NCBI RefSeq assembly: GCF_018139625.1 | Contig: NZ_JAGSOH010000082.1 | Location: forward strand, 1-32,957 | Origin: Actinospica acidithermotolerans | GTDB taxonomy: Bacteria > Actinomycetota > Actinomycetes > Streptomycetales > Catenulisporaceae | Length of the DNA: 32,957 nt | Reading direction: 5' to 3' | Shown here: piece by piece, positions 1-32,957 of the stretch | How the letters are laid out: every line of letters begins with the position of its first letter | Position numbering within the stretch: position 1 is the stretch's first letter | Notes under the pieces: generated by a model | The model's input: the letters and a program-made list of their open reading frames with translations, nothing else | Told to the model about the DNA's origin: nothing | The model's database searches: none | Translations under genes and position numbers: made by a program

Positions 1-2920
1 GGGCGGACGGCGGCAGGAGGGCGGCGGGGGACTCGTCGGTCAGCGACGCGACCACCTGGTCGAGCCACGCTGTGGCCGCGGTCTCGAAGTCGGGCTCGCA
101 GTCGGTGCGGGGGGAGATCCGGGTGGCGCCCAGCTCTTCCAGGCGCCGGTCCAGCCTGCGGCCGTGGCCGCAGAAGTCGTTGTAGGAGGAGTCGCCGAAC
201 GCCAGGACCGAGTAGCGCAGCTTCTCCAGCCGGGCGTCGGTGCCGGCCAGGGCCTCCCAGAAGCCGCTGCCGTTGTCGGGCGCGTCGCCGTCACCGAAGG
301 TGCTGGTGATCAGCAGGGTGTCGGCGTCGGCGGGGAGGGCGGCGGGGTCGATCTCGTCCATGCCGAGCACGGTCACGTCGTGGCCGGCGGCCTTCAGCCG
401 CTGCGCGGCGATGGAGGCGAACTCCTCGGCGTTGCCGGTCTGGGAGGCCCAGAGCACTGTGATGCGGCGGCGCCCCGCGACCGAGGCTGAGCCCAAAGGC
501 GCCGCCTGCGCGTACGCGACGACGGCGGCGGCGCGGGAGAAGCGGCCGGCCAGGAGCCCGTCGACCCACGCCTTGCGCTCGGGGTGCAGCGGCGCGGAGG
601 CCGGGAGGACGGGAACTCCCGCCGGGTTCTCGCCGATGCCGGCCAGGAAGCCTGCGAGGTAGCGCCGTTCGTGTTCTTCGAACGCGGGCGGCCGGGGGTC
701 GGCGATGCCGAGGGCGGCGGCGAGCGAGTCGTCGGGTGAGGCGGCGTTCGCCACGTCCACGACCCCCTCGCTCTTCGGTGCGGAGACGACCACCGGGATG
801 GCGGACCTGGTCAGCGAGACCGCGCAGACCTTGAACTCCGGCTGGAAGGAGAGCGGGTCCACGGCGTCGCTGGTCACGGCGTTGACGCTGAGGTATTCGC
901 CGAACAGATCGTTCCAGTGGAAGGGTGCGAAGGCGCAACCCCGCCGCACCCGATCCGTCAGAACCGCCGGGAGCACGGCGCGGCCGCGGCGCGAGGCGAC
1001 CTCGACCGGGTCGCCGTCGGCGAGGCCGAGGCCGGCGGCGTCCTGGGGGTGGATCTCGATGAACGGGCCCGGGTTGAGCTTGTTGAGCTTCCCGACCTTG
1101 CCGGTCTTGGTGAGCGTGTGCCACTGGTGCTGGAGGCGGCCGGTGTTGAGGACGAACGGGTAGTCGTCGTCCGGCATCTCCCGCGCGGGCAGGTGCGGGC
1201 GGGGGAAGAAGACTCCGCGGCCGGACGGAGTCGGGAACCTCGGCCTTCCGTCGGCGTCGAGGTAGCGGATCGGGTTGCGGTCGGGGCCGCCGGGCGCCGC
1301 GGGCCACTGGACGGGGGTCTCGCGCAGCCGGTCGTACGAGGCGCCGGTCAGGTCGTAGCCGGTCTTCTCGTTACGTGCGCGCTTGATCTCCTCGAAGACT
1401 TCTTCGGCGCTCGCGTAGTCGAAGGCCTCCGCGTAGCCCATCGCCCGTGCGACCTTGGCGATGATCAGCCAGTCGGGCGTCGCGTCGCCGGGAGCGTCCA
1501 CCGCGGGCCGGGCGAGTGTGAGGTTCCGTTCACTGTTGATCAACACGCCCTCGGCCTCGGTCCACAGCGCGCCGGGCAGGACCACGTCGGCGTATCCGTT
1601 GGTCTCGGTGTCGGCGAAGACGTCCTGCGTGACGACGAACTCCGCCGCCTCGAGGCCGGCGATCACCGTCTTGCGGTTCGCGACCGAAGCGACGGGGTTG
1701 GTGCAGATGATCCAGCAGGCCTTGATCGCCCCCGCCGCCATCTGCTCGAACATCTCGATCGTGCCCTTGCCGACGCCGTCCTCGCGCACCGTGCCGGCCG
1801 GCAGGTCCCAGAGCTCTTCGATGAACGCGCGGTCGTCCGCCGCCAGGACGCTGCGCTGGCCGGGCAGCCCGGGGCCCATGTAGCCCATCTCGCGGCCGCC
1901 CATCGCGTTCGGCTGGCCGGTCAGCGAGAACGGGCCGCTGCCCGGACGGCAGATCGCGCCCGTGGCCAGGTGCAGGTTGACCAGGGCGTTCGTGTTCCAG
2001 GTGCCGTGCGTGGACTGGTTGAGCCCCATCGTCCAGCAGGACATCCAGGCGCCGGCCTCGCCGATCCACCTCGCCGCCGTGCGGATGTCCTGCTCGGGGA
2101 TGCCGGTGAGCTCGGCGACGGCGGCGGGCGGGTAGTCGGCCAGGAACTCCGGCATCGCCTCCCAGCCCTCCGTGTGCGCGGCGATGAAGTCCGGGTCGGT
2201 GTGGCCGTTCTCGACGAGCAGGTGCAGCAGGCCGTTCAGCAGCGCGAGGTCCGCACCAGGCTTGATCTGCAGGAACAGGTCGGCCTTCTCCGCCGTGGCG
2301 CTGCGCCGGGGGTCGACGACGATCAGCTTCGCGCCCGCCCTGACCCGCTCCATCATCCGCAGGAACAGGATCGGGTGGCACTCGGCCATGTTCGAGCCGG
2401 TGACCAGGAAGACGTCCGCCTTCTCGAAGTCCTCGTAGGAGCCGGGCGGCCCGTCCGCGCCGAGCGAGAGCTTGTAGCCGGTCCCGGCGCTGGCCATGCA
2501 CAGCCGCGAGTTCGACTCGATCTGATTGGTCCGGATGTAGCCCTTGGCCAGCTTGTTCGCCAGGTACTGCGCCTCCAGGCTCATCTGGCCGGAGACGTAG
2601 AGCGCGAAGGAGTCGGGGCCGTGCTCGTCGATGATCGCGCGCAGCCTGGCGGCCGTCTGCGCGATCGCCGCGTCCAGGGCGACGGCCGAGGGCTCGGCGC
2701 CGCGGCCCGCGCGCACCAGCGCCGTCGTCAGCCGGCCCGGCGCGGCCAGCATCTCCGCCGTGGTCGCGCCCTTCGTGCAGAGTTTGCCGAAGTTCGCCGG
2801 GTGCGCCTTGTCGCCGGAGGCCTTGCGCACGCTCCGCTTCCCGTCGGGTCCCGTCTCGATGTCGAGCACGAGCCCGCAGCCGACCCCGCAGTACGAGCAC
2901 ACGGTCCGAACCTGAGTCAC
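1..2920 (-). CDS. nasA: Assimilatory nitrate reductase fused to a flavodoxin/flavoprotein module (3' end outside window)
   Basis: Molybdopterin oxidoreductase that would reduce nitrate to nitrite in the cytoplasm for nitrogen assimilation. GTG start at 2920 preceded by an AGGGAG ribosome site. The N-terminus has the 4Fe-4S ligands CSYCGVGC (C8, C11, C15) and C48. The stretch [14 protein letters not shown] contains the Cys expected to bind molybdenum. A molybdopterin-dinucleotide binding domain lies at about residues 585-700 ([17 protein letters not shown]). From about residue 820 a flavodoxin domain starts ([15 protein letters not shown]), the FMN module of sulfite reductase flavoprotein alpha. 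About 973 residues are visible; the FAD/NAD(P)H reductase part is presumably beyond the left edge. Known actinobacterial fusions of this type take electrons directly from NAD(P)H. The symbol is by family; narB or 'bifunctional nitrate reductase/sulfite reductase flavoprotein alpha' would serve equally. Confidence 0.93.
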
Positions 2921-2967
2921 GTCGCTCCCTCTGTGTGAAGAGATCAACGTCGACCGTAAGAAACAGC

Positions 2968-2985
2968 CGTGACACCGAGGTCACG
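2968..2985. promoter_or_regulatory. Inverted repeat upstream of the nitrate reductase gene (candidate operator)
   Basis: CGTGAC, six bases, GTCACG: a perfect 6+6 inverted repeat about 48 bp upstream of the nitrate reductase start. Actinobacterial nitrate genes are commonly controlled by GlnR, whose boxes contain GTnAC half sites spaced by six bases, so this fits loosely. The second half of a full 22-bp GlnR box is not clear. Seen: the palindrome. Inferred: the regulator. Confidence 0.35.
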
Positions 2986-3209
2986 CGGGGCCGCACCGGA
3001 TGTTTCGCCTCACGCACAACTCGGTGGCGGCCGCGGAGAGGATGCGCACGTCGGCGGCCCGGCGGATGTTGCGCGCCCCGCACACCTCCGCCGGCACCGC
3101 CGGTCCCGGACCCTCGCCGCCCGGCGCCGTGCCCTCCCGGCTGACCCGTTCGGACGCTCCCCGCGCGTGCGATTTGTCCGGAGATCGCGGGCCTGGGAGG
3201 ATCACCGGC

Positions 3210-3821
3210 ATGTCCAACGATCTGGAGCCTGAAGCGTCCGGCTGGGACGCGATCGACGCCGTCTTCGACGAGCTCTACGGCGGGATCGAACCCGTGCACG
3301 TCGGCTACATCCCTGGCCTCGCCGCCGGCAGCGGGCTGCAGGGCTGCTCGGCGTACCGGGCCGCCGACCACTGGCATTACGTCACCTACGGGCTGACCGA
3401 GCTGTGGGACAAGAGCGAGGAGGCGGACCCGGAGATCAGCGGCTGGGGCTACGAGTTCACCCTGCGCGCGCCGGCCGAGGCCGGCGAGGACAAGCCGCCG
3501 CAGTGGCCCTTCAACCTGCTGGAGCAGCTCGCGAAGACGACGAATCAGGGCGGGTCCGTCTACGAGGTCGGGCACCGCATCGACGTGCGCCGGCCGATCA
3601 CCGGCGAGGACGGCACCGCCCTGACCGCCCTCGCGATCACCCGCGACACCGAGCTGCCCGAGCTGATCGACAGCCCGAACGGCGCGTTCGCGCTGCTTCA
3701 GGTCGTCGGCATCACGGCCGACGAGCTCGCGCGGATGAAGGACACCAGCACGGCCGCCGTCCTCGAGGACCTCGCCGAGGGCAACCCGCTGCTGATCACG
3801 GATCCGGCCCGGGCGAAGTAG
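3210..3821 (+). CDS. SUFU (suppressor of fused) domain protein
   Basis: A 203-residue soluble protein. The pattern WDAIDAVFDELYGG, then HWHYVTYGLTELW, then SGWGYEFTLR, then WPFNLLEQLA is the typical order of bacterial SUFU-domain proteins. ATG at 3210 is preceded by GGGAGG eight bases upstream. The frame stays open back to 3000, but the ribosome site and domain start favour 3210. Bacterial SUFU proteins have no settled role; some are immunity proteins of polymorphic toxins. No toxin gene is next to this one, so a housekeeping or stray-immunity role cannot be separated. It converges with the alcohol dehydrogenase gene. Confidence 0.85.
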   Translation: MSNDLEPEASGWDAIDAVFDELYGGIEPVHVGYIPGLAAGSGLQGCSAYRAADHWHYVTYGLTELWDKSEEADPEISGWGYEFTLRAPAEAGEDKPPQWPFNLLEQLAKTTNQGGSVYEVGHRIDVRRPITGEDGTALTALAITRDTELPELIDSPNGAFALLQVVGITADELARMKDTSTAAVLEDLAEGNPLLITDPARAK

Positions 3822-3823
3822 CC

Positions 3824-3936
3824 CGGCCGGCGCCGCGGCGGCAGCACGGACCGGGGGTTCCTCCGACGACGCGGATGACGACGCGGTAGAGCGGCGTGTC
3901 GTCGCGGACGGGACCGGCGGCCGGCGCCGCGGCGGC
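3824..3936. repeat. Two identical 19-bp direct repeats between convergent genes
   Basis: The same 19-bp G+C-only word occurs at 3824-3842 and 3918-3936 (period 94), the first copy three bases after the SUFU stop codon. Each contains GGCGCC and can fold on itself, so the pair may serve transcription termination between the convergent genes. No T-tract follows. The rest of 3822-3960 shows nothing else. Confidence 0.5.
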
Positions 3937-3960
3937 GGAGCGGCTCGAGGTCGGACGAGC

Positions 3961-4986
3961 TTAGAACTCGAAGACGAGCCTCGCCGGGACGCGGCCGCCG
4001 ACGACCTCGTCGAAGCACTCGTTGACCTGGTCGAGGCTGCGGGACTCGGCGATCACCTCGGTGCGTCCCGCGGCGTGCAGGGCGAAGACCTCGGCGAGGT
4101 CCTGGCGGGTGCCGACGATCGATCCGATGATCGACTTGCCGCTGATCACGGTGTCGAAGATCGGGACGCTCATCGTGCCGTCGGCGGGCAGCGCGACGCA
4201 GACCAGCCGCCCGCCGCGGCGCAGCGAGCCGTAGGCCTGCTCGAAGGCGCGCGGCGAGGTGGCGAGCGCGATGGCCACGTCGGCGCCGCCGAGCCGGCGG
4301 ATCGCCTTGGCGGCGTCGCCCGCGCGGCCGTCGACGACCTCGTCCGCGCCGAGGCGGGCGGCGAGCTCGAGCTTCGAGTCCTCGATGTCCACCGCGATCA
4401 CCCGGCCGCCGGCGATCTTGGCGTACTGCAGGGCGAGGTGGCCGAGGCCGCCGATGCCGAAGATCACGGCGGTCTCGGCCGGGCGCAGCCGGGAGACCTT
4501 CACCGCCTTGAACGTCGTCAGCCCGGCGCAGGTCAGCGGTGCGGCCTCGAACGGAGTGACCCCGTCCGGAACCGAGACGACGTACCGGTCGTCGGCCACC
4601 GCGTACTCGGCGTACGTGCCGTCGACCGAGAAGCCGCTGTTCTTCTGCTTCGTGCACAGCGTCTCCCAGCCGGAGAGGCAGTACGAGCAGGTCCCGCATG
4701 CCGAGCCGAGCCACGCGATGGCCACCCGCTCGCCGATCCGGTGCGCGTCGGCTCCCGGGCCGAGCGCCTCGACGATGCCGATGCCCTCGTGGCCGGGGAT
4801 GTACGGCGTGCTCGGCTTCGCGGCCCAGTCGCCGTGCGCGGCGTGGATGTCCGTGTGGCACACCCCCGAGGTCTCCATCCGCACCAGCACCTGCCCGGGA
4901 CCCGGCGTCGGCACCGGCATCTCGCGGACCTCCAGCTTCGCGCCCAGTTCGGGGACGACGACTGCTCGCATGGTGGTGGCGGTCAC
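3961..4986 (-). CDS. adhP: Zinc-dependent alcohol dehydrogenase, AdhP type
   Basis: Medium-chain dehydrogenase/reductase that interconverts primary alcohols and aldehydes with NAD. Catalytic zinc site: GVCHTD (Cys) and GHEGIG (His-Glu). Structural zinc site: four Cys in CGTCSYCLSGWETLC. Cofactor site: GIGGLGHLALQYAK followed by an acidic residue (VIAVDIEDSK), which favours NAD over NADP. The sequence follows Escherichia coli AdhP along its whole length (341 aa, normal). GTG at 4986 is chosen because GAAGGAG lies seven bases upstream; ATG at 4971 (MRAVVVPE) is in frame five codons later and is the alternative. Monocistronic; its upstream region is shared with the divergent TPR gene. Confidence 0.93.
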   Translation of the reverse strand: MTATTMRAVVVPELGAKLEVREMPVPTPGPGQVLVRMETSGVCHTDIHAAHGDWAAKPSTPYIPGHEGIGIVEALGPGADAHRIGERVAIAWLGSACGTCSYCLSGWETLCTKQKNSGFSVDGTYAEYAVADDRYVVSVPDGVTPFEAAPLTCAGLTTFKAVKVSRLRPAETAVIFGIGGLGHLALQYAKIAGGRVIAVDIEDSKLELAARLGADEVVDGRAGDAAKAIRRLGGADVAIALATSPRAFEQAYGSLRRGGRLVCVALPADGTMSVPIFDTVISGKSIIGSIVGTRQDLAEVFALHAAGRTEVIAESRSLDQVNECFDEVVGGRVPARLVFEF

Positions 4987-5149
4987 GGGGAGACTCCTTC
5001 GTCTGCGCGGGCTCACGTGGGCGGTGCGGGCCCGCAAGGACCCGCCCGCCATGTCCTTGCTCAGGCTCCCGTCCGCAGCGGCGCGTCGTCAACCGTCCCC
5101 GGCCGCTCCAGGCGGAGTGGGCGCGGTCGGCGCCGGGGCCATCAGGGCA

Positions 5150-5187
5150 TTGCGCGCAGTGTGCGGCGGCTGCTATTACCATCGGCG
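5150..5187 (+). promoter_or_regulatory. Candidate promoter giving a leaderless mRNA for the TPR gene
   Basis: TTGCGC at 5150-5155 and TATTAC at 5174-5179, spaced 18 bp. The predicted start of transcription falls on or next to the GTG start codon at 5187, and no ribosome site is visible upstream of that GTG. Confidence 0.5.
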
Positions 5188-6431
5188 TGATTTTCAAGCG
5201 TTCAGGCGGGCTGCGGCACAGCGAGCCGCGCCGCTCCGAGTCGGCCGCATCCGCCGTCCGGACGCGCGGCCGGGCCGCTCAAGCGCTGCGCCAGGCCGAC
5301 ACCGGCGGGGCGCTGGCGCTGCTCGACGGGCTCGTCGAGTACTGGCAGAAGGACGCTTTGACGGCGCGGAGCCTGGCCAGCGCCGAACTCGCCGAGGTGG
5401 AGACGCTGCGCGCGATCGCGCTGGACCGCGCGGAACGCTACGACGAGGTGCCCTCCGCCTGTGATCGAGCACTGCGGCTTTTCGGAGCCTGGGAGGCCAA
5501 GGCCCTCGACGCGCGGTCGCAGATCTCCCTGCTCCTCGGACTGCGGATCCAGGCGCTCGAAGCCGTGGACGCCGACGACGAACGGCGTGCCGAGGTCTTC
5601 GAGGAGTCGGTCGACATCCTGGCCGCCCTGCCGGGCGCTGCCCGGCGGACGGCGGTGTGGCTGATCTGGACCAGGAAACTCATCACGCTGCGATTCGACC
5701 GCGGCGAGACCGACGAGGCCTTTCGGCTCGTCCGGCAGCTCGTCGATCGCCTGCCGGGGATCGGCGGCCTGCCGAGAGCGGGATTCAAGGCCGTGCAGGA
5801 GGCCCTGGCATTCGTGCACGAACTGGCGCCGAGGGCGGCGCAGGCCGGGGACCCGCGGCTCGCGACCGAGCTCGTCGACCGATGCGTCGCGCTGTTCGAG
5901 AATGTCGGGGCCGACGACTTGAGCGAGCAGCAGGGTCTGGACGTCGCCAGGATCGCCGTGGCGGGCGGCTTGAAGTTCGACCGCCTCGGCCTCGCCGATC
6001 CCAGCACGACGCTCTACGCCTTCGCGGTCGACCGGTTCCGCGCGTTGGGCGACGTCAGCGGCCGCGACGCCAAGCTGCGTGCGGTCTTCGCGACAAGCCT
6101 CAACGGCTACGCTTGGCAGCTGGCGAAGCGCGGTGACTCCGAGGCCGGCCTCCCGGTCGCGCAGGAAGCCGTCGAATACGCCCGCGGCGCCGTCCAGGAC
6201 GCTGCCGTGGCATCGAGCAGCAGCATGCCCGACATGCGTTTCACCCTAGCGGCAGCCCTCGACACCCTCGCCACGCTTCACGCCCAGCGCGGCGCCATGG
6301 ACGTCGCCCGCGATCTCGCCGTCGAGGCACACGAACTGGCCGCGGAGCAGGGCGCGCACGCCGCGACGCTGAAGCTCATCACGATGATCGACGAGGGCGC
6401 CACCAGCGGTTTCGCCGACCGGGAGGCGTGA
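5187..6431 (+). CDS. Tetratricopeptide-like helical protein
   Basis: 414 residues, almost entirely amphipathic helices: repeated helical hairpins such as ALRQADTGGALALLDGLVEYW, ARTAVWLIWTRKLITLRFDRG and LDTLATLHAQRGAMDVARDL, the last ones close to TPR consensus. No signal peptide or membrane segment, so probably a cytoplasmic scaffold or protein-binding partner. GTG at 5187 is chosen from the promoter spacing; the frame is open further upstream, but that part overlaps the alcohol dehydrogenase leader. Its stop (TGA, 6429-6431) overlaps an in-frame GTG of the next gene, and it lies 92 bp before that gene's preferred start, so the two are probably cotranscribed. TPR proteins bind Hsp90-type chaperones in eukaryotes, which makes the partnership with the next gene suggestive. 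Confidence 0.7.
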   Translation: MIFKRSGGLRHSEPRRSESAASAVRTRGRAAQALRQADTGGALALLDGLVEYWQKDALTARSLASAELAEVETLRAIALDRAERYDEVPSACDRALRLFGAWEAKALDARSQISLLLGLRIQALEAVDADDERRAEVFEESVDILAALPGAARRTAVWLIWTRKLITLRFDRGETDEAFRLVRQLVDRLPGIGGLPRAGFKAVQEALAFVHELAPRAAQAGDPRLATELVDRCVALFENVGADDLSEQQGLDVARIAVAGGLKFDRLGLADPSTTLYAFAVDRFRALGDVSGRDAKLRAVFATSLNGYAWQLAKRGDSEAGLPVAQEAVEYARGAVQDAAVASSSSMPDMRFTLAAALDTLATLHAQRGAMDVARDLAVEAHELAAEQGAHAATLKLITMIDEGATSGFADREA

Positions 6432-6523
6432 ACCGGGGTCGCGTCCCGTTGCCTGGCCTCGCCGCCGTCCTCGCGGACGGTAGCCTGCCTGTCGTCGTTG
6501 CTGTCGGGCAGAGGGAATTCTCG

Positions 6524-9500
6524 GTGACTGACCAGTTCGAGACCGCGGCGATCCGCGAGCGTGTGCTGGGTTCGTGGACGGCGGCGCCGGTGCGCTTCCG
6601 GGAGGACGCGAACCTCGAGGAGGACCTGGTCCTCGGCGGCTACCGGGACCGGGTGCTCGTCGAGTTGGCGCAGAACGCGGCGGACGCGGCCGCGCGGGCC
6701 GGGGTTCCGGGGCGGCTGCGGTTCACGCTGGCGGCGGGCGCTGCCGGGGAGCCGGTGCTGCGCGCCGCGAACACCGGGGTCCCGCTGGACGCGGGCGGCG
6801 TTCTCGGGCTCTCCACCCTGCGTGCCTCAGCCAAACGCGATGAGGGCCATGGAGGGGAGCCCGGCGCGGCGGTGCCGGTCGGGCGGTTCGGCGTCGGGTT
6901 CGCGGCGGTGCTGGCCGTGAGCGACGCGCCCGCGGTGTTTTCGGGCGGCGGCGGCGTCCGTTTCTCGCTCACCGACGCGCGGGCCGACGTGAACCGGGCG
7001 GCCGAACAGAACCCCGAGCTGGCCGCCGAGGTGACGCGGCGCGGCGGGCGCGTTCCGGTGCTGCGGCTCCCGTACCCCGCCGAGGGAACGCCGCCGTGGG
7101 GATACGACACGGTGGTCGAGCTGCCGCTGCGTGACGAGGCCGCGGCGGTGCTCGTGCGCGGACTCCTGACAGGGCTCGATGACACGATACTGCTCGCCCT
7201 GCCGCAGCTTTCCGAGGTGGTCGTCGAGTTCGACGGCGATATCCGGACGCTGACCGCCGATCGCGGCGTGCGCGGCGAGTGCGTGGTGGCCGACGGGTCG
7301 CGCACGACGCGCTGGCGGCTGGCCGAGGCGCGCGGCGAACTCGCCCCGGCCCTGCTCGCAGACCGGCCGGTCGAGGAGCGCGACCGGCCCTGGTGGTCGC
7401 TGACGTGGGCCGTGCCGGTGGACGCGGACGGCGGCCCGCAGCGGCTGCGCACCGCACCCGTGCTGCACGCCCCGACGCCGACCGACGAGCCGCTGGGCCT
7501 GCCCGCGCTGCTGATCGCCTCGCTGCCGCTGGAGGTCACCCGCCGCCGGGTCGCCCCCGGCCCGCTTGCCGAGTACCTGCTCGATCGCGCCGCCCAAGCG
7601 TACGCGCAGCTGGTCACGGCTTGGCCGACCCGTACCCCGGCGCTGCTGCGGCTGGTGCCGGGACCGATGGGGGAGGGGGCGATCGACGGCGGCCTGCGCG
7701 GCCGGATCGCCGCCCTGCTGCCCGAGGCCGCGTTCCTGCCCGCCGCGAACGCGGATCCGGCGCCGCTGCGGCCGCGCGACGCGGTCGTGCTCGACCCCTG
7801 CGATGCCGCGCTCGTGGAGGCCGTGCGCGAGGCGCTGCCCGGCCTGCTGCCTGCCGGGTGGGAGCGGGACCAGGCAGCGGGTACCGCGCTCGGCATCCGC
7901 CGTCTCGGCCCGGTCGAGCTGGCCGAGACCCTCTCCAACCTGGATCGGGATCCGGCGTGGTGGGGTGCGCTCTACGCCGCCCTGTACGGCGTCTTCGGTC
8001 AGGACCCCGACACCGGCGAGACGCTGGCCGCCCTGCCGGTCCCGCTCGCCGACGGCCGGACCGTGCGCGGCGCCCGCGGCAGCCTGCTTCCGGTGGCCGA
8101 ACTCGACGCGTCCGTGAGCGCCGCTCTCAGGCCGCTCGGGCTCCGGATCGTGCACCCGGGCACGCTTGCCCACGGCGGCAGCGGCGCGTCCTCGCTCCTC
8201 GAACGGCTCGGCGCCCGGCCCGCGTATCCGCGCGTGCTGCTCGAAGAGCCCTCGCTGCGTGCCGCGATCGCCGGCGCCCACGATCCGCTGTCGCACACGC
8301 ACGATCTCGACGCCGCCGAGAGCCTCACCCCGGACCGGCTCGCCGGCGCCGTGCTCGGTCTGGTCCGCGCCGCCGATCCCGGCCCGCACGAACGCTTCGA
8401 CCTCGGCGACCTGCAGCTGCCCGACGACCGCGGTGGCCACCTGCCGGCCCGCGAACTGCTGCTGCCCGGCTCGCCGCTCGCCGAAGTCGTCGACCCCGAG
8501 GCGTACGGCACCGTCGACGAGGACTTCGTACAGCGCTGGGGGGAGGCCACGCTGCGCGCGGTCGGCGTCCTCGATACGCTCACCGTCGTACGCGCGCAGA
8601 GCGTGCTGCTCGACATCGACACCCTGGACGACGACCTCGTCGACCTCGACGGCATCGCGGAGTGGATCGCGCACGCCAGGACCGCGATCGACGGCTCCGG
8701 CCACGACGCGTTCGCCCCCGTCGCCGACGAGTTCGCCGCCGTGCGCGATCTGGAGCTCGTCACCCGCTGGGATCGCGGACTCGACCTGATCGCCGAGACC
8801 CCGGCCCTGCGCGCCGCCGTCTCGCGGCCTGCCAGGGTGCTGTCGCAGGACGGTTCGTCGCTGGATCTGCCCTCGTACACGTCGTGGTGGCTCAGCCGGC
8901 ATCCGGTGCTCGACGGCCGGCGGCCCGCCGACCTCGCGACGAGTGCCGCGCCCGGCGGGCTGCTCGCAGGCCTCTACGATCCGGCGCCCGAGCACGGCAA
9001 GGATCCCGGGTTCCTGCTCCGGCTCGGCGTGCGCACCACGCTCGCCGCGCTGCTCGCCGCGCCGGGCGGCCCGGACGAACTGCTCGACCGGCTCGCCGAC
9101 CCCGCGCGCCCGGTCGGTCCGACCCAGCTCACCGCGCTCTACACCGCGCTGAGCGAGGTACCGGCCGACCGGGTGAACCCGCCGGGAGAGCTGCGTGCCT
9201 GGCAGGACGGCGAGCCCGTGGTCATCGACGCGGGCGAGGTGGTCGTGATCGACGCGCCCGACCTGATGCCGCTGCTCGACGGCCGCGCATACATCGTCGT
9301 TCCGGCGCACGCGGCCGCCCCGCTGGCCGACCTGCTCGACCTCGACCTCGTCTCCGAGGCGATTCCCGGCGCCGTCACCTCGGAGGGCCAGGAGCAGTCC
9401 GTGCCCGACGAGATCAGAGCGTTGCTGCCAGCATGCCCGGACACGTACATCGAGCACGACGAGCTGATCCTGGACGACGCCTTCGAGGTCGCCTGGCGCG

Positions 9501-9655
9501 TCATCGACGGAGTGCCGCACGCCTCGACGTTCGACGGCATGGCCCGCGCCCTGGCCTGGGTCTCCGGCCGCTGGGACCGCCGGCACCTCATCGCCGCGCT
9601 GCTCGCGGAACCGGAGCGCTCCGTCGAACTGACCGAGGAGACGTACTACGAGTAG
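6524..9655 (+). CDS. Sacsin N-terminal ATPase-like (Hsp90/GHKL fold) protein
   Basis: 1043 residues. The N-terminal 200 residues carry a GHKL ATP-binding domain of sacsin type: ELAQNAADAAA (the N-box Asn and Asp), AANTGVPLDAGGVLGLSTLR, and the glycine-rich lid GRFGVGFAAVLAVSD. The remaining 800 residues are low in recognisable motifs. Start: GTG at 6524 has AGAGGGA seven bases upstream and starts just before the conserved region (ETAAIRERVLGSW); the in-frame GTG at 6428, which overlaps the previous stop, would add 32 residues that do not resemble the family. Actinobacterial homologues of this length exist and are of unknown function. Chaperone or client-remodelling activity is inferred from the fold only. 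The gene ends in a triplicated stop-codon repeat. Confidence 0.88.
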   Translation: MTDQFETAAIRERVLGSWTAAPVRFREDANLEEDLVLGGYRDRVLVELAQNAADAAARAGVPGRLRFTLAAGAAGEPVLRAANTGVPLDAGGVLGLSTLRASAKRDEGHGGEPGAAVPVGRFGVGFAAVLAVSDAPAVFSGGGGVRFSLTDARADVNRAAEQNPELAAEVTRRGGRVPVLRLPYPAEGTPPWGYDTVVELPLRDEAAAVLVRGLLTGLDDTILLALPQLSEVVVEFDGDIRTLTADRGVRGECVVADGSRTTRWRLAEARGELAPALLADRPVEERDRPWWSLTWAVPVDADGGPQRLRTAPVLHAPTPTDEPLGLPALLIASLPLEVTRRRVAPGPLAEYLLDRAAQAYAQLVTAWPTRTPALLRLVPGPMGEGAIDGGLRGRIAALLPEAAFLPAANADPAPLRPRDAVVLDPCDAALVEAVREALPGLLPAGWERDQAAGTALGIRRLGPVELAETLSNLDRDPAWWGALYAALYGVFGQDPDTGETLAALPVPLADGRTVRGARGSLLPVAELDASVSAALRPLGLRIVHPGTLAHGGSGASSLLERLGARPAYPRVLLEEPSLRAAIAGAHDPLSHTHDLDAAESLTPDRLAGAVLGLVRAADPGPHERFDLGDLQLPDDRGGHLPARELLLPGSPLAEVVDPEAYGTVDEDFVQRWGEATLRAVGVLDTLTVVRAQSVLLDIDTLDDDLVDLDGIAEWIAHARTAIDGSGHDAFAPVADEFAAVRDLELVTRWDRGLDLIAETPALRAAVSRPARVLSQDGSSLDLPSYTSWWLSRHPVLDGRRPADLATSAAPGGLLAGLYDPAPEHGKDPGFLLRLGVRTTLAALLAAPGGPDELLDRLADPARPVGPTQLTALYTALSEVPADRVNPPGELRAWQDGEPVVIDAGEVVVIDAPDLMPLLDGRAYIVVPAHAAAPLADLLDLDLVSEAIPGAVTSEGQEQSVPDEIRALLPACPDTYIEHDELILDDAFEVAWRVIDGVPHASTFDGMARALAWVSGRWDRRHLIAALLAEPERSVELTEETYYE

Positions 9656-9694
9656 GGCGCGTTACGAGTCAGACACTTTACGAGTAGGAAGCGC
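9647..9694 (+). repeat. 16-bp x3 tandem repeat starting in the last codons of the sacsin-like gene
   Basis: TACGAGTAG (Tyr-Glu-stop) at 9647 recurs as TACGAGTCA at 9663 and TACGAGTAG at 9679, an exact 16-bp period. Units 1 and 3 match at 13 of 16 positions; unit 2 has diverged after the first seven bases. Confidence 0.6.
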
Positions 9695-9702
9695 TGACGG
9701 AA

Positions 9703-9733
9703 GGGGCCTGGCCGCCGCGTGCGGCCGGGCCCC
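9703..9733. terminator. Hairpin between convergent genes, possible bidirectional terminator
   Basis: A 13-bp stem (9703-9715 with 9721-9733, one T-G pair) and a 5-base loop, lying between the sacsin-like gene and the convergent small gene at 9752. No T-tract on either strand, as is usual for actinobacterial hairpin terminators. Confidence 0.55.
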
Positions 9734-9751
9734 CGGTCATGCTCCGTCCGC

Positions 9752-10069
9752 TCACCCCAGCGGTTCGTGGTTCGCCCAGCCGACCTTGTACGGGTGCCGC
9801 GCCTGCCAGTGCTCGATGACCTCGCCGATCCCGGGCGCGGCGAAGGCCTTCCCCAGCGCCTCCGTGTCGGCGACGGCGATCTGCACGATCACGGTCGCGA
9901 TCAGCGCCGGGATCTGCTCCTCGCCGGGGACGGCGATGTGCCGGCCCGCGGCGAAGGACCGGACGACGCCGCTCTCGACGATGACGCGTTCGAGATCCGC
10001 GAGGTATTGATCGAGCTCCGCATCCGGGACGGGCTGCTCGAAGGAGACAATCATCGTGTGGTTGATCAT
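9752..10069 (-). CDS. Small hypothetical protein, possibly of the dimeric alpha+beta barrel fold
   Basis: 105 residues, starting MINHTMIVSFEQPVPDAEL and ending in a hydrophilic HWQARHPYKVGWANHEPLG. The alternation of strand (HTMIVSFE), helix (ELDQYLADLERVIVESG), strand (ATVIVQIAVAD) and helix (TEALGKAFAAPGIGEVIEHW) is like the ferredoxin-like alpha+beta barrels found in Dabb and small monooxygenase families, but no catalytic motif is visible. No ribosome site; GAGAAT lies six bases before ATG 10069, so it may be leaderless. It is divergent from a LysR regulator with only 70 bp between, the usual geometry for a LysR target gene. Confidence 0.65.
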   Translation of the reverse strand: MINHTMIVSFEQPVPDAELDQYLADLERVIVESGVVRSFAAGRHIAVPGEEQIPALIATVIVQIAVADTEALGKAFAAPGIGEVIEHWQARHPYKVGWANHEPLG

Positions 10070-10127
10070 GCTGCAATTCTCGGCGCGGCAGGTCGCCGCT
10101 GTCCAAGACCCTTTCGATCATCGGCGA

Positions 10128-10140
10128 TAACCTGGAGGCA
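10128..10140 (+). promoter_or_regulatory. -10 box of the LysR gene (TANNNT six bases before ATG)
   Basis: TAACCT at 10128-10133 followed by six bases and ATG at 10140. A GGAGG lies in those six bases but ends only one base from the ATG, too near to act as a normal ribosome site, so a leaderless mRNA is the simpler reading. Confidence 0.45.
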
Positions 10141-11006
10141 TGAATACGCTGGAAACGCGCGAGCTGGAGTACTTCCTCACGGTCGCGGACGAGCTGCACT
10201 TCGGCCGCGCCGCCGTGCGCCTCTCGATCGCCCAGCCCGCGCTGTCGAAGGCGATCCGGCGGATCGAGTCCCGGCTCGGCGTCGCGCTGTTCGTCCGCTC
10301 CAGCCGGCACGTCGAGCTCACTCCGGCCGGCGCGGCGTTGCGGGAGCACGGCAGGCACGCGCTCAACGCCGTCGGCGCCGCCGTCCGCCACGCACAGGAG
10401 GCCGGCGGGGCGGGGCAGGCCCGGCACCTGAGGCTCGTGCTCAAGCCGGGCGGCGACGGCGGCCTGCTGTCCGGCATCCTCGCCGCGTACGCCGAGCAAC
10501 GCGACGCCCGGCACGTCGACATCCTCTTCAGCGGCCCCGCCGACCGAGCAGACTTCCTGCTCGACGGCCGGGCCGACGTCGGCCTGCTCTACGCGCCCTT
10601 CGATCCCCTCGACGGTCTCGCGCACGAGCGGCTGTACACCGAGGACCGTGTCGTCATCGTTCCGAGCGGTCACCGGCTGACCGGGCTCGCCTCCGTGCAC
10701 ATGGCCGACCTGGAGGGCGAGACGATGCCGGTCTGGAAGGGCACGTCCAAGGACGAAGGCGCGGGCACCGGCCCCGAGGTCGCCGACGTCGTCCAGATGC
10801 TGCACATGATCACGGCGAACCGGATGATCGGCGTGCTCCCGCGCTCGCTCGTCCCGCCGGTCGCGCCGGGAGTCGTCTGCCTCACCGTCAGCGACGCGCC
10901 GCCCAGCCACCTCGTGATCGCCTGGAACGAGCACGACCGCCGACCGCTCGTCGCGGCGTTCGTGGCGGCCGCCCTCACTGCGACACGTCCGTCCCCGGTG
11001 CCGTAG
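10140..11006 (+). CDS. LysR-family transcriptional regulator
   Basis: 288 residues. N-terminal winged HTH in residues 1-62: ETRELEYFLTVADELHFGRAA, then RLSIAQPALSKAIRRIESR and LGVALFVRSSRHVELTPAGAA, fully typical of LysR regulators. The rest is a substrate-binding-like effector domain (HLRLVLKPGGDGG onwards; DLEGETMPVWKG). The effector cannot be told from sequence. It is divergent from the small gene at 9752 and probably regulates it and itself. No palindrome with the T-N11-A form could be assigned with confidence in the 70-bp gap. Confidence 0.92.
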   Translation: MNTLETRELEYFLTVADELHFGRAAVRLSIAQPALSKAIRRIESRLGVALFVRSSRHVELTPAGAALREHGRHALNAVGAAVRHAQEAGGAGQARHLRLVLKPGGDGGLLSGILAAYAEQRDARHVDILFSGPADRADFLLDGRADVGLLYAPFDPLDGLAHERLYTEDRVVIVPSGHRLTGLASVHMADLEGETMPVWKGTSKDEGAGTGPEVADVVQMLHMITANRMIGVLPRSLVPPVAPGVVCLTVSDAPPSHLVIAWNEHDRRPLVAAFVAAALTATRPSPVP

Positions 11007-11077
11007 GACGGTCGGCGGTACCGAGCCAGGACCATGGTCCCTGCCGCGCCGAGCGCCTTCCACGCAGGATGAAGCTC

Positions 11078-11512
11078 ATGACGACGACCCAGCTCCTCGA
11101 AGCCGAAGCCGAAGCCCACGTCCATGTCGACACTTTCGCCGACACGGACACGGGCGCCTACTCCCTCGCCGCGCCGGAGCCGGACCCGACCGCCGAGCTC
11201 GCCTCAGCGCCCTCGTTCGCCGAGCCGCCCGAGTTCGCCGAGCTGACGGCCCGTGACCTGATGCACCGGCCCGACTCACCCCGCCACGCCGTCATCACCG
11301 GCGTCGCGCTCTCGCCCTCCGACAGCATCCAGATCTGCGCCCAGCGGCTTGTCGACCGCGACCTCGACGCCCTCCCCGTGCTCGACGACGTCACCCGGCA
11401 CATCCTCGGCGTCGTCAGCCTCCGGGACATCGCCCGCGCCGCCGTCGACGTGCCGCTGCCGTACCACGGCGTGCCCCGCACCGGCTCCGCCTGGCACCCC
11501 GAGCGCGACTGA
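11078..11512 (+). CDS. CBS-domain protein
   Basis: 144 residues. Residues 1-50 are an acidic, low-complexity lead (EAEAEAHVHVDTFADTDTG). After that comes a CBS region: ELTARDLMHRP, then AVALSPSD-like GVALSPSDSIQICAQRLVD, then ALPVLDDVTRHILGVVSLRD. One CBS motif is complete and the second is barely present, so a dimer would be needed to form a CBS pair. CBS domains usually sense adenosine nucleotides. Start ATG 11078 chosen because AGGA lies eight bases before it; ATG 11069 is in frame but has no ribosome site. It stands alone downstream of the LysR gene. Confidence 0.75.
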   Translation: MTTTQLLEAEAEAHVHVDTFADTDTGAYSLAAPEPDPTAELASAPSFAEPPEFAELTARDLMHRPDSPRHAVITGVALSPSDSIQICAQRLVDRDLDALPVLDDVTRHILGVVSLRDIARAAVDVPLPYHGVPRTGSAWHPERD

Positions 11513-11580
11513 CCGACCGCGCGGACGGATGAATGCTTCTGGAGCAATGGGTGAACACCGGCCGCGCCGCCGTTTGAGAT

Positions 11581-11597
11581 CTACAAGGCTGTAGTAG
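11581..11597 (+). promoter_or_regulatory. Inverted repeat and -10-like box at the uppP start
   Basis: CTACA, four bases, TGTAG (11581-11594) lies immediately before GTG 11597. AAGGCT at 11585-11590 sits six bases from the GTG and is one base off the TAGGCT form of an actinobacterial -10 box. The repeat resembles BlaI/CopY-type operators only loosely, because those have different spacing. Confidence 0.3.
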
Positions 11598-12619
11598 TGT
11601 CCCGGCTCGTGGATATCAGCTACCTGCAGGCTGTCGTCATCGGCCTTCTCCAAGGCGTCACCGAACTCTTCCCGATCTCCAGCCTCGGCCACTCGGTGCT
11701 GGTGCCGGCCTGGATCGGCGGGTCCTGGGAGCACCTGGTGACGGAGAACTCCGCGAAGGACTCCGGCGACTCGCCGTACCTCGCCTTCATCGTGGCGCTG
11801 CACGTGGCCACCGCGCTCGCGCTGCTCGCGTTCTTCTGGCGGGACTGGGTGCGCATCATCGGCGCCCTGTTCGATACTCTGCGCACGCGCAGGATCGCCA
11901 CGTCGACGGAGCGCCTGGCGTGGCTGCTGGTGATCGCGACGATCCCCGTGGGCCTGACCGGCATCGCGCTCGAGCACACGTTCCGCACGCTGTTCGCCAA
12001 GCCCCTCGCCGCCTCGATCTTCCTCACCGTCAATGGTCTGATTCTGTTCGGGGCCGAGCGGCTGCGCAAGCGCGCGGAAGCCGTCCCCGTCGCGGCCGAG
12101 TCGGTTCCGGTCGAGCACACGCAGGAGCGTGAACTGGTCGGAGCCGTGTCCGGCGCGTCCGGGCTGCACGCCGAAGCCCCGTCCCCCGCGCTGCCCGGGG
12201 CCGCCGCGGCTTCCCCGCGCGCGGGATCCCGCCGCCTGGACGCCCTCGGCTACGGCGAGGCGGCTGTCATCGGCTTCTTCCAGACCTTCGCCCTGTTCGC
12301 CGGCATCAGCCGCTCCGGCGTCTCGATGGCCGCGGGGCTGCTGCGCGGCCTGAGCCATGAGGACGCCGCGAAGTTCTCGTTCCTGCTGGCCACGCCGGTG
12401 ATCTTCGCCGCCGGCGTGCTCAAGCTGCCGAGCCTGGCCGGTCCCGCTGGCGCGCACATCCACGGCCAGGTCGTCACCGGATTCCTCGTCGCCGGCCTCG
12501 CCGCCTACCTCTCGGTCCGGTTCCTGACCAGGTACTTCACCACGCGCACGCTCACGCCGTTCGCCTACTACTGCCTGATCGCCGGCGGCATCAGCACTGT
12601 GTGGTTCGCAGCGAGCTGA
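11597..12619 (+). CDS. uppP: Undecaprenyl-diphosphatase (UppP/BacA family)
   Basis: Integral membrane enzyme that converts undecaprenyl diphosphate to the monophosphate carrier used for cell-wall synthesis; extra copies give bacitracin tolerance. Visible motifs: ISYLQAVVIGLLQGVTELFP with the essential QGVTE acidic motif, ISSLGHSVLVPAW, and the phosphate-binding AGISRSGVSMAAG. Several hydrophobic spans (LAFIVALHVATALALLAFFW, VIGFFQTFALFAG, FSFLLATPVIFAAGVL). 340 residues, longer than the usual ~275, because of an insert of about 50 Ala/Pro/Glu-rich residues after AERLRKRAEA. GTG 11597 is the start; GTG 11609 is four codons later. The last 29 bases overlap the convergent RCK gene. Confidence 0.93.
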   Translation: MSRLVDISYLQAVVIGLLQGVTELFPISSLGHSVLVPAWIGGSWEHLVTENSAKDSGDSPYLAFIVALHVATALALLAFFWRDWVRIIGALFDTLRTRRIATSTERLAWLLVIATIPVGLTGIALEHTFRTLFAKPLAASIFLTVNGLILFGAERLRKRAEAVPVAAESVPVEHTQERELVGAVSGASGLHAEAPSPALPGAAAASPRAGSRRLDALGYGEAAVIGFFQTFALFAGISRSGVSMAAGLLRGLSHEDAAKFSFLLATPVIFAAGVLKLPSLAGPAGAHIHGQVVTGFLVAGLAAYLSVRFLTRYFTTRTLTPFAYYCLIAGGISTVWFAAS

Positions 12620-14387
12620 CCCGGCTGGTGTGGCTGCCCAGGCCCGAGCGCGTCGCGAGCAGCACGTACCTGTCCCCGGCGCCGATGTGGCGGCCGTGGT
12701 CGGGGCGCCAGAGGTAGTCGCGCGCGGCGGGTGAGCGCACCGCGATCACCCGGATCTCACCCGGGACGTCGATGTCGCGCAATGTCCGCCCGACCAGGTC
12801 CGAGCCCTCCTCGACGACGAACTCCGCGACGAGTACCACGTGCCGGTGGACCGAGAGCGTGCCCAGCACCTCGCGGCCCATCAGCGCGGCGGCGAACGCG
12901 GGGGCGGCGAGGTACGACACCGAGCGCGAGGCGGCGTTCGCGAAGGAGCGGTAGAGGTGCGCCGCGAAGTCGTCGTCGAACAGGCGCAGGACAATGCGCA
13001 CGTCGGGCGCGATGGCCCGCGCCTCCAGGCACGCCTCGAGGTTGGCCGCGTCGTCGCCGGTCAGGGCGAGCACCGCGCGGCTGCGGTGCACGCGCGCCTG
13101 CCGCAGATGGTGTTCGAGCGGCGCCTCTCCGGTCAGGACCGGGATGTCGAGGGACTGGATCGCGAGGATGCCGCGCGCGTTGTCGTCCCGTTCGATGCAG
13201 ACGACCGGGATGCCGAGGTCGTGGATCAGGGTCGCGACACGGGTGCCGACGTTGCCCAGGCCGATGACGACGATGTGGCTGCGGATGCCGCCGCTCGGCT
13301 GGCGCGGCGCCGCGCGGCGCCGGGAGGCGGTGTTCTCCACGAGGATCGCCGTCACGACGGCCATCAGCGGGACGCCGCTGAGCGTGACGGCGACCTGCGC
13401 GACGCGCTGCCACGCTCCGCCGACCCCGGCCGAGCTCGGCTGGCCGTAGACGTCCGGCACCGCGGAGCCGGCGAGGTCGAGCAGCGTCTCGTACACCGCC
13501 CACGCGAACGGCCGTGCCAGGGCCCAGATCAGCGCGAACGAGACGATGACCGTGATGACCGAGCCGAGCAGCACCAGCCGCAGCTGCACGCCGGTGAAGT
13601 ACCGGATCATGTCGATCAGCCGCCACAGCACCCTGGACCGCCGCGTGAAGGTCGGGCTCGGCTCCTCGTCCACGAACCGCAGCACGGCCCGGCTGCCCGG
13701 CTCGACGACCTCCTGCCGCTCGGTCCGGCCGATCCAGACGGCGGCGGGTCCGGGGGAGTCCGGCAGCATCCGCATGCGCGTCAGGTCCTGCCGGTCGATG
13801 CGGTCGGCGATCGTGCACAGGAAGTCCTCGCGCTCGGGGCGCTCCTCGATCTCGAGGCTCACCGCCTGGTCGCCGACCCGGACCGAGTTGGGCCGGCGCA
13901 GCGCCGCGTTGACGAACGCGGGCGCGGCGGTGGCGGACCGGGAGAGCACCGAGCAGTTCTTCAGCAGCCGCTCGATGTGCCCGCCGAGCCGCTGGTTGTA
14001 GATCCGCAGCACGACGCGGATGTCCTCGTTCAGGGCCTGGACGCGCAGCGCGGTGTGGATGTTGCCCTGGTCGTCGCCGTCCACGAGCGCGATCCCGCGC
14101 GCCCTCGCCGCGTCGGCGGCGCTCAGCGCCTCCTCGGTGATCGTCGGCGAGACGACGACGCCGCCGTCCCCGAGGAGCTTTACGATCTGCGGCGCGTGGT
14201 CGGCATCGCGGCTCGGCACGATGGCGACCACCGGCACCTCGTACTGCTCGGCCAGCTCCACGACCAAGCGGTGCGCGAGTGTGTTGGCCCCGCAGACGAT
14301 GTAATGGTCGCCACGCCGCCTCTCGGCAGATATACCGGAGCCCTCGTCGTCTCCAGGATGTGCGCCGCCCCCGCCAGGATTCGCCAC
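12591..14387 (-). CDS. Double TrkA-N (RCK) domain membrane protein, potassium-channel-like / CASTOR-POLLUX-like
   Basis: 598 residues. A Rossmann-type NAD-binding RCK domain begins near residue 26 (DHYIVCGANTLAHRLVVELA). Two hydrophobic spans follow, about 267-295 (LVLLGSVITVIVSFALIWAL) and 330-350 (VTLSGVPLMAVVTAILVENT). A second RCK domain begins near 367 (HIVVIGLGNVGTRVATLI) and is followed by a ligand-domain-like tail (EGSDLVGRTLRDIDVPGE). This RCK-membrane-RCK order is that of CASTOR/POLLUX-like ion channels. The selectivity filter TVGYG is absent; the region between the spans reads AGSAVPDVYGQPSSAGVGG, so ion selectivity is unclear. GTG start at 14387; TACGAT lies eight bases upstream. 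Tail-to-tail overlap of 29 bp with uppP. Confidence 0.85.
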   Translation of the reverse strand: MANPGGGGAHPGDDEGSGISAERRRGDHYIVCGANTLAHRLVVELAEQYEVPVVAIVPSRDADHAPQIVKLLGDGGVVVSPTITEEALSAADAARARGIALVDGDDQGNIHTALRVQALNEDIRVVLRIYNQRLGGHIERLLKNCSVLSRSATAAPAFVNAALRRPNSVRVGDQAVSLEIEERPEREDFLCTIADRIDRQDLTRMRMLPDSPGPAAVWIGRTERQEVVEPGSRAVLRFVDEEPSPTFTRRSRVLWRLIDMIRYFTGVQLRLVLLGSVITVIVSFALIWALARPFAWAVYETLLDLAGSAVPDVYGQPSSAGVGGAWQRVAQVAVTLSGVPLMAVVTAILVENTASRRRAAPRQPSGGIRSHIVVIGLGNVGTRVATLIHDLGIPVVCIERDDNARGILAIQSLDIPVLTGEAPLEHHLRQARVHRSRAVLALTGDDAANLEACLEARAIAPDVRIVLRLFDDDFAAHLYRSFANAASRSVSYLAAPAFAAALMGREVLGTLSVHRHVVLVAEFVVEEGSDLVGRTLRDIDVPGEIRVIAVRSPAARDYLWRPDHGRHIGAGDRYVLLATRSGLGSHTSRVSSLRTTQC

Positions 14388-14457
14388 GATCCTCGATCGT
14401 AGTGCAGCGATCGCGGCTGGGACGGAATCGACGTCGCCGAATCAGCCCTCGTTCCCC

Positions 14458-14542
14458 CGCGTATGTCCGAGCCGCGCGTATGTCCGAGCCGCGCGTATGT
14501 CCGAGCGACGCGTATGTCCGAGCCACGCGTATGTCCGAGCCG
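14458..14542. repeat. 17-bp x5 tandem array
   Basis: Five head-to-tail copies of CGCGTATGTCCGAGCCG at 14458, 14475, 14492, 14509 and 14526; the copies differ only at their last two bases (CG, CG, GA, CA, CG). The array sits in the 237-bp divergent gap between the RCK gene and the gene at 14625. The rest of the gap holds a loose 7-bp inverted repeat (14556-14562 with 14582-14588). 17 bp is not a multiple of three, and no credible gene crosses it. Confidence 0.9.
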
Positions 14543-14612
14543 CGCCGGCGACGTCCTCGGTGGGGCTCCGACCCGTCAGTGCACCGAGACCTAATCCTTC
14601 TTCGCCGGCAAC

Positions 14613-14625
14613 TACGCTGCTCCCG
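14613..14625 (+). promoter_or_regulatory. -10 box six bases before GTG 14625
   Basis: TACGCT at 14613-14618, then six bases, then GTG. No ribosome site; leaderless transcript likely. No convincing -35 box. Confidence 0.5.
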
Positions 14626-14936
14626 TGTCGTACTTCGTGGAATTCGTGCGCTACCGCTCGGATCTGACCGCCGCCGATCTCGTCGAGCTCCGCGCGGCGG
14701 CTCTCAGCGCGGTCAGGGCCGCCCACCCCGACCTGATCGACGCCCCCGTCCTGAGCCAGAACGAGTTCGGGACCTGGACGGACGTCTGGATCTACCGCAC
14801 CCGCACCGCCGCCGACGCGGCCAACGCCGACGCCGCGAACATCCCCGAGTTCGCCGCGTTCGCCGACGCCCTGTCCGGCATCGAGATCACAACCGGCCGG
14901 ATGCCCGAATCGGCGGCTTCGCCGTTCTCCGCCTGA
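14625..14936 (+). CDS. Small antibiotic-biosynthesis-monooxygenase-like protein
   Basis: 103 residues. Starts SYFVEFVRYRSDLTAADL, then ALSAVRAAHPDL, then LSQNEFGTWTDVWIYRTRT, then helix AADAANADAANIPEFAAFAD. This strand-helix-strand order with a HPxL turn and a W-D-V strand is that of the ABM/dimeric alpha-beta barrel superfamily. Actual enzyme activity is not shown. GTG start from the promoter position. It converges with the AraC gene, 16 bp apart. Confidence 0.7.
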   Translation: MSYFVEFVRYRSDLTAADLVELRAAALSAVRAAHPDLIDAPVLSQNEFGTWTDVWIYRTRTAADAANADAANIPEFAAFADALSGIEITTGRMPESAASPFSA

Positions 14937-14952
14937 GGCGACTCCGGGCCGC

Positions 14953-15939
14953 CTAGGCCGATGCCCGTGCCCGTCGCCGCAGGGCGGTCGGGGTTTCGCC
15001 GTATCGCCTCTTGTGGGCTCTGATGAAGTGGCTGCTGTCGTGGAAGTGCCAGCGGGCGGCGACCTCTGCGACGGTCCACGTGGTGGAGAGCAGGTCGGCT
15101 CGGGCGCGTTCGAGGCGCCGCTGCCGGACGTGCTCCATGATCGAGGTCTGCTGGTCGGCGAAGGCGCGGTGCAGGGTGCGGACGGACACGTGCAGGGCGT
15201 CGGCGATGGCGCGGGGGTCGAGGTCGGGGTCCGTCAGGCGGCTCTCGACGAGGTCGCGCGCCGCCTTCGCGAGCGTGGGGAACAGGTGTGGATCGTCGAT
15301 GACCTGGTCGTCGAGCATGCCCTGGAGCAGTTCGACGGCGGCGTTGCGGGCCGCGTTGCGGGCCGCGTTGCCGAGTGGAGCCCCTTCGCCGACCTCCGTA
15401 CAGGCGCGCAGATGGGCCAGCAGAAGGCGCGCGGCCGCGGTGTCCTGTTCGCCGGCCAGGATCGGGCCGTTGGAGGGGAAGCGGATGGTGCCGGCGGGCA
15501 GGGCGAGGGTGACCGCGTGCGTTCCCCGGCCGACCTCGAATTTCCAGGCCGCGCCGTTCCTGCGGGTGCACAGTTCGCCGGGGCGGGTGGTGACGGTCGC
15601 GCGCTCGGAGGCGTAGGTCATCCGGCCGGCGAAGTTGAAGTGGGCGATGACGTGGTCCGCGAGGTGGCCGTGCGCGGTCCCGGTGCTGCCGAGGAGGGCG
15701 TCGCTGTACTGGTTCTCGATGAAGACGTCGTGGAAGCTCAGTCTCTGAAGGCGCAGCCTGTAGTCACCCGTGCCGTGCGGCGGCAGTCTCAGCGGGGGCG
15801 TCGGCAGGAGGCTGCCCGCCTGGCGTCGCCACTGGCTGATGAGCAGTTCGTTCCGCCGCTCGTGCGCATAGGGCACGGTGATCTCGACCAAGGGCCGCTG
15901 AGCGGTGTCCCCGGAGTCCGTGCCGCCGCTTCGAACCAC
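14953..15939 (-). CDS. AraC-family transcriptional regulator
   Basis: 328 residues. The N-terminal part (about 60-180) is like the AraC-binding domain seen in FeaR-type regulators (SFHDVFIENQYSDALLG, HVIAHFNFAGRMTYAS). The C-terminal 100 residues hold both AraC helix-turn-helix motifs: LDPRAIADALHVSVRTLHRA and WTVAEVAARWHFHDSSHFIR, ending with FKRRYGETP-like HKRRYGETPTALRRR. A 12-bp in-frame repeat gives NAARNAARNAA between the domains. GTG start 15939 has TAGCGT six bases upstream and no ribosome site. It is divergent from the glycosyltransferase gene and may control it. Confidence 0.92.
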   Translation of the reverse strand: MVRSGGTDSGDTAQRPLVEITVPYAHERRNELLISQWRRQAGSLLPTPPLRLPPHGTGDYRLRLQRLSFHDVFIENQYSDALLGSTGTAHGHLADHVIAHFNFAGRMTYASERATVTTRPGELCTRRNGAAWKFEVGRGTHAVTLALPAGTIRFPSNGPILAGEQDTAAARLLLAHLRACTEVGEGAPLGNAARNAARNAAVELLQGMLDDQVIDDPHLFPTLAKAARDLVESRLTDPDLDPRAIADALHVSVRTLHRAFADQQTSIMEHVRQRRLERARADLLSTTWTVAEVAARWHFHDSSHFIRAHKRRYGETPTALRRRARASA

Positions 15940-15951
15940 GAGCCCACGCTA
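15939..15951 (-). promoter_or_regulatory. -10 box six bases before the AraC start
   Basis: On the minus strand TAGCGT (15951-15946), six bases, then GTG at 15939. Points to a leaderless mRNA. Confidence 0.5.
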
Positions 15952-16089
15952 CCGCCAGCGTGCCGACTCGGTCGCGCAAGTCCCATTCCGGCGGCGCCCG
16001 CGTCCAATACCCCGGGGCGAGGTGATCACTATCGTCGTCGTGACGTCGACCACCCACATGATCCCGATCGAGAAAGACCTGGACTAGCG

Positions 16090-17217
16090 ATGCGTGTTCT
16101 GTTCTTCGCCTGCCCCGGCTTCGGCCACGTCATTCCCCAGTTGCCGCTGACCCGGGCGATGCGCGAGCGGGGCGAGCAGGTGGCGTTCGTCGCCGCCGCG
16201 TCGCTCGGACCGCTGCTCGAGGCGGAGGGGATCGCGCTGCTGGCCGTGGGGCCCGAGGTCCCAGAGCTCGCGGTCGAGCTCAAGCGCACCACCGGCGTCG
16301 ACATCCTCGCCGCCCCGCCGAGCATCGAGATCGAGGCGGAGATCTTCGCCGGAGCGCGCATCGACCTCGGCTACGAGGACTGCCTGGCAGCCGCGCGCGA
16401 GTTCGAGCCGGATCTGATCGTCGTGGACGCGATGGAGTACGTCGGCCGGCTTGTGGCCAGCGCATTGGAGGTTCCGTACGCGGTGATCGCGCTCGGCCCC
16501 GCCGTGCGTCCGGAGAGCCTGGCGGCCACCGAGGCCCGATCCGCGGCGAGCCACGCCGAGCGCGGTCTGACGCCGCACGAGGCCCGCTGGTATCTGGACA
16601 CCTGCCCGGCCGCCCTGCAGTTCGACGACTTCCACGCCCCGGCCACGCGGCGGGCCCTGCGCCCGGAGGCCTACACCGGCGGCGGCGCCGTCCCCGCACC
16701 CGATCGGAGCCGGATCAGGCCGCGGGTGCTGGTGAACTTCGGCACGCTCTTCGTCATCCCCGAGCTCATCACCCCGATAGTCCAGGCGCTGCTGACCCGC
16801 GACTTCGATATCCGCGTCACCCTCGGCCCGATGCGTACCGCCGAGGAGTTCGACATCGACTCCGACCGGGTCGAATTCGTGGGCTTCACGCCGCTGGCCC
16901 GGCTGCTCGGCGACGTCGACGCCGTGGTGACGGTGGGCGGCGCGGGTACGATCCTCGGCGCGCTCGCCCACGGGCTTCCCCTGGTCCTGACTCCTCTTGC
17001 CGCCGACCAGCCCGTGCACGCCGGCCGTGCCGCGGCGGCGGGCGCCGGGATCGCCTTCCCGGTCGGCGAATTCAAGCCCGACGACGTCGCCGAGGCGATC
17101 GTGTCCGTCCTCGAGACGCCCGACTACAAGGAGGCCGCGCAATGTGTGGCCGCCGAAATCAGGGCCATGAAGTCTGCGACCGAGGTGGCCGCCGAACTGG
17201 CCGCCGCTATCGACTGA
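16090..17217 (+). CDS. Glycosyltransferase of the MGT/EryCIII-like GT1 family
   Basis: 375 residues, normal length for UDP- or TDP-sugar dependent natural-product glycosyltransferases. N-terminus MRVLFFACPGFGHVIPQLPL has the acceptor-site His of GT1 enzymes. The C-terminal donor-binding domain shows VNFGTLFV, VEFVGFTPLARLL, then VVTVGGAGTILGALAHGLPL and PLAADQPVHAGRA, matching the GGxGT and P-x-x-x-DQ parts of the family. Such enzymes decorate polyketides or inactivate macrolides; the acceptor here is unknown. ATG 16090 has only a weak purine stretch (GAGAAAGA, distant). It starts a probable operon with the cupin (17-bp gap). Confidence 0.88.
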   Translation: MRVLFFACPGFGHVIPQLPLTRAMRERGEQVAFVAAASLGPLLEAEGIALLAVGPEVPELAVELKRTTGVDILAAPPSIEIEAEIFAGARIDLGYEDCLAAAREFEPDLIVVDAMEYVGRLVASALEVPYAVIALGPAVRPESLAATEARSAASHAERGLTPHEARWYLDTCPAALQFDDFHAPATRRALRPEAYTGGGAVPAPDRSRIRPRVLVNFGTLFVIPELITPIVQALLTRDFDIRVTLGPMRTAEEFDIDSDRVEFVGFTPLARLLGDVDAVVTVGGAGTILGALAHGLPLVLTPLAADQPVHAGRAAAAGAGIAFPVGEFKPDDVAEAIVSVLETPDYKEAAQCVAAEIRAMKSATEVAAELAAAID

Positions 17218-17234
17218 CATGAATGGAGCAGACC

Positions 17235-17696
17235 ATGAGCATGGCCTATCTCGCACAACCCGAGCAGCAGCAACAACTCGAATGGCTGGACGGCGGCACC
17301 CTCGCGATGCTGCTCGACGGCAAAGCCACTCAGGGGCAGCTGATGATCGGGCGCTTCGACGTCGCCGAGGGGGAGGCGCCGCCGTATCACGTGCACACCC
17401 GCGAGGACGAGGTGTTCCTGCTGATCAAGGGCACCGCGCTGGTCTGGTGCGACGATCGGGAGTACGAGCTGTCCGAGGGCGGCATCGTCTACCTGCCGCG
17501 CGAGATCCCGCACGGCTACCGGATCACGTCGAAGAGGGCCGACCTGCTGATGATCAACACCCCGGCCGGGATCGAGGGCATGTTCCGCGAGACCGGCCGC
17601 GACAAGGCCGCCCCGCGGCCGGACGGCTTCGAGATCGTCCCCAACCCCGCCATCGCGGAGAAATACGGCAACGTCATCGTCGGGCCACCGCGCTAA
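17235..17696 (+). CDS. Cupin-domain protein
   Basis: 153 residues, one double-stranded beta-helix domain. Metal-binding motif 1 is PYHVHTREDEVFLLIKG (His, His, Glu) and motif 2 is YLPREIPHGYRI (final His). ATG 17235 has GGAG six bases upstream; the in-frame ATG at 17223 is four codons earlier without a ribosome site. It follows the glycosyltransferase by 17 bp and is probably cotranscribed. Quercetinase-like or binding roles are both possible. The stop codon lies inside the first unit of a 26-bp tandem repeat. Confidence 0.85.
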   Translation: MSMAYLAQPEQQQQLEWLDGGTLAMLLDGKATQGQLMIGRFDVAEGEAPPYHVHTREDEVFLLIKGTALVWCDDREYELSEGGIVYLPREIPHGYRITSKRADLLMINTPAGIEGMFRETGRDKAAPRPDGFEIVPNPAIAEKYGNVIVGPPR

Positions 17697-17766
17697 GCCG
17701 TCCGTGACCGCCGCCGCGCTAAGTCGTTCGTGACCGCCACCGCGCTAAGTCATCCGTGACCAGCGA
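17689..17766 (+). repeat. 26-bp x3 tandem repeat over the cupin stop codon
   Basis: Three copies start at 17689, 17715 and 17741, each beginning CGCGCTAAG, where CGC TAA is the last Arg codon and stop of the cupin gene in copy 1. Copies differ at a few positions. The array fills nearly all the space before the next gene's ribosome site. Confidence 0.85.
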
Positions 17767-17806
17767 GAACGCCCGAGCCATCCCCATCCACGGAAAGGCA
17801 GACGCC

Positions 17807-18742
17807 ATGACGCGGCAGCAGCGCCAGGCCCTTGACGAACTCCTCCGGCACGGCCCGCTCGACGTCGGCGGCGACATAGCCGAGCAGCGCGCGATCTTCC
17901 ACGAGATGATCGCTTCCATCCCGCTGCCTGACGACGTCTCAGCCAAGCAGGACGAATTGGGCGGCGTGCCCGTCGTGATCGTCGAGACCCCGAACCTCGA
18001 TCCGTCGGCCGCGATCCTCTACTTCCACGGCGGCGCGTACGCCCTCGGATCCGCGCCCGATTCCGTCGGCCTGGCCGCGGACGTCGCCCGCCGCGTCGGA
18101 GCACGTGCCATATCCGTCGACTACCGTCTCGCCCCCGAGCACCCGTTCCCCGCGGCCGTGGACGACGCCGTCGCCGCCTACCGCGCGCTGCTCGGCCGAG
18201 GCGTGCCCGCCTCACGCATCGCCTTCGTCGGCGAGTCCGCGGGCGGCGGCCTCGCCGTGGCAGCCCTCGTCGCCCTCAAGGACGCCGGGCTGCCGCAACC
18301 CGCCTCGGCCGCGGTCTTCTCCCCGTGGGCCGACCTGACCGTCTCGGGAGCCAGCGCCACCGGCAAGGCCGCCCTCGACCCGGCGCTCACCCCCGAAGCC
18401 CTGCGCACCCGGGCACGCGACTACCTCGGCGACCGCGACCCCGCCACCCCGCTGGCCAGCCCGATCCTCGCCGACCTCACCGGACTGCCGCCGCTGCTGA
18501 TCCAGGTCGGCTCCCACGAGATCCTGCTCGACGACGCCGTCCGCCTCGCCGCCCACGCCGCGTGGCACGACGTCGCCGTCGAGCTGCAGGTCTGGCCCGG
18601 CGTCCCGCACGTCTTCCAGTCCTTCGCCGCCCTCCTCGACGACGCCGACCACGCACTGACCGCCGCAGCGGCGTTCATCCAGCGCGGTTTGGTGGCCGAT
18701 GGCCCGGAAACAGAAGAGGCCACCGAGGAATCGGCGGCCTGA
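17807..18742 (+). CDS. Alpha/beta hydrolase, HSL-family (acetyl)esterase
   Basis: 311 residues. Oxyanion-hole motif YFHGGAYALGSA, then DYRLAPEHPFPAAVDD, the nucleophile motif GESAGGGLAVAAL (Ser), the acid in SHEILLDDAVRLA (Asp) and the base in WPGVPHVFQSF (His): a full hormone-sensitive-lipase-type triad. Likely hydrolyses short-chain esters in the cytoplasm. ATG 17807 has GAAAGG eight bases upstream; the GTG at 17756 lies inside the repeat array and is not preferred. Third gene after the glycosyltransferase and cupin, and possibly part of that operon, though 110 bp of mostly repeat DNA lies between. Confidence 0.92.
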   Translation: MTRQQRQALDELLRHGPLDVGGDIAEQRAIFHEMIASIPLPDDVSAKQDELGGVPVVIVETPNLDPSAAILYFHGGAYALGSAPDSVGLAADVARRVGARAISVDYRLAPEHPFPAAVDDAVAAYRALLGRGVPASRIAFVGESAGGGLAVAALVALKDAGLPQPASAAVFSPWADLTVSGASATGKAALDPALTPEALRTRARDYLGDRDPATPLASPILADLTGLPPLLIQVGSHEILLDDAVRLAAHAAWHDVAVELQVWPGVPHVFQSFAALLDDADHALTAAAAFIQRGLVADGPETEEATEESAA

Positions 18743-18758
18743 CCTGCATTGAATCGAG

Positions 18759-18830
18759 TGGACGATACTGGGATTGAACCAGTGACCTCTTCCGTGTCAG
18801 GGAAGCGCTCTCCCGCTGAGCTAATCGTCC
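18759..18830 (-). tRNA. tRNA-Val (anticodon GAC)
   Basis: On the minus strand: acceptor GGACGAT pairing with ATCGTCC, anticodon loop CTGACAC between CTTCC and GGAAG, T-arm GGTTCAATCCC. Discriminator base A; the CCA end is not encoded. Confidence 0.97.
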
Positions 18831-18851
18831 GGGACGAGGCCTTACCGTACA

Positions 18852-18886
18852 CAGCGCCCCTACCGAGACTTCCGGTGTGGGCGCTG
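18852..18886. other. Strong hairpin between the two tRNA genes
   Basis: An 8-bp perfect outer stem (18852-18859 with 18879-18886) and a 4-bp inner stem (ACCG 18862-18865 with CGGT 18873-18876). It could guide processing of a joint tRNA precursor or end transcription; no T-tract follows on either strand. Confidence 0.5.
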
Positions 18887-18906
18887 CATTCGTTCGGTAC
18901 CTCTCG

Positions 18907-18978
18907 AGCGGACGACGGGATTTGAACCCGCGACCCTCACCTTGGCAAGGTGATGCTCTACCACTGAGCCACGTCCGC
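18907..18978 (-). tRNA. tRNA-Gly (anticodon GCC)
   Basis: On the minus strand: acceptor GCGGACG pairing with CGTCCGC, anticodon loop TTGCCAA between TCACC and GGTGA, T-arm GGGTTCAAATCCC. Discriminator T; no encoded CCA. First in the minus-strand order Gly then Val. Confidence 0.97.
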
Positions 18979-19027
18979 GTGTTGCTCGGGATCTTCGCTT
19001 GCGCTCCGCTCCCTGGCGACGAGTAGA

Positions 19028-19033
19028 ACCATA
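19028..19033 (-). promoter_or_regulatory. -10 box for the tRNA-Gly/tRNA-Val unit
   Basis: TATGGT on the minus strand, about 50 bp upstream of tRNA-Gly. A clear -35 box is not seen. The 195 bases between tRNA-Gly and the next plus-strand gene hold no other feature I can support. Confidence 0.35.
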
Positions 19034-19159
19034 CCGGATTCGGGGGGTCGATTGCACATCGGGAGTTCACCGCTGCTTTCTGCGAGTCGGCTGGGCCGGA
19101 TGAGTGAATGGACGACGGGTGCCCGGGTGCGGCTCGGCCGAACGGCCCAACAGTGCGCC

Positions 19160-19174
19160 TACGCTGCATGGACA
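19160..19174 (+). promoter_or_regulatory. -10 box before ATG 19174
   Basis: TACGCT at 19160-19165, the same hexamer as before the gene at 14625. Eight bases separate it from ATG 19174 and only two from ATG 19168, so 19174 is the more likely leaderless start. Confidence 0.4.
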
Positions 19175-20907
19175 TGACCAGCGTGACTTCTCCTCAGCAG
19201 ACCGACCGGCGCGGCTCGGACGAGATTCCGCACCCGCGGCGCGGCCAGGGCGTGCGACTGCTGGTGCTCGGCGCCGACCCGGACGCCCAGGAACTGCGCG
19301 ACCAGGCGGTGGCCGCCGGGTACGAGCTCGCCCAGCGCTACTCGGCGCGCGTCTCGCACGTGGCCTACGGCCACGGGATCGATCCGCGCGACACCCGGTA
19401 CACCAAGATCCGCGACGCGGGCCTCGTGCTGCTTCCGCTGCAGAAATGCGCGGAGGAGCTCGGACTGGCCGCGGACGAGACGGATACGGCGGATGCGACG
19501 CATACGGCGGATACGACGGATGCGGCGGATGCGGCCGAGACTGGGGACGGCGAGGCCGACGCCGTCGCCACCGCGGCCGCCGTGGACGCGGCAGAGACGA
19601 TGGACGCGGCAGAGACGATGGACGCGGCAGAGACGATGGACGCGGCCGACGCGGCTGGCGAGGCTGGCGCGGTGGAGGTGATCGAGGAGCCGGACTCGGT
19701 CGACGTCCGGACCACGGGACCGGAGCCCGACGTCGCGGTCGACGTCGCCAATGAGCCCCCTGTCGAGATCGCGGTCGAGACTGCCGACAAGCCTGCGGTC
19801 GAGATCGCCGAGGGGCCTGCGCAGGACGTAACTGCGCAGGGCGTAGTCGAGGAAGCCGCGGGGGACGACGCCGCCGAGGACGGCGGGATCCCGGAGACAG
19901 ACGATCGCGAGCCCTGGATCGCGGTCGATCAGGAGGGCCCGGCGGATGTGGCCGATGTGGCGGACTTCGCGCCGCTGGAGTTCCCGCCGCTCCACCCGGT
20001 CTCCCTGGACACGGACCTCGCCGGCGTCACGGCCGAGGCCGAGGACGCGGCCGAAATCGAAGCCGAGCCGGTGCCCTTCGCGGAGTTCTCGGCGAACGGT
20101 CTCGTTCCCGGATTCGGCGACGCCTCGCTCGACCTGCCTTTCGCGGCCGCGGTCATCGGCGTCGATCCGTGGACGGGCGTCGAACTGGCCGTCGAGTCCG
20201 AAACCGAGGCCGAGGACGAACTAGACACCGAGATCGACACTGAGACCGGCACCGAGATCGACGACAAGGTCGAGGCCGAGGTCGAGGCTGAGGTTGACCA
20301 CATCGAGGCCGACATCCCCTTCGTCGATATGCACCGGGCGCCGAATGCCGGCGGTCCCGTCGCGGACTCCGTCGCCGAGACCTCCGTCAGGGGCTCCGTC
20401 GCCGAGACCACCGTCCCCGAAACCCACGTCGCCAACTCCGTCCCCGAAACCACCGCCACCGACTCCGTCCAGAAAGCCCCCGTCGCCCCCGCGGCCTCGA
20501 CCGTCCCCACTCACCACGTCCCCCAGCATGCCGCCGGCCACTTCGCGCACCACGCCGCCAATCGCTCCGCCAATCGCTCCGCCAATCGCTCCGCCAACCG
20601 CTCCGCGCGGCACGTCCTGGGCTCGATCGTCTGGGCCCTGATCCCATTCGTGACCTTCGGCCTGCTCACGCCCTTCACCTTCGGGTACGCCGCGTACCGG
20701 CTGCGCTCGCGGGCGCTTGTGCTGAGCGCGGTCGGGTACACGGCGGCCGTCGTGGCGTTGTTCGTGCTCTCGGCGGCGCGTCCGCACTCGGTGACGCCGA
20801 CGGACGCGTCGGGGGCGCTGCTGACGCTGTCGCTCGCGGCGACGTGGATCGGCGGCACGCTGCACGCGTTCAAGCTGCGCACGCGGGTCTTCGCACGCAC
20901 TCGCTGA
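19174..20907 (+). CDS. Membrane protein with BRCT-like head, acidic repeat middle and multi-pass C-terminus
   Basis: 577 residues. Residues about 25-95 look like a BRCT-type domain (GQGVRLLVLGADPDAQELRD, then ARVSHVAYGHGIDPRDTRYT). The middle 350 residues are acidic, Ala/Asp/Glu/Val-rich and repetitive, with no fold visible. A basic repeat of ANRS leads into three or four hydrophobic spans at the C-terminus (VLGSIVWALIPFVTFGLL, VLSAVGYTAAVVALFVLSA, LTLSLAATWIGGTLHAF). Start ATG 19174; ATG 19168 is two codons earlier. No known function; I do not recognise a family beyond the possible BRCT domain. It is followed 71 bp later by the FHA-ABC gene. Confidence 0.7.
   Translation: MTSVTSPQQTDRRGSDEIPHPRRGQGVRLLVLGADPDAQELRDQAVAAGYELAQRYSARVSHVAYGHGIDPRDTRYTKIRDAGLVLLPLQKCAEELGLAADETDTADATHTADTTDAADAAETGDGEADAVATAAAVDAAETMDAAETMDAAETMDAADAAGEAGAVEVIEEPDSVDVRTTGPEPDVAVDVANEPPVEIAVETADKPAVEIAEGPAQDVTAQGVVEEAAGDDAAEDGGIPETDDREPWIAVDQEGPADVADVADFAPLEFPPLHPVSLDTDLAGVTAEAEDAAEIEAEPVPFAEFSANGLVPGFGDASLDLPFAAAVIGVDPWTGVELAVESETEAEDELDTEIDTETGTEIDDKVEAEVEAEVDHIEADIPFVDMHRAPNAGGPVADSVAETSVRGSVAETTVPETHVANSVPETTATDSVQKAPVAPAASTVPTHHVPQHAAGHFAHHAANRSANRSANRSANRSARHVLGSIVWALIPFVTFGLLTPFTFGYAAYRLRSRALVLSAVGYTAAVVALFVLSAARPHSVTPTDASGALLTLSLAATWIGGTLHAFKLRTRVFARTR
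19585..19647 (+). repeat. 18-bp x3.5 in-frame repeat
   Basis: Units at 19585, 19603 and 19621 are identical, coding DAAETM, with a partial fourth unit. Their identity at synonymous positions means recent expansion. Confidence 0.9.
20557..20604 (+). repeat. 12-bp x4 in-frame repeat
   Basis: Four copies of GCCAATCGCTCC (the fourth has one change), coding ANRS four times just before the first membrane span, giving a positively charged inside flank. Confidence 0.9.
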
Positions 20908-20978
20908 GTGCCCAGGCGCACCCCTGTGCGGCTCCGTGCGCGCTACCCAGACCCCTGATCGGGTGCCACGATGGACGC

Positions 20979-23390
20979 ATGGAGGCACTCGGCACGGCCA
21001 CGTCTTCAGTCAATATGCTGACGCTTCAGATCCTCCCCGCCGGATCCGAGCGCTACTTCGACGGCAGCAGGCCGGTGACCATCGGGCGGGACAGCGCCGC
21101 CGACGTGGTGGTGCTGGACACGGCCACCTCCCGGCAGCACGCGGTGCTGCGCCGGGAGGGGGCGGAGGGCGGCTGGGTCTTCGAGGACCGCGGCTCGTCC
21201 AACGGCACGTTCCTGGACGGGCAGCGGGTGACCCGGCTGCCGGTGGACCGGCCCATGATCCTCGCGCTCGGCGCGGACAACGGCGGCTGCCGGATACGGC
21301 TCGTGCCGCCCGCCCCGCACGGCGAGACCGACCCGCACACCCCGACCGTGCCCGTGTTCGCGGCCGGCGGGTCCGCGCCGGGGCAGTTCACCGGCACCTA
21401 CCGCACCTCCAGCCGGGTCCGCATCGGGCGCGCGCTGGACAACGACATCGTCGTCGACGACCTGCTCGTCTCCCGCCACCACGCCGAGCTGCGCAGCGCG
21501 CACGACGGCGCCTTCGAACTCGTCGACCTGGGCAGCCACAACGGCACGTACGCGGACGGCCGCCGGGTCACCGGCCGGGTGAAGCTGCGCGACGGGGCGC
21601 TCGTCTCGGTCGGGCACACGATGCTGCGGCTCCAGCACGGCACCCTCGAAGAGTTCGTGGACGTCGGCGAGGCCAGCTTCTGCGCCCTCGGCCTGACCGT
21701 CACCGCGAACCGCCGCGTGCTGCTCGACGAGGTCAGCTTCGCGCTCGAGGGCGGCCAGTTCCTCGCCGTGCTCGGGCCGACCGGCGCGGGGAAGTCGACG
21801 CTGCTCAAGGCGCTGACCGGCGCGCGTCCGGCGGATCGCGGATCAGTGCTCTACAACGGCCGCGACGTGTACGCGTCGTACGCCGAGCTGCGCAACCGCA
21901 TCGGCTACGTGCCGCAGGACGACATCCTGCATCCCGAACTCACCGTCAAGGCCGCGCTGGACTACGCGGCCCGCCTGCGCTTCCCGCCCGACGTGCCGTC
22001 CGCCGAACGCTCCGCGCGCGTCGTCGAGGTGATGACCGAGCTCGGTCTCGAGCACCGCGCCGACGTGCGGGTCGGCAAGCTGTCCGGCGGTCAGCGCAAG
22101 CGGACCTCCGTGGCCATCGAGCTGCTGACCCGCCCCTCCCTGCTGATCCTCGACGAGCCGACCTCCGGCCTCGATCCCGGCTACGAGAAGAGCGTGATGG
22201 AGCTGCTGCGCGACCTCGCGGGCAGCGGACGCACCGTCCTCACCGTCACGCACTCGATCCAGAGCCTCGACCTGTGCGACCGGATACTCTTCCTCGCGCC
22301 CGGCGGCCAGACCGCGTACTTCGGCCCTCCCTCGCGCACCCTCGACTACTTCCGGCAGCCCGGCTACCCCGAGGTCTTCCAGCACCTCGACCGCTCCGTG
22401 CCGGGCGAGGCGAAGAACGCCTTCGTGGCCTCCGACGTGCGCCGCGAGTACGTCGCCGAGCCTCTCGCCGCGCAACGCGACCGCGCGAACCTGGCCGCCG
22501 CCCATCCGGACGCCCCGCGCCGCAACCCGCACGTCTGGCGCCAGCTCAGCACGCTGATGCGCCGCTACCTCGCCCTGATCAGCGCGGACAAGCGGAACAC
22601 GCTGATGCTGTTCGCGCAGGCACCGGTGCTCGGACTGCTGATGCTCGCCGCTTTCGGCAAGGACAACCTCGTCGCGGGCACGGCCGGGGCCGCGGGGAAC
22701 TCGACCACCGTCCTGCTGGCCCTCACCCTCGCCGCCAGCTATCTCGGCGCGGCGAACTCGATCCGCGAGATCGTCAAGGAACGCCCGATCCTCACCCGGG
22801 AACGCTCGGTCGGCCAATCCGCCTTCGCGTACGTCCTGAGCAAGGCGCTGATCCTCGGCGTGATCACGATCGTCGAGTCCTTCGTGCTCACCTACCTCGC
22901 GCTGCTGCGCCAGGGCGGCCCGAAGCACGGCGCCGTCTTCCTCGACTACCGGCTGGAGATCGCGATCGCCGTCTCGCTCGCCGGGCTCAGCGCGATGGCC
23001 CTCGGCCTGCTCGTCTCCGCGCTCTCCAGCAACGCCGACAAGGTCATGACGATCCTGCCGGTGATCCTTTTCGCGCAGTTCGTGCTGAGCGGATCGGCGT
23101 TCCCGGTCCGCGGCACGGCCGGCCTCGACCAGATCTCGTACCTCTCCAGCGCCCGCTGGGGCTACTCGGCCGCCGCGTCCACCGTGAACCTGGACAAGCT
23201 GCTCGGCGACGGCTGCAACCACCAGGCGTCGCCCCAGGGCGCCGTCATGCTCTCGCAGTGCGATCCCGCCCACGCGCCCACCAAGGCCGCCTGGGCCCAG
23301 GACGTCGCGCTCCTCGGCGGCCTGACCGTGCTGGAGCTGGCCGGCGCCGGACTGGCCGTGCGGCCGATCGGGCGCCCCAGACGCAGATGA
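20979..23390 (+). CDS. FHA-FHA-ABC exporter (ABCG-like ATPase plus permease)
   Basis: 803 residues in one chain. Two FHA phosphothreonine-binding domains: GRDSAADVVV with SSNGTFLDG, and GRALDNDIVVDD with SHNGTYADG. The ATPase has Walker A GPTGAGKST (about 267), signature LSGGQRKR (about 369), Walker B LLILDEPTSGLD (about 390) and switch His TVTHS. The C-terminal third has about six membrane spans (from residue 541), of ABC-2 type. Such fusions are probably controlled by Ser/Thr kinases and export lipids or peptidoglycan-linked substrates; the substrate is unknown. ATG 20979 has CACGAT six bases upstream and no ribosome site; ATG 21015 (MLTLQILP) is the alternative, directly at the FHA domain. 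Confidence 0.92.
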   Translation: MEALGTATSSVNMLTLQILPAGSERYFDGSRPVTIGRDSAADVVVLDTATSRQHAVLRREGAEGGWVFEDRGSSNGTFLDGQRVTRLPVDRPMILALGADNGGCRIRLVPPAPHGETDPHTPTVPVFAAGGSAPGQFTGTYRTSSRVRIGRALDNDIVVDDLLVSRHHAELRSAHDGAFELVDLGSHNGTYADGRRVTGRVKLRDGALVSVGHTMLRLQHGTLEEFVDVGEASFCALGLTVTANRRVLLDEVSFALEGGQFLAVLGPTGAGKSTLLKALTGARPADRGSVLYNGRDVYASYAELRNRIGYVPQDDILHPELTVKAALDYAARLRFPPDVPSAERSARVVEVMTELGLEHRADVRVGKLSGGQRKRTSVAIELLTRPSLLILDEPTSGLDPGYEKSVMELLRDLAGSGRTVLTVTHSIQSLDLCDRILFLAPGGQTAYFGPPSRTLDYFRQPGYPEVFQHLDRSVPGEAKNAFVASDVRREYVAEPLAAQRDRANLAAAHPDAPRRNPHVWRQLSTLMRRYLALISADKRNTLMLFAQAPVLGLLMLAAFGKDNLVAGTAGAAGNSTTVLLALTLAASYLGAANSIREIVKERPILTRERSVGQSAFAYVLSKALILGVITIVESFVLTYLALLRQGGPKHGAVFLDYRLEIAIAVSLAGLSAMALGLLVSALSSNADKVMTILPVILFAQFVLSGSAFPVRGTAGLDQISYLSSARWGYSAAASTVNLDKLLGDGCNHQASPQGAVMLSQCDPAHAPTKAAWAQDVALLGGLTVLELAGAGLAVRPIGRPRRR

Positions 23391-23409
23391 TCCCCTGCGG
23401 CCGATGCCG

Positions 23410-23557
23410 GAGCCGCCGTCTGAGCCGGCCGCCATCCCGGGCCAGCCGCCGTCAGAGCCGGCCGCCGTCCCGGGCCGTCCGCCGTCAGAGCCAGCCGCGG
23501 TCCCGGGCCGTCCGCCGTCAGAGCCGGCCGCCGTCAGAGCCAGCCGCGGTCCCGGGC
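23410..23557. repeat. 33-bp x4 tandem repeat made from the 3' end of the LuxR-type gene
   Basis: Period-33 copies are anchored at 23418, 23451, 23484 and 23517 with a last half-step of 16 bp. The final 24 bases at 23534-23557 (last codons and stop of the minus-strand gene) recur without change at 23485-23508. The other copies have diverged. They fill the whole 143-bp gap between the convergent ABC and regulator genes. Confidence 0.85.
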
Positions 23558-24496
23558 AGCGGCCCCGGCCTGGAAGCGGGTGGAGACGCCCAGTTCCTTG
23601 TGCAGCGCGGCGATCCGCCGCTGCGTGGTGCGCGCGGACCAGCCCAGCGCCCGGGCGATCGCCTCGTCCGTCAGACCGCTCGCGAGCAGGCCCAGCAGCG
23701 CCCGGGTCTTCTCGTCCGGCCGGTCCAGCCGCTCCGCCGATTGCCGCGGCGCGGTGACCAGCGGCACCGCCTTGGACCATTCGTGCTCGAACAGCGCGGA
23801 GAGCACGGCCAGCAGCGCCGAGGACCGGATCACGTACGCGGCCTCGGCGAACGCCTCACCCATCGCGGTCGGCACCACCGCCATCGCCTCGTCCGCCATG
23901 ATCAGCTTCGTCGGCAGGCTCGGCCGCACCCGCGCCTGCTCCCCGGACGCGCAGCTGAGCTCGATGTCGTCCTTGAAGCGGCCCGGCACGGCGAGCGCGT
24001 CCCGGCTGTAGATCGTCCGGATGCTCACGCCCTCCCGGTGCCGCCGCTGCTGGAGCGCGAGGTTCTCGCCGAGCCGCTGCACGTACGGCGGCCGGTCGAA
24101 GGCCCGCACCTCGCCGCGCGCGGCCTCGTAGACCCGGTTCACCCGCGCTGAGACCGCCGACGCGCCGCTGACCACCTCGACCGCGCCGGTGTCGCCCGGC
24201 ACCCCGGCGTCCCGGAACATCTGCGTCAGCCGCTGCATCTCCAGCCTGGCCGCGCTCAGCCGCTGCTCCTGGCGGCCGATCAGCTCGCCGAGCGCCACGT
24301 CCGGCGCGGCCGCCTCGTAGCGCGAGCCGGACTGCACGACCAACCCGTCCTGGGCCAGCCGCAGCAGCAGCGTGCCGACCTCGGCCTCCAGCAGCCCGCA
24401 GTCGGCCGCGATCCGCGCCGCGTCCGCGCCCGGCCGGACCAGCAAAGCCTGATACACGCTGATCTCCCGGGCAGAGAGCCCGACGGCCTCAAGCAT
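23534..24496 (-). CDS. LuxR-type HTH regulator with TrmB-like N-terminal winged helix
   Basis: 320 residues. N-terminal winged helix of TrmB type (LSAREISVYQALLVRPGADA, AEVGTLLLRLAQDGLV). The middle is a PLD-like/TrmB effector region (REGVSIRTIYSRDALAVPG). The C-terminus has a LuxR HTH (about 257-315): LLGLLASGLTDEAIARALGW and SARTTQRRIAALHKELGV. ATG 24496 has GGAGGAGGGG close upstream. Signal unknown. It is the last gene of a minus-strand run, 68 bp after the hypothetical gene. Confidence 0.9.
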   Translation of the reverse strand: MLEAVGLSAREISVYQALLVRPGADAARIAADCGLLEAEVGTLLLRLAQDGLVVQSGSRYEAAAPDVALGELIGRQEQRLSAARLEMQRLTQMFRDAGVPGDTGAVEVVSGASAVSARVNRVYEAARGEVRAFDRPPYVQRLGENLALQQRRHREGVSIRTIYSRDALAVPGRFKDDIELSCASGEQARVRPSLPTKLIMADEAMAVVPTAMGEAFAEAAYVIRSSALLAVLSALFEHEWSKAVPLVTAPRQSAERLDRPDEKTRALLGLLASGLTDEAIARALGWSARTTQRRIAALHKELGVSTRFQAGAAARDRGWL

Positions 24497-24564
24497 CTAC
24501 CCCTCCTCCGTTCCCCGTGCGATGAGCGCCGTGGCGAGCATACGCCGCGTCCGCGGCCGGACCG

Positions 24565-25164
24565 CTAGACCAGAGCCCGGACGATCGGATCCAGGAAGTC
24601 GTCGCACGCGGCGGGATCCAGCCACAGCCGATCGCTGACCAGCACCAGGGTGGGCCGCAGCCGGCGCGCCCACTTCCGATCCATCGGCAGCAGCTTCACG
24701 GTCAGCTCGAACGGCGCGCTCCGGCGGCCCAGCTCACGCTCGATCCGCTTGACGGTCTCGCCGGCCTGCCCGGTCAGCCGCCGCGCCGCCGAGCCGGTCG
24801 TGCGCTGCACGTAGTCGCGCTTCCTCTCGCGCCACCACGCGGTCGCCTCGTCGACCACGGCATTGAACAGGGCCCTGAGATCGGTGCCGGGCTCCGGCGG
24901 CTCCCCGGCCGGCGTCAGGTCCACCCGCGCGCCCTGCCCGAGGTGGGCCAGGTACGCGGTCCACCAGCGCCCCCACTGCTCGGCCGCGGTCGAGGTGGCG
25001 AATGGCGCGAGGGCGGCCCGCAGCTCGACCGGCGGGGACAGCGGCGGCACCAGGTAGTCGGCGGGGCCGGTCAGCCCGGCCGCGTCGCGCACGTAGAGCA
25101 TATTCGAGCACTGCTGCTCGAAGGACGTGCGGATGCTCCAACCGTCCGAACCGACAACTCGCAT
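24565..25164 (-). CDS. Hypothetical protein, 199 residues
   Basis: I do not recognise a family. It begins with RVVGSDGWSIRTSFEQQCSN and LYVRDAAGL, has a Trp-rich helix (AEQWGRWWTAYLAHLGQG) and a basic C-terminal half (WWRERKRDYVQRTTG, LLPMDRKWARRLRPTLVLVS). No signal peptide or membrane span. ATG 25164 has TATCGT six bases before it and no ribosome site, so it probably has its own leaderless transcript, although it lies only 22 bp after the lipoprotein gene. Confidence 0.75.
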   Translation of the reverse strand: MRVVGSDGWSIRTSFEQQCSNMLYVRDAAGLTGPADYLVPPLSPPVELRAALAPFATSTAAEQWGRWWTAYLAHLGQGARVDLTPAGEPPEPGTDLRALFNAVVDEATAWWRERKRDYVQRTTGSAARRLTGQAGETVKRIERELGRRSAPFELTVKLLPMDRKWARRLRPTLVLVSDRLWLDPAACDDFLDPIVRALV

Positions 25165-25176
25165 GGCATGACGATA
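25164..25176 (-). promoter_or_regulatory. -10 box six bases before ATG 25164
   Basis: Minus strand TATCGT (25176-25171), six bases, ATG. A poor -35 candidate, TTCCAA, lies 17 bp upstream, inside the end of the lipoprotein gene. Confidence 0.5.
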
Positions 25177-25186
25177 ACCGTCGGCC

Positions 25187-26074
25187 TCAGGCCTTGGAAG
25201 AGGCCGGCGAAGCCTGCGGGATCGTGTTCTGATACACCTCGAGCGTGAGCTGCGTGAGCACGGTGACGGCCCGCTCCGCGGACAGCTTGCCGAGCGGGAT
25301 CTGCAGCACGAAGGTCCGGTTCCCGTCCGCCATCACGAGCTCGGTCTCGCCGTTCGCGGAGCTGCTCGCGACGCCGCTCGCGGACGCGGTGGGGGCGCCG
25401 CTCGCGGACGAGGGCGCGGCGGACGAGGCTGCGGCGGACGACGCCGTGGCAGCCGCGCCTGCCGAGCTCGTCGCCCCCGCCGTGCCAGCCGTCCCCGCCG
25501 GGCTCGTCGTCGCGCCGACCGCCGTCTGCTCGACCACGATCGTCGCCGGATGCCCGCCGACAGACACCGGCGCCTCCGTCGCGCCCGCCTGCGAATCCGT
25601 CTGCACGGTGTCCGCCGCGCGCCCGACCGCGACCGCCGCGCTCGTGTACGTCGCGATCGCGACCTCGACCGTGCCCGCGCTCTGCTTGCCGAACGAGTCG
25701 AGCCCGACGCCGAAGACGCAGGCCACGCGCCCGGTCCGGCCGATGCCGGCGAGCGCCGCGTACGAGCCGTAGTCCTCGCCGATCGGGAAGCCCGCGCCGA
25801 ACACCGCCTGCAGCTGCGCGGTGGTCAAGATCTCCGAGCACTCCTTGGGCAGCGCGCTCGCCGCCTCGATCGGCCCGGCCATCGGCACGTAACTGCCGGT
25901 CGGCGTCGCGGACTTGCTGGGCGACGCGGAGGCGGTCGCCGCCGCGTTCTTCGCCCCGCCCGCCAACGAGCAGCCGCCGAGCAGCGGCAGTCCCAGGGCG
26001 GCGAGGACCGCGAGGGTGGCAAGGTGCGCGACAGCGGGCCTGAAAAGCCGGTGCAGCCGGAGCGTGGTCCGCAC
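25187..26074 (-). CDS. Secreted lipoprotein, Ser/Ala-rich
   Basis: 295 residues. Basic N-region, hydrophobic LATLAVLAALGLPLLGGCS with a lipobox (LLGGC) around Cys35, so exported and lipid-anchored at the cell surface. After a Ser/Thr/Lys linker the main domain begins EASALPKECSEILTTAQLQA, with Cys residues at ECSEI and RVACVFG that could form a disulfide, a layout common in actinobacterial DUF3558-like lipoproteins. A low-complexity Ala/Ser/Gly/Thr stretch of 60 residues splits the domain before ETELVMADGNRTFVLQIPLG. GTG 26074 is eight bp after the SIMPL stop, so coexpression is likely. Confidence 0.85.
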   Translation of the reverse strand: MRTTLRLHRLFRPAVAHLATLAVLAALGLPLLGGCSLAGGAKNAAATASASPSKSATPTGSYVPMAGPIEAASALPKECSEILTTAQLQAVFGAGFPIGEDYGSYAALAGIGRTGRVACVFGVGLDSFGKQSAGTVEVAIATYTSAAVAVGRAADTVQTDSQAGATEAPVSVGGHPATIVVEQTAVGATTSPAGTAGTAGATSSAGAAATASSAAASSAAPSSASGAPTASASGVASSSANGETELVMADGNRTFVLQIPLGKLSAERAVTVLTQLTLEVYQNTIPQASPASSKA

Positions 26075-26082
26075 GGCCCGCG

Positions 26083-26826
26083 TCAGTCCTCGGCCTTGAT
26101 CTCGAACATCGGCTGCGTCGCGTAGAACCGCGCCTCGACCGAGGCCCGCACCTCCTGCGAGGCCGGCTCCAGGTCGAGCACCGGCGGTTCGACCGGCATC
26201 GCAGCGCCGAAAGCCACTCCGCCGGGTGCCGGGACGTAGCCCGTCGCCCGCACGTGCTCGCTCTGCATCAGGCCGGTGTCGGCCAGCTCGATCAGGCCGG
26301 TGATCCGCGAGCCGAGGGCCTCCGCGTAGTCCTGCGCCCTGGTCAGCGCCTCGCCGACGGCCCGGGTGCGCGCCTTCCGGTAGACCGGGGAGCTGCGCCG
26401 CAGCCGCCAGCGCGGGCCCTCCAGCCGCGCCGCCTCCAGGTCGGCGACCCGCGAGACGATCTCGCCGAGCACCGCGAAGTCGGCTATCCGCACCTCGACG
26501 CGCACCGCGCCGCTGTACGAGCGGATCTTCTCGTCCCGGCCGCCGCGGCGCACCTCCGGATGCACCGCCACGCCCGAGGACTCGATCCGCTCCACCGAGT
26601 CCCCGTAGGACCGCAGCAGCGCCAGCACCTCGTCGTTCCGCTTGACCAGCCGCTCGAAGGCCTCCCGGCGGTCCTTGGCCTGGGTGGAGACCACCACCGT
26701 CAGGTCCACCACCTCGGGCTCGACCACCAGCAGCGCCTCCCCGCGCACGCTGATCACCGCGGGAGAGCCGATCGGCGCCACCGCGGCCGCCGCCGGGCTG
26801 CCGCCGAACTCGTGCGTGGGCTCCAT
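26083..26826 (-). CDS. SIMPL-domain (DUF541) protein
   Basis: 247 residues. The pattern AVISVRGEALLVVEPEVVDL, then VSTQAKDRREAFERL, then SSGVAVHPEV, then ALTRAQDYAEALG is the SIMPL/DUF541 domain. Family members such as BP26 form ring-shaped oligomers; the bacterial role is unsettled. No signal peptide is visible with start ATG 26826, which has GGAG ten bases upstream; the open frame runs back to 27003, but that part is not like the family. First gene of a minus-strand run. Confidence 0.85.
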   Translation of the reverse strand: MEPTHEFGGSPAAAAVAPIGSPAVISVRGEALLVVEPEVVDLTVVVSTQAKDRREAFERLVKRNDEVLALLRSYGDSVERIESSGVAVHPEVRRGGRDEKIRSYSGAVRVEVRIADFAVLGEIVSRVADLEAARLEGPRWRLRRSSPVYRKARTRAVGEALTRAQDYAEALGSRITGLIELADTGLMQSEHVRATGYVPAPGGVAFGAAMPVEPPVLDLEPASQEVRASVEARFYATQPMFEIKAED

Positions 26827-26961
26827 CGATTCCGCACTCCTTCGATGAGTTCCAGGTGGGGCCGGAAAGATCCGCCCCCGACCGGCCGTCCGCCCGCCGG
26901 GCGGCACGTCTGCGCGGTATCGCCGCAGAGTACCGACGCTAGCGGAAGCCCGCGCACCAAG

Positions 26962-26973
26962 GCAGGGCCCTGC
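26962..26973. promoter_or_regulatory. 12-bp palindrome in the SIMPL/PAC2 divergent gap
   Basis: GCAGGGCCCTGC, a perfect palindrome, midway in the 295-bp gap between the divergent SIMPL and PAC2 genes. Could bind a dimeric regulator. In DNA this rich in G+C such words also arise by chance. Nothing else is evident in the gap. Confidence 0.25.
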
Positions 26974-27121
26974 GCGGACCGCGATCCGATCGATACTTTC
27001 CACCAGGTGCGGGAATGGCGAAGGCCCCGCGATCGTTAGTGGTCCAGTAGGGAAATTCCGCCGCGCCGTGTGTCTCGGGCCGCCGCGGACGATCCTGACG
27101 ACCTAGAAGAAAGGTAAGGCC

Positions 27122-28090
27122 GTGGTGGACGCTGCTGCCCGGGCGCTGTACACGTACGATTCGGACGGGCTGGCACTGCTCAACGAGGCCCGCCGGCCCG
27201 CGCGCTCAGCGCTGTCCGGCCAGGTGCGCGGCGATCTGGTGCTCCTCTACCACTTCGCCGGCTTCATGGACGCCGGCCAAGCCGCCGAGCTTGCCCTGGA
27301 CTATCTCCTCGGCGGGGACGAGGCCCCGGTGGTGGCCCGCTTCGACGTCGACCGGCTGGTCGACTACCGCGCCCAGCGCCCGCTGATGACCTTCAGCGGC
27401 GACCACTGGTCGTCGTACGACGCGCCCGAGCTGACCGTCCGCCTCGCCAAGGACGCGATCGGCACCCCCTTCCTGATCTTCTCCGGGCCCGAGCCGGACA
27501 CTGAGTGGGAGCTGTTCAGCCGGGCCGTGGTGAGCCTGGTGGACGAGCTCGGGGTGACCCTCGCGGTGAACTTCCACGGCGTGCCCTTCGGCGTGCCGCA
27601 CACCCGCCCGGTGCACCTGATCCCGCACGGCAACCGGGAGGACCTGCTGCTCGGCTACCCCAAGTGGTTCGACCAGGCCCAGGTCCCGGGCAGCGCGATG
27701 GCGCTGACCGAGTTCCGGCTGGCCCAGGCGGGCCGGGACGTGTTCGGCCTCGCCGCGCAGGTCCCGCACTACGTGGCCCGCTCGGCGTACCCCGCCGCGG
27801 CCGTGCGCATCCTGGAGGCGGTCACCGCGGCCACCGGCCTGGTGCTGCCCGCGCAGGAGCTGCGCGAGCGCGCCCGCCGCGTCGCGGCCCAGATCGACAA
27901 CGAGGTGGGCCAGGGCGACCAGGAGCTGCGCGGCGTCATCCAGAGCCTCGAGGAGCAGTACGACGCCGCCGAGGGCGCGGCCGGCCGCCCCAACCTGCTC
28001 GCCGAGCAGCAGCAGCTGCCGAGCGCCGACGACCTCGCGCGTGAGTTCGAGGCGTTCCTGGCCGAGCAGGACGGTCAGTCCGAGGGCTGA
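27122..28090 (+). CDS. PAC2-family protein (proteasome assembly chaperone-like)
   Basis: 322 residues. Starts ALYTYDSDGLALLNEARRP, then LVLLYHFAGFMDAGQAAELA, RFDVDRLVDYRAQRP, FLIFSGPEPDTEWE and LAVNFHGVPFGVPHTRPV: the usual course of actinobacterial PAC2 proteins. They resemble archaeal and eukaryotic 20S proteasome assembly chaperones; in actinobacteria a link to the Pup-proteasome is likely but not shown. A coiled-coil-like tail (DQELRGVIQSLEEQYD) ends DLAREFEAFLAEQDGQSEG. GTG 27122 has AGAAAGG seven bases upstream. The last 22 codons are copied three more times downstream. Confidence 0.9.
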   Translation: MVDAAARALYTYDSDGLALLNEARRPARSALSGQVRGDLVLLYHFAGFMDAGQAAELALDYLLGGDEAPVVARFDVDRLVDYRAQRPLMTFSGDHWSSYDAPELTVRLAKDAIGTPFLIFSGPEPDTEWELFSRAVVSLVDELGVTLAVNFHGVPFGVPHTRPVHLIPHGNREDLLLGYPKWFDQAQVPGSAMALTEFRLAQAGRDVFGLAAQVPHYVARSAYPAAAVRILEAVTAATGLVLPAQELRERARRVAAQIDNEVGQGDQELRGVIQSLEEQYDAAEGAAGRPNLLAEQQQLPSADDLAREFEAFLAEQDGQSEG

Positions 28091-28449
28091 GTGTCCTGAA
28101 TCTTCGTCAGTGGGGGAGCGGTCCGTTCGCCGGTGACCTCGCGCGTGAGTTCGAGGCGTTCCCGGCCGAGCAGGACGGCCAGTCCGAGGGCTGAGTGTCC
28201 TGAATCTCCGTCAGTAGGGGAGCGGTCCGTCCGCCGGCGACCTCGCGCGCGAGTTCGAGGCGTTCCCGGCCGAGCAGGACGGCCAGTCCGAGGGCTGAGC
28301 GTCGTGAAACCTCGTCAGTGGGGGAGCGGTCCGTCCGCCGGCGACCTCGCGCGCGAGTTCGAGGCGTTCCTGGCCGAGCAGGATGGTCAGTCCGAGGGCT
28401 GAGCGTCCTGAATCTCCGTCAATGGGGGAGCGGTCCGTCCGCCGGTGAC
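28024..28449 (+). repeat. 104-bp x4 tandem array starting in the PAC2 gene's last codons
   Basis: Stop codons of the four copies lie at 28088, 28192, 28296 and 28400, an exact 104-bp period. Copy 1 is the real gene end; copies 2-4 are downstream and keep the same coding words without a stop (GDLAREFEAFPAEQ and the final QSEG). A ten-base part of a fifth copy ends at 28449. The last copy carries the stop codon of the convergent GNAT gene. Confidence 0.95.
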
Positions 28450-28988
28450 GCGTGCGTGCGCGCGTGCAGATGCTCGTCGTGCACGCGTCCGTCGCCGAAC
28501 CGCTTGTTCGCCGGCAGCAGCCGCTCGAGCCCGAAGCCGCCCTTCTGCGCGACGCGGCAGGAGGCGGCGTTCTCAACGGCGTGCGTGAGCTCGATCCGCC
28601 GGAGCGAGCTTTGCGCGAACGCCCACGCGGCGACGGCGTCGAGCACCGTCGACGCGACCCCGCGCCCGCGCGCCCACCCGGCGATTCGGTAGCCGACCTT
28701 GGCTGTGGCCACGTCCGCGTCGATCCCGTGCAGCGCGATGTTGCCGGCGTACCGGTCCGTGGCGCGCTCGATGATCGAGAAGGTCGCGTGGCCGCCGCCG
28801 CTCCAGTCGGCACCCGCGCGGCAGTCCTCGATCGCGCTCGCCTCGTCCGTGATCCGGCAGCGCGGATTCCACAGCCGCACGTCCGGGTCGAGGCCGAGTT
28901 CGAGCGCCGCGCGGTGCTCGGCCGTGCTCGGCGGACGCAGGAGGAAGCCTTCGACGACCAGCGTCGCGGGTTCGAGCACACGCTTCAT
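28419..28988 (-). CDS. GNAT-family N-acetyltransferase (RimJ/RimL type)
   Basis: About 189 residues. FLLRPPSTAEHRAALELG, then ATFSIIERATDRYAGNIALH, then VGYRIAGWARGRGVASTVLD (the acetyl-CoA loop, here GRGVAS), then RIELTHAVENAASCRVAQKG and GFGLERLLP: a full RimJ/RimL acetyltransferase that acetylates amino groups. ATG 28988 chosen (MKRVLEPATL); ATG 29000 is four codons earlier. Neither has a ribosome site. The last dozen residues (ASPADGPLPH) and the stop are read from repeat DNA of the 104-bp array, so the original C-terminus was probably replaced or extended. Confidence 0.88.
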   Translation of the reverse strand: MKRVLEPATLVVEGFLLRPPSTAEHRAALELGLDPDVRLWNPRCRITDEASAIEDCRAGADWSGGGHATFSIIERATDRYAGNIALHGIDADVATAKVGYRIAGWARGRGVASTVLDAVAAWAFAQSSLRRIELTHAVENAASCRVAQKGGFGLERLLPANKRFGDGRVHDEHLHARTHASPADGPLPH

Positions 28989-29039
28989 GCCCGCGATCAT
29001 CGCAGCCCCGACCCGAACCGGTCCACGGATATCCGGGCT

Positions 29040-30080
29040 CTACGCCGCGGCGTCCGCCAGGTTCAGCGTGCGCCACGGGCTCGCCGGGTCCTCGGCGAGG
29101 ATCCGGTGCACCCGGCGAATCGAGCGGTAGTACCGGCTCCGGTCGCCGTCCTCGAAGTGCAGGAGCCGGCCGAGGATGTACCCCGCCGAGAACTCGCGCC
29201 AGTCGCGGTAGGCCGCGGCGGCGAGCTGCCCGGCCCGCTGCACGGTCTCGCGCGCCTCGTCCATGTCGCAGAGCTTCGTGGCCGCCGCCCAGCGCGCCAG
29301 GTTCACCGCACGTCCGTAGTCCCACGCGCGCACGTCCGGCGGCGCGTCCCCGGCCTCGGCCTCCCAGATGCCGTCCGAGCGCAGGGCGGCGAGATGCCGC
29401 GCGACGGCTCCCGGGTCCTTGCCGACCGCCTCCGCCGCGCTGCCCGGGTCGGTCAGCAGGTTCTCCACCGCGGCGCGCCAGTGGTCGTACTCGGTGATCC
29501 GCCAGCCCTCGCGCATCAGCCGCACGTCGGCCGGATAGTCCTTGTACACGTGCCCGATCGTGTTCCACGGCGCCTCGTTCTGCACCGCCAGATGCGCCCC
29601 GCAGGCGAGCGCCGCGGCCAGCGGGCCCTGCCGCGGCCTGTTGTCCGCGGCGATCAGCCGGTCGCCGTAGTCGGAGAAGGGCCGGATCGCCTCCGGGTGG
29701 TTGTCCACCCAGGAGGCCAGCTTCTTCACCGGTATCCGGCCCTCGTGATCAGAACCCTGGTTCACGACCAGCTGCCAGGTGAGCGGCGCGCACTTGCGCA
29801 GCATCGTGCGCAGCGTCATCGCGTGGTACACGAAGTGCGGCCCCGGGTCCACGGTCTGATTGGGCGTCACCGCGTAGACCTTGTCCTGGCCCCCGATGTC
29901 CTGCACCAGGCCGAGCGGCGCCCGGGGATCGTCGAAGCCCTCGTCGGCGAGCCGCCGGGAGCCGAAGACCAGCAGGTGAGTGTCTGACAGGGCCCGCAGA
30001 TAGCCCTCGAGATCCCCCCGCTTCAGCGCTTCCAGCAGGCGCTGTTCCACTGTGGCGGTCTGCGGTACCACCACGCCCAT
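29040..30080 (-). CDS. DUF1266-domain protein
   Basis: 346 residues. The C-terminal part reads VRLMREGWRITEYDHWRAAV, then WDYGRAVNLARWAAATKLCD, then DEARETVQRAGQLAAAAYRDW and EFSAGYILGRLLHF, which is the DUF1266 pattern of paired helices. The N-terminal 170 residues resemble an SseB-like domain (LEALKRGDLEGYLRAL, LLVFGSRRLADE) only weakly. Cytoplasmic. Function unknown. ATG 30080 with a G-rich leader (GGGGGGTGGGAGA) directly upstream. Divergent from the SPFH gene. Confidence 0.8.
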   Translation of the reverse strand: MGVVVPQTATVEQRLLEALKRGDLEGYLRALSDTHLLVFGSRRLADEGFDDPRAPLGLVQDIGGQDKVYAVTPNQTVDPGPHFVYHAMTLRTMLRKCAPLTWQLVVNQGSDHEGRIPVKKLASWVDNHPEAIRPFSDYGDRLIAADNRPRQGPLAAALACGAHLAVQNEAPWNTIGHVYKDYPADVRLMREGWRITEYDHWRAAVENLLTDPGSAAEAVGKDPGAVARHLAALRSDGIWEAEAGDAPPDVRAWDYGRAVNLARWAAATKLCDMDEARETVQRAGQLAAAAYRDWREFSAGYILGRLLHFEDGDRSRYYRSIRRVHRILAEDPASPWRTLNLADAAA

Positions 30081-30122
30081 TCTCCCACCCCCCGGAGTGA
30101 TTCCCCTTCAAAAGCGCGGCCC

Positions 30123-30128
30123 AGTCTA
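30123..30128 (-). promoter_or_regulatory. -10 box of the DUF1266 gene
   Basis: Minus strand TAGACT (30128-30123), about 42 bp before ATG 30080. No clear -35 box. Confidence 0.35.
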
Positions 30129-30197
30129 GTCGAGTCCGCGGAGACAGGGCGAGCACGCGGTTTCGCGGTTCCCCTTCCCTCCGGGCTTCGGACGGGG

Positions 30198-30203
30198 TAT
30201 GGT
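30198..30203 (+). promoter_or_regulatory. -10 box of the candidate small RNA
   Basis: TATGGT, the same hexamer as before the tRNA unit. It would start transcription near 30210. A -35 box is not clear. Confidence 0.35.
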
Positions 30204-30217
30204 CGGTTGCATTGAGG

Positions 30218-30252
30218 CGCGTTCCACTATCTCCCCCCCGTAGTGGAACGCG
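30218..30252. repeat. Perfect 12-bp inverted repeat with C-rich loop
   Basis: CGCGTTCCACTA at 30218-30229 and its complement TAGTGGAACGCG at 30241-30252, loop TCTCCCCCCCG. It works equally as an operator for a dimeric regulator on both divergent promoters or as an RNA hairpin. Confidence 0.85.
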
Positions 30253-30283
30253 GACCTCCCACCGGTCCTCAGTGACCGTGTCC

Positions 30284-30339
30284 GGCGGCCCCGCGCTCCC
30301 CCCGTGGCGCGGGGCCGCCCCCATATTCTTTTTCTTTTT
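30284..30339 (+). terminator. Intrinsic terminator with no gene before it
   Basis: A perfect 13-bp G+C stem (30284-30296 with 30307-30319) followed within six bases by TTCTTTTTCTTTTTC. This is the best classical terminator in the window. It points toward the SPFH gene, 88 bp ahead of its start codon, and the upstream gene is on the other strand, so it must end some other transcript. Confidence 0.85.
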
Positions 30340-30373
30340 CGGCGTATTCCCGCCGTCCGCGCGCGGCCGGTTG

Positions 30374-30379
30374 TAGTGT
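30374..30379 (+). promoter_or_regulatory. -10 box of the SPFH gene
   Basis: TAGTGT, after the terminator and 48 bp before ATG 30427. If used, the SPFH gene is independent of the RNA upstream. No -35 box is clear. Confidence 0.35.
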
Positions 30380-30426
30380 GACGGCCGACGGCCCGCCGGG
30401 CCACCGAAGTCACAAGGGGGCGGCAC

Positions 30427-31275
30427 ATGCCAGCCATGCGCAATGTCATATCCACGCTGGACAACCAGGGGCGGGAGGTGATGGGCCCCGGCGTGCTGCT
30501 CTACCACTACGCCGATCCCAACATCCTCAACGGCTCGCTGATCACGGTCGAGTCGAACCACTTCTGCGTCCTCAAGTCGCGCGGCGCCATCCTCAACGTC
30601 TACGACACGGGCCAGTTCCAGCTCGAGACCCCCGACCGCCCGCTGTTCGGCTCGATGCAGCGCTCCTTCTACGGGGGCCAGTCGCCGTGGCAGTACGAGG
30701 TCATCTACATCAACCGCGCCAAGTCGGTGATCAAGGCCCGCGGCACCGCGCTGTCCCGGGAGATGGCCGAACTGTCCTACGAGGTGGACTACTACATCCA
30801 CATCGAGACCAAGGAGGACGCGCTCAAGCTTGTCCAGCACATGCCGGTGGCCGGCCACATGGTCAACGCCAACGAGGTCAACGAGTACGCCGGGCCGGTC
30901 GTCGAACAGGCCGTCAACCAGATCGTCCAGGTGACCCCGCTCGAGCAGGTCAACGAGAAGATCCACGAGATCAGCGAGCTGGTCTCCGGCCACCTGCAGG
31001 AGTTCCTCGGCGTCTACGGCATCACCCTGAACGACGTCAAGGTGCTGATCAAGCCGCAGGACGAGCGGATGCGCGAGCTGCTCTCGCTGCGCGCCTTCGG
31101 CATGACCGAGCAGGAGGCCATGCGCGCCTACCTGGCCCTCAAGCTCGCCGACCGCGGCCTGGCCGTGGCCGTCAACGCGCTGCTCGGCGAGCCCCTGCAG
31201 GTCGCGCTGCTGCCCTCCAACCTCTACGGCGACGTCGCGCAGCTGGGCCTCGGCAACGGGAGCCTCCAGAGGTGA
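30427..31275 (+). CDS. SPFH-domain (virion core protein-like) protein
   Basis: 282 residues. MRNVISTLDNQGREVMGPGV, then LLYHYADPNILNGSLITVES, QFQLETPDRPLFGSMQRSFY, GQSPWQYEVIYINRAKSVI and then an SPFH stretch (YYIHIETKEDALKLVQHM, TPLEQVNEKIHEISELVSGH, YGITLNDVKVLIKP). Resembles the actinobacterial SPFH/Band-7 group once called virion core protein. No membrane span or C-terminal zinc ribbon, so soluble or peripherally bound. Role unknown; some members act with dynamin or tellurium-resistance gene sets. ATG 30427 has AAGGGGG six bases upstream. Its TGA overlaps the next start by 4 bp. Confidence 0.85.
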   Translation: MPAMRNVISTLDNQGREVMGPGVLLYHYADPNILNGSLITVESNHFCVLKSRGAILNVYDTGQFQLETPDRPLFGSMQRSFYGGQSPWQYEVIYINRAKSVIKARGTALSREMAELSYEVDYYIHIETKEDALKLVQHMPVAGHMVNANEVNEYAGPVVEQAVNQIVQVTPLEQVNEKIHEISELVSGHLQEFLGVYGITLNDVKVLIKPQDERMRELLSLRAFGMTEQEAMRAYLALKLADRGLAVAVNALLGEPLQVALLPSNLYGDVAQLGLGNGSLQR

Positions 31276-31781
31276 CGCACGGCGCCTTCGAACCGCTCGT
31301 AGGCGTCGACCGCTACACGGAGGCGGGACGCCTGCGCGAGGACGACCTCGCCGTGCGCACCTACGCGGCGGAGCTTCTGGCCCTCGCCGCCCAGCGGATC
31401 GGCCGGGCGGCGGTGGACTACCAGCGCACCATCCTGCCCCCGTCCACCCGCGAGCAGCCCTTCCCGCCGGCCGAGCTCAAGGCGCCGATGGACGCCGCCA
31501 AGCGCTGCGCGCAGCGCTATACGGCGGCCGCCGACCGCCTGCGCAACGCCCCGTTCCCGCCCGACCCGAAGAAGGCCTGGAAGCAGCTGAAAGGCCCCGG
31601 CGCCGCCCGCCTGCTGGACTTCGACCGGATGCTGCACCGGCAAGCGGAATTCGCCGCCTCCGTCGTGGACGGCGTCTCCGCCCCGGTGCTCTCCGAGCTG
31701 CCGATCCGGGAGGCCGACCAGGCCCTCGACGAGCTGACCCGCACCCTGGACCAGCGCATCGGCTTCCTCAGCGGGCTGTGA
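31272..31781 (+). CDS. Small helical protein translationally coupled to the SPFH gene
   Basis: 169 residues, GTG start in a GTGA overlap with the SPFH stop, so made with it. Almost all helical: DLAVRTYAAELLALAAQRI, then DYQRTILPPSTREQPFPPAE, then MDAAKRCAQRYTAAADRLR, and finally EADQALDELTRTLDQRIGFL. No known family seen. No signal or membrane span. Coupling suggests a 1:1 partner or regulator of the SPFH protein. A hairpin terminator follows ten bases after the stop. Confidence 0.8.
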   Translation: MTHGAFEPLVGVDRYTEAGRLREDDLAVRTYAAELLALAAQRIGRAAVDYQRTILPPSTREQPFPPAELKAPMDAAKRCAQRYTAAADRLRNAPFPPDPKKAWKQLKGPGAARLLDFDRMLHRQAEFAASVVDGVSAPVLSELPIREADQALDELTRTLDQRIGFLSGL

Positions 31782-31790
31782 TGAAGCGAG

Positions 31791-31824
31791 CGGTGCCGAG
31801 GGACGCCGACGTTCCTCGGCACCG
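31791..31824 (+). terminator. Hairpin terminator after the SPFH unit
   Basis: Perfect 11-bp stem (31791-31801 with 31814-31824), 12-base loop, ten bases after the stop codon at 31781. No T-tract. Confidence 0.65.
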
Positions 31825-32284
31825 TTGCCGGCCTGCGGCCGCCCGGTCAGCCTCCCGACCCACGTCTCCGGTGCGCCGCCGCGCGCTTCGCTTCGCTTCG
31901 TGACCGCGTCCGAGCCCATTGTCGCCTGCGGCACCTTTTCGCACTTGCGTTTCCAGGGCAGCTGTCCGTCAGGCATTCCCCGTTCGGAAATTGCAGAATA
32001 TTGCCACGTCCGATACGCCGCCCAACGCGGCTAAAGTTCGCATCACCAGACGTACTCGCCGAGGATCTGCGACCAGAAAGGTGAACGCTCTTCTGGCTTT
32101 CGAGAGTGATTCCAGCCTTGCGGTCCGTGCACGACCGGATGCGAAATTTCGCATCGCCCCGACCGATCTCGGCGGCCTTTCCTCGCAAGCGCGCTTAATT
32201 CGACCCCGAACGCTGCGAGAGTAGCCGCCGACGCCGCGTCAGATCCGCCTTCCACCTCTCGGCAGCGCACCCCGTTCAGCCTCC
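31825..32284. other. 460-bp gene-free, AT-richer region
   Basis: Both flanking genes end here. The middle (about 31930-32225) is visibly richer in A/T than its surroundings. Open frames within it have mixed codon use and no family likeness, so I call no gene. The only clear structure is the 18-bp palindrome at 32138-32155. Confidence 0.6.
32138..32155. promoter_or_regulatory. Perfect 18-bp palindrome
   Basis: GATGCGAAATTTCGCATC reads the same on both strands with no spacer. Its size and AT core resemble operators of dimeric repressors. It is about 150 bp beyond the HAD gene's end and 357 bp beyond the SPFH unit, so it does not border a recognised start codon. Confidence 0.6.
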
Positions 32285-32947
32285 TTATCCGACCAGCCGC
32301 AGCACGGCCTCGAGGCCGCGCTCGCCGGTCTTCGGCTCGGCGGGCAGCAGCAGGACGCGGAGGTTGCAGGCCACGGCGCCGCCGTCGCGGGGCGCGTTGT
32401 CGCCGACCATGAGGGTTCTGCGGGGATCGGCGCCGAGGTCGGCGCAGGCCTTGAGGAACATGCGGGGGTCGGGCTTCTCGACGCCGATCTCGTAGGAGAG
32501 CGCGTAGGCGCCCACGTAGTCGGCCAGGCCGTGGGCGGCGAAGAAGGGGCGCAGGTCGAAGGGGATGTCGCTGACGATGCCGACCGGGACGCCGCGCTCG
32601 GCCAGCGCGCGTAGGACGGGCTCGGTGTCGTGGTAGGGGAGCCAGCTCTCGATGTCGCCGATCGCCCCGTAGGCGATGTCTTCGATGCCCTCGAACGCGG
32701 GCACCTCGGCGAACCAGGTGTCGGTCGCCAGCCTGTGCTTCTCGGCGGAGGTGTCGCGGTGGTGCTGGGCGGCGATGACATGCGGGAGCTCGGCGGCGGT
32801 GTGAACCTGCGCGGCGACGGCGGCGGCGTCCAGGGACTCCGGGTCGCGCCCGGCCTTGGCCCAGATCCAGGCCAGGTACTCCTCGGTCGGCGGCATCCGG
32901 AAGAGCGTGTTGGCGAAGTCGAACAGCACGGCCTCGACGGGGGGCAC
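32285..32947 (-). CDS. HAD-family hydrolase (start close to window edge)
   Basis: 220 residues. Motif I is VEAVLFDFANTLF; motif II GIVSDIPFDL; motif III lysine in EKPDPRMFLKAC; motif IV TLMVGDNAPRDGG. The nucleophile Asp is present, but the position two residues later, Asp in phosphatases, is Ala (DFANT). Dehalogenase-type HAD enzymes lack it too, so phosphatase activity is doubtful. GTG 32947 gives a normal N-terminus, but a start further right outside the window cannot be excluded. No gene follows it for about 500 bp. Confidence 0.85.
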   Translation of the reverse strand: MPPVEAVLFDFANTLFRMPPTEEYLAWIWAKAGRDPESLDAAAVAAQVHTAAELPHVIAAQHHRDTSAEKHRLATDTWFAEVPAFEGIEDIAYGAIGDIESWLPYHDTEPVLRALAERGVPVGIVSDIPFDLRPFFAAHGLADYVGAYALSYEIGVEKPDPRMFLKACADLGADPRRTLMVGDNAPRDGGAVACNLRVLLLPAEPKTGERGLEAVLRLVG

Positions 32948-32957
32948 GGGGCCGGCG

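Follow-up and report, generated by a model that had tools for sequence, protein, structure and literature searches.

In staphylococci, small RNAs of the RNAIII type start their contact with messenger RNAs through C-rich loops, and they do so without Hfq. They belong to another lineage than the one considered here, and we liken them to the RNA described below by description. Such RNAs with C-rich loops are named in PMC2764107 (cited, like all sources here, for a part of its content), and the part concerned describes no identifiable Hfq in mycobacteria and Streptomyces. The closest described system is the 6C RNA (RF01066; B11 in Mycobacterium tuberculosis, cgb_03605 in Corynebacterium glutamicum), which is likewise actinobacterial and also has two C-loop hairpins, the second with a U-rich tail; the two stem-loops carry about six or more C each (PMC8388888 and PMC4046766, in part). 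In C. glutamicum it is given, in the part of the source used, as about 100 nt long, against about 125 nt for the RNA predicted here. The 6C RNA of M. smegmatis interacts with the panD and dnaB mRNAs, its over-expression inhibits growth, and the screen as described in the cited part found no chaperone (PMC8628891). Extra 6C copies, annotated as 6C and folding like the regular one, occur in mycobacteria (PMC9569102, in part), so that there too a genome may hold more than one C-loop RNA, whereas the RNA reported here lies below the Rfam cut-off. Finally, the Streptomyces sRNAs scr5583 and scr1434, which were detected by Northern blot, have C-rich loops (PMC3765725, in part); compared by description, each is presented with one such loop, against two here. 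Among the papers listed in our literature search, none concerned a small RNA of such kind for Actinospica.

We will focus on an element of Actinospica acidithermotolerans that lies in a stretch of 32,957 nucleotides (contig NZ_JAGSOH010000082.1, positions 1 to 32,957, called the window). To judge from its sequence, this element most likely encodes a regulatory RNA of about 125 nt, which would be a divergent relative of 6C or a look-alike. We give a probability of about two in three to the reading in which it is a self-standing gene for a trans-acting 6C-like sRNA, endowed with a promoter and an intrinsic terminator of its own, and in which the C-loops would pair with G-rich leaders. This reading is based on structure, covariation, homologues, independence from the neighbouring genes and loop identity with 6C, all assessed by sequence.

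Architecture of the predicted RNA element

The element sits between divergent genes, as the first-pass annotation of this DNA had noted, with a DUF1266 gene on the minus strand and an SPFH/Band 7 gene on the plus strand (Table 1). The perfect hairpins of 12 and 13 bp, the C-runs in their loops and the T-rich tract that had been claimed are all present in the sequence: hairpin 1 is made of 12 Watson-Crick pairs (30218-30229 / 30241-30252) and a closing U-G pair, hairpin 2 of 13 pairs (30284-30296 / 30307-30319) and a U-G pair, and the C-runs are of 7 in loop 1 and 6 in loop 2. A clamp, in which GAGG (30214-30217, the end of the 5' sequence) pairs with CCUC (30255-30258), extends hairpin 1. A U-rich tail comes after the GC-rich stem of hairpin 2, and the two make up a predicted intrinsic terminator. 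The TATGGT box that had been proposed just before the 5' end is also found there, six bases 5' of 30210, and it is conserved in three species; a -35 could not be assigned. The consensus scan returned no promoter and missed this terminator as well, since it asks for T at a distance of 0-2 bases from the stem.

Table 1. Coordinates of the predicted RNA element and of its neighbours in the window
Feature	Position	Strand	Remarks
DUF1266 gene	29040..30080	-	start 30080; leader CCGGGGGGUGGGAGAAUG
-10-like box TAGACT of DUF1266 gene	30123..30128	-	conserved in three species
-10-like box TATGGT of RNA gene	30198..30203	+	within a block conserved in three species of the genus
Predicted RNA gene	30209..30340	+	~125-132 nt; 5' end inferred at ~30209-30210
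5' sequence CATTGAGG	30210..30217	+	invariant in 4/4 homologues
Hairpin 1	30218..30252	+	loop CUCCCCCCC at 30231-30239; 11-mer UCUCCCCCCCG at 30230-30240
Linker with small middle hairpin	30261..30281	+	predicted fold; register differs in G003
Hairpin 2, terminator stem	30284..30319	+	loop CCCCCCGU
U-rich tail of terminator	~30323..30339	+	seen in the sequence; weaker in relatives
-10-like box TAGTGT of SPFH gene	30374..30379	+	3' of the terminator; TAGGGT in two relatives
SPFH/Band 7 gene	30427..31275	+	start 30427; leader CACAAGGGGGCGGCACAUG

The computed fold of 30209-30340 has a minimum free energy of -68.1 kcal/mol, against -41 +/- 3.2 in 200 shuffles (z -8.44). The z-score is -4.85 when the flanks are included (30190-30350), and -5.06 for the homologue of a second genus (genome G003, see below). 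To appreciate how rare such hairpins are, we sampled 342,619 bases from 21 stretches of the 7.9-Mb genome and counted the hairpins in which 10 or more pairs, G-U included, follow one another without a break and the loop has 6 or more C in a row. Three were found, namely both hairpins of the element and the second hairpin of the 6C RNA of this genome, hairpin 1 of the latter being outside those three; 30 shuffles of the sample gave 30 single C-loop hairpins and no tandem pair.

Some frames on each strand are free of stops in all four known copies, which means little over so short a GC-rich stretch (123 bases). The translations differ between the G003 copy and those of Actinospica, which are separated by indels of 5, 4 and 1 bases, and together with the compensated changes in the stems this makes the element not obviously protein-coding. 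The minus-strand open reading frames at 29749-30993 and 30126-30464 were set aside as shadow ORFs, with no Pfam match.

Homologues, covariation and genomic surroundings

A DNA search gave matches in all three genomes of the genus and in 5 of the 14 of the family. The match in G003, found by DNA similarity before any covariance model was made (E 1.8e-6), is a true homologue, while a 44-base match in G007 (L008) is due to chance and has no C-loop hairpin nearby. The G003 copy retains the 5' sequence, a -10-like TAGAAT that aligns with TATGGT, both C-loops and the terminator; its loops have C-runs of 6 and 5, hairpin 2 thus carrying five C and not six. The stem of hairpin 1 is largely different there, and that of hairpin 2 has two compensated pairs. 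In the MAFFT alignment of the four sequences, with the structure specified, 5 of the 31 pairs show compensating changes and 97.5% of the cells are paired, against at most one compensated pair and at most 50% paired when the partners are slid by 1-3 columns. Taken separately, hairpin 2 has double changes in 3 of its 14 pairs and all of its cells paired. RNAalifold's own structure comprises 37 pairs, of which 7 are compensated, and adds the middle hairpin. A search for covariation of the stems in related genomes had been suggested as a check, and its outcome is favourable, in that both stems covary; as three of the four sequences are close to one another, the evidence is good without being deep.

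From the four homologues we built a covariance model, which scores its own members at 143.9, 141.1, 140.4 and 94.3 bits by construction. Among 293 genomes of the order, 74 have a match at E<=1, and the four model members stand apart. The next best match in these genomes reaches 49.1 bits (G127) and has one C-loop hairpin only. The 26 other matches that were read as loci (L090-L115) are all without a tandem C-loop pair; in seven of them, one or two isolated C-loop hairpins lie close by, on one strand or the other. In 394 genomes of the class, four matches were found at E<=0.001, the window's and three others, two of which were rejected for want of a C-loop hairpin, while the third, in G511, is the 6C-like RNA L122 described below. 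Ten genomes of a third genus of the family, a sister genus, yielded no convincing homologue: four of them have weak matches of 20-31 bits, and the two that could be read as loci (L097, L102) were rejected, with no C-loop hairpin. A search of the plasmid collection by distant blastn gave no match.

The three Actinospica copies (G000-G002) have the same flanking genes, and in this genus a separate, conserved -10-like box belongs to each of DUF1266, the RNA and SPFH. The G003 copy is located instead between a HAD-hydrolase-like gene on the same strand and AHSA1-type genes on the opposite strand. The HAD gene ends about 100 bases 5' of the RNA, and a 3'-UTR origin of the RNA is possible in this genome. 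The SPFH gene of G003 and its follower are on a separate contig (C428), with no C-loop hairpin in the 760 bases upstream on the SPFH strand, and no DUF1266 homologue was found in the two G003 stretches examined. Because the RNA is kept in G003 with other neighbours and SPFH is unlinked from it, the element looks like a separate RNA gene rather than an attenuator of SPFH. The small RNA reading that had been put forward from the letters of this stretch is thus supported by covariation, by the conserved -10-like box and 5' sequence, and by persistence beside different genes.

As to the SPFH protein itself, it has 44 relatives (L037-L080; 54-92% identity) spread across Alicyclobacillus, Sphingomonas, Chloroflexi and other MAGs. 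In the ten genomes of the third genus, it is without a match at E 1e-10. Horizontal transfer of the gene is one possible reason for this distribution.

Relation to the 6C RNA and the shared loop sequence

No Rfam family matches the element at its cut-off. The score of RF01066 is 26.9 bits (E 0.13) against a gathering cut-off of 47, and 6C is one of six near-matches below cut-off. The others were rejected: sX5 (30158-30201), which has a better E-value than 6C (0.0099), scores 22 bits of 50, and CC1840, M23, Ysr209 and Scr3920 are far below their own cut-offs. The G003 homologue scores 30.6 bits with RF01066, and scores of 25-32 bits are also obtained at scattered sites in related genomes. The output of the RF01066 search of the genome itself does not contain the window element, which we read as a loss in the first look. 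The same genome has a regular 6C RNA on contig C44 (57.6 bits), with which the window RNA co-exists. A 6C RNA over the cut-off is found in 12 of the 14 genomes of the family, the exceptions (G001 and G008) being drafts of more than 900 contigs; in the order, 290 of 293 genomes have a match at E<=0.05 and 137 of 293 are over the cut-off.

The window RNA shares with 6C the two tandem stem-loops and the loops with at least six C, but its stems do not adjoin. The inner stems are separated by 31 nt (25 after the clamp), a space that holds the middle hairpin and measures 31-32 nt in the four homologues, whereas in 12 6C RNAs that were scanned it is 0 or there is a slight overlap. The stem sequences, the upstream region and the location are different as well. 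The window RNA is therefore 6C-like by design and outside RF01066 by score and spacing. It may be a diverged 6C copy or have a separate origin, its score lying among the scattered 25-32 bits.

Other C-loop elements were seen along the way. In another family (G511), L122:1501-1589 on the plus strand is a 6C-like tandem C-loop RNA with 41.6 bits for RF01066 (cut-off 47), the 5' sequence of which, GCATTG, resembles that of the window RNA. The third genus has a separate C-loop element in all ten genomes (L172-L181, G004-G013; for example L030:631-791, minus strand), which is present in none of the four genomes of the first two genera. In its fold (L172, L178), an outer stem encloses one C-loop hairpin and a long one follows. 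By eye, six of the genomes have two such hairpins, and the other four (L176, L178, L180, L181) have three. That it follows a gene end is not clearly borne out, as the nearest preceding open frame varies (7/10 loci).

The 11-mer UCUCCCCCCCG occurs twice in the 7.9-Mb genome, in hairpin 1 of the window RNA and in hairpin 2 of 6C. In five genomes it has 11 sites, and at 9 of them an unbroken stem of 8-14 pairs, G-U included, closes the loop. For comparison, a stem of at least 8 surrounds 1.3% of 97,550 sampled positions. With orthologues omitted, 5 of 7 sites are loops. The two sites left have stems of 6 and 2 and appear by eye to be coding. Among these sites are three further hairpins, with unrelated stems of 8, 9 and 14 pairs (L185:1524 + and L186:1484 + in G002, L188:1489 - in G001), and that of L186 is followed, by eye, by a terminator-like hairpin. 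Because the same 11 letters surround the loop, the window RNA and 6C probably overlap in their targets. It is a more tentative and rather doubtful idea that 6C, the window RNA and the three further hairpins form one C-loop network, which would present the 11-mer on different stems and share targets or a C-loop-binding protein.

Possible targets and alternative readings

In the reading that we favour, the gene would be transcribed from its own promoter up to the intrinsic terminator, to give an RNA of about 125 nt in which two long stems would hold up the C-rich loops. By analogy with the 6C RNA, these loops would act as chaperone-free seeds, pairing in trans with several mRNAs at G-rich stretches, for the most part at their ribosome-binding sites, and the translation or stability of these mRNAs would be altered. 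Promoter function, transcription, the exact ends, pairing in trans and the direction of regulation are the parts of this scheme that we infer. When the genome was scanned for G-rich leaders that could pair with the loop, 23 sites were found, repeats and the window's own antisense strand included, against 16 for the reversed pattern; since this is no clear excess, no target list can be given. A 20-base sequence, GGGGGGAGGTGTGCGGGATG, is found three times in the genome (G000:C113:7111, C387:9 and C387:34450) and possibly belongs to a repeated or mobile gene.

The best surviving alternative, which we nevertheless consider unlikely, is that the RNA would act chiefly on the genes next to it and would mask the G-rich ribosome-binding sites of DUF1266 and SPFH. 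An action on both had already been proposed, along with a computed pairing of loops and leaders. We ran this pairing against 197 leaders of the same genome, both neighbours included, with gene starts set roughly, either at the ATG/GTG furthest upstream or by a purine-rich choice, which makes the ranks approximate. It came out partly in favour: the duplex of loop 1 with the DUF1266 leader (-20.9 kcal/mol) is the best among the 197 leaders, and that with the SPFH leader (-13.8 kcal/mol) is among the best 8-10%. Moreover, both neighbour leaders have GGGGG, which is present in 9 to 14 of the 197. Across the three species this run is kept for both genes, and the SPFH leader of G003 has it too. However, the full match to DUF1266 is not conserved: GGGAGA is missing from its leader in the two other species despite identical loops, and the pairing there attains only -12.6 (loop 1) and -13.2 kcal/mol (loop 2), although the GGGGG run is retained. 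Furthermore, the G-run may merely be a ribosome-binding site, and RNA and SPFH are unlinked in G003.

We find it quite improbable that the element is a mere terminator or insulator between divergent genes, its C-loops having no further meaning. Hairpin 2 and the U-tail are indeed terminator-like, single C-loop hairpins are found at several of the weak matches elsewhere (that of L094 has a U-rich tail), and Streptomyces terminator stems covary too (PMC12207403, in part). However, no gene reads in from the left in Actinospica, and a terminator would leave unexplained the conservation of a promoter-like block, of the 5' end and of loop 1, the presence of another hairpin that has no U-tail, and the 11-mer identical to that of 6C. 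As for a role in the SPFH operon, as its leader or as a transcription attenuator (the latter also raised in the first-pass annotation), the element is on the same strand and its terminator lies about 90 bases 5' of SPFH, but this reading is very improbable, given the conserved -10-like box of SPFH 3' of the terminator, the absence of the hairpins from the SPFH strand over 760 bases upstream in G003 (they are kept with SPFH in G000-G002), and the lack of any anti-terminator pairing in the computed folds of the element and of the flanked stretch.

The reading as a self-standing 6C-like sRNA gene bears on how actinobacterial sRNAs find their targets. C-loop RNAs in which, as here, the linker is long escape the Rfam 6C model. 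An unlinked RNA with the loop letters of 6C on other stems would separate the loop from the scaffold, and if the two can be separated, it would offer a direct test of whether C-loops alone set the targets.
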